Origin: an uncultured Lachnospiraceae bacterium
GTDB taxonomy: Bacteria > Bacillota > Clostridia > Lachnospirales > Lachnospiraceae
Assembly: GCA_944384155.1 (NCBI GenBank)
Contig: CALWSG010000063.1
Coordinates: 1-64,000, forward strand
Length of the DNA: 64,000 nucleotides
Reading direction: 5' to 3'
Position 1 is the stretch's first letter; each line of letters begins with the position of its first letter. This document shows, one piece after another, positions 1-64,000 of this stretch. The position numbers were made by a program, and so were the translations under genes. The notes below the pieces were generated by a model that was given only the letters and a program-made list of their open reading frames with translations, did not search any database and was not told the origin of the DNA.

Positions 1-123
1 GGCTTTAGATCAGCAAAGCCGGGGAATGTGCAGACATTCATCGGAACTCCCGGCAAAAGGCTTGCAAAGGTGATTTCCCTTTCCTTTACGAGTACAGAAT
101 TGCAGATTGATGATTTTGTATAA
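1..123 (+). CDS. Partial CDS, C-terminal 40 residues, unknown element protein
   Basis: Frame 1 is open from the window edge to a TAA at 121-123 and ends in the residues QIDDFV. Only the last 40 codons are present. I do not recognise the family. The next gene starts 17 bases later with its own RBS, so the two are probably co-transcribed as part of the mobile element. Confidence 0.5.
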   Translation, partial: GFRSAKPGNVQTFIGTPGKRLAKVISLSFTSTELQIDDFV

Positions 124-140
124 ATAAGGAGCGAACTGAA

Positions 141-344
141 TTGAACAAAGGAAATGTTATAGAAATTAGATGTAAAAAATGCAACAAGTTAATGATGGAA
201 TACTTTGTATGCGGTGATGATTTCGCTGTGGCACTTCAGAATATTGGAATTAAGTGTGACAGATGCAAGCGAGTGATGATACTTAAGAAGTATTCCGAGG
301 GAATGATGAAGGAACATTCTGAGAATGGGACTTTCAGAATATAA
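141..344 (+). CDS. Small Com-like zinc-ribbon protein
   Basis: The 67-residue protein has two CxxC pairs (C11/C14 and C39/C42) in the contexts RCKKCNK and KCDRCKR, so it should bind one zinc ion. The pattern resembles the Com family of small zinc-ribbon translational or DNA-binding regulators known from phage Mu and mobile elements. That assignment is by motif only, and the loop between the two knuckles is longer than in Mu Com. It starts at TTG, supported by AAGGAG at 126-131. It sits directly after the truncated first gene and before a strong hairpin, so it probably ends an element operon. Confidence 0.6.
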   Translation: MNKGNVIEIRCKKCNKLMMEYFVCGDDFAVALQNIGIKCDRCKRVMILKKYSEGMMKEHSENGTFRI

Positions 345-359
345 TGATTGAAAATTAAA

Positions 360-469
360 TTACAGCCCACCTGATAAGGGCACATCGAAAGATGGAAGCA
401 CCAGAGACGCAGGGGAAACGAACAGTATTTATGATACTGGTTTCCTCGTGCGTCTTTTTTGTGCTGTAA
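360..469 (+). terminator. Structured element: strong terminator hairpin inside an outer inverted repeat
   Basis: A long stem pairs GACGCAGGGGAAAC (406-419) with GTTTCCTCGTGCGTC (from 439), with AGTAT/ATACT extending it, and is followed by TTTTTT at 455-460. An outer pair, TTACAGC (360-366) and GCTGTAA (463-469), encloses it. A CATC-GAAA-GATG mini-hairpin lies near 383-394. The inner stem reads as a Rho-independent terminator. The layered structure just before an xre gene could also be a regulated leader. Confidence 0.6.
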
Positions 470-514
470 AGGGTAATCCGACTTGTTCGTTTCCAAGGGC
501 GGCAAGGAGGATTT

Positions 515-862
515 ATGAGCAGTAAAGCACAGACAAGAGAAAAGGATTATGAGAGAGGAATACGAATTGCTGACAGGAGAAAGGCGATAGGATTATCACA
601 GGATGAGTTAGCTCATAGAGTAGGTATAGGCAGACAAGCATTATCTGCGATTGAAAATGGTGGAGATTTTAAGACACAGACATTAGATAATCTGGCAATC
701 GTACTTGGTGTATCTGTTGATTTCATAATGTATGGAAAGAATGAAGAAAATTCAGAACTATTATCTGAGGCAATGGATGTTCTTTCAGATATGGATGAAT
801 TGCAGATAAGACAGTGTCTTGCAATGATGAAAGCAATGAAAAGCGTGTCAGTTGAAAAGTGA
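515..862 (+). CDS. Xre-family helix-turn-helix regulator
   Basis: This 115-residue protein has an HTH_3/Cro-C1 domain at about residues 15-70. The recognition-helix region reads GLSQDELAHRVGIGRQALSAIENG. The C-terminal third is predicted helical and may dimerise. The RBS AAGGAGG at 504-510 fixes the start. It is the first gene after the 360-469 hairpin and is followed at once by two palindromes (864-910). It is therefore a likely autoregulator, or regulator of the downstream element genes through xis and int. The specific target is inferred from position only. Confidence 0.85.
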   Translation: MSSKAQTREKDYERGIRIADRRKAIGLSQDELAHRVGIGRQALSAIENGGDFKTQTLDNLAIVLGVSVDFIMYGKNEENSELLSEAMDVLSDMDELQIRQCLAMMKAMKSVSVEK

Positions 863-863
863 T

Positions 864-910
864 TGTCGTGTTTACACGACATAATTGTCGCCTGTACACG
901 GTCGGCAATT
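864..910. promoter_or_regulatory. Tandem palindromic operators
   Basis: A perfect palindrome TGTCGTGT-TT-ACACGACA lies at 864-881. A related imperfect one (AATTGTCG...CGGCAATT around a GTAC centre) lies at about 884-910. The centres are 23 bases apart, roughly two helical turns. They lie between the xre gene and the 1017-2882 gene run. Likely binding sites for one of the Xre regulators, by position. Confidence 0.55.
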
Positions 911-1016
911 AAGGTGTGGCAGATTACAATATACTTGTGCTTGAGATACAGCACAGAGTTTGAAAGCGGCGTGCACAATGCTTTCTTTAATATTTCAATT
1001 AAGGAAGGTAATAGCC

Positions 1017-1385
1017 ATGAAAAAGTATAACGGAAAAGAACTTTACAAAGGACTTTTGTTTATAAAGTCAATGATGAGTATGAATAATGTGAACCGACAG
1101 AAAGAACTTGATCAGACATATGCTTTAAGTGTGGGAATTGAGTGTGATCAGACTGTTGTAGATGATGGAGCATCTACATCGGTTGACAGACCTCAGATGC
1201 GTCAGCTGATGGAAATTCTTGAGATTTCAGATTACAAGGTACTTGTCGTAGAAGATATTTATGAGATTACAAGAAATCCGGAAGATTTAAAGTCAATGAT
1301 GGATCGCATAAATGATTTGGGTGTGACAATATTTGACCTTGGTACTATGAGTGCGAGGTACAACAATTATGCGATTGAGTGTTAG
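1017..1385 (+). CDS. Serine-recombinase-like N-terminal domain protein, probably inactive
   Basis: The 122-residue protein matches the resolvase N-terminal fold in outline. The hallmarks are a DRPQMRQLMEIL segment (the RP.l..ll motif), then VLVVEDIYEITRN where active enzymes have the LDRLsRn motif, then a DLGVTIFDL strand. The catalytic serine of the YxRVS motif is not present (the region reads FIKSMMSM) and one of the paired arginines is lost, so strand cleavage is unlikely. There is no DNA-binding C-terminal domain. The start at 1017 follows AAGGAAGG; an in-frame ATG further upstream at about 978 lacks a convincing RBS. A second such protein follows at 1881. Its role in the element is unknown. 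Confidence 0.6.
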   Translation: MKKYNGKELYKGLLFIKSMMSMNNVNRQKELDQTYALSVGIECDQTVVDDGASTSVDRPQMRQLMEILEISDYKVLVVEDIYEITRNPEDLKSMMDRINDLGVTIFDLGTMSARYNNYAIEC

Positions 1386-1539
1386 GAATTCAGGCAGGTA
1401 TTCCTACATTGTATTTGCTTCTGAAACAGTGGTATTTGATGACTATGGGAAGCCAGTCATCAAATGCCCAACAGAGGCTGAGGCAGTGGAATACATCATG
1501 AATCGGTTAGAGAGTGAGGTTATTCAGGATGATATATGA
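1369..1539 (+). CDS. Small hypothetical protein (56 aa)
   Basis: The short frame overlaps the end of the recombinase-like gene by 17 bases and the start of the next regulator. It contains the segment CPTEAEAVEYIMNRL, predicted helical. A weak GCGAGG precedes the chosen ATG at 1369; a longer start at 1351 is possible. No family is recognised. Tight packing between two credible genes in the same direction is the main support for translation. Confidence 0.45.
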   Translation: MRLSVRNSGRYSYIVFASETVVFDDYGKPVIKCPTEAEAVEYIMNRLESEVIQDDI

Positions 1540-1879
1540 TATTTATGCAGTTGGTAATACTTTGAGAAGTATTAGAAATAAATATGGATATACACAGAAT
1601 GATATGGCGGAGAGCCTTGATGTAAGTTATATTCATTATTCGCAAATTGAGCAGGGAAGACATCGGATGAGTCTGGAACTTATGCTGAAGATTGTAACAA
1701 AGTATGGAGTAGATCCTAATACATTGTTTGGAATTGAAAGCAGGGAAAAACATGAGAATAAAGATTTGTCTGTATTGGAAGATAAATTGCAGATGCTTAA
1801 ACCAAATGATAGAGAATATGCAATGTCTACATGTTTGATTTTTATTGAAGGCTTAGAGGCAAGAAAGGAAGTGGTTTGA
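1529..1879 (+). CDS. Xre-family helix-turn-helix regulator (second copy)
   Basis: The 116-residue protein has an HTH_3 domain at about residues 9-65, with the segment YTQNDMAESLDVSYIHYSQI covering the HTH. Its C-terminal tail is helical. The ATG at 1529 is preferred over a GTG at 1514 because GTGAGG lies nine bases upstream. It overlaps the preceding small ORF by 11 bases and ends two bases before the next gene, so it is translated within a polycistronic message. It probably regulates element maintenance or excision; no direct target is visible. Confidence 0.8.
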   Translation: MIYDIYAVGNTLRSIRNKYGYTQNDMAESLDVSYIHYSQIEQGRHRMSLELMLKIVTKYGVDPNTLFGIESREKHENKDLSVLEDKLQMLKPNDREYAMSTCLIFIEGLEARKEVV

Positions 1880-1880
1880 A

Positions 1881-2300
1881 ATGAGAAGAGCAGGAAGAAA
1901 GAAAAAGCCACTGACCATACAGCCGATAAAGTGTGTTGTGATGTTGTCTTCTGATGAGGAGAATGACTGTATTGCAGCAGAGAAAAAGGAAAATAAGCAG
2001 TTGAAACGAATCATGGAATTTGCTGACAATAACAATCTTATTCCTATGAAAGTATTCCGAAGAGGAATTTTTGGACGACGATTAAGGGATGAAGTGTTTT
2101 ATAAGGCAATAAGATATATGAGAGCAGGAAAGGCAGATGCGCTTATCGTAACAAATCTCGATGCTATTTCAGACGGAATAGCAGATTCTTATTTAAAAAT
2201 AGGAGCAGTAAGGGAAGCTGGGTATAGATTATTCAGTGTAGATGAGAAGGAACCCAAGGTTGACTTGTATATTCCACCAAAGAGAGGTGATCTGCAGTGA
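1881..2300 (+). CDS. Second serine-recombinase-like protein, probably inactive
   Basis: The 139 residues follow the resolvase catalytic-domain layout: a first strand CVVMLSSDEEN, a helical region, then ADALIVTNLDAISDGIAD where active enzymes have the LDRLSRn motif, then REAGYRLFSVDE. Both arginines of that motif are replaced by A and D, and the usual YxRVS serine context is not intact, so catalysis is unlikely. The N-terminus is basic (RRAGRKKK). It overlaps the MazF-like gene by four bases, which suggests translational coupling. It may be a structural partner or regulator rather than a recombinase; that is inference. Confidence 0.6.
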   Translation: MRRAGRKKKPLTIQPIKCVVMLSSDEENDCIAAEKKENKQLKRIMEFADNNNLIPMKVFRRGIFGRRLRDEVFYKAIRYMRAGKADALIVTNLDAISDGIADSYLKIGAVREAGYRLFSVDEKEPKVDLYIPPKRGDLQ

Positions 2301-2662
2301 AGATAAAGAGAAATATGATTGTGTGGGCTGAATTAAAAAGTGGACTCAGGCATATACAAGCTGGAAGGAGACCATGTATTGTAATAAGCTGCGACAAAGC
2401 AAACGGAAAATCACCTGTATACACAGTTGTTCCGGGGACAACTAAGTTGAAAAAGGATTATATTCCAGTACATTTCAATATTGAGCCTTCAGAAATTAGA
2501 GGATTTTTAAGACATACAACAATGTTTTTACCGGAGCAGCTTGTCACAATAAATGAGGAACAGATAATACAGACTGCCGGGATGATTGTCAGCACAGATG
2601 CAATAAAAAAGGTTGATGCGATGTTAGTCAGACAGCTGCAGATTGGAGAATATGATGGATGA
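2297..2662 (+). CDS. MazF/PemK-like protein
   Basis: The 121-residue protein shows the PemK/MazF fold signature: an N-terminal strand with IVWAELKSGLRHIQAGRRPCIVIS, then TVVPGTT, then the late segment FLPEQLVTINEEQI. MazF homologues are sequence-specific endoribonucleases. The family position suggests RNA cleavage, but some element-borne members may act as regulators instead. It starts at GTG 2297 behind GAGGTGA and overlaps the upstream recombinase-like gene by four bases. No classical MazE-type antitoxin ORF precedes it. It overlaps xis slightly, so it belongs to the xis-int expression unit. Confidence 0.75.
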   Translation: MKIKRNMIVWAELKSGLRHIQAGRRPCIVISCDKANGKSPVYTVVPGTTKLKKDYIPVHFNIEPSEIRGFLRHTTMFLPEQLVTINEEQIIQTAGMIVSTDAIKKVDAMLVRQLQIGEYDG

Positions 2663-2882
2663 TGAAAATGAATTAGAGAATCAGAGTATAGATATTCCTA
2701 TATGGAAGCGATATTTGCTTTCTGTAACTGAAGCGGCACAGTTTTATCACATTGGTGAAAAGAGACTTAGACAAATTGTAGATATCCATCCAAATGGGGA
2801 GTTTTATCTGTTAGTAGGAAACAAAGTTTTGTTTAAGAAAGAGAAATTTGAGCAATTTCTGGCAGAGTCAACTGCAATTTAA
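2655..2882 (+). CDS. xis: Excisionase (Tn916 Xis-like)
   Basis: The protein of about 75 residues carries the Tn916 Xis-type winged-helix pattern: DIPIWKRYLLSVTEAAQFY, HIGEKRLRQIV, then GNKVLFKKEKFEQFL. Xis proteins bend att-site DNA and steer the integrase towards excision. It lies immediately before the integrase, the standard order. Starts at TTG 2643 or ATG 2652 are also possible; ATG 2655 has the best spacing from GGAG at 2645-2648. It overlaps the end of the MazF-like gene. Confidence 0.85.
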   Translation: MDDENELENQSIDIPIWKRYLLSVTEAAQFYHIGEKRLRQIVDIHPNGEFYLLVGNKVLFKKEKFEQFLAESTAI

Positions 2883-2963
2883 TATGTAAAGTAGTAGAAA
2901 AGGGGGCACAAATGTGGTACAATAACCATGCTAGGGCTCTCTTTTTTGAAAGGAGACAAAGCT

Positions 2964-4163
2964 ATGAGTGAGAAAAGACGAGATAATCGCAATAGAATTC
3001 TTCACGAAGGAGAGTACCAGAGAGCAGATGGACGTTATCGTTTTAGATATGTAGATATTCATGGAAATGAAGGGAATTTATATAGTTGGCGTTTGGACCA
3101 TAATGATCCTATACCTAAAGGAAAGAAAATGGAGCTTTCTTTAAGAGAAAAGGAAAAACAGCTGGAACAGGATATGTTTAACGGACTTGTTCCAGGAGGT
3201 GGAGGACTTACAGTTCTTGAATTAGTGGAGAAATATGTAAGTCTTAAAATAGGGGTCAGACAGAGTACTTATGCTGGTTATAAGACGGTAATTAATCTGC
3301 TGAAAAAAGATGATTTTGGCAAAAAAAGAATCGACAAAGTGAAATTATCGGATGCGAAAGCCTGGTTGATCAAGCTTCAGAGGGTAGATGGAAAAGGTTA
3401 TAGTTCAATTCATACTATCCGGGGAGTATTAAGACCGGCATTTCAGATGGCGGAAGAAGATGACTTGATTCGCAAAAATCCATTTGGCTTTGAACTGGTC
3501 AATGTTATTGTGAATGATAGTGTGAGAAGAGAAGCTGTCACAAGAAAGCAGGAGCGGGAATTTCTAAGATTCATAAAAGAAGATGCGCATTTTTGCAAGT
3601 ACTATGATGCAATATTTATTCTCTTTAACACAGGACTTCGTATATCAGAGTTCTGTGGGCTTACAAAATCAGATTTGGATTTTAAAAACAAAAGAATACG
3701 GGTAAATCATCAATTACAGAGAACAAGTCAGATGCAGTATATCATTGAAAAGCCTAAGACAGAAAGTGGCGAGAGATATGTTCCAATGTCTGATGAGGTG
3801 GTGGCTTGTTTCAAGAGAATACTTAAGGACAGGGTCAATCCCAAAGTTGAACCGATGGTTGATGGAATGACAGGATTTTTATTCCTTGATAAGAATGATA
3901 TGCCTATGGTGGCATTACATTGGGAAAAGTATTTCCAACATATTCGGGAAAAGTACAATAGCATATATAAGGTTCAGATGCCGCCGATTACACCACATGT
4001 GTGTCGCCATACATTTTGTTCTAATATGGCTAAGTCGGGAATGAATCCGAAGATGCTTCAGTATATTATGGGACACTCGGATATCAGTGTTACGATGAAT
4101 ACCTATACTCATGTTAAATTTCAGGATGCACAGGAAGATTTTCAAAAAGCAATTAATTCATAA
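2964..4163 (+). CDS. int: Tyrosine recombinase, Tn916-type integrase
   Basis: This 399-residue enzyme integrates and excises the element. It has an N-terminal arm-binding domain (about 10-75), a SAM-like core-binding domain (about 80-180), and a catalytic domain. The catalytic residues are visible: R226 in NTGLRISEF, the lysine in EKPKTESGER, H/R348 in HVCRHTF, the GHSD histidine, and nucleophile Y381 in MNTYTHV. The length matches Tn916 Int (about 405). Start ATG 2964 is chosen for the RBS AAAGGAG; an in-frame ATG at 2928 has none. An extended -10-like TGTGGTACAAT lies upstream near 2912-2922. The reading direction is outward, towards the right end. Confidence 0.95.
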   Translation: MSEKRRDNRNRILHEGEYQRADGRYRFRYVDIHGNEGNLYSWRLDHNDPIPKGKKMELSLREKEKQLEQDMFNGLVPGGGGLTVLELVEKYVSLKIGVRQSTYAGYKTVINLLKKDDFGKKRIDKVKLSDAKAWLIKLQRVDGKGYSSIHTIRGVLRPAFQMAEEDDLIRKNPFGFELVNVIVNDSVRREAVTRKQEREFLRFIKEDAHFCKYYDAIFILFNTGLRISEFCGLTKSDLDFKNKRIRVNHQLQRTSQMQYIIEKPKTESGERYVPMSDEVVACFKRILKDRVNPKVEPMVDGMTGFLFLDKNDMPMVALHWEKYFQHIREKYNSIYKVQMPPITPHVCRHTFCSNMAKSGMNPKMLQYIMGHSDISVTMNTYTHVKFQDAQEDFQKAINS

Positions 4164-4395
4164 TGACCTGATGAAAATGAGAGAAAAATGGCTGAATGCC
4201 AGTATTTATCTTAATCCCCAATTTCTTACCTGTCGATTCCCAATGGCAGATTTGCCTTTGGTACAGACTTGAAATTTACCAAAGTTTTTACCAAAATTGA
4301 TGACAAAAATATGCAAAGATATGCCAAAATATGCCAGAATAAGTGAAAAATGAAGAAAGGTAAAAAGGCTTGAAAAGCCCGAAAATACTGGAAAT
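4164..4395. other. Element right end / probable attachment region
   Basis: This non-coding stretch lies between the integrase and the phosphatase gene. It contains repeated TACCAAA units (about 4276-4296) and three ATATGCMAA/ATATGCC copies (about 4309-4335), the kind of short direct repeats that integrase arm domains bind. A small GGCTT-GAA-AAGCC hairpin lies at about 4367-4379. The segment 4228-4250 resembles the phosphatase active-site coding sequence at 4435-4457 in 17 of 23 positions, including an exact CCAATGGCAGA. Confidence 0.5.
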
Positions 4396-4872
4396 ATGAG
4401 AAAAATCAAGATTTTATTTGTTTGCCACGGCAACATTTGCCGTTCGCCAATGGCAGAGTTTGTTTTTAAGGATATGGTTAAAAAGAAGGGGCTGGCAGGC
4501 AGCTTTTTTATTGCTTCTGCCGCCACCAGTACGGAGGAGCTTGGCAATCCGGTTCATGTCGGAACAAGGGCAGTGCTTGGAAAACTGGGTATATCTACAG
4601 AGGGAAAGTATGCCGTTCAGGTAAAAAGAGAGGATTATAGAAATTATGATTATATTATAGGGATGGATAGTGCCAATATAAGGAATATGAATAGAATATT
4701 TGGAGATGATAAGGATAATAAAATATGGAAAATGTTGGAGTTTGCAGGTATGAGCCGTGATGTGGATGACCCGTGGTATACAGGGAAATTTGAAAAAACA
4801 TATGAGGATATACTGGCAGGCTGTAAAGGGCTGTTAGAATATATAATGAATCATGATAAAGACAGGCTTTAG
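4396..4872 (+). CDS. Low-molecular-weight protein tyrosine phosphatase
   Basis: The 158-residue enzyme has the family P-loop at its N-terminus (C10 in VCHGNICRSPMAEF, with R16) and the general acid region VDDPWYTG at about residues 123-129. Length and motif spacing are normal, so it looks functional. LMW-PTPs remove phosphate from tyrosine or arginine residues. The start has only a weak RBS (TGGA) and the upstream DNA appears to belong to the mobile element. Its native promoter or leader may therefore have been replaced on integration. A terminator follows at 4889. Confidence 0.92.
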   Translation: MRKIKILFVCHGNICRSPMAEFVFKDMVKKKGLAGSFFIASAATSTEELGNPVHVGTRAVLGKLGISTEGKYAVQVKREDYRNYDYIIGMDSANIRNMNRIFGDDKDNKIWKMLEFAGMSRDVDDPWYTGKFEKTYEDILAGCKGLLEYIMNHDKDRL

Positions 4873-4888
4873 GGAAGGAGATTAGTGG

Positions 4889-4967
4889 GAAAAATAAGCT
4901 GGAAATCTTATTTTTCACAAGCCATGCACAGCATGGCTTTGGCTATTTGTGCAGGAGCTCACAAATA
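4889..4967 (+). terminator. Terminator plus two further perfect hairpins
   Basis: GAAAAATAAG (4889-4898) pairs with CTTATTTTTC (4907-4916), a likely terminator for the phosphatase gene. It is followed by AAGCCATGC-ACA-GCATGGCTT (4919-4939) and by TATTTGTG (4944-4951) with CACAAATA (4960-4967). Three hairpins in under 80 bases is unusual here and could be an intergenic repeat element. Confidence 0.55.
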
Positions 4968-5020
4968 AGCTTTGATAACACGACTCGTCGCAAAAAATGC
5001 TCCGGAATGGAGAGATTATA

Positions 5021-5620
5021 ATGGAAAATTATGTAATACGACTTGAAGAGGAAAAGGATTACAGAGAGGTTGAGGAACTTACAAGAGAGGCATTTTGGAA
5101 TAAATACAGACCTGGCTGCAATGAGCATTATATTCTTCACTGCTACAGAGAGCGTGAGGAATTTGTAAAGGAGCTTGACTATGTAATTGAGGAGAACGGA
5201 AAAATAATTGCACATATTATGTACAGTCATGGAAAGATAAATTGTGATGACGGCAGGGATATTCCGGTAATGCTGTTTGGACCTGTAAGCGTTTTGCCTA
5301 AGTATCAGGGTAAAGGGTATGGAAGTATGCTTATAAATTACACATTAGAGCAGGCACGCAATATCGGCTGTGGAGCAGTTGTAATAACGGGAAGCCCTGA
5401 ATATTATCACCGATTTGGATTTGTAAGCGGTCAATCCATGAATATTTATTACGGACGTGTGCCAAGGGATGAAAAAACGCCCTACTTTATGGTAAAGGAG
5501 CTTATTCCCGGGTATCTTGACGGGGTTAAGGGAATATTTATGGAACCTGAGGGCTATATGGTTGACGAAAGTGAAGCAGAGAAATTTGATTTGGGATTTG
5601 AAAGGAGAAGCCTTGGATAA
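5021..5620 (+). CDS. GNAT-family N-acetyltransferase
   Basis: The 199-residue protein has the GNAT acetyl-CoA binding motif A in VLPKYQGKGYGSMLI (the QxxGxG pattern) and a following YYHRFGFVSG segment typical of the YhbS-type subgroup. The substrate cannot be told from sequence. The RBS GGAGAG at 5009-5014 supports ATG 5021 over an in-frame ATG at 4997. Its stop overlaps the TTG start of the response regulator, so it is translationally coupled to the Bce module. It may modify an antibiotic or a wall precursor; that is inference from position. Confidence 0.85.
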   Translation: MENYVIRLEEEKDYREVEELTREAFWNKYRPGCNEHYILHCYREREEFVKELDYVIEENGKIIAHIMYSHGKINCDDGRDIPVMLFGPVSVLPKYQGKGYGSMLINYTLEQARNIGCGAVVITGSPEYYHRFGFVSGQSMNIYYGRVPRDEKTPYFMVKELIPGYLDGVKGIFMEPEGYMVDESEAEKFDLGFERRSLG

Positions 5621-6224
5621 AATATTAGTTGTTGAGGATGATGTTTCAATAAAGAATGAGCTTTGTACACTTCTGCGTGTAAACGGATATGAAACTGTAG
5701 ATAAGCCGCCTTGTGATTTGGCACTGCTTGATATAAATCTCCCGGGGGAGAACGGATACGAAATATGCAGGAAGTTAAGGCTTAATTCAGATGTGCCTGT
5801 TATCTTTCTTACGGCGAGAGATACGGTGGAGGATGAGATAGTGGCATTTGGAGTTGGTGCAGATGATTTTATAAGAAAGCCATATCATTCCTCCATTCTT
5901 CTTGCAAGGATAGCAACACATTTAAAGAGAAAAAACAGTACTGTATTGTCAAAAAACGGTCTTACGTTAAATCTGTCAGATATGTATGTAAGCTTTAAGG
6001 AAAAAAAAGAGGAGCTTACAAAGAACGAAAGCAGGATTTTAGCCTGTCTTATGAAGAAGGACTTATGTACAAGGGAAGAGATTATAGAGGACTTGTGGAG
6101 TAATAGTCTGTATATAGATGAAAACACCTTGTATGTAAATATTAACCGTCTGAGAGAAAAGCTTAAACGCATGGGAGCAGGGGAATACATAAGAACAATA
6201 AGGGGAGTTGGGTACAGATTATGA
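5613..6224 (+). CDS. OmpR/BceR-type response regulator with shortened receiver
   Basis: The 203-residue regulator has a receiver domain (acidic D9/D10, phospho-acceptor D40 in LLDINLPG, T67, K89 in IRKPY) and a C-terminal OmpR winged helix (about 110-203, ending RTIRGVGYRL). The acceptor D is at 40 instead of the usual 50-53. The segment between NGYET and DLALLD is only six residues, so about 12 residues (the alpha-2 region) are missing without a frame shift. TTG 5613 is the start, five bases after AAAGGAG and inside the end of the GNAT gene. It overlaps the kinase gene by four bases and probably binds the palindrome at 7192. Confidence 0.88.
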   Translation: MDKILVVEDDVSIKNELCTLLRVNGYETVDKPPCDLALLDINLPGENGYEICRKLRLNSDVPVIFLTARDTVEDEIVAFGVGADDFIRKPYHSSILLARIATHLKRKNSTVLSKNGLTLNLSDMYVSFKEKKEELTKNESRILACLMKKDLCTREEIIEDLWSNSLYIDENTLYVNINRLREKLKRMGAGEYIRTIRGVGYRL

Positions 6225-7186
6225 AAATAAGAGAATATCTTTATTATAAATCAGTTACCTTGTGCTTTATGGGAATACTGCTTCTGGTAATTGGAATATG
6301 GGCTGTCATTATGGATATACCCTTTTATATTATATGTATGATGTCAGTATACTTTGCGGTGGCAGCTATTGTATGGTTTTTTATCAGTTATTATATAGAG
6401 AGAAACAGGCTTAAAAGGCTTTGGAAACTTATAGATGGTCTGGAGGACAAATATCTGTTGGGAGAGGTGCTGCCAAAGCCGTCAAGTATATTGGAAAAGC
6501 AGTATTTTGAGGCAATAAAAGTAATATCAAGATCGGCTGTTGGTATAGCGGAGAAGGAGAGAAGGCAGAAGGAGGAGTATTGTGAATATGTGGAAAGCTG
6601 GATTCACGAGATAAAAACACCTCTTACTGCCTGTTCACTTATACTGGCAAATGACGGTGATATAAGAAAGATAAGGAGAGAGCTAAAAAGAGCGGATAAC
6701 CTTACAGAAAGTATTTTATATTATGCGAGAATGAGAACTGCGGAAAAAGATGTGCAGATAAAGGAATTTTCCGTAAGGGATATTCTTGATAAGGCAGTGA
6801 AAAGTCAGATGGAGCTTCTTATTGCAGCGGGGATAAGCGTGGAGATAGATGGAGATTTTAAGGTGTATTCAGATGATAAAGCATTACTGTTTATAATAAA
6901 ACAGCTATTAATAAACAGTGCCAAATATTGCTGTGGGTGCCATGTAACCATTAAAGCAAAGGATAAGAAAATATGGGTGGAAGATAATGGTATAGGTATT
7001 CCAAGCCATGAGGTTATGCGTGTGACAGAGAGAGGATTTACCGGAACCAATGGCAGAAGATTGGGAAAAAGTACGGGAATGGGGCTTTACATTGTGGCGA
7101 AGCTTTGTGAAAGGCTGAATATAAATATTGATATACAGTCGGAAGCAGGGAAGTACACAAGGATTATGCTGGAATATAATTTTTGA
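6221..7186 (+). CDS. Intramembrane-sensing histidine kinase (BceS-like)
   Basis: The 321-residue kinase has two membrane helices near the N-terminus (about 12-32 and 36-56) with almost no extracellular loop. This is the hallmark of BceS-type kinases that take their signal from the partner ABC transporter. The phospho-acceptor H129 lies in SWIHEIKTPLT. The ATPase domain shows the N-box (QLLINSAKY), DNGIGIP, and the lid and G2 box GKSTGMGLYI. It follows the response regulator with a four-base overlap and precedes the bceAB-like pair. Expected role: detection of bacitracin-like, lantibiotic or other peptide antibiotics. Confidence 0.9.
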   Translation: MKIREYLYYKSVTLCFMGILLLVIGIWAVIMDIPFYIICMMSVYFAVAAIVWFFISYYIERNRLKRLWKLIDGLEDKYLLGEVLPKPSSILEKQYFEAIKVISRSAVGIAEKERRQKEEYCEYVESWIHEIKTPLTACSLILANDGDIRKIRRELKRADNLTESILYYARMRTAEKDVQIKEFSVRDILDKAVKSQMELLIAAGISVEIDGDFKVYSDDKALLFIIKQLLINSAKYCCGCHVTIKAKDKKIWVEDNGIGIPSHEVMRVTERGFTGTNGRRLGKSTGMGLYIVAKLCERLNINIDIQSEAGKYTRIMLEYNF

Positions 7187-7191
7187 GATGT

Positions 7192-7257
7192 CTTACAAAA
7201 ATGTAAGGAAGGACATAATTGTATGTTAGACAAAATTTCTATATTTAGTGGTATCAT
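7192..7257 (+). promoter_or_regulatory. BceR-type operator and promoter of the ABC transporter
   Basis: A perfect palindrome CTTACA-AAAA-TGTAAG (7192-7207) fits the published BceR-family consensus TNACA-N4-TGTAA. A candidate -10 TATCAT lies at 7252-7257, with a poor -35 (AGACAA near 7228), as expected for an activator-dependent promoter. It stands alone between the kinase stop and the ATPase gene. Binding by the 5613 regulator is inferred. Confidence 0.75.
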
Positions 7258-7342
7258 ATAGATGTAAAAAGGATACGTATTCTTATATCAATGGTTTTGA
7301 TTCAAAAATTTATTATGATTTAAAAGAAATGGAGACTTATAT

Positions 7343-8107
7343 ATGAATCACATACTGAATATAGAAAATGTAACAAAGTATTATGGCAGCGGCACAGTTG
7401 TGACAAAGGCACTCGACGGAATATCCTTTGCAGTTGAGAAGGGCAGCTTTACGGCTATTATGGGAGCGTCAGGCTCAGGAAAAAGTACACTGCTAAATGT
7501 TATAGCAACTATTGACAAGGTAAGCTCAGGAAATATTTTTGTGGAGGGAAAAAGTATTACGGAGCAAAAGGAAAGTAGCCTGTCAGATTTCAGAAGGGAT
7601 AAGCTGGGATTTATATTTCAGGAATATAACCTTCTTGATACCCTTACCATAAGGGAGAATATAGTTCTTCCACTTAATTTGAAAGGAGTAAATGTAGTTA
7701 AAACAAATAAGGAGTTAAAAAGGGTGTCTGAGGCATTGGGAGTATCAGACCAGCTCGACAAATTTCCATATGAGCTTTCAGGAGGGCAGAGACAGAGAGC
7801 GGCATGTGCCAGAGCCATTATTACAAATCCTGCCCTGGTTCTTGCAGATGAGCCTACGGGAGCATTGGATTCGGCAAATTCAAAAAATCTTATGAAGGCA
7901 TTTTCACATATGAATGAAAATCTTGGGTCTACTATTCTTATGGTTACACATGATGCAGTGGTTGGCTCATATGCAGACAGAGTGTTATTTTTAAAGGATG
8001 GAAAAATATGGAGTGAGGTATTGAGAGGAGAAAGGAACAGGCGGGATATGTATCACGATATACTTTCAGTAATGGAAGCATTGGGAGGTGATACAGATGT
8101 TCATTAG
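7343..8107 (+). CDS. ABC transporter ATP-binding protein (BceA-like)
   Basis: The 254-residue ATPase has Walker A GASGSGKST (about residues 40-48), Q-loop FIFQEYNLLD, signature LSGGQRQR, Walker B LVLADEPTGALD and the switch histidine in VTHD. This is the MacB/LolD-like clade used by BceAB transporters. It energises removal of peptide antibiotics from their lipid II-cycle targets and gives the flux signal to the kinase. It has its own operator-controlled promoter and overlaps the permease by 11 bases. Confidence 0.93.
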   Translation: MNHILNIENVTKYYGSGTVVTKALDGISFAVEKGSFTAIMGASGSGKSTLLNVIATIDKVSSGNIFVEGKSITEQKESSLSDFRRDKLGFIFQEYNLLDTLTIRENIVLPLNLKGVNVVKTNKELKRVSEALGVSDQLDKFPYELSGGQRQRAACARAIITNPALVLADEPTGALDSANSKNLMKAFSHMNENLGSTILMVTHDAVVGSYADRVLFLKDGKIWSEVLRGERNRRDMYHDILSVMEALGGDTDVH

Positions 8108-10058
8108 GCTTGCAGTAAGAAACGTAAAAAGGCAGATAGGCAGCTATTTAATATATTTTATTACAGTTACAATGACAGTTGCCATGATGTTTGCCATTAA
8201 CAATATAATATACAGTAAGGAGCTTTTGGAATATGCAAGGTCAATAGCCGAAATGCGTATGGGACTTACGGTATTATCCGTATTTATAGGACTTATTATC
8301 GCCTTTGTTTTGGGATATGCCACATCATTTATGCTAAAGCTTAGGAAGAGAGAATTTGGGACATATCTGACAATGGGAATGAACAGAAAAAATATTCTGT
8401 GTATCTTTTTGCTTGAAACACTTATTATGAGTGGGGTGGCTCTCGTGATAGGTATGTTTTTGGGACTCTTTATTTATCAGGGAATGATGGCAGTTATGAC
8501 AAAGCTTATGGATATGGAATTCCACTTTGCATCATATTCGCCTGAGGGATTTGTGTTAACTGTTATTCTTGTTGCAGGAGTGTTTATTCTGGCATCTGTT
8601 ACATCAGCAGTTTATCTCAACAGAGTAAGCATTTATGAATTGATATACAGTGAAAAAAAGATGGAAAAGCAGGTGAAGCATCCGGCACTGTGGCTTGTGG
8701 CTGCCGTTGTTTCGTTTTTGATAATAATAGGAAGCTTTGTGGCATTTTACAAGGGACTTAATGCAAGGAGCAGTGATAGTGGTGAAGAGATATCTTCGGG
8801 TCTTATTATGGGAAGTCTTTTTACATTTGCCGTAAGCATATTAACCTTTCATATATCACTGGCAAGAAGTGCGGTAGGTATGCTGCTGAAAAATGTGATG
8901 TTTTGCAATAGGGGAACAAATACATTTACTTTAAGGCAGCTTTCAGGAAAGCTAAGTTCAAATTCAGTAATATTAGGAATACTTGCATTTCTTATAGCAT
9001 TTTCCGTTGTAGGTGCAAATGTTGCATTTACTCAAAAGGCAATTACAGAGGAAATTGTGGAAATGTATGCTCCTTTTGATGTAAGCTACAGTTATGCTGC
9101 GGACGAAACACCGCAGATAAGCGTTGAGGAGGCAAAGGGGATTATTGAAAAATATAGCCATATTGAAAAAATGGTGGACTATTCTTTGTATACCAATCAT
9201 GAAAGTATTATATACGGATATACTAAATATTCAGGTGAAGGCTATGAGGGACTGACAGACAGCTTTATTAAGGAGAGCGACTTTAACAGAATTATGGAGC
9301 TTGGAGGATATGAAACAGTTGATTTGGAGGATAACTTTTATATAATAGAAAATTCTGGGTATCTTCTGGAATATGATTTTTCCGGTGCGGAGCTTAGAAG
9401 CAATGGAAAAACATACTCATATGGAGGAAAGCTTGAAGATGTGCCTTCAATAGCGTATATGTACATTTTGGTTCTTGTGCCTGATGAGTTTGTTGAAGGG
9501 ATGGAGCAAGAGGTATTTGGTGGAGTCATGAAACTTAAAGATAATGATTATGATGCGGCAGGTCTTGAGGCGGAGCTTACTTATACTTATGATGCGGGAG
9601 AATATCTGTATGAAAGATGTGATTATACAATAAAAGAACATTACCGAATGGAGCAAAACAGCTCTACAGCAATTTTTGCAGTTGGAGCATTATATATTGC
9701 AACGGTATTTGTCTTTATGGCAATGGCAATACTTGCACTTAAAACCTTGGCAGGAATGGCAGATGATAAAAGAAAATATAATATTCTCTATAAGCTTGGG
9801 GCTGATGAGAAGGAGCAGAGAAAAACTCTGTTTAGACAAATCTTTAGCTTTTTTATCCTTCCATTTGCATTACCTGTAATGCTGAGTCTGCCGGTGGGAT
9901 TTATGTGTAAGGAAATTATAAGTATGATATACGAACCTGAAAAGGGAGAAATATATATGATAGCAGCTTCAATAGGACTTGTTGTATTTGCCATATATAT
10001 GTTATATTTCCTTGCAACATATCTTGTGGCAAAGAAAAGCATAATAGAAAAAGCTTAG
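8097..10058 (+). CDS. ABC transporter permease, FtsX-type (BceB-like)
   Basis: The 653-residue permease has the BceB layout: about ten membrane helices with FtsX-like domains at both ends, and a large extracellular domain of roughly 200 residues (about 330-530, rich in Y, E and D) between helices 7 and 8. The extracellular domain recognises the antibiotic or its lipid-bound complex. ATG 8097 is preferred because GGGAGGTGAT precedes it; the GTG at 8088 lies inside that RBS. It is the last gene of the module, and its stop lies within the shared terminator at 10048-10080. Confidence 0.92.
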   Translation: MFIRLAVRNVKRQIGSYLIYFITVTMTVAMMFAINNIIYSKELLEYARSIAEMRMGLTVLSVFIGLIIAFVLGYATSFMLKLRKREFGTYLTMGMNRKNILCIFLLETLIMSGVALVIGMFLGLFIYQGMMAVMTKLMDMEFHFASYSPEGFVLTVILVAGVFILASVTSAVYLNRVSIYELIYSEKKMEKQVKHPALWLVAAVVSFLIIIGSFVAFYKGLNARSSDSGEEISSGLIMGSLFTFAVSILTFHISLARSAVGMLLKNVMFCNRGTNTFTLRQLSGKLSSNSVILGILAFLIAFSVVGANVAFTQKAITEEIVEMYAPFDVSYSYAADETPQISVEEAKGIIEKYSHIEKMVDYSLYTNHESIIYGYTKYSGEGYEGLTDSFIKESDFNRIMELGGYETVDLEDNFYIIENSGYLLEYDFSGAELRSNGKTYSYGGKLEDVPSIAYMYILVLVPDEFVEGMEQEVFGGVMKLKDNDYDAAGLEAELTYTYDAGEYLYERCDYTIKEHYRMEQNSSTAIFAVGALYIATVFVFMAMAILALKTLAGMADDKRKYNILYKLGADEKEQRKTLFRQIFSFFILPFALPVMLSLPVGFMCKEIISMIYEPEKGEIYMIAASIGLVVFAIYMLYFLATYLVAKKSIIEKA

Positions 10059-10080
10059 GTTAAATAAGCCTAAGCTTTTT
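10048..10080. terminator. Bidirectional terminator between convergent genes
   Basis: AAAAAGCTTAGG pairs with CCTAAGCTTTTT around a short AT-rich loop. A T-run is present on both strands. The stop codons of the permease (+) and the HAD gene (-) are both inside the structure, and the genes are separated by a single base. Confidence 0.85.
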
Positions 10081-10911
10081 TGCGGCATTATAAATACCAT
10101 TTTCATTTATGTGGTCGGTTACGTAATCTGCTGCATTTTTTATGGAATCACAGGCATTTCCCATGGCTATACCCATACCGGCATTTTGTATCATCTCGTA
10201 ATCATTAAGACTGTCACCAAAGGCTATGGAGGAGTCTTTTGTATAGCCCGAAGCTTCAAGTAAAAGGTTCATACCATGGCTTTTGTGTATGCCTGTAAGA
10301 GTTATTTCACCTGATGTGCTGAAGTGATTTCCCATATTGAACTTTATGGCATGTATGCCGGGCATATTTGCTTTGGATAAAAGAGTGTTAATCTCATTTT
10401 CCATAATATTAATATCCATATCCATACCGTGAAAGTTAAGCTTGTGAATGTGACTGACCTGGCATATATTGTCAAAGGCAGCAGCCTTTGGTATAAGAGG
10501 AGTGTTTCCGTCACCATGGGATTCCCTTATCCAGTTTTCAATATTTATTCTGTTTTGCTCTATAAGCTCTTTTTTTTCCCATATAGCCTCAGAGCCTTCA
10601 AGAATATACGTACCGTTATGGCTTTCTATATATTCAGTAAGAAGCTTTACCATGGAAGGCTCCATATATTTTGAATATATGATGCTTCCGTTAAACTCTA
10701 CATATGCACCTGCCGCACATATAAGTCCGTCCCATTCCATATCTAAAAGCCAAGGATACACCTCACTTTTGGAACGCCCTGTGCTTATAATAAGGCGATG
10801 ACCGTTTTTGCGGAGAAGTTTTAATGCATCTTTTGTACTGTCAGGCATATGGCATGAAAAATCCACAAGAGTACCGTCTATATCAAAAAATATTATTTTA
10901 TTTCCAGTCAT
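10060..10911 (-). CDS. HAD-superfamily Cof-type phosphatase
   Basis: The 283-residue protein has HAD motif I in FFDIDGTLVD near the N-terminus, motif II (ISTGRS), a C2B-type cap (about 85-190) and motif IV in IAFGDSLNDYEMIQNAGMGIAMGNA. This pattern marks the Cof/YwpJ subgroup of sugar- or nucleotide-phosphate phosphatases; the substrate is unknown. The start at 10911 is chosen because GGAGATTAGA precedes it; longer in-frame starts upstream lack an RBS. It converges with the Bce permease on a shared terminator. Confidence 0.9.
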   Translation of the reverse strand: MTGNKIIFFDIDGTLVDFSCHMPDSTKDALKLLRKNGHRLIISTGRSKSEVYPWLLDMEWDGLICAAGAYVEFNGSIIYSKYMEPSMVKLLTEYIESHNGTYILEGSEAIWEKKELIEQNRINIENWIRESHGDGNTPLIPKAAAFDNICQVSHIHKLNFHGMDMDINIMENEINTLLSKANMPGIHAIKFNMGNHFSTSGEITLTGIHKSHGMNLLLEASGYTKDSSIAFGDSLNDYEMIQNAGMGIAMGNACDSIKNAADYVTDHINENGIYNAAKKLRLI

Positions 10912-10998
10912 TCTAATCTCCATTTCCAATATAATATAATTATCAATTTTAATAGAAATTATAAAATAATACAATAGTCTTTTTTAATAAAGGGAAAA

Positions 10999-11024
10999 GC
11001 TCTCACATTTTTCGCGAGAGCCTT
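10999..11024 (-). terminator. Terminator of the chemoreceptor gene
   Basis: On the minus strand GCTCTC pairs with GAGAGC around a short loop and is followed by TTTTCC. It lies about 30 bases past the chemoreceptor stop codon. Confidence 0.6.
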
Positions 11025-11052
11025 TCTTTGTAAGGTAATGTGTGATATAAAA

Positions 11053-13299
11053 TTATTGTGTATCTGTGTTGTCATTTTCAGTATCTTCAGAATTTTCGGT
11101 GTATTCATCTTCGGTTAAATCATTTACTTCTTCAGTGTCATCATTGAATACAGGCATATCCTCAAACAGTCTGTTTTCTTCAGCCTCATCCTCAGATATA
11201 ACTTCATCCTCTATATTAACGGCAGCATCAGAAGATGAATTCTCTGGAGATGTATTATCATCATTATCAATATACTCTGCATTTTCATCTGAAACAGCAT
11301 ATTCATCATAGATATTTTCATCTTCATTATTGTCAGATGAAGATGCCATATTTTCTAAAGCATCATCTTCACAAATATTAGACACATAAAGAATATTATT
11401 ATCTTCTGAAGAAGTATCTTCCTCACTACTTTCTGCAGGGGCAGCGTAATCGTAAGCCTCATTTTCCGTTTTAAATTTGGAAAGTTCGGTTCCAAGCTTA
11501 GTAATGCTTTCCTTTGCACTATTTACAAGTGAAATAATAGCTTCTGAGCTTGCAGTAATTTCGGAGTTCTTATCGGCTATCATACCTGTTTCCTCGGCAC
11601 CGCTTTGTGCAGCCTTTGAAACTCCGGAAATAATATCATTCATGTTTTCCATTATTTCATTCATTTCAGATGCCTTCTCATCAAATGCAGATACAAGCTC
11701 CTCTACATACTGTGCATCCTCATGGTATTTATTGCTTACCTTAATAAATGAGTTATAGTCATTGGTTACGTCTGTAGACAAATAATTAAGGATTTCCTTA
11801 GTGTGAACGATAAGGTTATTGGCAGCATTATTAACCATTGCTGTAATTCCTTGTATTTTATTAACAGTTTCCTTAGACTGTGTTGCAAGGGAGCCTATTT
11901 CGCTGGCAACAACGGCAAATCCCCTGCCGGCAGCACCGGCCCTTGCAGCTTCAATAGAAGCATTTAAGGAAAGAAGATTTGTCTGTGATGTGATTTCCAT
12001 AATGGAATCCGCTAAAACATTAATTTGGTCGATAACCTTAATATCATCTAAAGCTTTTGAAAGCTTATCATTCATTGTAGCCATCATGTCATTAGCCTTG
12101 GCAATGGAAACACTGACATTTTCTCTTATGTCATTTGCACGATTTTCAATATCAACAGCTTCCTTTTTGCCGTCAATGGCACGTGATAAAAGCTGTGAGG
12201 AAGAACCTTTTGCAATTTGAGCCGAAGCACTCATCTCCTGAGCTGAAGCAGAGGTTTCCTCCATACTTGCGGCAAGCTGCTCCGTAGAGTAGGAAATATT
12301 TTCAATATCTGAGTTTAATGAATTTACCTTTTCAGTAATGTCTGAAACCAGACTGTTAATATTATCCGATTCGTTTTGAACGGCATGTATAAGATCAGAT
12401 ACGGCAATCATCATAGATGATGTATCATTTACAACTATGCCGAATTCATCTTTACGTTTCATATATTTTAAAGGAAAACGGTATGCAAAATTGCCCTCCG
12501 CAAGTGATTTAATACCCTTTTTAATTTCACTAAAGCCTTTATTTACTCCTAAGGTAATTACAGCAATAATGGCAATTACAATAATAAATATTACAGCAAG
12601 GATTATTCGGATATAATTAAGATATGTATTTGCATCTTCTTCTAAAATTGCCTTTTGTTCTTCAACGGTGGTATCGATTGTGTCTGTATAAACTCCCGTA
12701 CCTACAATCCAGTCAAAATTATTATATCTTTGTGAGTAGGCTTTAAGTGGAAGCAGCTCGCCTGAAAGCTGATCGTTTAAGTAGTATTCGGTAAAATCAC
12801 CGCCTTTTTTAGCCTTATCTATAATACTTTGAATATAATAAGTACCTTTATCATCCTGTTTGTCATAAACATTTTCTCCAGCCTTATCATTACCATAGTC
12901 AATAATGCAGTTGCCGTCAGTGTCATATATAAAATATTTGCCTTCACTGTCATAGTTCATGGCAGCTATCAGGTCGGCAGCGTATTCCTTTACATCATCA
13001 AGAGATTCAAAGGTAAAATAAACATCATCAATGGTTCCTATTAACGATTCCTTATCATATGAGCCGGCTACAGTGTTGTAATCAGTATATATTTTATTTA
13101 GCATACTCATAAGATTTACAACCTGGCTTAAAGTATATCTGTCATACTCATATCGAATTGATGTTTCCAGCGTATCAAGGGATTTTTCCTTAATCTGGTT
13201 AAGGGCATTGACACTTATAAAATAAATAACAAAAATTCCCGCCAGGGATAAAACTCCCATAATGACAAGCTTCATCCATATTTTTAAATTTTTCCACAT
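11053..13299 (-). CDS. Methyl-accepting chemotaxis protein with sCache_2 sensor and acidic tail
   Basis: The 748-residue receptor has membrane helix 1 (about 9-31), an extracellular single-Cache domain (about 32-225, with [17 protein letters not shown] and [13 protein letters not shown]), helix 2 (about 229-250), HAMP, and a cytoplasmic signalling coiled coil. The hairpin tip is recognisable in [20 protein letters not shown]. The last 130 or so residues (about 615-748) are low-complexity and very rich in D, E, S and N, which is not part of standard MCPs. Cache domains bind small organic acids or similar ligands. It is monocistronic with its own promoter at 13384-13412. No chemotaxis or flagellar operon is nearby. 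Confidence 0.92.
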
Positions 13300-13666
13300 A
13301 AAAACACCTTATATTCTGCGAACAGAATACCTTTCCTCTTGTAATTTTATTAATGCATCAATCGCGTTTAATTAATTGCATATATTATACAATAAAAGGT
13401 AAGTATAGTCAAATTGAATTGTGAAAAACTGAGAATATATAGAGTAAATTAAAAGCTGATTGTAAAAAACAAAAAATTTAATGTAAATAGCAGGCATAAA
13501 ATGTAAAAACATGGAAAATATGAAAACAGTAAAAAAATCTTGACATTACCAAAGTTATATAATAAAATAAATAAATTCGCTAAAAGGGTTGCGGGTCGCG
13601 CAATCCTTTTATTTTAGGTCAGAATAATGCTTTATATAGTTTTTGGTTTGAAAGGAAATAAAAAAT
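13300..13666. promoter_or_regulatory. Divergent promoter region (chemoreceptor and RNA helicase)
   Basis: Minus strand: TTGACT (complement of 13407-13412), a 17-base spacer and TATAAT (complement of 13384-13389) drive the chemoreceptor, with an ATTCTG/CAGAAT hairpin in the leader near 13312-13328. Plus strand: TTGACA (13540-13545), a 17-base spacer and TAAAAT (13563-13568) drive the helicase. A strong leader hairpin lies at 13581-13611 (13-bp arms TAAAAGGGTTGCG / CGCAATCCTTTTA, one wobble pair, loop GGTCG). It begins about 5-10 bases from the expected transcript start. The remainder is AT-rich with no ORF. Confidence 0.7.
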
Positions 13667-15190
13667 ATGGATTTAATAAAATATACAGAGTCAGGACTTG
13701 ACAAACGTATTATAAAGGCTGTTACGGAAATGGGTTTTTCCCAAATGACGCCTATACAGTCTCAGGCGATACCTGTTCTTTTAGAGGGGCATGATATTAT
13801 AGGGCAGGCACAGACGGGAACGGGAAAAACGGCAGCATTTGGTATTCCTGTCATACAGTCTGTAGATCCAAAGGAAAGGTCGGTTCAGGCAATAATTTTA
13901 TGTCCCACAAGGGAGCTTGCCATACAGGCAGCAAATGAAATAAGACGCTTTTCAAAATATATAGGTTCCATAAAAGTAGTACCTGTGTACGGAGGACAGG
14001 ATATATCAGGGCAGATTAAGCTTTTAAAAAGCGGTGCCCAGATAGTGGTAGGAACACCGGGAAGAGTTATGGACCATATGAAAAGGAAAACCCTGAAGTT
14101 TGACAGCATAAAAACAGTAGTTTTAGACGAAGCTGATGAAATGCTGAATATGGGCTTTAGGGAAGATATGGAAACAATATTAAAGGAAATGCCAAAAACC
14201 AGACAGACAGCACTGTTTTCGGCTACTATGCCAAAGGCAATACTTGATATAACAAAGAGTTATCAGAAAGCAGATGCAGTACATATAAAGGTGGCTGCTA
14301 AGGAGCTTACGGTTCCCCTGATAAAGCAGTATTATTATACGGTAAAAAGTAAATATAAGGCGGAGGCAGTAAAAAGACTTATTCAGGTAAATAATATAAG
14401 CCGTTCAATAATATTCTGCAATACTAAGAAAATGGTAGATGAGCTTGTTGGAGCTTTAAAAAGCTACGGTTATATGGCAGAGGGCCTTCATGGGGACTTG
14501 AGCCAAAAGCAAAGAGATATGGTAATGAAGCACTTTAGAAGCGGGACTACAGAGATTCTTATTGCAACTGATGTGGCAGCAAGGGGAATAGATGTAGATG
14601 ATTTGGAAGCCGTAATTAATTATGATATACCACAGGATATAGAATACTATGTTCACAGAATAGGAAGAACAGGACGTGCCGGAAAAGAGGGTAAGGCATT
14701 TACACTTATATCAGGCAGGGAAATATATAAAATAAGGGATATAGAAAAAATATGCCGCACAAAAATGACAAAGGGACAGCTTCCAACGGGAACGGAAATA
14801 ACATCTATACAGGCAGAAAAATATATTGGAGAGGCAAAAAAATATATAGGCGGACAAAAAATATCTCTTATGAAAAATCTTGTAGAATATGAGCTTTCAA
14901 AGGGAGAGTTTACCGCAGAGGAGCTTGCTGCCGCGCTTCTTAAGATACATATAGGAGATGAAGCAGCAGAATATAATATCGAAGAAAAATATTATGAATT
15001 TAAAAGCTCTAATGAAAGAAAGTATGAAGATAAGTATGGCAGGGATAAAAAAGCCGGCACAAGGAAAAATATGTTTAACCGGCAGTTAAAATCAGTGGGA
15101 GATTACAGAGGAAAGAAAAAAAATGACGGAAATGCTGCCGTTAAAAATGCAAAGTCTTATAAATCTACAAGGAAATTCGGTAAAAAGTAG
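13667..15190 (+). CDS. DEAD-box ATP-dependent RNA helicase (DeaD/CshA-like)
   Basis: The 507-residue helicase has all core motifs: the Q motif (FSQMTPIQSQAIP), AQTGTGKTA, PTRELAIQ, GTPGR, DEAD, SAT, DVAARGIDV and HRIGRTGRAGKEG. After the two RecA domains (to about 375) come an extension and a lysine-rich tail ending in SYKSTRKFGKK, which probably binds RNA. Such enzymes act in ribosome assembly, mRNA decay and cold adaptation. The leader hairpin at 13581 may regulate it, as is common for cold-induced helicases; that is inference. A terminator follows at 15198. Confidence 0.94.
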   Translation: MDLIKYTESGLDKRIIKAVTEMGFSQMTPIQSQAIPVLLEGHDIIGQAQTGTGKTAAFGIPVIQSVDPKERSVQAIILCPTRELAIQAANEIRRFSKYIGSIKVVPVYGGQDISGQIKLLKSGAQIVVGTPGRVMDHMKRKTLKFDSIKTVVLDEADEMLNMGFREDMETILKEMPKTRQTALFSATMPKAILDITKSYQKADAVHIKVAAKELTVPLIKQYYYTVKSKYKAEAVKRLIQVNNISRSIIFCNTKKMVDELVGALKSYGYMAEGLHGDLSQKQRDMVMKHFRSGTTEILIATDVAARGIDVDDLEAVINYDIPQDIEYYVHRIGRTGRAGKEGKAFTLISGREIYKIRDIEKICRTKMTKGQLPTGTEITSIQAEKYIGEAKKYIGGQKISLMKNLVEYELSKGEFTAEELAAALLKIHIGDEAAEYNIEEKYYEFKSSNERKYEDKYGRDKKAGTRKNMFNRQLKSVGDYRGKKKNDGNAAVKNAKSYKSTRKFGKK

Positions 15191-15197
15191 GTGTATT

Positions 15198-15233
15198 GAA
15201 AAAGCGGAAAAGTTCAGAGCTTTTCCGCTTTAA
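15198..15233. terminator. Bidirectional terminator
   Basis: AAAGCGGAAAAG pairs with CTTTTCCGCTTT around a seven-base loop. It separates the helicase (+) from the convergent NTPase gene (-). Confidence 0.85.
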
Positions 15234-15238
15234 TACAA

Positions 15239-15766
15239 TTATTTTAATTTATCTTCAATATTAAGTATAACCTCATCCTGAGACATATTATCAAGGTCAT
15301 ATATAAGAATGTCACGCCTTTTTCTTATTTCAGTTGTAACTTCATTTGGAGTATTTTTCATAAGTATAAATACTTTATTGTCGCTGTCAAGGATTTTATT
15401 TACATACTTTGAAAATTCCTTTGAAGTATATTCACCTCTTCCAAGCTCGTCAAGAACAATGCAGTCATATTCGTCCTTGTCTTTGCTAAGAACATCCTTT
15501 AAGCATTGAACACCGAAAGTATCATATACTTCAGATAGCTGTATACGTTTTTTCCTTTTAAGAAGAGATGTCTGTATAGGAAGGTTATTATGAAAACCCT
15601 CAACCTCAAGTATACTGTGTATGTAATATCCGCGAAATTCATTTTCTATCTGAAAATCCTTCATTCTAAAGCCAATAGGGCGATATCCTGTATCCTCAAG
15701 AATTTTGTCAAGGACAGCAGATTTTCCTGTGTTTGAGTTTCCAATAATTATGAATTTGTTCACCAT
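15239..15766 (-). CDS. P-loop NTPase, THEP1-like (NTPase_1)
   Basis: The 175-residue protein has Walker A GNSNTGKS at residues 9-16 and Walker B CIVLDELGRGE near 105-115. This is the arrangement of the nucleoside-triphosphatase THEP1 family (PF03266). Family members hydrolyse NTPs and have an uncertain cellular role. It is monocistronic and divergent from the thiamine genes; the assignment rests on the two motifs and the length. Confidence 0.72.
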   Translation of the reverse strand: MVNKFIIIGNSNTGKSAVLDKILEDTGYRPIGFRMKDFQIENEFRGYYIHSILEVEGFHNNLPIQTSLLKRKKRIQLSEVYDTFGVQCLKDVLSKDKDEYDCIVLDELGRGEYTSKEFSKYVNKILDSDNKVFILMKNTPNEVTTEIRKRRDILIYDLDNMSQDEVILNIEDKLK

Positions 15767-15915
15767 AATTTAATACCTTCCTTTTATTGTGTATTAATCC
15801 GCTTGTTCTACAAGTATAAGCAAAATTCGCCATTCTGTCAACAGTTTGCCATCGTTAGTTTTTGCATTTTTAATTTATAGTGACAAAAGAATATGCAATT
15901 TACGGAAACTCAAGT

Positions 15916-15944
15916 TTGACACAATATAATCTAAGTGATAGACT
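15916..15944 (+). promoter_or_regulatory. Promoter of the thiED-tenI operon
   Basis: TTGACA (15916-15921), a 17-base spacer and TAGACT (15939-15944) lie about 70 bases before the fusion gene. There is no TPP riboswitch between this promoter and the start codon; the leader is short and AT-rich. Confidence 0.6.
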
Positions 15945-16012
15945 ATTTAAAATTAGGGAAAATAATATATATATAAAGGTTATATTAAGAATAAAGCGGA
16001 AAGGAAATGTAG

Positions 16013-17476
16013 ATGATAAAAAGTAATCATTATATATGCAGCAAAAGCCAGATGATATTGTACGGTGTAACGGACAGCAGTGATACTACAGAGGATTACA
16101 CCTTGGAAATGAAGGTTGAGGAAGCATTAAAGGGAGGAGCAACCTTTATACAGCTTCGGGAAAAAAATATGGACACATTAAAGCTGGCAGAACTTGGAAA
16201 AAGGATAAAAAAAATATGTGACAAATATAATGCTCCAATGGTAATAGATGACAATGTAGAAGCGGCAAGACTTTGCGGTGCAGACGGGGTACATGTAGGT
16301 CAGAATGATTTAAGTCCCGATAAGGTAAGAGAGATACTGGGAAATAATGCTATAGTAGGAGTGACGGCAAAAACTCCTAAGCAGGCGGTGGAAGCAGAGC
16401 TTAAAGGTGCAAGCTATATTGGGACAGGAGCGGCATTTCCAACAGATACCAAAAAGGATACTTATGTTATATCCCATGATGCAATAAGGGCTATTTGCGA
16501 AAGCACAAAGATTCCTGTGGTTGCAATAGGAGGAATAACATATGATAATGTAGATAAGCTTAAGGGAACAGGCATAGATGGTGTTGCTGTGGTTTCGGCG
16601 ATATTTAATAAAAAGGATATAGAGCATGAAACACAAAAGCTGAAAAAAAAGGTTATAAATATATTGGAGGAAAAGATGAAAAAGGTTTTGACAATAGCAG
16701 GCTCTGACTGTAGCGGGGGCGCGGGAATACAGGCTGATTTAAAGACAATGACAGCACATAAGGTGTATGGGATGAGTGTTATAACTGCACTGACGGCCCA
16801 AAATACAACAGGTGTTTACGGAATAATGGAGGCTGAACCTGAATTTGTGGCAAAACAAATAGACTGTGTGTTTACTGATATTGAACCTGATGCAGTTAAA
16901 ATAGGAATGGTATCAAATAAGGATATTATAAAAGCAATAGCATTAAAGTTAAGAGAATACAAGGCGAAAAATATAGTGGCAGATCCTGTTATGATTTCAA
17001 CAAGTGGAAAATCACTTATAAACAGTGATGCAAGGGACACACTTATAAATGTTCTGCTTCCTATTGCAGCAGTTATAACACCTAACATACCGGAGGCAGA
17101 AGCCTTAAGCGGTATATCAATAACTGATGATAAGCTTATGGAAAAGGCGGCTAAAATAATAGGGGAAAAAACGGGAACGGCTGTACTTATTAAGGGAGGA
17201 CATTCTGTTAATGATGCAAATGATTTATTATATTCAGAGGGAAAGCTTACATGGTTTTACGGCAAAAAAATAGAAAATAACAACACCCACGGAACAGGTT
17301 GTACATTATCCTCTGCAATAGCAAGTAATCTTGCATTGGGATATACTATGGAAGATAGTATAAGAAATGCCAAGGACTATATAACAAGTGCAATAGGGGC
17401 AGGTCTTAATCTTGGAGCAGGCAGCGGACCGCTAAATCATATGAGCTGCATAACATCACGGTTTGGAGAACGGTAA
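16013..17476 (+). CDS. ThiE-ThiD fusion: thiamine-phosphate synthase / HMP(-P) kinase
   Basis: The 487-residue protein joins two thiamine enzymes. Residues 1-~215 are Thi[40 protein letters not shown] and VAIGGI. Residues 222-487 are Thi[50 protein letters not shown] and the anion hole [15 protein letters not shown]. It would phosphorylate HMP twice and couple HMP-PP to thiazole phosphate. A GGAGG at 16666-16670 and an ATG at 16676 sit exactly at the ThiD boundary, so ThiD could also be made alone. It is followed four bases later by a tenI-like gene. Confidence 0.93.
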
Positions 17477-17479
17477 TAT

Positions 17480-18052
17480 ATGATAAGACCTGATAAAATA
17501 GTATCAATTACAAACAGACATTTCTTTAAGAATATGGACAATTTTTACAGTCAGATAAAATATTTGTGCAGCTTAGGAATATATGCAGTTATATTAAGGG
17601 AAAAAGATATGAGCAGGGATGAATATAGGAGGCTTTCAGAAAAAGTCATAGATATAACATCTGGATATAAAACACGTATTATACTCCACACCCATGTAGA
17701 TGTGGCAGAGGAGATAAATTATAAATATATACATCTGCCGATGAAGAAATTTAAAGAAAGCAGTAAAAAACTGAAAGCCTTTAATCTGGTGGGAGTATCT
17801 ACCCATACGGTGGAAGAGGCTGTAGAAGCACAAAGTCTTGGAGCGTCATATATAACTGCAAGCCACATATACAAAACACAGTGCAAAGCCGGTGCTGAAC
17901 CAAAAGGAACAGGCTATCTGACACGGGTATGTAAAAGTGTAGACATACCTGTATATGCCCTTGGTGGAATTAACTTTGAAAATATGGAAGAATCACTTAA
18001 TTCAGGTGCAGACAAGGTATGTATGATGTCAGAGCTTATGAAGCTGAAATAA
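17480..18052 (+). CDS. ThiE/TenI-family protein (probable thiazole tautomerase)
   Basis: The 190-residue protein has the ThiE/TenI TIM-barrel pattern: AVILREKDMS, THVDVAEEINYKYIHLP, VGVSTHTVEEAVEAQSLGASYITASHIYKT and VYALGGINFEN. It lacks the ThiE DDN-type pyrophosphate site (the equivalent region reads HTHVD). It is therefore more likely TenI, which aromatises the thiazole phosphate tautomer, than a second synthase. It starts four bases after the thiED fusion in the same operon and ends at a terminator. Confidence 0.78.
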   Translation: MIRPDKIVSITNRHFFKNMDNFYSQIKYLCSLGIYAVILREKDMSRDEYRRLSEKVIDITSGYKTRIILHTHVDVAEEINYKYIHLPMKKFKESSKKLKAFNLVGVSTHTVEEAVEAQSLGASYITASHIYKTQCKAGAEPKGTGYLTRVCKSVDIPVYALGGINFENMEESLNSGADKVCMMSELMKLK

Positions 18053-18054
18053 AA

Positions 18055-18101
18055 AAGAGCAGCTCTATAGACCGTAAATAATCTAAAGAGCCGTTCTTTT
18101 T
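18055..18101 (+). terminator. Terminator of the thiED-tenI operon
   Basis: AAGAGCAGCTCT (18055-18066) pairs with AGAGCCGTTCTT (18087-18098) and is followed by a T-rich run. The following gene is convergent, so it may work in both directions. Confidence 0.65.
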
Positions 18102-18102
18102 A

Positions 18103-19176
18103 TTATTTGCTGTTTTCGATAGCATCAATATATATCTGTGGTATCTCTGCAAATCCCTGCACTGTCTTGTTATACAGTGCGTAAGTGCCAAAGCGGACGT
18201 ACATTTTTCCGTCAATTCCGGTGACAGATATATTTAAAAATCCCATGTAGTTTCCGCTGCCGTAAAACTCAAGTAAAAGGGAGTCCTCAAAATCAGGGAT
18301 TTCTTCATTGCCATTTATGTTTTTCAATAAGTACAGAGGACTATCAGGACTTACTGTGTAAGATGTATCAGTGACAGCATCATTAAGAGTTTGGTTTTCA
18401 CAAAGAACTACATGATTGCTCTGTGAAGTTATCTTTATGGTATCAGCATCATTAATAGAAAAAACTAATGGATTATGTTCAAAAGAATTATCTGTACCGT
18501 CGTTATTCATAAGTCCCGCATCATATAAGGTTTTTCCGCCAATAGTCATATATTCTGTCAGGTCTGCCGATGCACTGTATATTTCTCTATATTTTTCCCC
18601 ACTTATATAATTGGTCATGCAGCCTGCCCTTAAGGCCTCAATGTCTTCCAGAGTTACATTTTGATATTGTCCGTCTGTTTTTTCAAATGCATAGGATTTT
18701 TCAAAATAAGCATATGCCTTCTGACCGTCAAGTCTTACAGACAGGAAAGCGGCACCTATAATATGCTCATCACTGAATGCCAGCACTGTAATGGTATCAC
18801 AGTAATCTACGTGGGTTATATGTATTTTTGAGTTATTATTAAATATGTAGCCATAATCATTTGTTGCAACCTCGCTGTAGCTGTCAAGGCAGTACTGAAA
18901 ACCATTGTCATTATACATACCGCTGTTTACAGATACAGTGTAGGAATCTGCTCCATCCATATTTACAGTAATGGGATTATATGATTCTAAAGTATTGTCA
19001 TAAAGGTATTCGGCAGGAACATTGACAAAGCTGTCACATTCAACAGGTGCTGCCGCCGCTGATTTGTCTAAATAGGTGGTTTCGCTGTTAGTATCTGCAC
19101 CGTCATTTTGACCGCAGCCTGACACAGAGACAATTAGTAGAGATGTAATTAAGAGTATTAAGGTTTTTTTATTCAT
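18103..19176 (-). CDS. Putative lipoprotein of unknown function
   Basis: The 357-residue protein begins with a lipoprotein signal peptide (MNKK, hydrophobic stretch, lipobox VSGC with C21), so it should be anchored outside the cell membrane. The mature part is rich in D, N, S, T and Y with repeated strand-like segments and two similar halves (NPITVNMDGADSYTV... and NPLVFSINDADTIKI...). This suggests two related beta-rich domains. I do not recognise the family. It is monocistronic on the minus strand between the thiamine operon and another secreted protein. Confidence 0.65.
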   Translation of the reverse strand: MNKKTLILLITSLLIVSVSGCGQNDGADTNSETTYLDKSAAAAPVECDSFVNVPAEYLYDNTLESYNPITVNMDGADSYTVSVNSGMYNDNGFQYCLDSYSEVATNDYGYIFNNNSKIHITHVDYCDTITVLAFSDEHIIGAAFLSVRLDGQKAYAYFEKSYAFEKTDGQYQNVTLEDIEALRAGCMTNYISGEKYREIYSASADLTEYMTIGGKTLYDAGLMNNDGTDNSFEHNPLVFSINDADTIKITSQSNHVVLCENQTLNDAVTDTSYTVSPDSPLYLLKNINGNEEIPDFEDSLLLEFYGSGNYMGFLNISVTGIDGKMYVRFGTYALYNKTVQGFAEIPQIYIDAIENSK

Positions 19177-19245
19177 AAATGATTCATTCCTTTCTTTTTT
19201 AAGATTAAATATATAAAAGGTTATGAAAAAATTGAATTTTAGTTG

Positions 19246-20118
19246 TTAATAAATGATATAATATATTTGACTATTATATTCTGTTGTAGGTGCGTTATAT
19301 ATATTTGAATAGTAAAATCGCATATCTGAAGATGGTTTACCATATCCTTCGTTAGTCCACTTTCCTGATGTTAAATTCTGTGAAAAGAAATACATTGGTA
19401 GTTGTAGCCCCGGTTTATGTTCCCAGCGTGAATTATTATATTTCATTAAATGGAAGTCCCAATCACTTTTTCTAATTGCTATAAGATGCTTTCCGCTTGG
19501 AATTGTTGTGGGTTTGGTAGATGAATAAGTTGCATCAGAATATCCTAAATTTCTTAAATCGTATGCCACAGCACCAGCATATGTAATTATTGATGCATCA
19601 GTGCTATAATTATAGCCCATAGTATATCCGGGTTGAAGTTTTTCATATTTTCCAATAGCATATCCGTAACAATTTTGGCGAGCATTTAAAAGACTGTTAT
19701 TAAATTCAATAACTGTACTATAAAGCAATGATGTTGTAGAAGATGTAGAATTCATTTCCAATATATTTTTTGAAATTAATTTATAATTATTACTTTGATT
19801 ATAGTAATTTAATACAGCAATTCTGACATCTTCAACAAAATTATATGTTTCTTCGATATTAAATGGATTACACCATTCACTATCTGCTTCTATCGCTCTA
19901 AAAATACCGATAATAAATTCACCTAGTGACTGTTTTTCTAAAAAGTTTTGGGGAATGTTTACGCCCATGGTTTGGATTTTTTCAATTGCTTCTTGTGGAG
20001 ATAATGATGAAAGCAGAATACGTTCTGTGCTTTCATCATTGCCTGCATAGGTAATAGACGGAATACTAATACTTACAAGAATGCTTAGTACTACGCATAA
20101 TGTTCTTTTGAATATCAT
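19246..20118 (-). CDS. Secreted protein with possible Cys-His hydrolase-like motifs
   Basis: The 290-residue protein has a Sec signal peptide with a likely cleavage after TYA (residue 25). The C-terminal half has a NCYGYAIGKY segment (C150) and a later DWDFHLMKY (H223) and RWEHKPG (H234). The order CYxYA ... DxHxxx ... WxHKPG recalls a group of secreted papain-like or NlpC-like proteins, but I place it by motif only and the activity is unproven. Base composition and codon choice are more AT-rich than the flanking genes, a hint of transfer. The minus-strand start has GGAGG just upstream. Confidence 0.55.
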   Translation of the reverse strand: MIFKRTLCVVLSILVSISIPSITYAGNDESTERILLSSLSPQEAIEKIQTMGVNIPQNFLEKQSLGEFIIGIFRAIEADSEWCNPFNIEETYNFVEDVRIAVLNYYNQSNNYKLISKNILEMNSTSSTTSLLYSTVIEFNNSLLNARQNCYGYAIGKYEKLQPGYTMGYNYSTDASIITYAGAVAYDLRNLGYSDATYSSTKPTTIPSGKHLIAIRKSDWDFHLMKYNNSRWEHKPGLQLPMYFFSQNLTSGKWTNEGYGKPSSDMRFYYSNIYNAPTTEYNSQIYYIIY

Positions 20119-20321
20119 ATTTTGACCTCCTTACTTTATTAAATTTACACGTTAAATAATAACTTATATCTTATAATAGAAATTATATATAAGGTATTTC
20201 CTCATTTGTAACTTAATATTTATATTTATCCTCACGTATGCTTAAATAAACCATCATCTATATAAAATTATAATAATATGATTCTATATGAATGTCAACA
20301 GATTTTTATAGTATATTAAAA

Positions 20322-20362
20322 TCGGCAGCCTCACTGTGAAAAATCATAAGTGTGGCTGCCGA
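20322..20362 (-). terminator. Terminator of the pyrophosphatase gene
   Basis: TCGGCAGCCTCACT (20322-20335) pairs with AGTGTGGCTGCCGA (20349-20362). On the minus strand a T-rich tail follows. It starts four bases past the stop codon. Confidence 0.85.
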
Positions 20363-20365
20363 CCT

Positions 20366-20908
20366 TTAAAATACCGGTCTTTGTCCAAATTTTAAATTAT
20401 AATTGCTTATACAGCTTTCTATTATTTTAATAGCCTCAAGGTGGTCCCCAAATTCATCTATCCTTGTCTCCTTGCCCTCAAGGTCTTTGTATACCTTAAA
20501 AAAATGCTTGATTTCCGCAAAGATATGTGGGGGAAGGTCTTTTATATCAGAGTAACTGTTATATGTGGGGTCGTCATAAGGAATGGCAATAATCTTTTCA
20601 TCACCCATGCCGTTGTCTATCATTTTCATAACACCTATGGGAAAGCATTTTACAAGTGTAAGAGGTTCCAAAGGCTCAGAACATAGTACAAGAACATCGA
20701 GAGGATCTTTGTCATCTCCGTAGGTTCTTGGGATAAATCCGTAATTTGCAGGGTAGTGGGTTGAGGTGTAAAGGATACGGTCAAGCATAATTAGACCGGT
20801 TTCCTTGTCAAGCTCGTACTTTTTTTTGCTGCCCTTAGAGATTTCAACAACAGCAATAAATTCATCGGGGGTAATTCTGTCAGGGTTAATGTCATGCCAA
20901 ATATTCAT
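20366..20908 (-). CDS. ppa: Inorganic pyrophosphatase, family I
   Basis: The 180-residue enzyme has the family I signature [10 protein letters not shown] (metal-binding aspartates) plus [29 protein letters not shown] and [10 protein letters not shown]. It hydrolyses PPi in the cytoplasm and so pulls biosynthetic reactions forward. It lies 21 bases downstream of fabH on the same strand with an AAGGAG-type RBS (CGAAAGGAGTT), so the two are likely co-transcribed. Confidence 0.93.
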
Positions 20909-20929
20909 ATTATCAAAACTCCTTTCGGA

Positions 20930-21901
20930 TTATAATTCCATAAATGTGGCACCCCATGTCAAACCGCCGCCAAAGCCTGACAAAACAATGTTTTTTGCAT
21001 CTTTAAGCTTGCCGGCTCTGTTTAGCTCATCTAAAAGAATAGGTATGCTTGCAGCAGAGGTGTTGCCGTAATTATGGAGATTTACAGGTATTTTATCCTC
21101 ACAGACATGAAGTCTTTTGGCAACGGAAGAAATAATTCTTACATTTGCCTGATGAAGAATGTAATAATCTATATCATCTACGTTTTTTTCTGATTTGTCA
21201 AGTACCTGTCTTATACATTCAGGTACCTTTGATACGGCAAATTTAAAAACCTCTTGTCCATTCATTTTCATATAGTAATCATCTGCTATAAGATTTGTTG
21301 CGTCAGAATTTACCAGAAAATTTTTAAGAACGGTTCCGCCACCTGTAAGAACACTGCCTTTTATTCCATCAGACCCTGTAACGGCAGTATATTTTTTTGA
21401 ATTATCAGAAACGGCTACCACTGCACCGGCACCGTCGCCAAAAAGAACACAGGTAGTTCTGTCAGACCAGTCAATAGTTCTTGATACGGTTTCCGCACCT
21501 ATCACCAGAATAGTATTATACATACCGGAAGTAAGAAAAGCATTTGCAGTGTTTAAAGCAAATAAAAATCCGGAGCATGCAGCGTTTAAATCAAAACAGG
21601 TGGCATTGACGGCACCTGTTTTTTCCTGTATGCGGCAGGCTGTGTTTGGAAGCATGGAATCGGGAGTCATTGAAGCTAAAATTATTAAATCAACAGCTTC
21701 CGGTTTTATGCCTGCATTGTCCAATGCGTTAAGGGCAGCCTTTGTGCCTAAGTCGGCAGAGGTTTCTCCTTCAGATATGTGGCGGCACTTGATACCTGTT
21801 CTTGTACTTATCCATTCATCACTTGTATCCACGATATTTGATAAATCATCATTAGTTACAATCTTTAAGGGAGTGCAGCTTCCTGTACCTATAATTCGCA
21901 T
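20930..21901 (-). CDS. fabH: Beta-ketoacyl-ACP synthase III
   Basis: The 323-residue enzyme condenses acetyl-CoA (or a branched starter) with malonyl-ACP to start each fatty-acid chain. It has the active-site cysteine in FDLNAACSGFLFAL, the histidine in YILHQANVRI and the asparagine in NLHNYGNTSAASIP, the full Cys-His-Asn triad of FabH. The start at 21901 is chosen because GAGGATTAT precedes the ATG; a longer in-frame ORF lacks an RBS. It is split off from the main fatty-acid cluster at 29.4 kb but has the same type of promoter-operator (21987-22029). Confidence 0.95.
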   Translation of the reverse strand: MRIIGTGSCTPLKIVTNDDLSNIVDTSDEWISTRTGIKCRHISEGETSADLGTKAALNALDNAGIKPEAVDLIILASMTPDSMLPNTACRIQEKTGAVNATCFDLNAACSGFLFALNTANAFLTSGMYNTILVIGAETVSRTIDWSDRTTCVLFGDGAGAVVAVSDNSKKYTAVTGSDGIKGSVLTGGGTVLKNFLVNSDATNLIADDYYMKMNGQEVFKFAVSKVPECIRQVLDKSEKNVDDIDYYILHQANVRIISSVAKRLHVCEDKIPVNLHNYGNTSAASIPILLDELNRAGKLKDAKNIVLSGFGGGLTWGATFMEL

Positions 21902-21986
21902 ATAATCCTCATTTCTGCGTGTTTTACGCATAAAATATGTGAAAAAAGCACCAACTAAATTAGACTTTTTTCACCTTTGCAAAAAA

Positions 21987-22029
21987 AATTTGATAATCAA
22001 AGTATAGTATCACAGGTGATATTTGTCAA
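21987..22029 (-). promoter_or_regulatory. fabH promoter with FabT-like operator
   Basis: Minus strand: TTGACA (complement of 22024-22029), 17 bases, TATACT (complement of 22001-22006). A perfect palindrome TTTGAT-A-ATCAAA (21989-22001) begins inside the -10 and covers the start site. It matches the published FabT operator of streptococci (core TTTGATTATCAAA). A bound repressor would block polymerase. Confidence 0.82.
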
Positions 22030-22162
22030 TGTTTTTTAGGGTAAAATCATTACATTTATACTATTTACTTTTTTATATTAATACTGTAAAAAGAAAAGGA
22101 ATTGTTGTATAATTGTCAAAAAAGATATATAAAAATGAAAATGCCGAAAGGAGTAAGATGAA

Positions 22163-23104
22163 ATGTCTTTAGAAGTAAAGAATCTCGTAAAAAAATACGG
22201 AGATAAGACAGTTGTTAATAATCTGAGCTTTGAAATGAAGGAACCGGGAGTGTATGCCCTTTTGGGGACAAACGGAGCGGGAAAAACAACTACAATAAGA
22301 ATTATTTTAGGAATGCTTACATATGATGAGGGGCAGGTTTTATGGGATGGTAAGGCTTTGGATCCTATGAAGCTTAATATAGGCTATCTGGCTGAGGAAA
22401 GAGGCTTATATCCCAAATTTACTCTTATGGACCAGCTTATCTATTTTGCCGCCCTTAAAAATGTTCCAAAAGACGAGGCAAAAAAGAGAATTAAATATTG
22501 GGCTGAAAGATTAGGTGTGGAGGAATACATATACGGAGCTCCTTCATCGAAGAAAGGAAAAAAGCCAAAGGAAAAAACAGCCGACCAGCTTTCAAAGGGA
22601 AATCAGCAAAAAATCCAGCTTATGGCAGCACTTTTATCAGATCCTGAGTTTATAGTGTTAGACGAGCCTTTAAGCGGTTTGGACCCTGTTAATTCAGACT
22701 TATTTAAGTCAATCATTAAGGAAATTATATCAAGGGAAAAATATCTTATTATGTCCAGCCATCAGATGGCAACAATAGAGGAGTTCTGTAAGGATATAAC
22801 CATACTGGATAAAGGCAATGCAGTTCTCCAGGGAGATTTAAACGAAATAAAAAAAGGCTACGGAAGGGTCAATATGATAGTAAAATGTGAGAGAGATATC
22901 AAACCTTATATAGAGTCATTTGGTCTTAATGTAGTAAATGAAACTCCCGACGGATACCATTTAAAGGTTACGGGAGAGGAGCAGGCCACATTGTTTTTGA
23001 AAAAGCTTATAGAAGAAAAGGTTCCTGTTATAAGGTTTGAGTTAAGAGAGCCTTCTCTTCACGAAATATTTGTTGAGAAGGTAGGGGAAGGCAATGAAAA
23101 CTAA
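22163..23104 (+). CDS. ABC transporter ATP-binding protein (NatA-type)
   Basis: The 313-residue ATPase has Walker A LLGTNGAGKTT, a YLAEERGLYP loop typical of the NatA clade, signature QLSKGNQQKIQ, Walker B FIVLDEPLSGLDP and a C-terminal DUF4162-like domain (about 220-310). It pairs with the two permeases that follow. NatAB exports sodium in Bacillus; the substrate here is not determinable. RBS AAAGGAG precedes ATG 22163. It overlaps the first permease by 11 bases. Confidence 0.9.
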   Translation: MSLEVKNLVKKYGDKTVVNNLSFEMKEPGVYALLGTNGAGKTTTIRIILGMLTYDEGQVLWDGKALDPMKLNIGYLAEERGLYPKFTLMDQLIYFAALKNVPKDEAKKRIKYWAERLGVEEYIYGAPSSKKGKKPKEKTADQLSKGNQQKIQLMAALLSDPEFIVLDEPLSGLDPVNSDLFKSIIKEIISREKYLIMSSHQMATIEEFCKDITILDKGNAVLQGDLNEIKKGYGRVNMIVKCERDIKPYIESFGLNVVNETPDGYHLKVTGEEQATLFLKKLIEEKVPVIRFELREPSLHEIFVEKVGEGNEN

Positions 23105-24470
23105 GCTTAGAGGTTTTTGGAAAATATGTGCCTTTGCTTATACTCAGTCCATGAAAAGCAAGGCAATGAAAGTAACTATGGCAGTGCTTTGCATTATTGC
23201 CGTAATATCAATGCCCTTAAGCTCTGCTTTATCGGGCAGCACCAAAGAGGCAGAAACCACTTCTATTGAAAAGGTGTACGTATATGACAATACAGGTATT
23301 ATAGGTGAGCAGTTTGCCAATAAAAATATTACAAATAATCTGTATGAAGGCATTAGTTATGAAATGAAGGAAAGCAAGGATGATATTGAAGACCTTATTA
23401 ACAGAGAAGATAATAAGGGTGAAGTATTTCTTGTGATAGAGTACTCAGACAATGAGGAGAGCCTTAACTATGGCATTAATATATGTACATATTACGGAAA
23501 GGAATCAGATGTATCATCATCTGATGCTAATGATTACTCGGTGTTTGTGGAGGAAAATGTAAGAAAGGCTGTTCTTAAGTCTGCAGGAACTGATGAGGAG
23601 GATATAAATAAAATATCAAAGGATATAGAATATAATGTTCAGACATTTAATTCTGACGGCAGCATAGCAGAAAACGATGAAAGCATAAGCCAGTTCCAGT
23701 ATAACTTTACCATAATATTTATTTGTCTTTTAATTTTTATGATTTCTTTTGCAGGAGGAAAGGTCTCGGAAATTATTGTTACGGAAAAAGCAACGAGAGT
23801 TATGGAGTATATTTTGACCTCAGTTAAGCCTATGGCTATTCTTGTGGGAAAGGTACTTAGTGCAATGCTTATGATGCTTACTATTTTAGCGGGCTTGGCA
23901 GTTTCATTTGTGGTGTCAATATTTATAAATAACATAATGTTTCCATCAGATGACGGCAGTATTGTTCTTCCCGGAGTGTTAACGGATATGGTGGAAAAAG
24001 GAGCAATATCAGGAATAACACCGTTAAATATTATTCTTATAATTATTTTGCTTACGGCAGGCTGTGTATTTTACGGGCTTGTGGCAGGAATTGCAGGTGC
24101 AACGGTAAGTAAAATAGAAGAAATGGCAGAAGGAATGAAGATATTTACATTTACAATGATAGTGGGAGCATATCTTCCCCTGTTTTTGTCAATGACCAAT
24201 TCCGTAGGTGAAACAGGCTGGGGAACCATGACTTATGTTGTATACCTTCTTCCCATATCTTCAATATTTATACTTCCTCAATATTTGATACTGGGTAAGG
24301 TGCAGGCAGGAATAGTTGTGGGAGCAATAGGAATTCTCATAGTGTCAGTTGTACTGTTACTCCTTCTTGTGAATAAAGTATACGAGCATATGCTTTACAG
24401 CAACGGAGCACCTTTAAAGGTAAAGGACATAATAAAAATGGCTAAGCCGGATAAGGAGGAGAAATGTTGA
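23094..24470 (+). CDS. ABC-2 type permease (NatB-like), first subunit
   Basis: The 458-residue membrane protein has one N-terminal helix (about 23-45), a roughly 170-residue extracytoplasmic domain, then about five helices from residue 200 on. The VSEIIVTEKATRVMEYILTSVKP motif between helices is typical of NatB/ABC-2_3 permeases. It overlaps the ATPase upstream and the second permease downstream. The transporter is probably a heterodimeric exporter with the 24464 protein. Confidence 0.87.
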   Translation: MKTKLRGFWKICAFAYTQSMKSKAMKVTMAVLCIIAVISMPLSSALSGSTKEAETTSIEKVYVYDNTGIIGEQFANKNITNNLYEGISYEMKESKDDIEDLINREDNKGEVFLVIEYSDNEESLNYGINICTYYGKESDVSSSDANDYSVFVEENVRKAVLKSAGTDEEDINKISKDIEYNVQTFNSDGSIAENDESISQFQYNFTIIFICLLIFMISFAGGKVSEIIVTEKATRVMEYILTSVKPMAILVGKVLSAMLMMLTILAGLAVSFVVSIFINNIMFPSDDGSIVLPGVLTDMVEKGAISGITPLNIILIIILLTAGCVFYGLVAGIAGATVSKIEEMAEGMKIFTFTMIVGAYLPLFLSMTNSVGETGWGTMTYVVYLLPISSIFILPQYLILGKVQAGIVVGAIGILIVSVVLLLLLVNKVYEHMLYSNGAPLKVKDIIKMAKPDKEEKC

Positions 24471-25822
24471 AAGGGACAAAATCAATGGAAAATAATAATA
24501 AAGGAATGTTTACAGGCTTCTCCAAGGTGTTTGGCTTTACCGCCGCACAGAATGTGAAGGGCAGGGGCTTTAAGCTAAGCACTATACTTTTGGCACTTAT
24601 TATAGGTGCAGTCTTTGCACTGATAAGCGTAGTGATGGCTGTATCCCAGAAGGATGATGGTGAAGAGGGAAAAGATATAAACAGTATCATAGGCATTGAA
24701 GATGCCATGGATATAGATGTATATTACATTAATAATTCAACCTTTGGAGATGATGTTATTGAGGGAATAACAGAGGCAGAAGCACTTAAGGAAAGCAGCC
24801 TTGTAAAGGTTGAGGAGGAACAGGAAAAAACAGCGGTTAATGATACTAACAGCTATCTGGAAGGAAAGAAAAATTCTCTGGTAATGAATATAGAGGAAGA
24901 TGAGGAAAAGATTGAAATAAACTATTATCTTCCTTATAACAGTGATATAGACAGTGATACGGCAGATACTCTTGGAGAGGTATTTACGGAATATTTGGAT
25001 TATGTAAGATCAGGCAATCTTACAAATCTGAGTGACCGTCAGAGAGAGCTTTATAATACAGAGGTTATTTTTTCACAGGCACTTGCAGCAGGTGAGGAGG
25101 CTCCTGATTTTGGAGTAATGCTTGCAAAGCTGATTGTACCTATGATATTTTCCCTTGCCCTGTATATGATGATACTTTTATACGGACAAAATATAACTAA
25201 GGTAGTAGTATCGGAAAAATCTTCAAAATTAATGGAAACTTTATTGACATCCGTAAAACCTTATGCAATAATATCCGGTAAAATTATGGCTGTATCAGGC
25301 ATTGCAATTATGCAGATTCTTATATGGACAGGGGCAGGAGTATTGGGATATGTTATTGGAGAAAATATAGCAGAGTCCATAAATCCGGGATATGTAAATT
25401 ATGTATCTCTTATAACAGATATGATAAGCAGCTCATCAGATGCCTTTTCAGCAGGAGCAATTATAATTGCGTTAGTAATGACGATTATAGGCTTTTTAAT
25501 GTACTGTGTGGCAGCCGGTCTTGTTGCTGCTACGGTAGATAAAATGGAGGATATATCTTCAGCAATGTCACTGTTTCAGGTTCCTGTAATAGTAGGATTT
25601 ATAGGAGCATATTTTGCACCTATGTCGGGAAACGATACATTGAATTTTATAGTAAGGTATTGTCCTGTCACATCACCGTTTTGCGTTCCGGCAGAGATTA
25701 TGGTGGGAAATATAAGTATATTGGAAGGAATTATATCTCTTGCTATAGTTGCGGCAGTGACATTTGGACTAATATTGCTTACGGGAAGAATATATAAGGG
25801 AAAACTCTTTAACAGACACTAA
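24464..25822 (+). CDS. ABC-2 type permease (NatB-like), second subunit
   Basis: The 452-residue protein has the same layout as its neighbour: an N-terminal helix (about 40-62), an extracytoplasmic domain and a C-terminal helix bundle, with the matching VVVSEKSSKLMETLLTSVKPYAI motif. It is a diverged paralogue of the first subunit. The ATG at 24464 overlaps the previous stop and follows AAGGAGGAG. An acidic, charged loop (about residues 65-170) faces outside. Confidence 0.87.
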   Translation: MLKGTKSMENNNKGMFTGFSKVFGFTAAQNVKGRGFKLSTILLALIIGAVFALISVVMAVSQKDDGEEGKDINSIIGIEDAMDIDVYYINNSTFGDDVIEGITEAEALKESSLVKVEEEQEKTAVNDTNSYLEGKKNSLVMNIEEDEEKIEINYYLPYNSDIDSDTADTLGEVFTEYLDYVRSGNLTNLSDRQRELYNTEVIFSQALAAGEEAPDFGVMLAKLIVPMIFSLALYMMILLYGQNITKVVVSEKSSKLMETLLTSVKPYAIISGKIMAVSGIAIMQILIWTGAGVLGYVIGENIAESINPGYVNYVSLITDMISSSSDAFSAGAIIIALVMTIIGFLMYCVAAGLVAATVDKMEDISSAMSLFQVPVIVGFIGAYFAPMSGNDTLNFIVRYCPVTSPFCVPAEIMVGNISILEGIISLAIVAAVTFGLILLTGRIYKGKLFNRH

Positions 25823-25834
25823 AGTGAGGAAAAA

Positions 25835-27718
25835 ATGAGAAGTATTATAAGGGAAAAAATAGCAGAATTTAAGAAGATAGCGGGGAGAAAAGTATATATT
25901 CAGAGCAGAATATATTATATAGTATTGTTTGCAATTCCTATTGTGGGGCTGCTTATAAAAAACCTGCTTTTGCAGGCATACATTAACGGAGATAATTTAT
26001 ATTCTCCCGATTTCGGCTTGGCAATAGAGAAAACATGGAAATTCTGGATATTCTATATTGCTATAGGCATGCTTATATTAAGTATTGGAATGTTGTTTAA
26101 GGGAGACAAAGCACGGTCAGTGTATATTTCAATTTGCAATTTTATTTTTACACTGCTTATATGCTGTGATGTAATATATATACGTTCATTTTTTACCATG
26201 CCATCAATGGCAGATGCTTTAATTTTAAAGAATTTCAGCGGTTTTGAATCAGGGGAGGTAACTTCTCTTCTGTGTGGCTGGGATATATTTATATTTTTTG
26301 ATTTTGCAGCATTGGGAATATTTTTGTTTGTGTTCAGAAGGAAGGAAACAGATGAGCTGGTTAAAATCAGGTATTTGAGAAAGGGAGCAGTGATAGCCGC
26401 AGCAATATCAGCGGCAGTATTAGCTTTTATACCAATACAGGCAAATGCCTTTGAAATAAATGAAAAAGTATATAATAATATATATAAAGAGAAGAATGCC
26501 GAAAAGGTAAGTGCCTATTTCTCATCACTGGGATTTCATATTAAAGATATATGTGAGCTTATAGCAGAATCCTTTCATTCCACACTTACTGAGGAAGAAC
26601 AGAAAACAGTGGACAGGTATTATCAGTGGAAAAATGAAAATCTTCCGGATAATGAGTATGCCGGTATGTTTAAGGGAAAGAATATTTTATTTTTGCAGAT
26701 AGAGTCACTGGAAAGCTTTGTTATAGGAAAAAGTATAGATGGACAGGAGATAACTCCAAATATAAATAAGCTTACAGACAATGGCTTTTATTTCCCTAAT
26801 ATTTTTGAACAGGTTCAGGGAGGAAACAGCTCCGATGCAGATCTTATGTATACCTCATCAAGACTTCCCGTGTCCAAGGGCAGTACATTTTTCAGATATG
26901 AAGATGTTAAGCTTACATCACTTCCAAGGTATTTAAGAAGTGAGGGATATGATACCTTATATACTCAGGCAATTAAAGGCAGCTTTTGGAATTACGAAAA
27001 CTGCTGGTCAAAAATGATAGGAGTAGATAACTTTGTAGGAGCAGATACTATCAATATGGATTACGAGAAGATAGGCTTTACAATTAATGATAAAGATTTT
27101 ATAAGCGAAGCTTATCCGTATATAAGCCGCCTGGAATCTCCGTATTATGCCCATATTGTTCTTAATTCAAGTCATATGCCTTTTGAGGTTGAGGATAAAT
27201 ATAAGAATCTTGATTTGCCGGATAAGCTTGATGATACTTATTTAGGAGGATATTTGCAGCTTGTGAATTATGTGGACAGGTGCATAGGAGAGCTGCTAAC
27301 CAATCTGGAAGAGGACGGTATGCTTGATAACACTGTTATCGTAGTTACGGGAGATCATACAGGCATTCATAAATATTATGAGTACTCTCTTGAGGAATGG
27401 TATGATGAGTATCCGTGGGTAAATGCAGAGGGAAATTATACGGTTCCTCTTATTATAAGCTGCAAAGAGATGGAGAAAAAGGTTGAGTCAGACATTTTGG
27501 CGGGGCAGATAGATGTTATGCCGACACTTGCATATCTTATGGGGATGCCCGAGGAGGAATACATAAACAGTGCCATGGGACGAAATCTTTTAAAGACCAA
27601 CAGAAGCTATGCAATATTTAGGGACAGAAGCATATACGGAGACCTGACGGAGGAAGAAAAGGAAATAGTAATGACATCATATGATGTGTCTGAAATGTTG
27701 TTTCAGGTGGGAAAATAA
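25835..27718 (+). CDS. LTA-synthase-family sulfatase-fold membrane enzyme
   Basis: The 627-residue protein has five N-terminal membrane helices (about 25-215) and an extracellular alkaline-phosphatase-fold domain (about 285-600). The metal and catalytic regions are visible: LQIESLESF, GGNSSDADLMYTSSRLP, SSHMPFE and VTGDHTGIH. LtaS enzymes polymerise glycerol-phosphate from phosphatidylglycerol. In LtaS the nucleophile is a threonine (KTSDAE), and here the aligned residue is S332. It may make another glycerol-phosphate or act as a phosphatase or transferase. It starts 12 bases after the ABC permease, so it is probably in that operon. Confidence 0.85.
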   Translation: MRSIIREKIAEFKKIAGRKVYIQSRIYYIVLFAIPIVGLLIKNLLLQAYINGDNLYSPDFGLAIEKTWKFWIFYIAIGMLILSIGMLFKGDKARSVYISICNFIFTLLICCDVIYIRSFFTMPSMADALILKNFSGFESGEVTSLLCGWDIFIFFDFAALGIFLFVFRRKETDELVKIRYLRKGAVIAAAISAAVLAFIPIQANAFEINEKVYNNIYKEKNAEKVSAYFSSLGFHIKDICELIAESFHSTLTEEEQKTVDRYYQWKNENLPDNEYAGMFKGKNILFLQIESLESFVIGKSIDGQEITPNINKLTDNGFYFPNIFEQVQGGNSSDADLMYTSSRLPVSKGSTFFRYEDVKLTSLPRYLRSEGYDTLYTQAIKGSFWNYENCWSKMIGVDNFVGADTINMDYEKIGFTINDKDFISEAYPYISRLESPYYAHIVLNSSHMPFEVEDKYKNLDLPDKLDDTYLGGYLQLVNYVDRCIGELLTNLEEDGMLDNTVIVVTGDHTGIHKYYEYSLEEWYDEYPWVNAEGNYTVPLIISCKEMEKKVESDILAGQIDVMPTLAYLMGMPEEEYINSAMGRNLLKTNRSYAIFRDRSIYGDLTEEEKEIVMTSYDVSEMLFQVGK

Positions 27719-27767
27719 AATTAATAAAAATTAAATCTTTAAAATAAAACTTAAAGGGCAAAATTAC

Positions 27768-27796
27768 TTGACGTATTTAAAAAAAAATGCCATACT
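27768..27796 (+). promoter_or_regulatory. Promoter of the FliD-like gene
   Basis: TTGACG (27768-27773), a 17-base spacer and CATACT (27791-27796) lie about 45 bases before the ATG. The gene's RBS is GGGAGGTGAT. Confidence 0.6.
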
Positions 27797-27840
27797 AATA
27801 AAAAGGATGGTTATGCAATGAATCACAGGGAGGTGATATT

Positions 27841-28605
27841 ATGGCAATATTTTTTGGAATAGACAGTAATTATGCAAGCACATTGTTTTCATCCCTGAAT
27901 GGGGGAAACAAAACAAATTCTTTTAGCAGTCTTACAGGTTTATTGTCTGAATATTCAAGCATTCAGTCCGGAAGCTACAGAAAGCTTTTGAATGCATACT
28001 ATTCAGGTTCTGACAATGAAAGTGTAAATAGTATTGCAAGCAACAGCATATCGACTGCAGGTGATAATGCAAAGAAGCTTACGTCGATAAAGGAAGCATC
28101 GACAGATTTGAGTGATACCGTGCAGGAGCTTACAAAGTCAGGCTCTAATTCAGTATTTAATAAAGTATCAAAGGAAAACAGTGACGGCACGGTGACAAGG
28201 GAATATGACACGGATGCCATATTCAATGCAGTAAAGGGATTTGTTGATGATTATAATAGTCTGATAGAGGCAACGGAGGATTCAAACACCAAGTCTATTG
28301 CATCTAATATGAGGAGCATAATAACTGCCACAAGTACAAATGATGATTTGTTGAAAGAGCTTGGAATTAAAATTAATGCGGACTATACACTTAGTATTGA
28401 TGAGGATACATTTAAAAAGGCAGATATGTCTGTGGCAAGATCTATGTTTAATGGAACAGGCTCATACGCTTATCAGATAGGAGTTAAGGCATCCTTGGTA
28501 AATATTAATGCAGCCAGCGAGGCATCCAGGTCAAATACTTACACAGCCGGAGGAGCATACAGCTATAACTACAATTCCGGCAGCTTATATAATACATATT
28601 TTTAG
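27841..28605 (+). CDS. FliD C-terminal-domain-like protein
   Basis: The 254-residue protein has no signal peptide or membrane segment. Its middle part (about 115-235) follows the pattern of the flagellar cap protein FliD: FVDDYNSLIEATED, then LLKELGIKINADYTLSIDEDTFKKA, then MFNGTGSYAYQIG. N- and C-terminal ends are S/N/Y-rich. It is far shorter than FliD (over 400 residues) and no flagellar gene is near. It is a single-gene unit with its own promoter and terminator. Function unknown; a secreted filament-like or phase-specific structural protein is one idea, without proof. Confidence 0.6.
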   Translation: MAIFFGIDSNYASTLFSSLNGGNKTNSFSSLTGLLSEYSSIQSGSYRKLLNAYYSGSDNESVNSIASNSISTAGDNAKKLTSIKEASTDLSDTVQELTKSGSNSVFNKVSKENSDGTVTREYDTDAIFNAVKGFVDDYNSLIEATEDSNTKSIASNMRSIITATSTNDDLLKELGIKINADYTLSIDEDTFKKADMSVARSMFNGTGSYAYQIGVKASLVNINAASEASRSNTYTAGGAYSYNYNSGSLYNTYF

Positions 28606-28649
28606 GTAATAGTGATAACAGCTAACTTTCATATTTTTACCTCCTTTTT

Positions 28650-28680
28650 AAAGCAGATACAAGTATGTGTCTGCTTTTTT
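28650..28680 (+). terminator. Terminator of the FliD-like gene
   Basis: AAAGCAGATACA (28650-28661) pairs with TGTGTCTGCTTT (28666-28677) and is followed by T's. This is a canonical intrinsic terminator. Confidence 0.88.
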
Positions 28681-28752
28681 AATATTTTAAAATATATGGT
28701 GCATTAGCTGCAAAATCTTTGGGAAATGATGGCTATGCAAATAAGTTGACAT

Positions 28753-28794
28753 AAAATACAATTTTTACCATCTAAAATGCAATTTTTGCCATGT
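28753..28794. repeat. Two tandem 21-bp direct repeats
   Basis: The units 28753-28773 and 28774-28794 match at 18 of 21 positions; each contains CAATTTTT and CCAT. Multiple short repeats of this look are found at IS21-family ends, so a decayed IS end is possible. A pair of protein-binding sites is the alternative. Confidence 0.6.
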
Positions 28795-29143
28795 ACATTG
28801 AAAAATAATGTAATTTACCTTAATATGGAAACAGGTAGCCGGAAATCAAAAGTTGGAAGCTACTGACGTATTGTGTAGGACAAAATAATTGTATGGCCTT
28901 AGTAAATCTCAGCAGCAGGCACAAAGCATTCAGAATATCAGACAGGGGAAAATAAGTGAAAGCTGTTGGCTATTCAGATATATGTTTTTTGTAATGATAA
29001 TAAAATGGAACAAAAATTAATTCTTAAAATAGTGTGTAAAAAGTATAATTGTACAAAAGTTTAAATGTTTGGGTTTAAAAGATTAATGCTTAATTATATG
29101 TGTTTAATTATTTTAATATTTTAGTAAAAAATAAGATTAAATC

Positions 29144-29190
29144 AAGTTCCGGGGTTTGTGGGATAAAGCCTGCCTGCCCCGGAGCTTTTT
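29144..29190 (+). terminator. Orphan intrinsic terminator, possible end of a small RNA
   Basis: AAGTTCCGGGG (29144-29154) pairs with CCCCGGAGCTT (29177-29187, one G-T pair) and is followed by TTTTT. No ORF feeds into it. A TATAAT-like box lies near 29043 with a weak -35 before it. A transcript of about 140 nt ending here is possible. Confidence 0.5.
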
Positions 29191-29295
29191 ATTAAAAATA
29201 TACCCACATGTAAATTTTTTGTGAATTTGTAAAAAAATAGTGCAATGTTATGTAAATAATGGTAGAATAATTTTATCGGGATTAAAATAAAATAC

Positions 29296-29355
29296 TTTGA
29301 ATATCAAAATATACTTGACAAAAATTATCATACTGTATATACTTTGATTGTCAAA
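29296..29355 (+). promoter_or_regulatory. acpP/fab operon promoter with two FabT-like operators
   Basis: TTGACA (29315-29320), a 17-base spacer and TATACT (29338-29343). Operator A TTTGAATATCAAA (29296-29308) lies just upstream of the -35. Operator B TTTGATTGTCAAA (29343-29355) begins at the last base of the -10. Both have perfect TTTGA/TCAAA arms. The -10/operator fusion is the same as at fabH. Confidence 0.82.
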
Positions 29356-29397
29356 ATATTTTAACCGGAAATAAAAGTAAATAAAGGAGATAAAATC

Positions 29398-29631
29398 ATG
29401 TTAGAGAAAATGAAAGAAATTGTGGCTGAGCAGTTAAGCTGTGATCCGTCAGAGGTTGAGATGACAACAAATTTTAAGGAAGATTTAGGAGCAGATTCAT
29501 TAGATTTATTTGAGCTTGTTATGGCACTTGAGGAAGAGTATTCTGTAGAGATTCCTTCAGAGGATTTAGCTAATATTAATACAGTAGAGGACGTAATCAA
29601 CTACTTAAAGGGTAAAGGCGTAGAGGTATAA
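29398..29631 (+). CDS. acpP: Acyl carrier protein
   Basis: The 77-residue acidic four-helix protein has the phosphopantetheine serine in GADSLDLFELVMALEEEY. It carries the growing acyl chain for all enzymes of the following cluster. RBS AAAGGAG precedes the ATG. Two hairpins lie between it and fabD (29654-29714), the second with a T-run. This would give much more acpP than downstream message, as fits the high need for ACP. Confidence 0.96.
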   Translation: MLEKMKEIVAEQLSCDPSEVEMTTNFKEDLGADSLDLFELVMALEEEYSVEIPSEDLANINTVEDVINYLKGKGVEV

Positions 29632-29653
29632 GCATAAAATTGCAAATGCCGGC

Positions 29654-29719
29654 AGTGAAAATTTAGTTTTCACTCTTGATTATTAAAATTTATGGCACTG
29701 CTTTATGGCAGTGCTTTTT
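29654..29719 (+). terminator. Two hairpins between acpP and fabD, second a probable partial terminator
   Basis: AGTGAAAA (29654-29661) pairs with TTTTCACT (29667-29674). GCACTGC (29695-29701) pairs with GCAGTGC (29708-29714) and is followed by TTTTT. No promoter is obvious before fabD, so incomplete termination is likely. Confidence 0.7.
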
Positions 29720-29747
29720 ATAAAAAGAAATAAAAGGAGTTAAGCTT

Positions 29748-30671
29748 ATGAGTACAGCATTTATATTCCCGGGTCAGGGGGCACAGACAGTAGGCATGGG
29801 TAAGGATTTTTACGAAAATTCATCCCTTAGCAAGGAAATATATGACAGGGCAACGGAGCTTTTGGGCATTGACATGAAGGCACTTTGCTTTGAAGAGAAT
29901 GACAATATTAATATTACTGAATATACTCAGGCTGCATTAGTCACAACTTCAGTGGCAATGCTTAAAGTAATCTTAGACAGGGGAATAAAGCCGGATGTAT
30001 GTGCAGGCTTAAGTCTCGGAGAATATTGTGCTTTAGTTGCGTCAAATGCCATGAGCTTTGATGATGCGGTAAAAACCGTAAGACAGCGAGGAATACTTAT
30101 GCAGGAGGCGGTTCCTCTTGGTGTAGGTGCAATGTGTGCAGTAATAGGATTAGACGGACAGGTTATTGCAGATGTATGTGACGGGATAGACGGTGTATCA
30201 GTTGCAAATTACAACTGTCCGGGACAGATAGTTATATCGGGCAGGAAAGAGGCAGTGGAGCAGGCTGCCGGGGAGCTTAAGGAGGCAGGTGCAAGGAGAT
30301 GCGTTATGCTTAATGTAAGCGGACCGTTTCATTCTGCCATGCTTGAGGAGGCAGGAGAAAAGCTTTATGAGGTATTAAAGAATGTAGAGCTAAAAGAATT
30401 TAATATTCCTTATGTCACAAATGTTACGGCAGAATATGTTACAGATACAAAGGAAATTAAGGAATTGCTGAAAAAACAGGTATCATCTTCCGTGAAATGG
30501 CAGCAGAGTGTGGAAAATATGATAGCCAACGGAGTAGATACATTTATTGAGATAGGACCAAACAAAACCTTATCCTCATTTGTAAAGAAAATAAATAAAG
30601 AGGTTAAGATTTATAATATAGAAAAATGGGAAGATGTGGATAGGCTGGTTTCAGAGCTTAATCCACAGTAG
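29748..30671 (+). CDS. fabD: Malonyl-CoA:ACP transacylase
   Basis: The 307-residue enzyme loads malonate from CoA to ACP. It begins with the family motif FIFPGQGAQTVGMG, has the nucleophile serine in AGLSLGEYCAL and the histidine in VSGPFHSAML, and ends with FIEIGPNKTLSSFVKK. Length is normal. RBS AAAGGAG precedes it. It is the second gene of the fatty-acid cluster. Confidence 0.95.
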   Translation: MSTAFIFPGQGAQTVGMGKDFYENSSLSKEIYDRATELLGIDMKALCFEENDNINITEYTQAALVTTSVAMLKVILDRGIKPDVCAGLSLGEYCALVASNAMSFDDAVKTVRQRGILMQEAVPLGVGAMCAVIGLDGQVIADVCDGIDGVSVANYNCPGQIVISGRKEAVEQAAGELKEAGARRCVMLNVSGPFHSAMLEEAGEKLYEVLKNVELKEFNIPYVTNVTAEYVTDTKEIKELLKKQVSSSVKWQQSVENMIANGVDTFIEIGPNKTLSSFVKKINKEVKIYNIEKWEDVDRLVSELNPQ

Positions 30672-30725
30672 AGCACTATTGTTAAAAATAAAGAAACATG
30701 AAAAAAGAAAGGAACAGGCAAAAAT

Positions 30726-31469
30726 ATGTTTAAAGGAAAAATAGCACTTGTAACAGGCTCAGGACAGGGAATTGGAAAGGAAATAGCATTAAGGCTGGCA
30801 AAAGGAGGAGCAACACTTATAATTAATTATGTGGGACCGTCAGACGGAGCAAATCAGGTGGTTGAAACAATTAAGGCAAACGGCGGAGAGGCTGTTGCTT
30901 ATGAGTGCAATGTGGCAGATTTTGAAGCTGTTGAAAAGATGGTTGGAGATGTTTTGGAAAAGTACGGAAGAATAGATATTCTTGTAAATAATGCGGGAAT
31001 CACAAGGGATAATCTGATATTAAAAATGTCAGAGGCAGATTTTGATGCCGTTATAAACGTAAATCTTAAGGGAACATTTAATGCAACAAAGGCTGTCACA
31101 AAGACAATGATGAAGCAAAGATACGGAAGAATTATTAACATTGCAAGTATTGTCGGTGTTATTGGAAACGCAGGTCAGGCAAATTACTGTGCGTCAAAGG
31201 CAGGCATTATAGGAATGACAAAGTCTGTTGCAAGGGAGCTTGCGTCAAGAAATGTAACTGTAAATGCTGTGGCACCGGGATTTATAGATACAGATATGAC
31301 AAAGGTGCTGCCTGAAAATGTTAAGGAATCACTTCTTGCACAGATACCTATGAAAAAGCTTGGAAGTGTGGAAGATATTGCCAATGCTGTGGAATTTCTG
31401 GCTAAGGAGGAAAGCGGATATATTACGGGACAGGTAATTAATGTAAACGGCGGAATGGCAATGCAGTAA
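30726..31469 (+). CDS. fabG: 3-oxoacyl-ACP reductase
   Basis: The 247-residue short-chain dehydrogenase has the NADPH site VTGSGQGIGKEIA, the LVNNAGITRD motif, and the Ser-Tyr-Lys triad in NIASIVGVIGNAGQANYCASKAG. It ends with GYITGQVINVNGGMAMQ. It reduces the beta-keto group after each condensation. RBS GAAAGGAA lies upstream. Placement between fabD and fabF is the usual Firmicutes order. Confidence 0.96.
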   Translation: MFKGKIALVTGSGQGIGKEIALRLAKGGATLIINYVGPSDGANQVVETIKANGGEAVAYECNVADFEAVEKMVGDVLEKYGRIDILVNNAGITRDNLILKMSEADFDAVINVNLKGTFNATKAVTKTMMKQRYGRIINIASIVGVIGNAGQANYCASKAGIIGMTKSVARELASRNVTVNAVAPGFIDTDMTKVLPENVKESLLAQIPMKKLGSVEDIANAVEFLAKEESGYITGQVINVNGGMAMQ

Positions 31470-31510
31470 ATTATAAAACATATAGACTTGAGAAAGGGAT
31501 ATAAAGATAT

Positions 31511-32749
31511 ATGAGCAGAAGAGTTGTTGTTACGGGAATGGGAGCAGTTACACCTATAGGTATAGGTGTTGAAAATTTCTGGAATGGAGTAAAGGAAAAC
31601 AAGGTTGGAATTAAGGTTATTGACCGTTTTGATATTACGGAATTTAAGGCAAAGGTAGCAGGTCAGATAGATGATTTCAATCCAAAGGATTATATGGATG
31701 TAAAATCGGCAAAAAGAATGGAAAAGTTTTGCCAGTATGCCGTTGTGGCAGCCATGGAGGCAGTAAAGGACGCAGGGCTTGACATTGAAGCAGAAGACCC
31801 TTATATGGTAGGTGTTTCAGTTGGCTCAGGCGTAGGAAGCCTTGGAGTGGTTGAGGACAGCCACAAAAAATATCTTGAAAAAGGTCCGTCAAGGATTAAT
31901 CCTCTGCTTGTTCCTCTTATGATAACAAATATGGCAGCAGGAAATGTATCTATACAGCTTGGAGCAAAGGGTAAATCCATTAATGTTGTGACAGCCTGTG
32001 CAACAGGAACACATTCAATAGGAGAGGCATACAGAAGTATACAGTGTGGAGAGGCTGACGTAATGATAGCGGGAGGAACGGAGTCCTGCATTACACCTAT
32101 AGGAGTAGGCGGATTTGCAGCACTTACGGCGCTCAGTACAACGGAAGACCCTTTAGATGCCTGCAAGCCTTTTGACAAGGACAGAAACGGCTTTGTTATG
32201 GGAGAAGGTTCAGGTATTGTAATATTAGAGGATTTAGAGCATGCAAAGAAAAGAGGTGCAAAGATATACGGAGAAGTAGTAGGGTACGGAGCCACATCAG
32301 ATGCTTATCATATTACTTCACCGGCAGAGGACGGTTCAGGAGCTGCAAGGGCTATGACAAATGCCATGAAAGAGGCAGGTATTACGCCGGAACAGATAGA
32401 CTACATTAATGCTCACGGAACAAGCACACACCACAACGACTTATTTGAGACAAGAGCTATTAAGCTTGCGTTTAAAGACGCAGCTTACAAGCCGAAAATC
32501 AGCTCAACAAAGTCAATGGTAGGTCATCTTTTGGGAGCAGCAGGTGCAGTGGAATTTATTACATGTATAAAGTCCGTTACCGACAGCTATGTACATCCTA
32601 ACGTAGGCTTTAAAGAGGCTGAGGAGGAAATGGATCTTGATTATGTAAAGGATAAGGGAATAAATATGGAAGTAAACTATGCCTTAAGCAATTCACTTGG
32701 CTTTGGCGGTCATAATGCAACATTAATAGTTAAGAAATATGAGGCTTAG
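31511..32749 (+). CDS. fabF: Beta-ketoacyl-ACP synthase II
   Basis: The 412-residue condensing enzyme has the Cys-His-His triad: C in NVVTACATGTHSIGEA, H in NAHGTSTHHND, and H in KSMVGHLLGAAG. It elongates the chain after FabH starts it. The C-terminal SLGFGGHNATLIVKKY is typical. It is followed after 23 bases by accB, so elongation and malonyl-CoA supply genes are co-transcribed. Confidence 0.96.
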   Translation: MSRRVVVTGMGAVTPIGIGVENFWNGVKENKVGIKVIDRFDITEFKAKVAGQIDDFNPKDYMDVKSAKRMEKFCQYAVVAAMEAVKDAGLDIEAEDPYMVGVSVGSGVGSLGVVEDSHKKYLEKGPSRINPLLVPLMITNMAAGNVSIQLGAKGKSINVVTACATGTHSIGEAYRSIQCGEADVMIAGGTESCITPIGVGGFAALTALSTTEDPLDACKPFDKDRNGFVMGEGSGIVILEDLEHAKKRGAKIYGEVVGYGATSDAYHITSPAEDGSGAARAMTNAMKEAGITPEQIDYINAHGTSTHHNDLFETRAIKLAFKDAAYKPKISSTKSMVGHLLGAAGAVEFITCIKSVTDSYVHPNVGFKEAEEEMDLDYVKDKGINMEVNYALSNSLGFGGHNATLIVKKYEA

Positions 32750-32772
32750 CAGTGGAGGGAAAGGACAAGGAT

Positions 32773-33240
32773 ATGGAATTTCAGCAAATTATAGAATTAA
32801 TAAAAACAGTGTCAGATTCAAAACTGACCTCTTTTTCCTATGAAAAAGAGGATAAAAATAATCCACAGATTTTTGAGAAGATAAGCATAAAGAAGGATGG
32901 AGGAAAAATGCCACAGGTTCAGGTTGCAGGAATCCCTCAGACTGTAGTACAGTCACAGGCAATTTCTCAATTATCTGAGGAGGAAGCTGTATTAAAGGAT
33001 GAGAATGTTAAGATAGTAACATCTCCGCTGGTGGGAACATTTTACAGTGCCGCATCGCCTGAGGACGAGCCTTTTGTTAAGGTTGGAGATAAGGTGAGCA
33101 AAGGACAAAAGCTTGGAATTATTGAAGCAATGAAGCTTATGAATGACATTGAAAGTGATTACGACGGCGAAATTATAGAAATTATGGTATCGAACGAAAA
33201 TATGGTAGAGTACGGACAGCCATTATTTAAGATTAAGTAA
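32773..33240 (+). CDS. accB: Biotin carboxyl carrier protein of acetyl-CoA carboxylase
   Basis: The 155-residue protein has a variable N-terminal part, a Q/V/P-rich linker and a C-terminal biotinyl domain (about 80-155), with the biotin lysine in IIEAMKLMNDIE. It carries carboxybiotin between AccC and AccDA. ATG 32773 follows AAGGACAAGG and fits the family N-terminus (MEFQQIIELIKTV); a GTG at 32752 would extend it by seven residues without a good RBS. Confidence 0.95.
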   Translation: MEFQQIIELIKTVSDSKLTSFSYEKEDKNNPQIFEKISIKKDGGKMPQVQVAGIPQTVVQSQAISQLSEEEAVLKDENVKIVTSPLVGTFYSAASPEDEPFVKVGDKVSKGQKLGIIEAMKLMNDIESDYDGEIIEIMVSNENMVEYGQPLFKIK

Positions 33241-33251
33241 GGAGAAAATAT

Positions 33252-33674
33252 ATGTTAGGAATTAAGGAAATTCAGGAAATTATACCTCACAGACATCCGT
33301 TTTTACTGGTGGATAAAATCGAGGAGCTTGTTCCGGGAGAAAAGGCAGTGGGATATAAGGCAATAACCTATGACGAGTCATTTTTTAATGGACATTTTCC
33401 TCAGGAGCCTGTTATGCCGGGAGTGTTAATGATAGAGGCACTGGCACAGGTAGGTGCAGTTGCAATCTTAAGTATGGAGGAAAACAAGGGGAAGACGGCT
33501 TACTTTGGTTCAATTAATTCTGCAAAGTTTAAGAAAAAGGTAGTGCCGGGAGACATGTTAAAGCTTGAATGTGAGATTATAAAGAGAAAAGGTCCAATAG
33601 GAGTAGGAAAGGCTGTTGCATCTGTTGACGGGAAAGTGGCAGTTGTGGCAGAGCTGACATTTGCAGTTAATTAA
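33252..33674 (+). CDS. fabZ: 3-hydroxyacyl-ACP dehydratase
   Basis: The 140-residue hot-dog-fold enzyme has the catalytic histidine in FNGHFPQEPVMPG and the glutamate in MIEALAQVGAVA, with IPHRHPFLLVDKI at the N-terminus. It removes water from 3-hydroxyacyl-ACP. It begins 11 bases after accB, with RBS AAGGAGAA. Only one dehydratase is present in the cluster; whether FabZ also isomerises here cannot be told from sequence. Confidence 0.96.
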   Translation: MLGIKEIQEIIPHRHPFLLVDKIEELVPGEKAVGYKAITYDESFFNGHFPQEPVMPGVLMIEALAQVGAVAILSMEENKGKTAYFGSINSAKFKKKVVPGDMLKLECEIIKRKGPIGVGKAVASVDGKVAVVAELTFAVN

Positions 33675-33694
33675 CTTAAGGGAGAATTAATGTT

Positions 33695-35038
33695 ATGTTT
33701 AATAAAATCCTTATTGCCAACAGAGGCGAAATAGCAGTTCGTATAATAAGGGCCTGCAGGGAGCTGGGTATAAGAACGGTAGCAGTTTATTCGGAGGCAG
33801 ACAAAGATGCACTTCATACTCAGCTTGCAGATGAGGCTATATGTATAGGACCTGCAAATTCAAAGGAAAGCTATCTTAATATGGAACGTATTATAAGTGC
33901 TACTATTATAACAAAAGCAGAAGCAATACATCCGGGCTTTGGGTTTCTGTCAGAGAACAGCAAATTTGTTGAATTGTGTGAAAAATGTAATATTGCCTTT
34001 ATAGGACCAAGTGCAGACATTATTAACAGAATGGGAAATAAGTCTGAAGCAAGAAGGACAATGATAGAGGCAGGAGTCCCTGTAACACCGGGAACGAAGG
34101 AGCCTGTTTATGATGCGGCTACGGGAAAAAAATTTGCAGATGCAATGGGTTATCCCGTTATAGTAAAGGCATCGTCAGGGGGCGGCGGAAAAGGAATGAG
34201 AATAGTGGAAAGCCCTCAGGAGTTTGAGACAAACTTTAATACGGCACAGAGAGAGTCTGTAAATGCCTTTGCAGACGATACAATGTATATAGAAAAGTAT
34301 ATTCAGTCACCAAGACACATAGAGTTTCAGATACTTGCAGATAAGCACGGCAATGTGGTTCATCTTGGAGAGAGAGACTGCTCCATACAAAGAAAGCATC
34401 AAAAGGTTATAGAAGAATCTCCTTCTGTGGCAATAAATCAAGAGCTTAGAAAGAAAATGGGTGAGACGGCAGTGCGTGCGGCAAAGGCAGTAGGCTATGA
34501 AAATGCCGGAACCATAGAGTTTCTGCTTGACAAAAGCGGAGAGTTTTACTTTATGGAGATGAATACACGTATTCAGGTGGAGCATCCGGTTACGGAGATG
34601 GTAACAGGGCTGGACCTTATAAAGGAGCAGATACGCATAGCAGAGGGACTTGAGCTTTCTGTAACCCAAAATGATATTGAGGTAAGAGGTCATGCCATTG
34701 AATGCAGGATAAATGCGGAAAATCCTGAGAAAAACTTTATGCCTTGTCCGGGAGTTATAAGAGACATTCATTTTCCGGGAGGCAACGGCGTCCGTATAGA
34801 TTCGGCAATTTATAACGGCTACAGAATACCCCCTACATATGATTCCATGATATGTAAGGTTATTGTTCACGACAAAGACAGAACGTCAGCTATCAATAAA
34901 ATGCAGTCGGTGTTGGGAGAGCTGGTTATAGACGGTGTTGATACAAATATTGATTTTCAGTTTGATATAATAGGCAATGAGAGATTTCGAAAGGGCGACA
35001 TAAATACTCATTTTATACATGATGAGTACGGCTTATAA
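33695..35038 (+). CDS. accC: Biotin carboxylase
   Basis: The 447-residue ATP-grasp enzyme carboxylates the biotin on AccB. It has the N-terminal motif [17 protein letters not shown], the glycine-rich loop [26 protein letters not shown], and the metal and catalytic region [18 protein letters not shown]. The length is that of free AccC subunits. It is in the malonyl-CoA block accB-fabZ-accC-accDA. Confidence 0.96.
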
Positions 35039-35052
35039 ATGGGAGGAAGGAT

Positions 35053-36825
35053 ATGTTGAAGTTTAAGAAACAGACATATATCTCAATAGCGAGAAATGAG
35101 GCATTAAACAAGGAAGAAAGTATAGGGGAAATCAGGAGAAATATGGGCAGCGGTGCTTCGGTAAAAACGGAAAACAATGCACCGTCTGTTCCGGAGGGAC
35201 TCTTTATAAAGTGCGGAAACTGCGGAGAAGCAGTTTACGCAGATGATGTGGAGGAAAATAATCATACATGTCCCAAATGCGGATATAATTTTCGAATAGG
35301 TGCATATCAGAGACTGGAAATGGTTCTTGATGAGGGAAGCTTTACAGAGTGGGATAAAGAGCTTACCACAAATAACCCTCTAAAATTTAAGGGATATGAG
35401 GAAAAGCTTACCATTCTTAAGTCGGATACAGGGCTTAGCGAGGCTGTTATAACCGGAAAGGGAAAAATTCACGGAATGAATCTTGCCATAGGCATGTGCG
35501 ACTCCAGATTCCTTATGGGAAGCATGGGGGAGGTAGTAGGTGAGAGAATCACCAGAATGGTTGAGAATGCCACAAGGGAAAAGCTTCCTGTGGTTATATT
35601 CGCCTGCTCGGGAGGTGCCAGAATGCAGGAGGGAATAGTATCCTTAATGCAGATGGCAAAAACTTCACAGGCATTAAAACGCCACAGTCAGGCAGGACAG
35701 CTTTATGTATCCGTGCTTACTGACCCTACAACAGGGGGAGTAACGGCAAGCTTTGCCATGCTGGGAGATATTATACTGGCGGAGCCGGGAGCACTTATAG
35801 GCTTTGCCGGACCGAGAGTTATTGAACAGACAATAGGACAGAAACTGCCAAAAGGCTTTCAGCGTTCTGAATTTTTACTGGAAAAGGGATTAATAGACGG
35901 TATAGTAAAAAGAAGTGAGCTTCGTCATGTACTTGGTGAAATTATACGTATGCATACTGTGAAAACAGACAGAATTAATACCTATGACCATTACATTAAG
36001 AAAAATGCTCCTATAGCAGCGATTCCTTTAAAGGACAGCAGCCTGATGAATGCATGGGACAGAGTACAAATATCAAGAAGTGCTGAAAGGCCTACGGCAC
36101 TTGATTATATATCAATTATATTTAAAGACTTTATAGAGCTTCACGGTGACAGAGCCTACAGAGATGACGGAGCTATTGTGGGAGGCATAGCAACCGTTGG
36201 CGGCAAGCCTGTAACGGTAATTGCACAGCAGAAGGGAAAGAATACAAAGGAAAACATATTAAGAAACTTTGGTATGCCTTATCCTGAAGGTTACAGAAAA
36301 GCCTTAAGGCTTATGAAGCAGGCTGAGCAGTTTAACCGTCCTATTATTTGTTTTGTAGATACTCCGGGAGCATTCTGCGGCATAGAGGCAGAGGAAAGAG
36401 GACAGGGAGAGGCAATAGCAAGAAATCTGTATGAAATGTCAGGACTTACTGTTCCTATAGTAACCATTGTAATTGGTGAAGGGGGAAGCGGAGGAGCCTT
36501 GGCAATGGCAGTATCAAATGAGGTATGGATGCTTGAAAATGCCACATATTCCATATTGTCACCTGAGGGCTTTGCATCAATTTTGTGGAAGGACAGCAAG
36601 CGTGCAAGTGAGGCGGCAGAAGTTATGAGGATAACGGCAAGTGATTTATTAAAGCTGAATATAATAGAAAAGGTTATCCCGGAAACAGTGCCTGCATGTG
36701 AGGATAATATATATGATTTAGCAGGATATATGAAAAACTATATAAAAGAATTTTTATCAAAATATAAGTCAAAAAGCAGAGAAGAAATTGCAAATGAAAG
36801 GTATGACAGGTTCCGCAGCTTTTAA
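35053..36825 (+). CDS. Acetyl-CoA carboxylase carboxyltransferase, beta-alpha fusion (AccD-AccA)
   Basis: The 590-residue protein joins both carboxyltransferase subunits. The N-terminal part is AccD, with a four-cysteine zinc ribbon (C54, C57, C73, C76), then [22 protein letters not shown] and [12 protein letters not shown]. From about residue 345 it is AccA ([47 protein letters not shown]). Order and length equal AccD plus a shortened AccA. It transfers CO2 from biotin to acetyl-CoA to give malonyl-CoA. The first 40 residues are a lysine/glutamate-rich extension before the zinc ribbon. Confidence 0.95.
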
Positions 36826-36855
36826 GATTTAGGAAGAAAATAAACGGAGGTTATA

Positions 36856-37932
36856 ATGGAGCTAAAGGCATTAAAAATAGGTGATTTGACAGCTAAAATT
36901 CCTATAGTACAGGGAGGAATGGGAGTAGGAATCAGCCTTTCGGGACTGGCGGGAAGCGTGGCTGCCGCAGGGGGAGTAGGTATTATATCTACGGCACAGA
37001 TAGGTTATAAGGATCCGGATTATGATAAAAAGCCTTTGGATGTTAATTTAAAGGCAATAAAAAAATATGTGGATAAGGCAAGGGAAATAGCAAATGGCGG
37101 TGTTATAGGCGTAAACATAATGGTGGCAACAAAGTATTATGAGGAATATGTAAAGGCGGCAGTAAAAGCGGGAGTAGACCTTATAGTGTCAGGAGCAGGT
37201 CTTCCCACAACACTTCCTGAGCTTGTGAAAAATACAAAGACAAAGATAGCACCTATAGTGTCATCAATAAAGTCAGCAAAGGTTATATGCAAGCTGTGGG
37301 ATAAGCATTATGGACAGACGCCTGATATGGTAGTTATAGAGGGGCCGAAAGCAGGGGGACATCTTGGATTCACCAAAGAGCAGCTAAATACCATAACAGA
37401 TGAGGAGTATGACAGGGAAATACTGGGGATAAGAGAAATAGTAAAAGAATACAGTGACAAATACGAGAAGCATATACCGGTCATATTTGGAGGGGGAATA
37501 TATGACAGAGATGATATGATGAGGTATATAAATATGGGGCTTGACGGTGTGCAGATAGGCTCAAGATTTGTCACTACATATGAGTGCGATGCGGCAGACG
37601 AGTATAAGCAGAGTTACATTAATGCAAAGAAAGAAGATATAAGAATCGTTAAAAGCCCTGTGGGTATGCCGGGACGTGCCATATATAATTCATTTATGAA
37701 AAGAACAGAGACAGAGAGCTTTAAGCTAAAAACATGTCATCAGTGTATAAGCACCTGTAATCAGAAGGATATACCATACTGTATAGCAGATGCACTTGTA
37801 AATGCAGCAAAAGGAAATACAGACAATGCACTTCTTTTTTGCGGAGCCAATGCTTATAAGGCTCAAAAGCTTGAGCATGTAAGTGATATTTTTGAACAGC
37901 TTACTGATGGATTAGTGAAAAATACAATTTGA
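36856..37932 (+). CDS. NMO/FabK-family flavin oxidoreductase, candidate enoyl-ACP reductase
   Basis: The 358-residue TIM-barrel protein has the family FMN-binding signs: PIVQGGMGVGISLSGLA, GVNIMVA, VIEGPKAGGHLG, IFGGGIYDRDD and GVQIGSRFVTT. FabK enoyl reductases and nitronate monooxygenases share this fold. It is the last gene of the fatty-acid cluster, and no fabI, fabL, fabV or typical fabK is in it. Unlike classical FabK (about 320 residues) it has a C-terminal cysteine cluster (C294-x2-C297-x3-C301-x7-C309). It may reduce enoyl-ACP; nitronate oxidation is the alternative. Confidence 0.75.
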   Translation: MELKALKIGDLTAKIPIVQGGMGVGISLSGLAGSVAAAGGVGIISTAQIGYKDPDYDKKPLDVNLKAIKKYVDKAREIANGGVIGVNIMVATKYYEEYVKAAVKAGVDLIVSGAGLPTTLPELVKNTKTKIAPIVSSIKSAKVICKLWDKHYGQTPDMVVIEGPKAGGHLGFTKEQLNTITDEEYDREILGIREIVKEYSDKYEKHIPVIFGGGIYDRDDMMRYINMGLDGVQIGSRFVTTYECDAADEYKQSYINAKKEDIRIVKSPVGMPGRAIYNSFMKRTETESFKLKTCHQCISTCNQKDIPYCIADALVNAAKGNTDNALLFCGANAYKAQKLEHVSDIFEQLTDGLVKNTI

Positions 37933-37980
37933 CAAAATATAATATATGGTCTAAACTATAAAAGTAAAAATTAATAAAGA

Positions 37981-38075
37981 GTGCAGGGGTACTGTGCATC
38001 AGTGAATTATTACATTTGGCACAGTTGAGAGTGACCCTTAGAACCTGTTAGTTAATACTATCGTAGGGAGCATAT
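37981..38075 (+). promoter_or_regulatory. TPP riboswitch (THI element)
   Basis: The sequence shows the conserved THI-box parts in order: AGGGGTAC, GAGAGTGACCCTTAGAACCTG, and CGTAGGGAGCA near 38062-38072. It senses thiamine pyrophosphate. The terminator that follows makes transcriptional control of thiC likely. Confidence 0.93.
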
Positions 38076-38087
38076 ATTTAAGAATAT

Positions 38088-38125
38088 AACCTTATGTGTA
38101 GATTAATCTGTGCATAAGGTTTTTT
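38088..38125 (+). terminator. Riboswitch-controlled terminator before thiC
   Basis: AACCTTATG (38088-38096) pairs with CATAAGGTT (38113-38121) and is followed by a T-run. It lies 15 bases after the riboswitch core and 60 bases before thiC, the standard expression platform position. Confidence 0.88.
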
Positions 38126-38182
38126 AGTTGATATACCCTATGGGAAAGCTTATTAAAATTATTAAATAGAAGGAGAGAAGCA

Positions 38183-39496
38183 ATGAGACAGTATTGTACC
38201 CAGATGGAAGCTGCAAAGAAAGGTATTATAACACCTGAGATGGAAATCGTAGCAGCTAAGGAAAATATGAATGTAGATGAGTTAATGGAGCTTGTGGCGA
38301 AGGGACAGGTGGCAATACCGGCCAATATTAATCATAAGTCGTTAAGTCCCGAGGGAATAGGAACAGGTCTTAAGACAAAGATAAATGTAAATCTTGGAAT
38401 ATCGGGAGACTGCAAGGATTATTCCATTGAGATGGAAAAGGTAGATATGGCAATTAAGTTTGGTGCCGAGGCAATTATGGATTTAAGCAATTACGGAAAG
38501 ACAAATACATTCAGAAAGCAGTTAATAGAAAAGTCTCCTGCAATGATAGGAACGGTTCCAATGTATGATGCAATAGGATATCTTGAAAAGGATTTACTTG
38601 AGATTACGGCACAGGATTTTTTAAAGGTAGTAAGGGCTCACGCTGAGGAGGGCGTGGATTTTATGACTATTCATGCAGGCATTAACAAAAGAGCCATTGA
38701 GTCCTTTAAGAGAGAGGGCAGAAGAATGAACATAGTCTCAAGGGGAGGCTCTCTTTTATTTGCATGGATAGAGATGACGGGAAATGAAAATCCTTTCTAT
38801 GAGTATTATGATGAGGTTCTTGATATTTTAAGAGAATATGATGTTACAATAAGTCTTGGAGATGCATTAAGACCGGGCTGCATAGATGACAGTACGGATG
38901 CGGGACAGATATCCGAGCTTATAGAGCTTGGTAATCTTACAAAAAGAGCATGGGAGAAGGATGTGCAGGTTATGGTTGAGGGACCGGGCCATATGGCATT
39001 AAATGAGATAGCAGCAAATATGCAGCTTCAAAAGCGAATATGCCATAATGCACCATTTTATGTACTGGGACCATTGGTTACAGATATTGCACCGGGATAT
39101 GACCACATTACATCAGCAATAGGAGGAGCCATAGCTGCCGCCAACGGAGCAGACTTTTTATGCTATGTTACACCGGCAGAGCATTTAAGGCTTCCTGATA
39201 CAGATGACGTAAAGGAAGGAATAGTAGCAAGCAAAATTGCAGCCCATGCGGCAGATATAGCTAAGGGAATAAAAGGTGCAAGAGATATTGATAATAAAAT
39301 GTCAGATGCAAGACATAAGCTTGATTGGGAGGGAATGTTTAAGTATGCCATTGATTCTGAAAAGGCAAGAAGGTATTACGAGAGTACTCCTGTGTCAGAG
39401 CGTCATACATGCTCTATGTGTGGAAAAATGTGTGCTGTCAGAACAACAAACATGATTCTTGAGGGCAAGAAGGTAGAGTTTTGTACCGAAAAATAA
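38183..39496 (+). CDS. thiC: Phosphomethylpyrimidine synthase
   Basis: The 437-residue radical-SAM enzyme converts aminoimidazole ribotide to HMP-P for thiamine. It has [39 protein letters not shown] and the C-terminal Fe-S cluster site C-x2-C-x4-C in [12 protein letters not shown]. Length is that of the short bacterial form. RBS AAGGAGAGAAGC precedes the ATG. It is alone under the TPP riboswitch; HMP-P it makes feeds the ThiD half of the fusion at 16013. Confidence 0.96.
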
Positions 39497-39510
39497 GTAA
39501 ATGATAAGTA

Positions 39511-39556
39511 AAAAGGCTGTGAGATTTGAGAAGCTTCAGGTCTTACAGTCTTTTTA
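39511..39556 (+). terminator. Terminator of thiC
   Basis: AAAAGGCTGTGAGA (39511-39524) pairs with TCTTACAGTCTTTT (39541-39554) with a few mismatches, followed by T's. Confidence 0.75.
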
Positions 39557-39693
39557 TTATATAAGATAATAGGAAACAATGTAAAGTTTTTGTAAAAAAT
39601 CAAATTTATTGCTTTACATAATCAGCTTTTTCTTTTAATATCATAATGTTAGGTAGTCGAACAGAGTGGAATAAAATGCAAGGAGTAGAAAAT

Positions 39694-40365
39694 ATGTTGA
39701 TTTATGTAGTTGAGGATGAAAGGAGCATTAATGAAATTGAGTGTTACGCATTAAAGTCAAGTAATTTTGAAGTAATGCCGTTTTACAGTGCAGCAGAGCT
39801 TAAAAAGGGAATGGAAAAGAAAATACCTGATTTAATTGTACTGGATGTTATGCTGCCGGATAATGACGGGATTGCCATGATAGGACATATGAGAGATGAT
39901 GTAAGACTTAAGAATACACCTATTATTCTGGTATCGGCTAGAAGCAGCGAAATTGAAAAGGTAAGAGGCTTAGATGCAGGAGCAGATGATTATATAACAA
40001 AGCCTTTTGGGATTATGGAACTGGTTTCAAGGGTTAAGGCACTGTTGAGAAGAGTAGAGAGAAGGACAGATAGAACAAATCTGTTAATTGCAGGAGATAT
40101 TACAATAGATGAGCAGAAAAGAGAAGTGATATATCAGGGACAAAATATATACCTTACATATAAAGAATTTGAATTATTGAGGTATCTGGTAATAAACAAA
40201 GGAATTGTGCTGTCAAGAGATAAGATTATGGAAAATGTATGGGGTTTTGATTTTCAAGGAGAATCGAGAACCGTAGATATGCATATAAAAACATTAAGGT
40301 CAAAATTAGGACAGGGAAGGGCAATAATAAAAACTGTCAGAAATGTGGGATATAAACTGAATTAG
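39694..40365 (+). CDS. OmpR-family response regulator
   Basis: The 223-residue regulator has a receiver (acidic pair E9-D10, phospho-acceptor D in LIVLDVMLPDNDG, K in YITKPFG) and a winged-helix domain ending TVRNVGYKLN. RBS AAGGAG at 39680-39685 selects ATG 39694 over an in-frame start at 39646. It is followed 20 bases later by a kinase with no sensor domain. The regulon is unknown. Confidence 0.93.
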   Translation: MLIYVVEDERSINEIECYALKSSNFEVMPFYSAAELKKGMEKKIPDLIVLDVMLPDNDGIAMIGHMRDDVRLKNTPIILVSARSSEIEKVRGLDAGADDYITKPFGIMELVSRVKALLRRVERRTDRTNLLIAGDITIDEQKREVIYQGQNIYLTYKEFELLRYLVINKGIVLSRDKIMENVWGFDFQGESRTVDMHIKTLRSKLGQGRAIIKTVRNVGYKLN

Positions 40366-40384
40366 GTTTTCGGAGGAAGATACC

Positions 40385-41050
40385 GTGGATAAAAGAGAAT
40401 TTATGCGATTGTCGGTTCATGAAATAAAAACTCCAATATCGGTAATCCATGGTTTCGCAGATTTAATAAGCTATGGGATTATAAGCGAGGGAGAGTTGGA
40501 ACAGACTGTTGAAAGAATAAAAAAAGAGGCACTGAGGATTACAAAGCTGGTTGACGAGCTGGCTTTTTATATTGGAATAAAGGAAAAGCTTACGGATATA
40601 AACTTTGATACGGTAGATATAGCAGTGCTGTTAAGCAGAGTGGTAAGGGATATTAAGGAAAATACGGAAGAAAACATAGAGGTAACAGTATCAGGAGAAG
40701 GAAGTATAAAGGGTGATGCAGGGCTTTTGACTGTAATGCTTTTACACATTATCGAAAATGGTATAATATATAACGACAGGGAAATAAAAAGACTTATATG
40801 CAATATAGATAAAAAACAGGAGAAGGTAATTCTTACTATAGAGGATAATGGCATAGGGATAGACAAAGAGGAGAGGGAAGCTGTGTTTAGGTGTTTTTAT
40901 AGAATAGATAAGGGGCTGTCAAGAGGAAACGGCTGTAATGGATTAGGCCTTGCAATTAGCAGAGGAATTGCACAAATCCATAACGGAGCCATTAATATTG
41001 ACAGTAAAAAGGGAAAGGGAACAAAGGTAACAATAGAACTTGGAGAGTAG
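40385..41050 (+). CDS. Sensorless histidine kinase (HisKA-HATPase core only)
   Basis: The 221-residue protein is only a kinase core: the H box LSVHEIKTPISVIHGFADLI at residues 8-28, the N-box (HIIENGIIYND), DNGIGI, and the G2 box (GLGLAISRGIAQIHNGAI). There is no membrane helix and no PAS, GAF or HAMP domain. The GTG start at 40385 follows GGAGGAAG and lies 20 bases after the response regulator stop, so an upstream part has not simply been missed. It must be cytosolic; the signal may come from a partner protein. Confidence 0.88.
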   Translation: MDKREFMRLSVHEIKTPISVIHGFADLISYGIISEGELEQTVERIKKEALRITKLVDELAFYIGIKEKLTDINFDTVDIAVLLSRVVRDIKENTEENIEVTVSGEGSIKGDAGLLTVMLLHIIENGIIYNDREIKRLICNIDKKQEKVILTIEDNGIGIDKEEREAVFRCFYRIDKGLSRGNGCNGLGLAISRGIAQIHNGAINIDSKKGKGTKVTIELGE

Positions 41051-41071
41051 CAGCTTTTTTGGAGGCATTTA

Positions 41072-42343
41072 ATGGAAAAGATGTATGACGTAAAGGAAGA
41101 ACAAGAAAAGGTAATACTGGTTGCCGTAAGTAACGGCAGTGATGAATATACAAATGAATCCTTAGATGAGCTTTTAGAGCTGGCAAAAACGGCAGGAGCC
41201 GTTACGGTAGGCAGATTAATACAAAATAGGGAAAAGGTTCATCCGGGAACATATATAGGAAAAGGCAAAACGGAAGAGTTAAAAGAGCTTATAGGAGCTT
41301 TGGAGGCAACAGGCATTATATGTGATGATGAGCTGTCTCCTGCACAGCTTAAGAATCTGGAGGAAGCACTGGATACAAAAGTTATGGACAGGACTCTTAT
41401 TATACTTGATATATTTGCGGGAAGGGCATTTACAAAGGAGGGAAAGATACAGGTTGAGCTGGCACAGCTAAAATACCGAATGGCAAGGCTTGTAGGTCTT
41501 AGAAGCTCACTTTCAAGGCTTGGCGGCGGTATTGGAACAAGAGGACCGGGTGAAAAAAAGCTTGAGATAGACAGAAGATTAATAGGAGACAGAATATCAA
41601 GGCTAAAAAGAGAGGTGGAGGAGCTTTCACAACACAGACAGCTTGCAAGGGAAAAAAGAAGGAAAAATTCAATACCGGTAATAGCTGTAGTAGGATATAC
41701 AAATGCAGGAAAATCAACGCTTTTAAACACATTTACAAGTGCATCTGTGCTGGAGGAGGATAAGCTTTTTGCAACCTTAGACCCAACAACAAGGGGATAT
41801 AAGCTTCCAAGCGGTCAGGAGGTTATGTTAACGGATACGGTGGGGTTTATAAGAAAGCTTCCCCATCATCTTATTGACGCTTTTAAATCAACTCTTGAGG
41901 AGGCAAAATATGCAGATATTATTCTGCATATTGTTGACAGCTCCAATCCCCAGTTTGAGTCACATATGGACATTGTGTATGAGACTCTTGAGAATCTGGG
42001 TGTAAGGGATAAAACAATAATAACGTTTTTTAACAAGCAGGATAAGCTTAATGATACAGAAGGCAGAATATTTAAGGATAAAAAAGCTGACTATACGGCG
42101 GAAGGCTCCATAAAATATGGAACAGGAACAGAGGATTTAATAAATATTATTGAAAAGGTATTAAGTGAGAGAACTGTTTTCATTGATACTATAGTGCCAT
42201 ATAGTGCAGGAGGGGACATACAGCTTTTAAGAAAGTACGGACAGCTTATTTTTGAGGAGTATGCCGAAGCTGGAATACACATTAAGGCAAATATTCCTAA
42301 AGAGCTTGAAAATAAGTTTAATTATACGAATGGAGAAAGATAA
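41072..42343 (+). CDS. hflX: Ribosome-associated GTPase HflX
   Basis: The 423-residue GTPase has the HflX N-terminal domain (VGRLIQNREKVHPGTYIGKGK), a glycine-rich linker (GGGIGTRGPGEKKLE), and the G domain with G1 VGYTNAGKSTL, DTVGFIRKLPHHL and NKQD. It splits stalled or heat-damaged 70S ribosomes. The stop codon overlaps the thyA start (TAATG). RBS TTGGAGG precedes ATG 41072. Confidence 0.94.
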   Translation: MEKMYDVKEEQEKVILVAVSNGSDEYTNESLDELLELAKTAGAVTVGRLIQNREKVHPGTYIGKGKTEELKELIGALEATGIICDDELSPAQLKNLEEALDTKVMDRTLIILDIFAGRAFTKEGKIQVELAQLKYRMARLVGLRSSLSRLGGGIGTRGPGEKKLEIDRRLIGDRISRLKREVEELSQHRQLAREKRRKNSIPVIAVVGYTNAGKSTLLNTFTSASVLEEDKLFATLDPTTRGYKLPSGQEVMLTDTVGFIRKLPHHLIDAFKSTLEEAKYADIILHIVDSSNPQFESHMDIVYETLENLGVRDKTIITFFNKQDKLNDTEGRIFKDKKADYTAEGSIKYGTGTEDLINIIEKVLSERTVFIDTIVPYSAGGDIQLLRKYGQLIFEEYAEAGIHIKANIPKELENKFNYTNGER

Positions 42344-43173
42344 TGAGCATAGCGGATAATATATTTATAAATATGTGCAGAGACGTGTTGGAAAATGGTA
42401 TAAGCACCGAAGGAGAAAAGGTGCGTCCTAAGTGGGAGGATGGTTCATATGCATATACCATAAAAAAGTTCGGCGTAGTAAACAGATATGATTTGTCCAA
42501 GGAATTTCCCGCAATAACCCTTAGAAAAACAGCATTAAAGGCCTGTGTTGATGAGCTTTTATGGATATGGCAGAAAAAGTCAAATAATATACATGAGCTT
42601 AACAGCCATATATGGGATAGCTGGGCAGATGAAAACGGCTCCATAGGAAAGGCATACGGATATCAGATGGGAGTTAAGCACAAGTATAAAGAGGGAGAGA
42701 TGGATCAGGTAGACAGAGTTATATATGATCTAAAAAATAACCCTTACAGCAGAAGAATAATGACAAATATTTATGTTCATCAGGATCTTCACGAGATGAA
42801 CCTTTACCCATGTGCGTACAGCATGACATTTAATGTGACAGGCGATAAGCTTAATGCTATATTAAATCAAAGATCACAGGACATTTTGGCAGCAGGAAAC
42901 TGGAATGTTGTACAGTATGCCGTGCTTGTCCATATGCTGGCACAGGTGTGCGGTTATAAGGCAGGAGAGCTTGTTCATGTCATAGCAGACGCACATATTT
43001 ATGACAGGCATATCCCAATTATAAAAGAGCTTATAACAAGGGAAACATATCCTGCACCTAAATTTTGGATTAATCCTGATATTAAGGATTTTTATGATTT
43101 TACGGTGGAGGATGTTAAATTAATAGATTATGTTACGGGACCACAGGTAAAGAACATACCGGTGGCAGTATAG
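42343..43173 (+). CDS. thyA: Thymidylate synthase
   Basis: The 276-residue enzyme methylates dUMP using methylene-tetrahydrofolate. The catalytic cysteine is in LYPCAYSM, with the later residues RSQDILAAGNWNVVQYAVL and HVIADAHIYDRH. It begins on the last base of the hflX stop codon and is followed by dihydrofolate reductase, which regenerates the folate it oxidises. This is the classic thyA-folA pairing. Confidence 0.95.
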   Translation: MSIADNIFINMCRDVLENGISTEGEKVRPKWEDGSYAYTIKKFGVVNRYDLSKEFPAITLRKTALKACVDELLWIWQKKSNNIHELNSHIWDSWADENGSIGKAYGYQMGVKHKYKEGEMDQVDRVIYDLKNNPYSRRIMTNIYVHQDLHEMNLYPCAYSMTFNVTGDKLNAILNQRSQDILAAGNWNVVQYAVLVHMLAQVCGYKAGELVHVIADAHIYDRHIPIIKELITRETYPAPKFWINPDIKDFYDFTVEDVKLIDYVTGPQVKNIPVAV

Positions 43174-43202
43174 ATAAAGCATTGCGGAAATGAGGAAAAA
43201 AT

Positions 43203-43694
43203 ATGAATTTAGTAGTGGCAGTAGACAAAAAATGGGGCATTGGAAATAAGGGGCAGCTTCTTGTAAGAATACCTGATGATATGAAAAACTTTAGAAGTCT
43301 TACAGAGGGTAATGTTGTTATATTGGGGAGAAAAACTCTTGCAACATTTCCGGGAGGAAGACCTTTAAAAAACAGGGTAAATATTGTTATGACAAAAAAG
43401 GGGATAAGTCCTGATACTGAAGCAGTGACAGCAGGAAGCGTGGAGGAGGTTCTTGAGCTGATTAAAAAGTATAAGTCAGAGGATGTGTACGTAATAGGCG
43501 GGACAAGCGTATATGAGCAGTTACTTCCATATACGGATACAGCTTATGTGACGTATATTGATTACAGCTATGAGGCAGATGCTTATTTTCCAAATCTTGA
43601 CCTGTCAGATGAATGGGTTATGACGGCTGAAAGTGAGGAGCAGACTTATTTTGATGTAGAGTATTACTTCAGAAAGTATGAAAGAAAAAAGTAA
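43203..43694 (+). CDS. folA: Dihydrofolate reductase
   Basis: The 163-residue enzyme reduces dihydrofolate to tetrahydrofolate. It shows MNLVVAVDKKWGIGNKGQLL, the catalytic acidic residue in RIPDDMKNF, the NADPH region VVILGRKTLATFPGG and VIGGTSVYEQLLP. It lies 29 bases downstream of thyA in the same operon. Length is typical for bacterial DHFR. Confidence 0.94.
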   Translation: MNLVVAVDKKWGIGNKGQLLVRIPDDMKNFRSLTEGNVVILGRKTLATFPGGRPLKNRVNIVMTKKGISPDTEAVTAGSVEEVLELIKKYKSEDVYVIGGTSVYEQLLPYTDTAYVTYIDYSYEADAYFPNLDLSDEWVMTAESEEQTYFDVEYYFRKYERKK

Positions 43695-43701
43695 TAAGGT
43701 A

Positions 43702-43828
43702 TTGACATACACCTTATAAAAAACTAAAATATGATGTTAAGACATATGTAAAAACATACGTAAGGACTAAAAGCCATAGAACGCCTGAAAGTCACAAAAG
43801 TGTCTAAAGCCCCATGGCCTTAAGACAC
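43702..43828 (+). promoter_or_regulatory. ilvE promoter and leader hairpin
   Basis: TTGACA (43702-43707), a 17-base spacer and TAAAAT (43725-43730) begin a leader of about 110 bases. A palindrome GTGTCTAAAG / CTTAAGACAC lies at 43800-43828, shortly before the AGAAGGAGG RBS. No T-box motif is recognisable in the leader. Confidence 0.7.
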
Positions 43829-43848
43829 AAATAGAAGGAGGAATACTC

Positions 43849-44874
43849 ATGGAAAAGAAAAATATCGACTGGTCAAACATAGGATTTGGCTATATGAAGA
43901 CAGACAAGAGATATGTATCTCTTTATAAGGATGGAAAGTGGGACGGCGGAACTCTTACTGAGGATGACAAAATTACAATAAGTGAGTGTGCAGGGGTGCT
44001 GCAGTATGCCCAGACAATATTTGAGGGCTTAAAAGCATATACCACAGAGGACGGAAGAATAGTTACATTCCGGCCTGACATGAATGCAAGCCGTATGGCG
44101 GATTCCGCAAGAAGGCTTGAAATGCCTGTATTTCCTGAAGATAGATTTGTTGAAGCAGTAGCCATGACAGTTAAGGCAAATGCAGCATATGTGCCGCCTT
44201 ACGGCTCAGGGGCAACATTATATTTAAGACCGTATATGTTTGGCTCAAATCCTGTTATAGGAGTAAAGCCGGCAGATGAGTATCAGTTCAGGGTATTTTG
44301 TACTCCTGTAGGTCCGTATTTTAAGGGTGGTGCAAAGCCTATTACCATAAAGGTTTCTGATTTTGACAGAGCAGCTCCTCACGGAACAGGTCATATCAAG
44401 GCAGGCTTAAATTATGCTATGAGTCTCCATGCAATAGTTACGGCACATGAGGAGGGCTATGATGAAAATATGTATCTTGACCCTGCCACCAGAACAAAAG
44501 TAGAAGAGACAGGCGGTGCCAATTTCCTGTTTATTACAAAGGATAATAAGGTAGTAACACCTAAGTCAGACAGCATACTTCCGTCTATTACAAGACGTTC
44601 CCTTGTACATGTTGCAAAGGAATATTTGGGACTTGAGGTAGAGGAAAGAGAAGTATTGTTTGATGAGGTTAAGGATTTTGCAGAGTGCGGTCTGTGCGGA
44701 ACGGCAGCAGTTATCTCACCTGTAGGAAAGATAGTAGACCACGGAAAGGAAATATGTTTCCCAAGCGGAATGGAAGATATGGGACCTGTGACGAAGAAGC
44801 TGTATGAGACTCTTACAGGTATTCAAATGGGAAAAATAGAAGCTCCTAAGGGCTGGTTAAAGGAAATTATGTAA
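43849..44874 (+). CDS. ilvE: Branched-chain amino acid aminotransferase
   Basis: The 341-residue class IV PLP enzyme interconverts valine, leucine and isoleucine with their keto acids. It shows GVLQYAQTIFEGLKAY, the PLP lysine region GTGHIKAGLNYA, and EETGGANFLFI and CGTAAVISPVG. It belongs to the longer (about 340-residue) eukaryote-like BCAT-type subgroup found in many Firmicutes. Keto acids it makes also feed branched fatty-acid starters. It is monocistronic with a terminator at 44889. Confidence 0.95.
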   Translation: MEKKNIDWSNIGFGYMKTDKRYVSLYKDGKWDGGTLTEDDKITISECAGVLQYAQTIFEGLKAYTTEDGRIVTFRPDMNASRMADSARRLEMPVFPEDRFVEAVAMTVKANAAYVPPYGSGATLYLRPYMFGSNPVIGVKPADEYQFRVFCTPVGPYFKGGAKPITIKVSDFDRAAPHGTGHIKAGLNYAMSLHAIVTAHEEGYDENMYLDPATRTKVEETGGANFLFITKDNKVVTPKSDSILPSITRRSLVHVAKEYLGLEVEEREVLFDEVKDFAECGLCGTAAVISPVGKIVDHGKEICFPSGMEDMGPVTKKLYETLTGIQMGKIEAPKGWLKEIM

Positions 44875-44888
44875 GTATTTATAATAGG

Positions 44889-44926
44889 GCGGCAGTATAT
44901 CCGTATTAGGGAAGCTGCTGCTTTTT
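44889..44926 (+). terminator. Terminator of ilvE
   Basis: GCGGCAG (44889-44895) pairs with CTGCTGC (44916-44921 region, one G-T pair) and is followed by TTTTTC. Confidence 0.65.
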
Positions 44927-45036
44927 CTTTGCAGGATTAGGGTATCGGAGAGTATTGTTAATTGGATTCTTTATATTTGTAATATTGTGGAAAATACGGG
45001 CATATTATGATATGAGAAAATTAACAGGTAGAATAT

Positions 45037-46299
45037 ATGCTAAAAGTAATGCAAAATGACCTTATAGACAGAGGAATTCTACAGATAAAGGTGGTCAATA
45101 ATTTTAATATTCCCATTCAAAATGCAGATATAAGTATATCATATACAGGAAATCCCACACAGACCATCGATGAGCTTAGAACAAATAATTCGGGATTAAG
45201 TGACAGGATAGAGCTGGCGGCTCCCCCGGTGGAGCTTTCTTTAGACGAAAATAATATTGTACAGCCTTATTCTGAGTATTCAATTATAGTAACGGCAGAC
45301 GGATATGAGCCTATGGATGTATCGGGCATAGAGATACTGTCAGGCACTGAGTCTGTTCAGGAGGTTACTCTTACTCCCGTGGAAACAGGGAGAGAAGGAG
45401 AAAATATTGTTATTCCTGATCATACCCTATACGGGGATTATCCTCCTAAAATACCTGAAGCAGAGATAAAACCGGTAGATGATACGGGAGAAATTGTTTT
45501 AAGCCGGGTAGTTGTTCCGGAAACAATAGTGGTTCATGATGGTGCTCCAAGTGATTCCACGGCAACGGACTATTACGTAAGATATACTGATTACATAAAA
45601 AATGTGGCTTGCAGTGAGATATATGCAACATGGCCGGAATCAACGATCACAGCAAATGTGCTGGCAATTATGTCATTTACTCTAAACAGGGTATATACGG
45701 AATGGTACCGGAACAAAGGCTATGATTTTACAATTACGTCTTCTACTGCATATGACCATAAGTGGATGCACGGAAGAAATATTTTTGATAATATTTCCCT
45801 TATAGTAGATGAGATTTTTGACCAGTATCTTGCAAGACCAAATGTAAGGCAGCCAATACTGACACAGTATTGTGACGGAAAGAGAGTAATGTGCAGGGAC
45901 AGAGGCTGGATGACGCAGTGGGGAAGTAAAACTCTCGGTGAGCAGGGGTATTCTCCGATAGAAATTATTAGAAATTATTACGGCAGTTCAATGTACATAA
46001 GCACTGCGGAGCAGATATCAGGCATACCGGCATCATGGCCGGGATATAATCTGACTATTGGTGCCACAGGAGATAAGGTAAGGCAGCTTCAGGAGCAGCT
46101 TGATACAATAGCAGAAGTATATACGGCAATACCAAATATAAGTGTAGACGGAATATATGGGGCTAAGACTGCGGAGGCGGTAAGGGAATTTCAGGATATA
46201 TTCGGACTTCCCCAGACAGGAGTTGCAGACTTTAGAACATGGTACAAAATATCACAGATATATGTGGGAATAACACGAATAGGAGAGCTTTATCCATAA
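45037..46299 (+). CDS. SpoIID-like / peptidoglycan-binding domain protein
   Basis: The 420-residue protein has three parts. The N-terminus is a carboxypeptidase-regulatory-like beta domain (about 14-115). The middle (about 185-325) resembles the SpoIID/LytB domain, with ATWPESTITANVLAIMSFTLNRVY and QWGSKTLGEQGYSPIEIIRNYYG. The C-terminus is a PG_binding_1 domain (about 335-410, with LRIGATGDKVRQLQ-like and GIYGAKTAEAVREFQ). There is no signal peptide, so it may act inside a developing spore or be released by lysis. The RBS is weak. Function inferred as cell-wall remodelling. Confidence 0.72.
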   Translation: MLKVMQNDLIDRGILQIKVVNNFNIPIQNADISISYTGNPTQTIDELRTNNSGLSDRIELAAPPVELSLDENNIVQPYSEYSIIVTADGYEPMDVSGIEILSGTESVQEVTLTPVETGREGENIVIPDHTLYGDYPPKIPEAEIKPVDDTGEIVLSRVVVPETIVVHDGAPSDSTATDYYVRYTDYIKNVACSEIYATWPESTITANVLAIMSFTLNRVYTEWYRNKGYDFTITSSTAYDHKWMHGRNIFDNISLIVDEIFDQYLARPNVRQPILTQYCDGKRVMCRDRGWMTQWGSKTLGEQGYSPIEIIRNYYGSSMYISTAEQISGIPASWPGYNLTIGATGDKVRQLQEQLDTIAEVYTAIPNISVDGIYGAKTAEAVREFQDIFGLPQTGVADFRTWYKISQIYVGITRIGELYP

Positions 46300-46339
46300 A
46301 TTTTATTTTCAATGTGCCAAAAGAACAAACAGCAATATT

Positions 46340-46368
46340 CACCTGCCATAAGGTATGGCAGGTGCTTT
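46340..46368 (+). terminator. Terminator after the SpoIID-like gene
   Basis: CACCTGCCATA pairs perfectly with TATGGCAGGTG around a three-base loop, then CTTTTGG follows. Confidence 0.85.
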
Positions 46369-46487
46369 TGGCATTATAAATTAAAAATGGGAAAACTCGG
46401 GCAAGAAAATCCTTTACAAATACCGCCCTTTTGGTATATTATAATTAATTATATATAACCTCACCATTTTAAGGAGTGCATAATATT

Positions 46488-48188
46488 ATGGCGATTGAAG
46501 AAAAAATAAAAGAAAATATGGAAGAACAGGAAATAATTTCTAAGAATTTTATAGAACAGATTATAGAAAAAGATATTGAAGAGGGAGTGTATGACCATGT
46601 AACAACAAGGTTTCCTCCTGAGCCAAACGGTTATCTCCATATAGGACATGCCAAGTCTATACTTTTAAATTACGGGCTTGCAAAAAAATATGGCGGAAAA
46701 TTTAATATGCGATTTGATGATACTAATCCAACCAAAGAGAAAACAGAATTTGTAGACGCTATATTAGAGGATATTAAATGGCTTGGAGCACAGTGGGACG
46801 GAGAGGTGTATTTTGCATCAAATTATTTTGAGCAGATGTATGAGGCAGCCGTAAAGCTGATAAAAAAAGGAAAAGCTTTTGTGTGTGATTTGTCGGCAGA
46901 GGAAATAAGAGAGTACAGAGGTTCTTTGACCGAGCCGGGTAAGGACAGTCCCTACAGAAATCGTTCAGTGGATGAAAACCTGCGTCTGTTTGAGGAAATG
47001 AAAGCAGGAAAATATAATGATGGGGAAAAGGTTCTGAGGGCAAAAATAGATATGGCATCACCTAATATTAATATGAGAGATCCTGTTATTTACAGGGTTG
47101 CACATATGACACATCATAATACCGGTGACAAATGGTGTGTATATCCAATGTATGATTTTGCCCACCCTATAGAGGATGCCATAGAGGGAGTTACTCATTC
47201 TATATGCACTCTTGAATTTGAAGATCACAGACCTTTATATGACTGGGTGGTAAGAGAGCTGGAATATGATATGCCGCCTAAGCAGATAGAATTTGCAAAG
47301 CTTTATCTTACAAACGTGGTTACCGGAAAAAGGTATATTAAAAAGCTTGTTGATGATGGCACGGTGGACGGTTGGGATGATCCTCGCCTTGTTACTATCT
47401 GTGCACTTAGAAGAAGAGGATTTACGCCTGAGTCCATTAAAATGTTTGCAAGGCTCTGCGGGGTGTCAAAGGCTAACAGTTCTGTGGATTACGCAATGCT
47501 TGAGTATTGCATAAGAGAGGATTTGAAGCTTAAAAGAAACAGGATAATGGCAGTTTTGGACCCTGTAAAGGTTGTGATAGATAATTATCCCGAGGATAAG
47601 GTTGAGTACTTTGAGGTTCCAAACAATCAGGAAAATGAGGAGCTTGGAACAAGAAAGGTGCCTTTTAGCAAATACTTGTATATAGACAGGGAAGATTTTA
47701 TGGAGGAGCCTCCAAAGAAGTATTTCAGGCTGTTTCCGGGAAATGAAGTAAGACTTATGCATGCATACTTTGTTAAGTGTGAAAGTTATGTTAAGGATGA
47801 AGACGGAAAAGTAACTGAGATTCACTGTACCTATGACCCTGCAACGAGAAGCGGAAGCGGCTTTACTGAAAGAAAGGTAAAGGGAACCATTCATTGGGTA
47901 AGCAGGGAGCAGGCGGTAAAAGCAGAAGTGAGACTTTATGAGAATATAGTAGATGAGGAAAAAGGCAAGCTTAACGAAGATGGAACACTTAATCTTAATC
48001 CAAATTCCCTCACTGTTCTTAAGGAATGTTACATTGAGCCTTCGGTAAAGGGTGCAAAGCCAATGGATAGCTTTCAGTTTGTGAGAAACGGATATTTTTG
48101 CGTTGATTCAAAGGAAAGCAGGGAGGAACATTTGGTGTTTAACAGGATAGTTTCGCTTAAAAGTTCTTTTAAGATACAAAAGCAGTAA
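46488..48188 (+). CDS. glnS: Glutaminyl-tRNA synthetase
   Basis: The 566-residue class I enzyme charges tRNA(Gln). It has the HIGH region [38 protein letters not shown] and the C-terminal anticodon-binding beta barrels. The KMSKS loop is altered: the expected MSKR-type motif reads [20 protein letters not shown] at 46471-46476 selects ATG 46488; upstream starts overlap that RBS. A promoter with TTTACA and TATTAT boxes lies at about 46413-46442. No T-box leader is seen. Confidence 0.93.
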
Positions 48189-48213
48189 TAAAAAATTGAA
48201 CGGAGGGATAGAC

Positions 48214-49062
48214 GTGACAGAAAATTTATTGTCAGGCTTGGAAAAATTAGGATTAGGAATGTTGGAAAATATGGAGCTGTATGAGGCAGATGAAGCTAAG
48301 GATAAAAAGTCTTCTGCTGAAGAGTCAAATATAGAAAAGGTAATACCTGAAACAGAATATATATTTGATAAGTCTTATAAATGCCCTGTGTGCGACAGCG
48401 AATTTAAATCAAAGGCGATTAAAACGGGAAAGTCAAAGCTTCTTGGAGTTGATCCTGATTTAAGACCAAGGTATCAGGGAGTAGATTCTTTAAAGTATGA
48501 CAGTATAGTATGTACAAAATGCGGTTATGCCGCACTTGGCAGGTATTTTAATTATATAACGGGTCCACAGATTAGGCTTATACGGGAAAAGATAACTCCT
48601 TATTTTAAAGGTGTTGACGATAAATGTGAAACCTACAGCTATGATGAAGCAATTACAAGACATCAGCTTGCACTTGCCAATGCTGTTATAAAAAAAGGAA
48701 AGATAAGCGAGAGGGCCTATATATGTCTTAAGCTTGCCTGGCTTTACAGAGGAAAGGGAGAGAACCTTCCTAAGGAGGAAAAAGACAGGGATAAGCTGTT
48801 AAAGGAACTAAAGGAGACAGAGGCACAGTATATATCAAAGGCATACGAGGGTCTTGGAACAGCAATATACAAGGAATCATATCCTATAGCAGGAATGGAT
48901 GAATGGACATGTGCATATCTTGTGGCAGAGCTGGCAGTACAGTGTCAGGATTATACAAAGGCAATGAAGCTGTTATCAGATATAATAGTTTCAAGGGCAG
49001 CATCATCAAAGCTTAAGGATAAGGCAAGGGAGCTTAGAAGATCAATACAGGGAAAGCAATAA
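48214..49062 (+). CDS. DUF2225 protein
   Basis: The 282-residue protein has a zinc-ribbon-like front (CPVCDSEF and CTKCGYAAL, with RPRYQGVDSLKYDS between them) as in the DUF2225 family (PF09986), followed by a long helical TPR-like part (about 130-280). The function of the family is unknown. GTG 48214 is chosen as start because CGGAGGG lies six bases upstream. It sits just after glnS and may share its transcript. A short linker rich in K, E and S (about 20-45) precedes the zinc part. Confidence 0.8.
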   Translation: MTENLLSGLEKLGLGMLENMELYEADEAKDKKSSAEESNIEKVIPETEYIFDKSYKCPVCDSEFKSKAIKTGKSKLLGVDPDLRPRYQGVDSLKYDSIVCTKCGYAALGRYFNYITGPQIRLIREKITPYFKGVDDKCETYSYDEAITRHQLALANAVIKKGKISERAYICLKLAWLYRGKGENLPKEEKDRDKLLKELKETEAQYISKAYEGLGTAIYKESYPIAGMDEWTCAYLVAELAVQCQDYTKAMKLLSDIIVSRAASSKLKDKARELRRSIQGKQ

Positions 49063-49086
49063 AATGGATATATTTTAAATAATAAT

Positions 49087-49127
49087 AAAAGCAGGATATC
49101 AAGCTTTATTGATATCCTGCTTTTATT
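49087..49127. terminator. Bidirectional terminator
   Basis: AAAAGCAGGATATCA pairs with TGATATCCTGCTTTT around a short loop, between the DUF2225 gene (+) and the convergent small acidic gene (-). Confidence 0.88.
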
Positions 49128-49140
49128 ATTATTTAAAATA

Positions 49141-49419
49141 TTATTTGTCTTTAGAGCTGTCGTCCTTGGCTTCAGTATCATTAGCAGCCTCTGCAGTGTC
49201 AGAAGCGGAAGCCTCATCATCTGTATTTATGGAAGTATACCCTCTGTTTTCAATGTCTAAATCAGAAAAATCATCATCAAAATCATCATCATCAAAATCA
49301 TCGAAATCGTCAAAATCTTCGTCCGATTTTTTAAACTTGTTATATAAAGCCATACCTCCGGCAACAGCGGCGGCTGCAACAGCAGCTAAGCCTAAAAATT
49401 TACCTAATTTTTTAATCAT
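49141..49419 (-). CDS. Small membrane-anchored, aspartate-rich protein
   Basis: The 92-residue protein has a short basic N-terminus, one hydrophobic alanine/glycine-rich helix (about 5-25), and then a tail with runs of DFDD and DD pairs (about 33-52) followed by a D/E/S/T-rich end. The helix may be a membrane anchor or uncleaved signal. Such acidic tails can bind calcium or other cations, but no known domain is present. A GGGGCAT-type RBS precedes the start on the minus strand. It is monocistronic between two terminator regions. Confidence 0.6.
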   Translation of the reverse strand: MIKKLGKFLGLAAVAAAAVAGGMALYNKFKKSDEDFDDFDDFDDDDFDDDFSDLDIENRGYTSINTDDEASASDTAEAANDTEAKDDSSKDK

Positions 49420-49579
49420 AGTAATGCCCCTTTCATTGCTTTTTTCTTAGTATATATCTTTTTTGTGCAAAAATAAATAGAAAAATTCAAAAAAAATTAT
49501 AAATTTTTATATATGTATGGTATAATATACGCGGACACAAGGAGCTAAGTGCAGGCAAAGCAGGCATTTGGAGAGTGAA

Positions 49580-50776
49580 ATGAGGTTTATTATGAGACAA
49601 AAACTTTTTGCCGCTTTATTTACGTTGGCAGTGATGGTAATTGTATGCTTTAATGTGATGGCAGACGGTAATACAAGTAAGACCATAGAGGAAGAGGAAA
49701 GCAGGGTAAATGAAAATCAGGAAAAGCTTGATAATATACAAAGCCTTCTTACAGAACTTAACAGCTCAAAAAATGATTTAGATGAATATTTGGCTAAGCT
49801 TAACGAGAGCTACAATGCAATTTCGTCATATATAGAGGAGCTTGATATTGAGAAGCAGACGAAGCAGAGTGAGATTGAAAGTATCAATCTTGAGCTTGAA
49901 AGGGCGGAGATTGAGCAGACGGACCAGTATGAGGCAATGAAGCTTAGAATAAAATATATGTATGAGACAGGAGATTCCGGCTATATAAATGCATTGTTTT
50001 CAGATGAATCATTAAGCGAGATTTTAAATAAGGTGGAGTACACGGCACAGCTTTTAGAGTATGACAGGACAAAGCTTGAGGAATACGAGCAGCTTCTTAC
50101 GTATATAGCAGCGACAAAGCTGCAGCTTGAGGAGGAGCTTGAAAAGCTTGAGCAGCTTGTAAATGAGCAGCAGGAGCAAAAAAGACAAATGTCAGATATG
50201 ATGGCTCAGGCGGCGGAAAACATACGAAGTAAGGAAGCTGAAATAGATGAGGCAGAATCCAGGGCAGAAGCACTGGCAAAGGAGATTCAGGAAGGAAAAG
50301 AATCCATAGAGGAGTTAAAGGCAGAGGAGTCACGAAGAATAGAGGAGTCAATAAGACAGTCCATAGAGCAGGCATCAAGAGAGGCGGCAGGAATACAGGA
50401 GGAGTCAACAACCTCACAGCCTTATGAGGCATCAGAGGAGGATGTTATGAGGCTTGCTGCCATAATGTACTGCGAGGCAAGGGGTGAACCTTACGAGGGA
50501 ATACTTGCAGTGGGAACAGTTGTTATGAACCGTGTGGCAGACCCAAGATTTCCAAATACTGTTGAGGAGGTTATAATGTCTCCGGGACAGTTTTCACCTG
50601 TTGCAAGTGGTCATTATGCCATAGCATTGTCCAAGGGAGCAAATGAAACATGTATAAAGGCTGCGAGAGAGGTTCTTTATGACAATGTCCGGACGGGACC
50701 GTGGCTTTATTTCAGAACCATAAATAATATTATACAGGGAACCATAATAGGAAATCATGTATTTTATTACAGATAG
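49580..50776 (+). CDS. Secreted coiled-coil cell-wall hydrolase (SleB-like)
   Basis: The 398-residue protein has a signal peptide (about 1-28), a long coiled coil (about 30-280) of the PcsB/EnvC type, and a C-terminal Hydrolase_2 domain (about 295-398) with MRLAAIMYCEARGEPYEGILAVGTVVMNRV, the SleB/CwlJ lytic-enzyme pattern with its glutamate. It should cut peptidoglycan under control of the coiled coil. ATG 49580 follows GGAGAG; a TTG at 49568 has no better support. An extended -10 promoter (TGGTATAAT at 49518-49526) lies upstream. Confidence 0.88.
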   Translation: MRFIMRQKLFAALFTLAVMVIVCFNVMADGNTSKTIEEEESRVNENQEKLDNIQSLLTELNSSKNDLDEYLAKLNESYNAISSYIEELDIEKQTKQSEIESINLELERAEIEQTDQYEAMKLRIKYMYETGDSGYINALFSDESLSEILNKVEYTAQLLEYDRTKLEEYEQLLTYIAATKLQLEEELEKLEQLVNEQQEQKRQMSDMMAQAAENIRSKEAEIDEAESRAEALAKEIQEGKESIEELKAEESRRIEESIRQSIEQASREAAGIQEESTTSQPYEASEEDVMRLAAIMYCEARGEPYEGILAVGTVVMNRVADPRFPNTVEEVIMSPGQFSPVASGHYAIALSKGANETCIKAAREVLYDNVRTGPWLYFRTINNIIQGTIIGNHVFYYR

Positions 50777-50816
50777 ATATAAAAATAAAATAAAAGTCAA
50801 AATATAGAGAAAAAAC

Positions 50817-50845
50817 TTGACATTGTTAAGGTTAAACAGTATAAT
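50817..50845 (+). promoter_or_regulatory. carAB promoter
   Basis: TTGACA (50817-50822), a 17-base spacer and TATAAT (50840-50845) form a near-consensus promoter. The leader to carA is about 50 bases and shows no PyrR-type attenuator or arginine-box that I can recognise. Confidence 0.82.
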
Positions 50846-50900
50846 CTTATCAATTTGAGCATAAATCACAAAACATTGTATTTTATACAAGGAGGAACAT

Positions 50901-51989
50901 ATGAAAGCTTTTCTAATTTTGGAGGATGGACACGTATTTGAGGGAACATCCATAGGATCTGCTAAGGAGGTTATAAGTGAGATAGTTTTTAATACTTCCA
51001 TGACAGGATATCTTGAAGTTCTTACGGATCCATCATATGCGGGGCAGGCAGTATGCATGACATATCCCCTTATAGGCAATTACGGAATATGTAATGAAGA
51101 TATGGAGTCTTTAAGACCATGGCCTGACGGATACATTGTAAGAGAGCTGTCACGTATGCCAAGCAATTTCAGAAGCGAAGGTACAATACAGGAATTTCTT
51201 ATTAAATATGATATACCGGGAATAGCAGGCATAGATACAAGAACCCTTACGAAAATATTAAGGGAAAAGGGTACAATGAACGGAATGATTACAACAAATG
51301 AAAACTACAATCTTGATGAGATTATTCCAAAGCTTAAGGAATACAGGGTTATGGGAGTTGTAATGAAAACTACCTGCAAGGAGATTAAAAAGCTAAAGGG
51401 AGAAGGCTTTAAGGTAGCACTTTTAGACCTTGGTGCAAAAAATAATATAGCAAAATCCCTTAACAAGAGGGGATGTCAGGTAACTATATATCCTGCTGAC
51501 ACTACGGCGGAAAAAATATTATCAGACAATCCTGACGGTATAATGTTATCAAACGGACCCGGAGACCCTAAGGAGTGTGTTTCCATAATAAATGAGATTA
51601 AAAAGCTTTATGATTCAAATGTTCCAATGTTTGCAATCTGTCTTGGACATCAGCTTACAGCCCTTGCCACAGGAGCAGATACACATAAAATGAAATACGG
51701 TCACAGAGGAGGCAATCACCCTGTTAAGGATTTAAAAAGCGGAAAGGTATATATATCGTCACAGAATCATGGCTACGTGGTAGACGAAAACACTATTGAC
51801 CCTCACATTGCAGAGGTTGCATTTATAAACGTAAATGATAAGACTGTGGAGGGATTACGATATAAAAACGGAAATGTATTCACGGTGCAGTTTCACCCTG
51901 AAGCATGTCCGGGACCACAGGATTCAAATACATTATTTGACGAGTTTATGACAATGATGGAAAGCAGGAGGAAAAATAAGAATGCCTAA
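50901..51989 (+). CDS. carA: Carbamoyl-phosphate synthase small subunit
   Basis: The 362-residue glutaminase subunit hydrolyses glutamine and channels ammonia to CarB. It has the N-terminal CarA domain ([33 protein letters not shown]) and the class I amidotransferase triad with C in [13 protein letters not shown] and H/E near FHPEACPG. It overlaps carB by eight bases. Single carAB pair in the window; it can serve arginine and pyrimidine synthesis. Confidence 0.96.
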
Positions 51990-54900
51990 GGATAACAGTA
52001 TAAAAAAAGTATTGGTAATCGGTTCAGGTCCTATTGTTATAGGTCAGGCTGCCGAATTTGACTATGCGGGAACACAGGCATGCCGTTCCTTAAAGGAGGA
52101 GGGCATAGAGGTTGTACTTGTAAACTCAAATCCTGCTACTATCATGACAGACAAGGATATTGCAGATAAAGTATATATAGAGCCATTAACTGCAAAGGTT
52201 TTAGAACAGCTTATAATAAAGGAAAAACCGGACAGTGTTCTTCCTACTCTTGGAGGGCAGGCAGGCTTAAATCTTGGTATGGAGCTGGCAGAGTCAGGCT
52301 TTCTTGAAAAGCATGGAGTAAGGCTTATAGGAACAACAGCCGAAACAATAAAGAAGGCAGAGGACAGGCTTGAATTTAAAAATACAATGGAAAAAATAGG
52401 TGAGCCTGTAGCACCTTCACTTGTTGTGGAAAATGTTGAGGATGGTATAGCCTTTACAAATAAAATAGGCTATCCTGTAGTACTGCGTCCTGCGTATACA
52501 CTTGGAGGAAGCGGCGGTGGTATAGCCCATAACCTTCAGGAGCTTACGGATATATTGGAAAATGGTTTAAGATTAAGCCGTGTGGGACAGGTTCTTGTGG
52601 AGAGATGTATAGCAGGCTGGAAGGAAATTGAGTATGAGGTAATGCGTGACGGTGCAGGAAACTGTATAACTGTATGTAATATGGAAAACATTGATCCTGT
52701 AGGAGTACATACGGGAGACAGTATTGTAGTTGCACCATCACAGACACTTGGTGATAAGGAATATCAGATGTTAAGAACATCGGCCCTTAACATAATAAGC
52801 GAGTTAAATATAACGGGAGGCTGTAACGTACAGTATGCACTTCATCCGGAGTCATTTGAGTATTGTGTTATTGAGGTAAATCCACGTGTAAGCCGTTCTT
52901 CCGCACTTGCATCAAAGGCAACGGGATATCCGATAGCAAAGGTTGCAGCAAAGATTGCCATAGGATATACTCTTGATGAGATAAAAAATGCAATTACCGG
53001 AAAGACATATGCAAGCTTTGAGCCTATGCTTGATTACTGTGTAGTAAAGATACCAAGGCTGCCATTTGACAAATTTATTACGGCAAAGAGAAGCCTTACA
53101 ACACAGATGAAAGCAACAGGTGAGGTCATGAGTATATGTACTAACTTTGAGGGCGGTCTTATGAAGGCAATACGTTCCTTAGAGCAGCACGTAGAGACAC
53201 TTCGTGACTATGATTTTACAGGTCTTGATGATGATGAACTGACAGAGCAGTTATCCAAGGTGGATGACAGAAGAATATGGGTAATTGCAGAGGCGTTAAG
53301 ACGTGGAATGTCATATGATAAAATCCATGACATTACAAAGATTGATAAGTGGTTTATTGATAAGCTTGCAATTATTGTTGAAATGGAGCATACATTAGAG
53401 ACAGAGGAGCTTACTCCGGAGCTTTTGAGGGAGGCAAAGAGAATAGAGTTTCCTGACAGCTTTATAGGAAAGCTTACGGGAAAGGGAACAGAAGAAATCA
53501 AGGCTTTGAGAAAGCAGTATGGAATCAGGGCCGGCTACAAAATGGTTGACACGTGTGCCGCAGAATTTGAGGCAGCTACACCATATTATTATTCTGCATA
53601 TTGTGTGGACAATGAAGTTATTGATACTAAGCCGGATAAAAAGGTTCTTGTGCTTGGCTCAGGTCCTATACGTATAGGACAGGGCATTGAATTTGATTAT
53701 TGTTCGGTGCATAGCACATGGGCATTTAAAAATGCAGGCTATGAGACAATTATTGTAAATAATAATCCTGAAACAGTAAGTACAGACTTTGATATAGCAG
53801 ACAAGCTTTATTTTGAGCCTCTTACGCCGGAGGATGTTGAAAACATTGTAGATATTGAAAAGCCTGACGGAGCAGTAGTGCAGTTTGGAGGACAGACAGC
53901 AATAAAGCTTACAGAGGCACTTATGAAAATGGGAGTTCCGATTCTTGGAACAAAGGCAGAAGATGTAGATGCAGCCGAGGACAGAGAGCTGTTTGATGCT
54001 ATTTTGGAAAAGTGTGAAATACCAAGACCTTCAGGGCATACGGTATTTACTACACAGGAGGCAATAAAGGCGGCAAATGAGCTGGGTTATCCTGTGCTTG
54101 TAAGACCTTCATACGTTCTTGGAGGACAGGGTATGCAGATAGCTACATCTGACGAGGAGATAACTGAGTTTATGGAGATTATCAACCGCATAGCTCAGGA
54201 TCACCCTATACTTGTTGATAAATATCTTGTGGGAAAAGAAATAGAGGTAGACGCAATCTGCGACGGCGAGAATATACTTATACCGGGTATTATGGAGCAT
54301 ATAGAGAGAGCAGGAGTCCACTCAGGAGACAGTATTTCAGTGTACCCTGCACAGTCTCTCACACAAAAGACTGTTGATACCATAGAGGAATATACAAGAA
54401 GGCTTGCAATGGCACTGCATGTAAAGGGTATGATAAATATTCAGTTTATTGTATGCGGTGAGGAGGTATATGTTATAGAGGTAAATCCCCGTTCAAGCCG
54501 TACAGTGCCGTATATAAGCAAGGTAACGGGAATTCCTATTGTAAAGCTTGCCACAAGGGCAATTATAGGAGAAAAGATTACGGATATGGGCTATAAGCCG
54601 GGCTTACAGCCTAAGGCAGATTATATTGCCATAAAGATGCCCGTATTTTCATTTGAAAAATTAAGAGGTGCAGAGATAAGTCTTGGTCCTGAAATGAAGT
54701 CTACAGGTGAGTGTCTTGGAATAGCAAAAACCTTTGAGGAGGCACTTTACAAGGCATTCCTTGGAGCAGGAGTAAATCTTCCTAAACATAAGAAGATGAT
54801 TATAACAGTAAATGATGCCGATAAAAATGATGCTGTTTCCATAGGAAAAAGATTTGAGGCTTTGGGATATGAAATTTATGCCACAAGAAGTACTGCAAAG

Positions 54901-55179
54901 GTACTTAAGGAAAATGGCGTAAATGCCATTAAGGTAAATAAACTGTCACAGGAGGCACCTACTGTTATAGACCTTATATTAGAGCATAAGATAGATATAG
55001 TGGTTGACACTCCTACACAGGGAAGGGATAAGACAAGAGACGGTTTCTTAATAAGAAGGTATGCTATAGAGACGGGAGTAAACTGCTTTACGTCACTTGA
55101 TACAGTAAATGCCCTGCTTACAAGCCTTGAAAGTACAGCAAAGGATCAGCTTACTCTCATAGATATAGCTACAGTGTAA
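51982..55179 (+). CDS. carB: Carbamoyl-phosphate synthase large subunit
   Basis: The 1065-residue enzyme has two homologous ATP-grasp halves (about 1-400 and 550-930), an oligomerisation domain between them, and a C-terminal allosteric MGS domain (about 935-1065). The motifs [23 protein letters not shown] and [21 protein letters not shown] mark the start of each half. It makes carbamoyl phosphate from bicarbonate, ATP and ammonia. Full length; no damage seen. Confidence 0.97.
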
Positions 55180-55535
55180 GTAGCAAGATAATATGTTTAA
55201 TTTAATATAAAAGAATACTTTATTACCGTGGTGCTGCTTTTACCATTAGAAATTGTAAAGGCAGCACCCGATTTATTTTATGAGTGATAATAGAAGCCTT
55301 GTTAATTATATCAGGCAAAAAATGTGCAGTGAGCAATAAAACATTGCTATATAGGACAAAATATGATAAACTATAAAAAAATTACCCACTATTTAAAGAG
55401 TTAAGAATACACAAGAAAGCTCAAAATAAAAGAACAGGAAACGGAATATAATATATTGGAGAAAAGTATTGAAATAACAAATATGAATAAGTTAATATTA
55501 TATATTAATACAATCAGGAAGGAGACAATATAGTC
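55180..55535. other. Intergenic region between carB and the M18 aminopeptidase gene
   Basis: After the hairpin at 55230-55268 there are about 265 AT-rich bases without an ORF. A weak promoter candidate (TTGCTA, 17 bases, TAAACT) lies near 55344-55372. The RBS of the next gene is AGGAAGGAG. Nothing else is recognised. Confidence 0.45.
55230..55268 (+). terminator. Hairpin terminator after carB
   Basis: GGTGCTGCTTTTAC pairs with GTAAAGGCAGCACC (one wobble), loop of about 11 bases. The T-rich tail is weak (ATTTATTTTA). Confidence 0.6.
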
Positions 55536-56915
55536 ATGGAAAGAGAATTGGCGTGGAAGAAGTACAAAAGCAAACAGATTAAAGAGATGGAGTCCTTATC
55601 AAAGAGCTATAAGGACTTTCTTAATGCAGGAAAGACAGAGAGAGAATGTGTGAAGAAGTCGGTAGAGCTTGCAAAGGAGGCAGGCTACAGAGATATAAAT
55701 GAAATGCTGGAAGGGGGATATAAGCTTAAACCGGGAGATAAAGTATATGCGGTAAATATGGACAAGGCAATAGCACTTTTTAATATAGGAAGTGAAAAGC
55801 TTGAAGACGGAATGAATATTCTTGGGGCACACATAGATTCTCCAAGAATGGATATTAAGCAAAATCCTATGTATGAGGATGGAGGATTTGCATATCTTGA
55901 CACTCACTATTACGGAGGAATAAAGAAGTATCAGTGGGTTGCCATTCCACTTGCAATACATGGCGTTGTAGTTAAAAAAAGCGGTGAGATTATAGATGTT
56001 GTAATAGGAGAGGATAAAAACGATCCTGTTGTGTGTGTTACAGATCTTCTTATTCACTTAGCAGGAGAGCAGCTTGAAAAAAAGGCATCAAAGGTAATAG
56101 AGGGAGAAGCACTTGATATTCTTATAGGAAGCAGACCTGTTGAGGGGGATGAAAAGGAAGCTGTAAAGGCAAATGTTCTTAAGCTTTTAAAGAAAAAGTA
56201 TGGTATTGAAGAGGAAGACTTTCTCTCAGCAGAGCTTGAGGTAGTTCCTGCCGGAAAAGCGAGAGATGCAGGAATTGACGAAAGCATGATAATGGCGTAT
56301 GGTCAGGATGACAGGGTATGTGCATATACATCACTGGCAGCTATGCTTGAGATAAAGGATGTAAAGAAAACGGCCTGCTGCCTTCTTGTGGATAAGGAGG
56401 AAATAGGAAGTGTGGGGGCTACGGGAATGCAGTCTAAATTCTTTGAGAATATTGTGGCTGAGATTATAAATATGACAGGTGAATTTAGTGAGCTTACATT
56501 ACGCAGATGCCTAAGAAATTCAAAAATGCTTTCGTCAGATGTAAGTGCTGCATATGATCCGTCATATGCGTCATATTTTGATAAAAAAAATGCGGCATTT
56601 TTCGGAAGAGGAATGGTGTTTAACAAGTTTACCGGCAGGGGAGGAAAGGGAGGCTCAAATGATGCAAATGCGGAATATATAGCCTCTATAAGAAAAATAA
56701 TGGACGAGCATAATATTTCATTTCAGACGGCAGAGCTTGGAAAGGTAGATGTAGGTGGAGGCGGAACCATTGCATATATATTGTCACTTTACGGCATGGA
56801 GGTTATAGACTGCGGAGTGGCAGTTTTAAATATGCACGCGCCGTGGGAGGTTACAAGTAAGGCAGACATTTATGAGACTAAGAACGGATATGCTGTATTT
56901 TTAAAATATGCATAG
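55536..56915 (+). CDS. M18-family aminopeptidase
   Basis: The 459-residue zinc metallopeptidase has the M18 metal ligands: H in GAHIDSPRMD, D in GQDDRVCAY, E-E in DKEEIGSVGATGMQS, and H in LNMHAPWEVTSK. It removes N-terminal acidic or neutral residues in the cytoplasm, usually as a dodecamer. Length is normal. It lies 24 bases before the UDP-sugar pyrophosphorylase gene and probably shares its transcript. Confidence 0.9.
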   Translation: MERELAWKKYKSKQIKEMESLSKSYKDFLNAGKTERECVKKSVELAKEAGYRDINEMLEGGYKLKPGDKVYAVNMDKAIALFNIGSEKLEDGMNILGAHIDSPRMDIKQNPMYEDGGFAYLDTHYYGGIKKYQWVAIPLAIHGVVVKKSGEIIDVVIGEDKNDPVVCVTDLLIHLAGEQLEKKASKVIEGEALDILIGSRPVEGDEKEAVKANVLKLLKKKYGIEEEDFLSAELEVVPAGKARDAGIDESMIMAYGQDDRVCAYTSLAAMLEIKDVKKTACCLLVDKEEIGSVGATGMQSKFFENIVAEIINMTGEFSELTLRRCLRNSKMLSSDVSAAYDPSYASYFDKKNAAFFGRGMVFNKFTGRGGKGGSNDANAEYIASIRKIMDEHNISFQTAELGKVDVGGGGTIAYILSLYGMEVIDCGVAVLNMHAPWEVTSKADIYETKNGYAVFLKYA

Positions 56916-56939
56916 AAGAATATGCACATGGAGGAAAAA

Positions 56940-58166
56940 ATGAATTATAGCGAGGCAAAAGAAAAGCTTGAAAGATATGGTCAGACACATCTTTTAAAAT
57001 TTTATGATGAATTAAATGAAGCTGAGAAAGCAGAGCTTTTAGCTCAGATAGAAAGTACGGATTTTTCTATGCTTAAGCTGTGTGAGAGTAAAGAAAACAT
57101 GGCAAAAAGGGGGAAAATAACTCCACTTGCAGCAATGACCCTTGGGGAAATAGAAGAGAATAAGGAATATTTTTATAATACAGGAGCAAGTGCCATAAAG
57201 GCAGGAAAGGTGGGAGCAGTCCTGCTTGCCGGAGGCATGGGGACAAGACTCGGCTCCCATGAGCCAAAGGGTATGTATAATATAGGTGAGACAAAGGATG
57301 TATTTATATTTGAGAGAATAATAAAAAATCTTATGGATATTGTGGATATAGCAGGCTCATGGATACATTTATTTGTTATGACAAGCGAAAAAAACCATAA
57401 GGCAACAACAGAGTTTTTTGAAGAAAAGGATTATTTTGGATATAATAAAAATTATATTACCTTTTTTAAACAGGAAATGGCACCTGCAGCAGATTATAAC
57501 GGAAAAATATATATGGAAAGTAAAAGCCGTATGTCAACATCTCCAAACGGCAACGGAGGCTGGTTTATATCCATGTATAAATCAGGTGTTCTTGATATAG
57601 TAAAAAGGGAGGGGATAGAGTGGCTTAACGTGTTTGCAGTTGATAATGTGCTTCAGAGGATTGCGGACCCTGTGTTTGTAGGGGCGGTTATAAGCAAAGG
57701 CTGTGCAGTAGGCTCAAAGGTGGTAAAGAAAGCATCACCTGATGAAAAGGTGGGAGTTATGTGCCTTGAGGACGGAAAGCCTTCAATAGTGGAATATTAT
57801 GAGCTGACAGATGAGCTTATGAATTCTAAAGATGAAAATGGAGAGCCGTCCTATAATTATGGTGTTATACTTAACTATTTGTTTAGGGTAGAGGATTTGG
57901 AAAAAATCATGAAACAGTATATGCCTTTACATATAGTAAAAAAGAAAATACCATATATTGACAGTGAGGGACAGCTTGTAAATCCTGAAGAGCCAAATGG
58001 CTATAAGTTTGAGACCCTTGTTCTTGATATGATACATCTTATGGACAGCTGTCTTCCTTTTGAGGTGATAAGGGAAAAGGAATTTGCACCTATTAAAAAT
58101 AAAACGGGAGTCGATTCAGTAGAGACAGCCAGGGAGCTGTTAAGGAAAAATGGAGTTACTTTATAA
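56940..58166 (+). CDS. UTP--hexose/HexNAc-1-phosphate uridylyltransferase (UDPGP type)
   Basis: The 408-residue enzyme has the nucleotidyltransferase motif LLAGGMGTRLGSHEPKG and the UDPGP-family HLFVMTSEKNH, EFFEEKDYF and NGYKFETLVLDM segments. This is the eukaryote-like UDPGP family (UDP-N-acetylhexosamine or UDP-glucose pyrophosphorylase), not the GalU type. GGAGGAAAAA before 56940 sets the start; the longer ORF from 56922 runs through that RBS. Exact sugar not certain. Confidence 0.88.
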   Translation: MNYSEAKEKLERYGQTHLLKFYDELNEAEKAELLAQIESTDFSMLKLCESKENMAKRGKITPLAAMTLGEIEENKEYFYNTGASAIKAGKVGAVLLAGGMGTRLGSHEPKGMYNIGETKDVFIFERIIKNLMDIVDIAGSWIHLFVMTSEKNHKATTEFFEEKDYFGYNKNYITFFKQEMAPAADYNGKIYMESKSRMSTSPNGNGGWFISMYKSGVLDIVKREGIEWLNVFAVDNVLQRIADPVFVGAVISKGCAVGSKVVKKASPDEKVGVMCLEDGKPSIVEYYELTDELMNSKDENGEPSYNYGVILNYLFRVEDLEKIMKQYMPLHIVKKKIPYIDSEGQLVNPEEPNGYKFETLVLDMIHLMDSCLPFEVIREKEFAPIKNKTGVDSVETARELLRKNGVTL

Positions 58167-58183
58167 AAGGTGGGAGGAAACAT

Positions 58184-60133
58184 ATGGATTATGGATTTGT
58201 ACGTGTAGCTGCAATGACGCCTGACATAAGGGTGGCAGATACTATATATAACACAAATGAAATAAAGAGGCTTATAGATGCTGCAGTGGAAAAAAGTGTG
58301 CGTGCTGCCATATTTCCTGAACTGTGTATTACAGGCTATACATGCAGTGATTTGTTTTTGCAGTCGGCACTTTTAAATTCTTCAAGAAAAGCAGTGTCAG
58401 ATATTGCAGAATATATTAAGGGGAAAAATATTATTACTGTAGTGGGTCTTCCCATAATGAATGACGGAAAGCTGTATAATGTGGCGGCAGTAGTTTATGA
58501 CGGGAATGTTCTTGGAATTATACCTAAGTGCAATATACCTAACTACTCCGAATTTTATGAGGCAAGGCATTTTACAAAAGGAACGGGTAAGGTAAAATAT
58601 ATAGACTTTAACGGCGAGAAGGTTCCCTTTGGAGCAAATATTATATTTAAGTGGAGAGAGCTTGAGGACTTTAAGCTCTCCGTTGAAATGTGTGAGGATT
58701 TGTGGGTTCCCCTTCCTCCAAGCATAAGGCATGCCATAGCAGGTGCCACTGTTATTGCCAATCTTTCCGCAAGTGATGAAACTACCGGAAAGGATATATA
58801 TAGGAAAAGCCTTGTGTCAGGTCAGTCTGCAAGGCTTATATGCGGCTATATTTATGCATCTGCAGGGGAAGGTGAATCATCAACTGATTTGGTTTTTTCA
58901 GGTCATAATATTATAGCGGAAAACGGAACGGTTATGGCAGAGTCAGGAAGATTTAGGAATCAAAGCATATACTGTGATATTGACGTTGACAAGCTTACGG
59001 CAGAGAGAAGAAGAATGACAACATATCCTCATAACATAGAAGGATACGGAAATATAGACGATTACCATATAGTTGAATTTTCCATGAAAAATAGCAGAAG
59101 TGATGATATGCTTTTAAGAAAAACGGATAATTCCCCTTTTGTTCCTTCAGATTTAAGTGACAGGGCAAAAAGATGTGAGGAGATACTTACAATACAGTCA
59201 ATGGGACTTAAAAAAAGGCTTAAGCATACAAATGCCGCTTCTGCTGTTGTGGGAATATCCGGAGGACTTGATTCTACTTTGGCACTTCTTGTTACAGCAA
59301 AGGCATTTGATTCTTTAAAAAAGGACAGAAAAGATATAATAGCAGTGACAATGCCGGGCTTTGGAACCACAGACAGAACATACACAAATGCAGTTACTCT
59401 TATAAATAAGCTTGGAGCCACATTTAGGGAGGTTCCTATAGGGGAGGCAGTTTTAAGGCATTTTGATGATATTGGCCACGATAAAAATGTTAAGGACGTA
59501 ACATATGAAAATTCCCAGGCAAGACAGAGAACCCTTTTGCTTATGGATATAGCAAATGAAAAGGGCGGAATGGTCATAGGTACGGGAGATATGTCAGAGC
59601 TTGCACTGGGCTGGGCTACCTATAACGGGGATCATATGTCCATGTACGGAGTTAATTCATCAGTGCCAAAGACTCTTGTAAGACACCTTGTACAGTATTA
59701 TGCAGATACCTGCGGAGACAGTGTGTTAAAAAATGTACTTTATGATATTCTTGATACTCCTGTAAGCCCTGAGCTTTTACCTCCTGATAAGGACGGAACC
59801 ATAGCACAGAAAACAGAGGATCTTGTTGGACCTTATGAGCTGCATGATTTCTTTTTGTATAATATATTAAGATTTGGATTTGAGCCGGCAAAAATATATT
59901 ATATGTCAGTTAAGGCATTTGACAAGCTGTATGATAAAAAGACAATATTAAAATGGCTGAAGGTGTTTTATAAAAGATTTTTTTCGCAGCAGTTTAAAAG
60001 GTCATGCCTTCCTGACGGTGTAAAGGTGGGAAGTGTTGCAGTGTCTCCGAGAGGTGACTTAAGAATGCCAAGTGATGCCTGTGCAGATATATGGCTGAGT
60101 CAGCTTGAGAATATAAACACAGATGAAAGGTAA
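58184..60133 (+). CDS. nadE: Glutamine-dependent NAD+ synthetase
   Basis: The 649-residue enzyme has an N-terminal nitrilase-type glutaminase domain (about 1-290; E in FPELCITGYTC, C in VEMCEDLWVP) and a C-terminal NAD synthetase domain (about 340-640; PP-loop GISGGLDSTLAL). It makes NAD from deamido-NAD with glutamine-derived ammonia. The full triad is visible. It follows the pyrophosphorylase after 17 bases. Confidence 0.95.
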   Translation: MDYGFVRVAAMTPDIRVADTIYNTNEIKRLIDAAVEKSVRAAIFPELCITGYTCSDLFLQSALLNSSRKAVSDIAEYIKGKNIITVVGLPIMNDGKLYNVAAVVYDGNVLGIIPKCNIPNYSEFYEARHFTKGTGKVKYIDFNGEKVPFGANIIFKWRELEDFKLSVEMCEDLWVPLPPSIRHAIAGATVIANLSASDETTGKDIYRKSLVSGQSARLICGYIYASAGEGESSTDLVFSGHNIIAENGTVMAESGRFRNQSIYCDIDVDKLTAERRRMTTYPHNIEGYGNIDDYHIVEFSMKNSRSDDMLLRKTDNSPFVPSDLSDRAKRCEEILTIQSMGLKKRLKHTNAASAVVGISGGLDSTLALLVTAKAFDSLKKDRKDIIAVTMPGFGTTDRTYTNAVTLINKLGATFREVPIGEAVLRHFDDIGHDKNVKDVTYENSQARQRTLLLMDIANEKGGMVIGTGDMSELALGWATYNGDHMSMYGVNSSVPKTLVRHLVQYYADTCGDSVLKNVLYDILDTPVSPELLPPDKDGTIAQKTEDLVGPYELHDFFLYNILRFGFEPAKIYYMSVKAFDKLYDKKTILKWLKVFYKRFFSQQFKRSCLPDGVKVGSVAVSPRGDLRMPSDACADIWLSQLENINTDER

Positions 60134-60149
60134 GAAAGGTGAATATAAA

Positions 60150-61085
60150 ATGAGCTTAAGAGAAGTAAGGGAGTATTACGGAAAAAGCACGGGACTTTTG
60201 TCCTTTATGAATCTTATTTTTGTTATGGTAATAGGAGGAATGGGAATATATATTGCAGATATAATGTCGGCAAATGATGAGAATGAGACAAAGGTATTTT
60301 GCTTATACACAGTTTTTGTTGTGGGCTTAATACTTGCCATACTTCTTATAATTTCATGCTTTATGGGAAGAAATGGAAACTATGAGACAGCATTAAGATT
60401 TCGAAGGCTTTTGGCAGTGATAGGCTGTGTCATAGGAATAATAAGCCTTATGGTAAGTGCCGTTACCATAGCGGAGACATATAAGGAATGGGAGGACGGT
60501 TATACCTTTGCCATATTTATTATACAGCTTGTGGGAAGTATACTGGCTGTTGCAGCATGCATAACACTTTTTGTTTTTTCCGCAGCAGGGGGAAAATATT
60601 ATGACAGTAAAAAAGCAGCAAAAGATATTCCTGAAGCAATGACTGCAGAGAAGAATAAGAGAAAATATATGTTTTTGATAAATATTTCATATGTTGTTCT
60701 TTCAGTATCAGTATTTCTTCTTTCATTATATTTTGCAGTGGAAATAGATTCCTACAGTATCCAGGACTTAACTGATAACAGCAGGTATTCATCAATATAT
60801 GAGATTATATTTAAGGCAGGTCTGATAACAACTATTCTTGTATTTGCATCAGGAGTTCTGCTTCTTTGTGTAAAGAGTCAAAAAGTATATGCTTTATCAA
60901 AAGCAGCTTATATTGTAAATACCATTGTGCAGGCTGTTTTTGTAATATATTCAATTTTAAATATATCAAAGGATTTTGTAAAAGCACAGTATCCTGATAT
61001 TACATATATTGTGTTTGGCATAATTCTTGCCGTAATTTCATTTGTTTTTGCAATGAAGTCATACTTCATTGCAAAAACTGCTTAA
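60150..61085 (+). CDS. Multi-pass membrane protein, unknown
   Basis: The 311-residue protein has eight predicted membrane helices (starting near 14, 44, 80, 115, 170, 215, 245 and 280) and few charged loops. The N-terminus MSLREVREYYGKSTG faces the cytoplasm. I do not recognise a family. RBS AAAGGTG supports ATG 60150 over 60123. It starts 16 bases after nadE. Its last four bases overlap the end of the convergent gene at 61082, and a perfect palindrome sits on its final codons. Confidence 0.65.
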   Translation: MSLREVREYYGKSTGLLSFMNLIFVMVIGGMGIYIADIMSANDENETKVFCLYTVFVVGLILAILLIISCFMGRNGNYETALRFRRLLAVIGCVIGIISLMVSAVTIAETYKEWEDGYTFAIFIIQLVGSILAVAACITLFVFSAAGGKYYDSKKAAKDIPEAMTAEKNKRKYMFLINISYVVLSVSVFLLSLYFAVEIDSYSIQDLTDNSRYSSIYEIIFKAGLITTILVFASGVLLLCVKSQKVYALSKAAYIVNTIVQAVFVIYSILNISKDFVKAQYPDITYIVFGIILAVISFVFAMKSYFIAKTA

Positions 61086-61139
61086 TCGGAGGCTTTTGCC
61101 TTATCCAGTGCAGTCTTAATGGCATCCATTAAGACTGCA
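61045..61139. repeat. Two perfect palindromes with CAT loops at a convergent gene junction
   Basis: Palindrome 1 has 15-bp arms (61045-61059 / 61063-61077, loop CAT). Palindrome 2 has 14-bp arms (61109-61122 / 61126-61139, loop CAT). Both are inside coding sequence at the 3' ends of the two convergent genes. Neither has the long T-run of a standard terminator beyond its own arms. Confidence 0.85.
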
Positions 61140-61513
61140 TATGTATATTGACTGTCCGATGTCATATAGACATCATCAGGGTTTTGCGTATCTATTATCT
61201 GGGTTCTTATACTGTCTATGGAAACCTTTAGCTGGGGATACACTGTTTCTATGGTATCACCAACAGGAGACAGGCTTACGTCTACTATTCTTTCGGAATC
61301 TACCTTCACGGATACCTCCATCGGCATACTTCCCACTGTAAGAGAGGAGGAGTATGTTCCGGGAACATAAGAAGCATTTGTTTCTTCATCTTCACTGTTA
61401 TGCAAAAACATAAAAACAAGGAGAAGGATTAAAAGTATTCCTAAAATAACAAATATTATGGTGTATATTAATTCTTTTAACTGAAAAACAACTATTTTAG
61501 GGTTTGAATTCAT
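61082..61513 (-). CDS. Membrane-anchored FMN-binding-domain-like protein
   Basis: The 143-residue protein has a short N-terminal cytoplasmic segment, one membrane helix (about 14-38) and an outer domain. The outer part follows the FMN_bind (PF04205) pattern: PGTYSSSLTVG, VSVKVDSERIVDVSLSP, then SDSQYTYAVLMDAIKTALDKA. The usual SGATxT flavin-attachment threonine motif is changed to SDSQYTY, so covalent FMN is uncertain. RBS AGGAGTGACAAT supports the start. It may act in extracytoplasmic electron transfer or only share the fold. Confidence 0.62.
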   Translation of the reverse strand: MNSNPKIVVFQLKELIYTIIFVILGILLILLLVFMFLHNSEDEETNASYVPGTYSSSLTVGSMPMEVSVKVDSERIVDVSLSPVGDTIETVYPQLKVSIDSIRTQIIDTQNPDDVYMTSDSQYTYAVLMDAIKTALDKAKASD

Positions 61514-61624
61514 ATTGTCACTCCTGTAATATTATATATTACAGTCTATTTTGTGCCTTAAGAAAATATGATAAGAAATTAAATATATAAGTATGCACAA
61601 TCAAAACAAATGTTCGATAAAATC

Positions 61625-61653
61625 TTGACGTAAAGTTTCTTATATGATAATAT
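61625..61653 (+). promoter_or_regulatory. addB promoter
   Basis: TTGACG (61625-61630), a 17-base spacer and TAATAT (61648-61653) lie about 55 bases before the addB start. A hairpin CTGTAATA/TATTACAG lies at about 61525-61545, near the start of the divergent gene. Confidence 0.65.
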
Positions 61654-61708
61654 TTTAATATAAAGCTGAATGGATTTTGCAGGCATTTATAAAAAAGGAG
61701 ATAAGACA

Positions 61709-64000
61709 ATGGAAAACAAGGGTGTGATGAAGCTTGTCCTTGGCGGCAGCGGTTACGGAAAGTCAACATATGTTCTTGAGGAATTAATAAATAAATCAAT
61801 GGAAAATCCCCATAACAATTATATAATAGTAGTGCCTGAGCAGTTTACAATGGCTACACAGAAGGAGATTGTGGAAAGACACCCTAACCATGGTGTGATG
61901 AATATAGATATTGTCAGCTTTAACAGGCTTGCCTTTCGTGTGTTTGAGGAGCTTGGAATAAGCAATCTGTCAATACTTGACGATACAGGTAAGACTCTTA
62001 TATTAAAGAGAGTTATAGAGGAAAACAAGGAAAGCTTAAATATATATAAAAATAAAGCAAATCAGTCTGGCTTTGTGGAGGAAATGAAATCAGCCGTATC
62101 AGAGCTTTATTCCTATGGCATAGATTTAGATAAGTTTGATAATATTGTGAATATAACCTTAGACAGACCATATATAAGTGAGAAGCTAAAGGATATAAGG
62201 CTTATTTATGCAGCATTTAAGGAGGCACTTGGCAGTAAGTATATTACAAAGGAAGAAATACTAAGCAAGCTATGCGGCGTAATAGACAGGTCGGACATTA
62301 TAAGAAATGCAGAGTTTGTATTTGACGGCTTTACAGGCTTCACCCCTATACAGTACAGACTTATAGGTATTCTTCTTGAAAAAGGATGCCATATAACTGT
62401 AACTGTAACAATATCCGCAGAAGAGGCGGAAAAGCTTACAGATACAGGTTTTAAGGAAATTAAGGAGCAGGAGCTTTTTAATCTGTCAAAGACCACAATA
62501 AACAGTCTGTTTGCACTGGCGGCAGACCATCATATATCAATAGGCAGCAATAATATAGTTATAATGGGAAGGAACTGTAATTACAGGCTTAGAAATAACG
62601 GAGATATTGATTTTCTGGAGAAAAATATATTTAGGAATAAAAATTCTACATATAAAAATACAGGAAATATAAAAGTGATACAAATGGATAATGCAATGAA
62701 GGAGGCAGAGCTTGCAGCAGCATATATTAATGACGGAGTGAGAAACCAGGGGTACAGATACAGGGATTTTGCTGTTATAACGGGAAATCTTGATATATAC
62801 AGAAAGCTTATAGAAACATCATTTACGGAAAACGAGATTCCGTTTTTTATGGATAATAAGAGAAGGCTTATATTAAATCCATGTGTTGCAGCCATAAGGG
62901 CAGCACTTGATATGGTGAGGGATGATTTTTCCTATGTCAGCGTGTTTAAATTCTTAAGATGCAAAATGACAGATATTAATCAGGATAGCATAGATATACT
63001 GGAAAATTATGTCCTTGAGTATGGAATAAGAGGGTATAAAAGGTACAGCAAGCCATTTAGACGATTAAAAAGCGGAAAAGACAGTGAGCTGTTAAATAGA
63101 GTTAATGAAGTAAGAGAGCAGTTTGTATCACTGATAAGTGACTTTAGGGAAAAGGTATCGGGAAAAGATAAGACGGTAAAGGATATGACCTACGCAGTTT
63201 ATTATCTTATGGAAGAACTTAGCATTTACGAAAAGCTGAAGGTGTATGAGGAAAGGTTTAACAGTGAGGGAAAACTTAGCTTAAGCAAGGAATACAGCCA
63301 GACATACGGACTGGTTATAGAGCTTCTCGATAAGCTTGTGGAGCTTATGGGAGAAACGGTAATAACAGTAAAGGATTACGGAAAGCTTCTTGAAGCAGGC
63401 TTTGAGGAAATAAAGGTTGGAGTGATTCCCTTAAATGTTGACAGTGTGGTTGTGGGAGACATGGAAAGAACAAGACTTTCAGATATTAAGGTTTTATTTG
63501 TCCTTGGAGTAAATGACGGCATTATACCAAAGATGGGGGAAGGTACAGGGCTTCTTACACAGAGAGACAGGGGATATTTAAAAAAGCTTAATGTGGAGCT
63601 TTCTCCTACGGCAAGGGAAAGTATATTTATACAGAGATTTTATCTTTATCAGAATCTCACAAAGGAATCTCATAAGCTAATACTGACATACAGCATAAGC
63701 ACAGTGGACGGAAAGCCTGCCAGACCGTCGTATCTTGTGGGAACGATTATGGATATGTATGAAAATAAAAGTATTATAAGTGAAAATCCGTTTAGATACA
63801 ATATATATACTAAGGAGCTTGGATTAAAGTATGTTGCAGAGCATTTTGTAAACAGCAGTGAGGATATGACAGATTTAGTAAAGGAGCTGTATACGTATTT
63901 TTTCAGTCATAAGTCATTAAGTCATAAGCTTAATAAGATTACGGAGGGAGCATTTTTTAACAGCAGGACAGGAAAAATAAACAGTGCCGTGGCAAAGGCA
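61709..64000 (+). CDS. addB: ATP-dependent helicase/nuclease subunit B (5' part)
   Basis: The frame from ATG 61709 is open to the window end (764 codons seen; full AddB is about 1150). It begins with the Walker A motif LVLGGSGYGKST and then IIVVPEQFTMATQKEIVERHP, NIDIVSFNRLAFRVFEELG, the AddB hallmark. AddAB resects double-strand DNA ends for recombination. The 4Fe-4S nuclease domain and addA should lie beyond the window. RBS AAAGGAG precedes the start. Confidence 0.93.
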   Translation, partial: MENKGVMKLVLGGSGYGKSTYVLEELINKSMENPHNNYIIVVPEQFTMATQKEIVERHPNHGVMNIDIVSFNRLAFRVFEELGISNLSILDDTGKTLILKRVIEENKESLNIYKNKANQSGFVEEMKSAVSELYSYGIDLDKFDNIVNITLDRPYISEKLKDIRLIYAAFKEALGSKYITKEEILSKLCGVIDRSDIIRNAEFVFDGFTGFTPIQYRLIGILLEKGCHITVTVTISAEEAEKLTDTGFKEIKEQELFNLSKTTINSLFALAADHHISIGSNNIVIMGRNCNYRLRNNGDIDFLEKNIFRNKNSTYKNTGNIKVIQMDNAMKEAELAAAYINDGVRNQGYRYRDFAVITGNLDIYRKLIETSFTENEIPFFMDNKRRLILNPCVAAIRAALDMVRDDFSYVSVFKFLRCKMTDINQDSIDILENYVLEYGIRGYKRYSKPFRRLKSGKDSELLNRVNEVREQFVSLISDFREKVSGKDKTVKDMTYAVYYLMEELSIYEKLKVYEERFNSEGKLSLSKEYSQTYGLVIELLDKLVELMGETVITVKDYGKLLEAGFEEIKVGVIPLNVDSVVVGDMERTRLSDIKVLFVLGVNDGIIPKMGEGTGLLTQRDRGYLKKLNVELSPTARESIFIQRFYLYQNLTKESHKLILTYSISTVDGKPARPSYLVGTIMDMYENKSIISENPFRYNIYTKELGLKYVAEHFVNSSEDMTDLVKELYTYFFSHKSLSHKLNKITEGAFFNSRTGKINSAVAKA

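What the first reader, a model, noticed from the sequence alone, without database searches (positions are those of the whole stretch)
36856..37932. NMO-family protein with a C-x2-C-x3-C-x7-C cluster as the cluster's only enoyl reductase candidate
The cluster lacks fabI, fabL, fabV and a typical fabK, yet ends with an NMO-fold flavoprotein carrying four C-terminal cysteines (C294, C297, C301, C309), a spacing reminiscent of Fe-S sites in other flavin reductases. If it reduces enoyl-ACP, it would be an unusual enoyl reductase type and relevant for FabI/FabK inhibitor resistance.
Basis: partly seen in the sequence, partly recalled or inferred. Interest (0 to 1): 0.6.

Follow-up and report, generated by a model that had tools for sequence, protein, structure and literature searches.

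The report
Anaerobe's FabX-type iron-sulfur lipid enzyme
The gene is not the cell's enoyl reductase (a FabV elsewhere in the genome is the likely one) but a relative of Helicobacter FabX, an iron-sulfur flavoprotein that puts the double bond into fatty acids, and it is a good candidate for the enzyme that clostridia use for this without oxygen and that a 2009 study left as unknown.

Summary
The ORF and its four cysteines (C294, C297, C301, C309) are exactly as described. The protein is a FabX-type flavoprotein. Its best structural match is Helicobacter pylori FabX (40% identity; AlphaFold model, Z 48.8, rmsd 1.9 Å over 345 residues; FabK only Z 35). The cysteines align with FabX's four [4Fe-4S] ligands, and H169 with its catalytic H182. 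All five residues are conserved in the FabX-type homologues aligned; FabK lacks the cysteines.

The enoyl-reductase reading is not supported. The genome has no FabK, and none of its four short-chain dehydrogenases looked like FabI/FabL to me, but it encodes a FabV (G000:C54). In 42 of 54 FabX-bearing family genomes FabK is present as well, often in the same operon. In 10 of the 12 without FabK there is a FabV (3/42 otherwise; P=7e-7); the other two look like assembly gaps.

The genome has no second FabZ/FabA, no FabM or other crotonase, and no desaturase. The protein is therefore the best candidate for cis-double-bond introduction, a step published as done by a "novel and unknown enzyme" in clostridia. 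H. pylori FabX needs O2, so here I infer O2-independent trans-2 to cis-3 isomerisation of enoyl-ACP. Identity is well supported; activity is inferred and untested.

The parts
36856..37932 (+). fabX-type gene, 358 aa FMN/[4Fe-4S] NMO-fold protein, last gene of the fab/acc operon
37360..37362 (+). codon of H169, aligned with FabX catalytic His182
   Evidence: invariant in 61/61 aligned sequences, FabK included; invariant in 38 FabX-type rows
37735..37737 (+). codon of C294, aligned with FabX Fe-S ligand C300
   Evidence: present in all 53 FabX-type rows, absent in 8 FabK rows
37744..37746 (+). codon of C297, aligned with FabX Fe-S ligand C304
37756..37758 (+). codon of C301, aligned with FabX Fe-S ligand C308
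37780..37782 (+). codon of C309, aligned with FabX Fe-S ligand C320
29398..29631 (+). acpP, acyl carrier protein (first gene of the operon)
   Evidence: order conserved in relatives
29632..29747 (+). acpP-fabD gap; relatives carry fabK exactly here, this genome does not
29748..30671 (+). fabD
   Evidence: order
30726..31469 (+). fabG
31511..32749 (+). fabF
   Evidence: order
32752..33240 (+). accB
33252..33674 (+). fabZ, the only FabA/FabZ-family gene of the genome
33695..35038 (+). accC
35053..36825 (+). accD-accA in one ORF (590 aa)

Best explanation
The gene encodes a FabX-type flavoprotein that makes unsaturated fatty acids. It has a TIM barrel with FMN, a catalytic histidine (H169) and a small C-terminal subdomain whose four cysteines should hold a [4Fe-4S] cluster next to the acyl tunnel. 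It most likely takes medium-chain acyl groups (around C10, perhaps C12) on AcpP and delivers the cis-3-enoyl-ACP that FabF elongates. In H. pylori this starts from saturated decanoyl-ACP and needs O2 to take the electrons. The family here consists of gut anaerobes, so I infer that the clostridial enzyme mainly isomerises the trans-2-enoyl-ACP from FabZ to cis-3-enoyl-ACP with no net electron transfer, H169 moving the proton and the flavin/Fe-S pair poising the site. Ordinary enoyl reduction is done by FabV, encoded elsewhere. Shown here: family, ligand and catalytic residues, operon, FabV present, no other known double-bond enzyme. Inferred: Fe-S and FMN content, acyl-ACP substrate, isomerase direction.
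For: Best sequence hit in the PDB is H. pylori FabX (E 1.6e-72; FabK 1e-20), 40% identity. AlphaFold model pLDDT 94; Z 48.8, rmsd 1.9 Å, 345 residues against FabX, Z 35 against FabK (Foldseek). Residues matching FabX N99, E175, H182, Q240, S273 and C300/C304/C308/C320 are kept; the ACP-contact position of R164 is His here and mostly Lys in relatives. FabX and FabK split at a 100/100 branch with HpFabX on the FabX side. [quoted passage not shown] Own genome: one FabZ-type dehydratase, no crotonase/FabM family, no FA desaturase. Literature: clostridia make UFAs but lack FabA/FabM/FabN and C. acetobutylicum FabZ is no isomerase (PMC2700279). Fusobacterium nucleatum carries FabK plus a FabX homologue, and fabX overexpression partly relieves FabK inhibition (PMC11091888), which fits use of trans-2-enoyl-ACP. 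Lachnospiraceae do contain cis-C16:1/C18:1 (PMC12578346, PMC5741734).
Against: No activity, metal or flavin data. Published FabX is an O2-dependent dehydrogenase, and isomerase-only action of any FabX has not been shown in what I read. No fatty-acid profile is known for this organism, and I could not match FabX presence with UFA content species by species. Many family genomes have FabK without a FabX hit (43 of 120), so either they make no UFAs or another route exists. HpFabX sits on a long branch (1.56), so shared function is not certain.
Confidence: 0.6

Rival explanations
1. True backtracking as in H. pylori: the enzyme dehydrogenates saturated decanoyl-ACP and isomerises it to cis-3, with the electrons passed through FMN and [4Fe-4S] to an acceptor other than O2.
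For: All FabX catalytic and Fe-S residues are kept; the cluster lies near the surface in FabX and could meet a carrier (PMC8626469).
Against: No electron acceptor other than O2 was found for FabX (PMC8626469). The acyl/enoyl couple is near 0 mV, poorly matched to NAD+ or ferredoxin in a fermenter (general knowledge). No recurring redox partner gene was seen next to fabX where it stands alone (one rubrerythrin neighbour only).
Confidence: 0.2
2. One reading: it is the enoyl-ACP reductase of the cluster, a new Fe-S type.
For: No FabK in the genome and none in the cluster; four SDRs found, none read by me as FabI or FabL. Weak relief of FabK inhibition by fabX overexpression in Fusobacterium (PMC11091888) would also fit a slow reductase.
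Against: A FabV (best match FabV, E 8e-127) is encoded elsewhere and the genome has no crotonase, so a CoA-pathway role for it is unlikely. FabX-type genes coexist with FabK in 42 of 54 genomes, and FabV fills in for FabK in 10 of 12 of the rest. The two exceptions look like assembly gaps: the contig starts inside fabD (L080) and acpP runs into a 5'-truncated fabX (L081). [quoted passage not shown]
Confidence: 0.1
3. A nitronate monooxygenase or general flavin oxidoreductase that happens to sit in the operon.
For: Pfam hit is NMO (PF03060, E 6e-49).
Against: Bona fide NMOs match far more weakly than FabX and FabK; the Fe-S cysteines and fab-operon linkage are conserved over many genera.
Confidence: 0.04

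Closest known systems
Helicobacter pylori FabX (PDB 7e1q, 9lt5)
   Same: Fold, FMN-site residues, catalytic His, four Fe-S cysteines, length, role in the fatty-acid pathway (inferred here)
   Different: 40% identity; cysteine spacing C-x2-C-x3-C-x7-C here against C-x3-C-x3-C-x11-C; T340 beside FMN is Cys here (C329); R164 of the ACP site is His here (mostly Lys in relatives); H. pylori has FabI and uses O2
Fusobacterium nucleatum FabX homologue C4N14_08920 (PMC11091888)
   Same: FabX-type gene in an anaerobe that also has a separate enoyl reductase
   Different: 51% identical to HpFabX (window protein 40%); its enoyl reductase is FabK, here FabV; activity not measured in the passages read
FabK (TIGR03151)
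   Same: NMO fold, FMN, catalytic His, fab-operon gene
   Different: No Fe-S cysteines, NAD(P)H-binding part instead, separate clade (100/100); coexists with FabX-type genes
[quoted passage not shown]
   Same: Proposed reaction
   Different: Unrelated crotonase fold without flavin or Fe-S (general knowledge); no crotonase-family protein in this genome

Membership tests
FabX | NMO-type TIM barrel with FMN-site residues (N99, E175, Q240, T243) | tested here: met
   N87, E162, Q233 identical, S236 for T243; model Z 48.8 against FabX
FabX | Catalytic His182 held by Ser273 | tested here: met
   H169 and S267
FabX | Four C-terminal cysteine ligands of [4Fe-4S] | tested here: met
   C294/C297/C301/C309 align with C300/C304/C308/C320; spacing differs
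FabX | ACP-contact residues (K152, R160, R164, T130) | tested here: inconclusive
   tallied R164 (H151 here; K, H or R in nearly all FabX-type relatives) and T130 (T118 kept here, variable in relatives). K139 for K152 and L147 for R160 are read off the pairwise alignment
FabX | Groups with FabX against FabK | tested here: met
   100/100 branch, 100% of 200 bootstraps; HpFabX branch is long; only FabK was used as the other group
FabX | Acyl-ACP dehydrogenase/isomerase activity, O2 as acceptor | not testable with these tools
   needs enzyme assay
FabK enoyl-ACP reductase | TIGR03151 score above curated cut-off | tested here: not met
   121 bits against 453; 119 in the genome scan
FabK enoyl-ACP reductase | Sole enoyl reductase of the genome | tested here: not met
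   FabV encoded at G000:C54
FabK enoyl-ACP reductase | Enoyl-ACP reduction with NAD(P)H | not testable with these tools
   needs enzyme assay

The most novel reading that the evidence does not exclude
FabX-type proteins of clostridia are O2-independent flavin/[4Fe-4S] isomerases that turn trans-2- into cis-3-enoyl-ACP without net electron transfer. They would be the unidentified double-bond enzyme of the anaerobic pathway first proposed from work on Clostridium.
Probability: 0.48. Interest if true: 0.82.

Novelty: new variant of a known kind. Interest (0 to 1): 0.62.

Why it matters
A 2009 study concluded that clostridia introduce the double bond of unsaturated fatty acids by 'a novel and unknown enzyme' (PMC2700279). 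An operon-borne FabX-type gene, found in many gut Lachnospiraceae and other Bacillota, makes that question testable with one knockout or one complementation. It also bears on drug claims: FabX has been proposed as an H. pylori target that spares the microbiota because homologues above 50% identity are rare in gut bacteria (PMC8626469, PMC12079444). More distant FabX-type genes (the window's is 40% identical to HpFabX) with the Fe-S cysteine cluster are present in Blautia, Dorea, Coprococcus comes and Faecalicatena. No paper linking FabX with clostridia was found in the held open-access library, but subscription literature was not searchable.

Tried and rejected
Enoyl reductase role: rejected as the main function (FabV present, FabK coexistence). 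FabK or FabI/FabL elsewhere: FabK none; the SDR hits were read by eye and not run against a dedicated FabI model. The other NMO-family hits of the genome are IMP dehydrogenase, dihydroorotate dehydrogenase, HisF and a tRNA-dihydrouridine synthase-like protein by my reading of their sequences. A redox partner beside stand-alone fabX genes: no consistent neighbour. Species-by-species link between FabX and measured UFA content: paper searches gave no matched species. The genome-contig scan kept only the best 80 loci, so it does not measure how widespread the family is. Three FabK rows dropped out of the tree for short extraction.

Full report
What is there. [quoted passage not shown] The next feature is a TPP riboswitch (37975-38086) before thiC.

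What it is. Pfam gives NMO; NCBIfam's FabK model scores 121 bits, far below its cut-off of 453. Among solved structures the best match by sequence is H. pylori FabX (E 1.6e-72), with FabKs at about 1e-20. FabX is an FMN protein of the NMO family whose C-terminal subdomain holds a [4Fe-4S] cluster on C300, C304, C308 and C320, and it makes the first unsaturated intermediate, cis-3-decenoyl-ACP (PMC8626469). The window's four cysteines align with these four and H169 with catalytic H182. Besides the window, 61 sequences were aligned with HpFabX or fetched from the family; the FabX-type ones (53) have all four cysteines and the FabKs (8) have none, while the His is in all. The AlphaFold model (mean pLDDT 94) matches FabX at Z 48.8, rmsd 1.9 Å over 345 residues, and FabK at Z 35 (Foldseek TM 0.9 against 0.7). 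A tree separates FabX-type proteins, H. pylori FabX included, from FabK by a 100/100 branch; HpFabX is a long branch and no other NMO group was included.

Differences from FabX. Spacing is C-x2-C-x3-C-x7-C instead of C-x3-C-x3-C-x11-C. Among 109 homologues pooled from the genome contigs and phylum searches, 91 show the x2-x3-x7 form and 18 the x3-x3-x7 form. The FMN neighbour T340 is Cys (C329) here and in most of the family alignment. R164, which binds ACP in FabX, is His here and mostly Lys in relatives.

Why not the enoyl reductase. In 120 genomes of the family, one per genus, I scored FabK and FabX-type genes with the FabK model and FabV with PF12241. FabX-type genes occur in 54; 42 of these also have FabK. 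In 29 of the 60 loci I fetched (chosen because they hold one of the two genes) both lie in the same operon, mostly in the order acpP-fabK-fabD-...-accDA-fabX. Of the 12 genomes with FabX but no FabK, 10 have FabV, against 3 of the 42 with both (P = 7e-7; genomes are related, so the P value overstates independence). The two remaining genomes look like assembly problems: in one the contig begins inside fabD (L080), in the other acpP runs straight into a 5'-truncated fabX (L081). In FabK-less operons, this window's included, fabK is missing exactly between acpP and fabD. The window's genome has a FabV of 387 aa at C54 whose best structural match is FabV (E 8e-127; trans-2-enoyl-CoA reductases score lower). 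It has no crotonase-family protein, so a butyryl-CoA pathway role for that protein is unlikely. In one Clostridium contig fabX and fabV are neighbours (L165).

Why unsaturated fatty acids. The genome has a single FabA/FabZ-family protein, the operon's FabZ, no FabM-type protein and no fatty-acid desaturase of the PF00487 family. Clostridia make cis-unsaturated fatty acids, but C. acetobutylicum lacks FabA, FabM and FabN and its FabZ cannot isomerise; the authors concluded that a novel, unknown enzyme must exist (PMC2700279). A FabX homologue in the anaerobe F. nucleatum, which also has FabK, partly relieves FabK inhibition when overexpressed (PMC11091888). Some Lachnospiraceae have large amounts of cis-C16:1 and cis-C18:1 (PMC12578346, PMC5741734); whether those species carry fabX was not tested.

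Mechanism. H. pylori FabX needs O2 to reoxidise its flavin, while the isomerisation step itself does not need O2 (PMC8626469). An O2-dependent step cannot serve an obligate anaerobe. The simplest reading is that the clostridial enzyme takes trans-2-enoyl-ACP from FabZ and moves the double bond to cis-3 without net electron transfer. Backtracking with another electron acceptor remains possible. Both are inference; nothing here measures activity, cofactors or substrate.

Limits. Absences rest on family searches of a draft genome in 63 contigs (99.96% complete by the tool's figure). SDRs were judged by eye. Some FabX-type hits were partial and were classed by position and length. The open-access library holds no paper on FabX in clostridia; a statement in subscription literature cannot be excluded.

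Noticed in passing
G000:C54:84329-85033 (L044): FabV-type enoyl reductase gene outside the fab operon; the likely replacement of FabK
   Followed up: yes
29694-29715: Terminator-like hairpin in the acpP-fabD gap, where relatives carry fabK; may lower expression of the genes after acpP
   Followed up: no
37975-38086: TPP riboswitch directly after fabX, before thiC (38183-39496)
   Followed up: partly
35053-36825: accD and accA in one reading frame (590 aa); relatives show a similarly joined match
   Followed up: no
20930-21931: fabH lies alone on the minus strand, 7.5 kb before the operon; many relatives have it at the head or end of the operon
   Followed up: no
L165:1472-2539 and 2611-3843: fabX and fabV adjacent in an uncultured Clostridium contig
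   Followed up: partly
L205, L208, L210, L071, L072: fabK and fabX next to each other between fabH and fabD in several genomes, as two separate genes
   Followed up: partly
phylum search: A second NMO-type group of about 320 aa scores 220-290 bits against the FabX profile; not examined for cysteines
   Followed up: no
8-83: HTH-XRE RNA (Rfam RF02923) upstream of an XRE-type regulator
   Followed up: no
16013-17476: thiE and thiD domains in one 487 aa ORF (by reading of the sequence)
   Followed up: no
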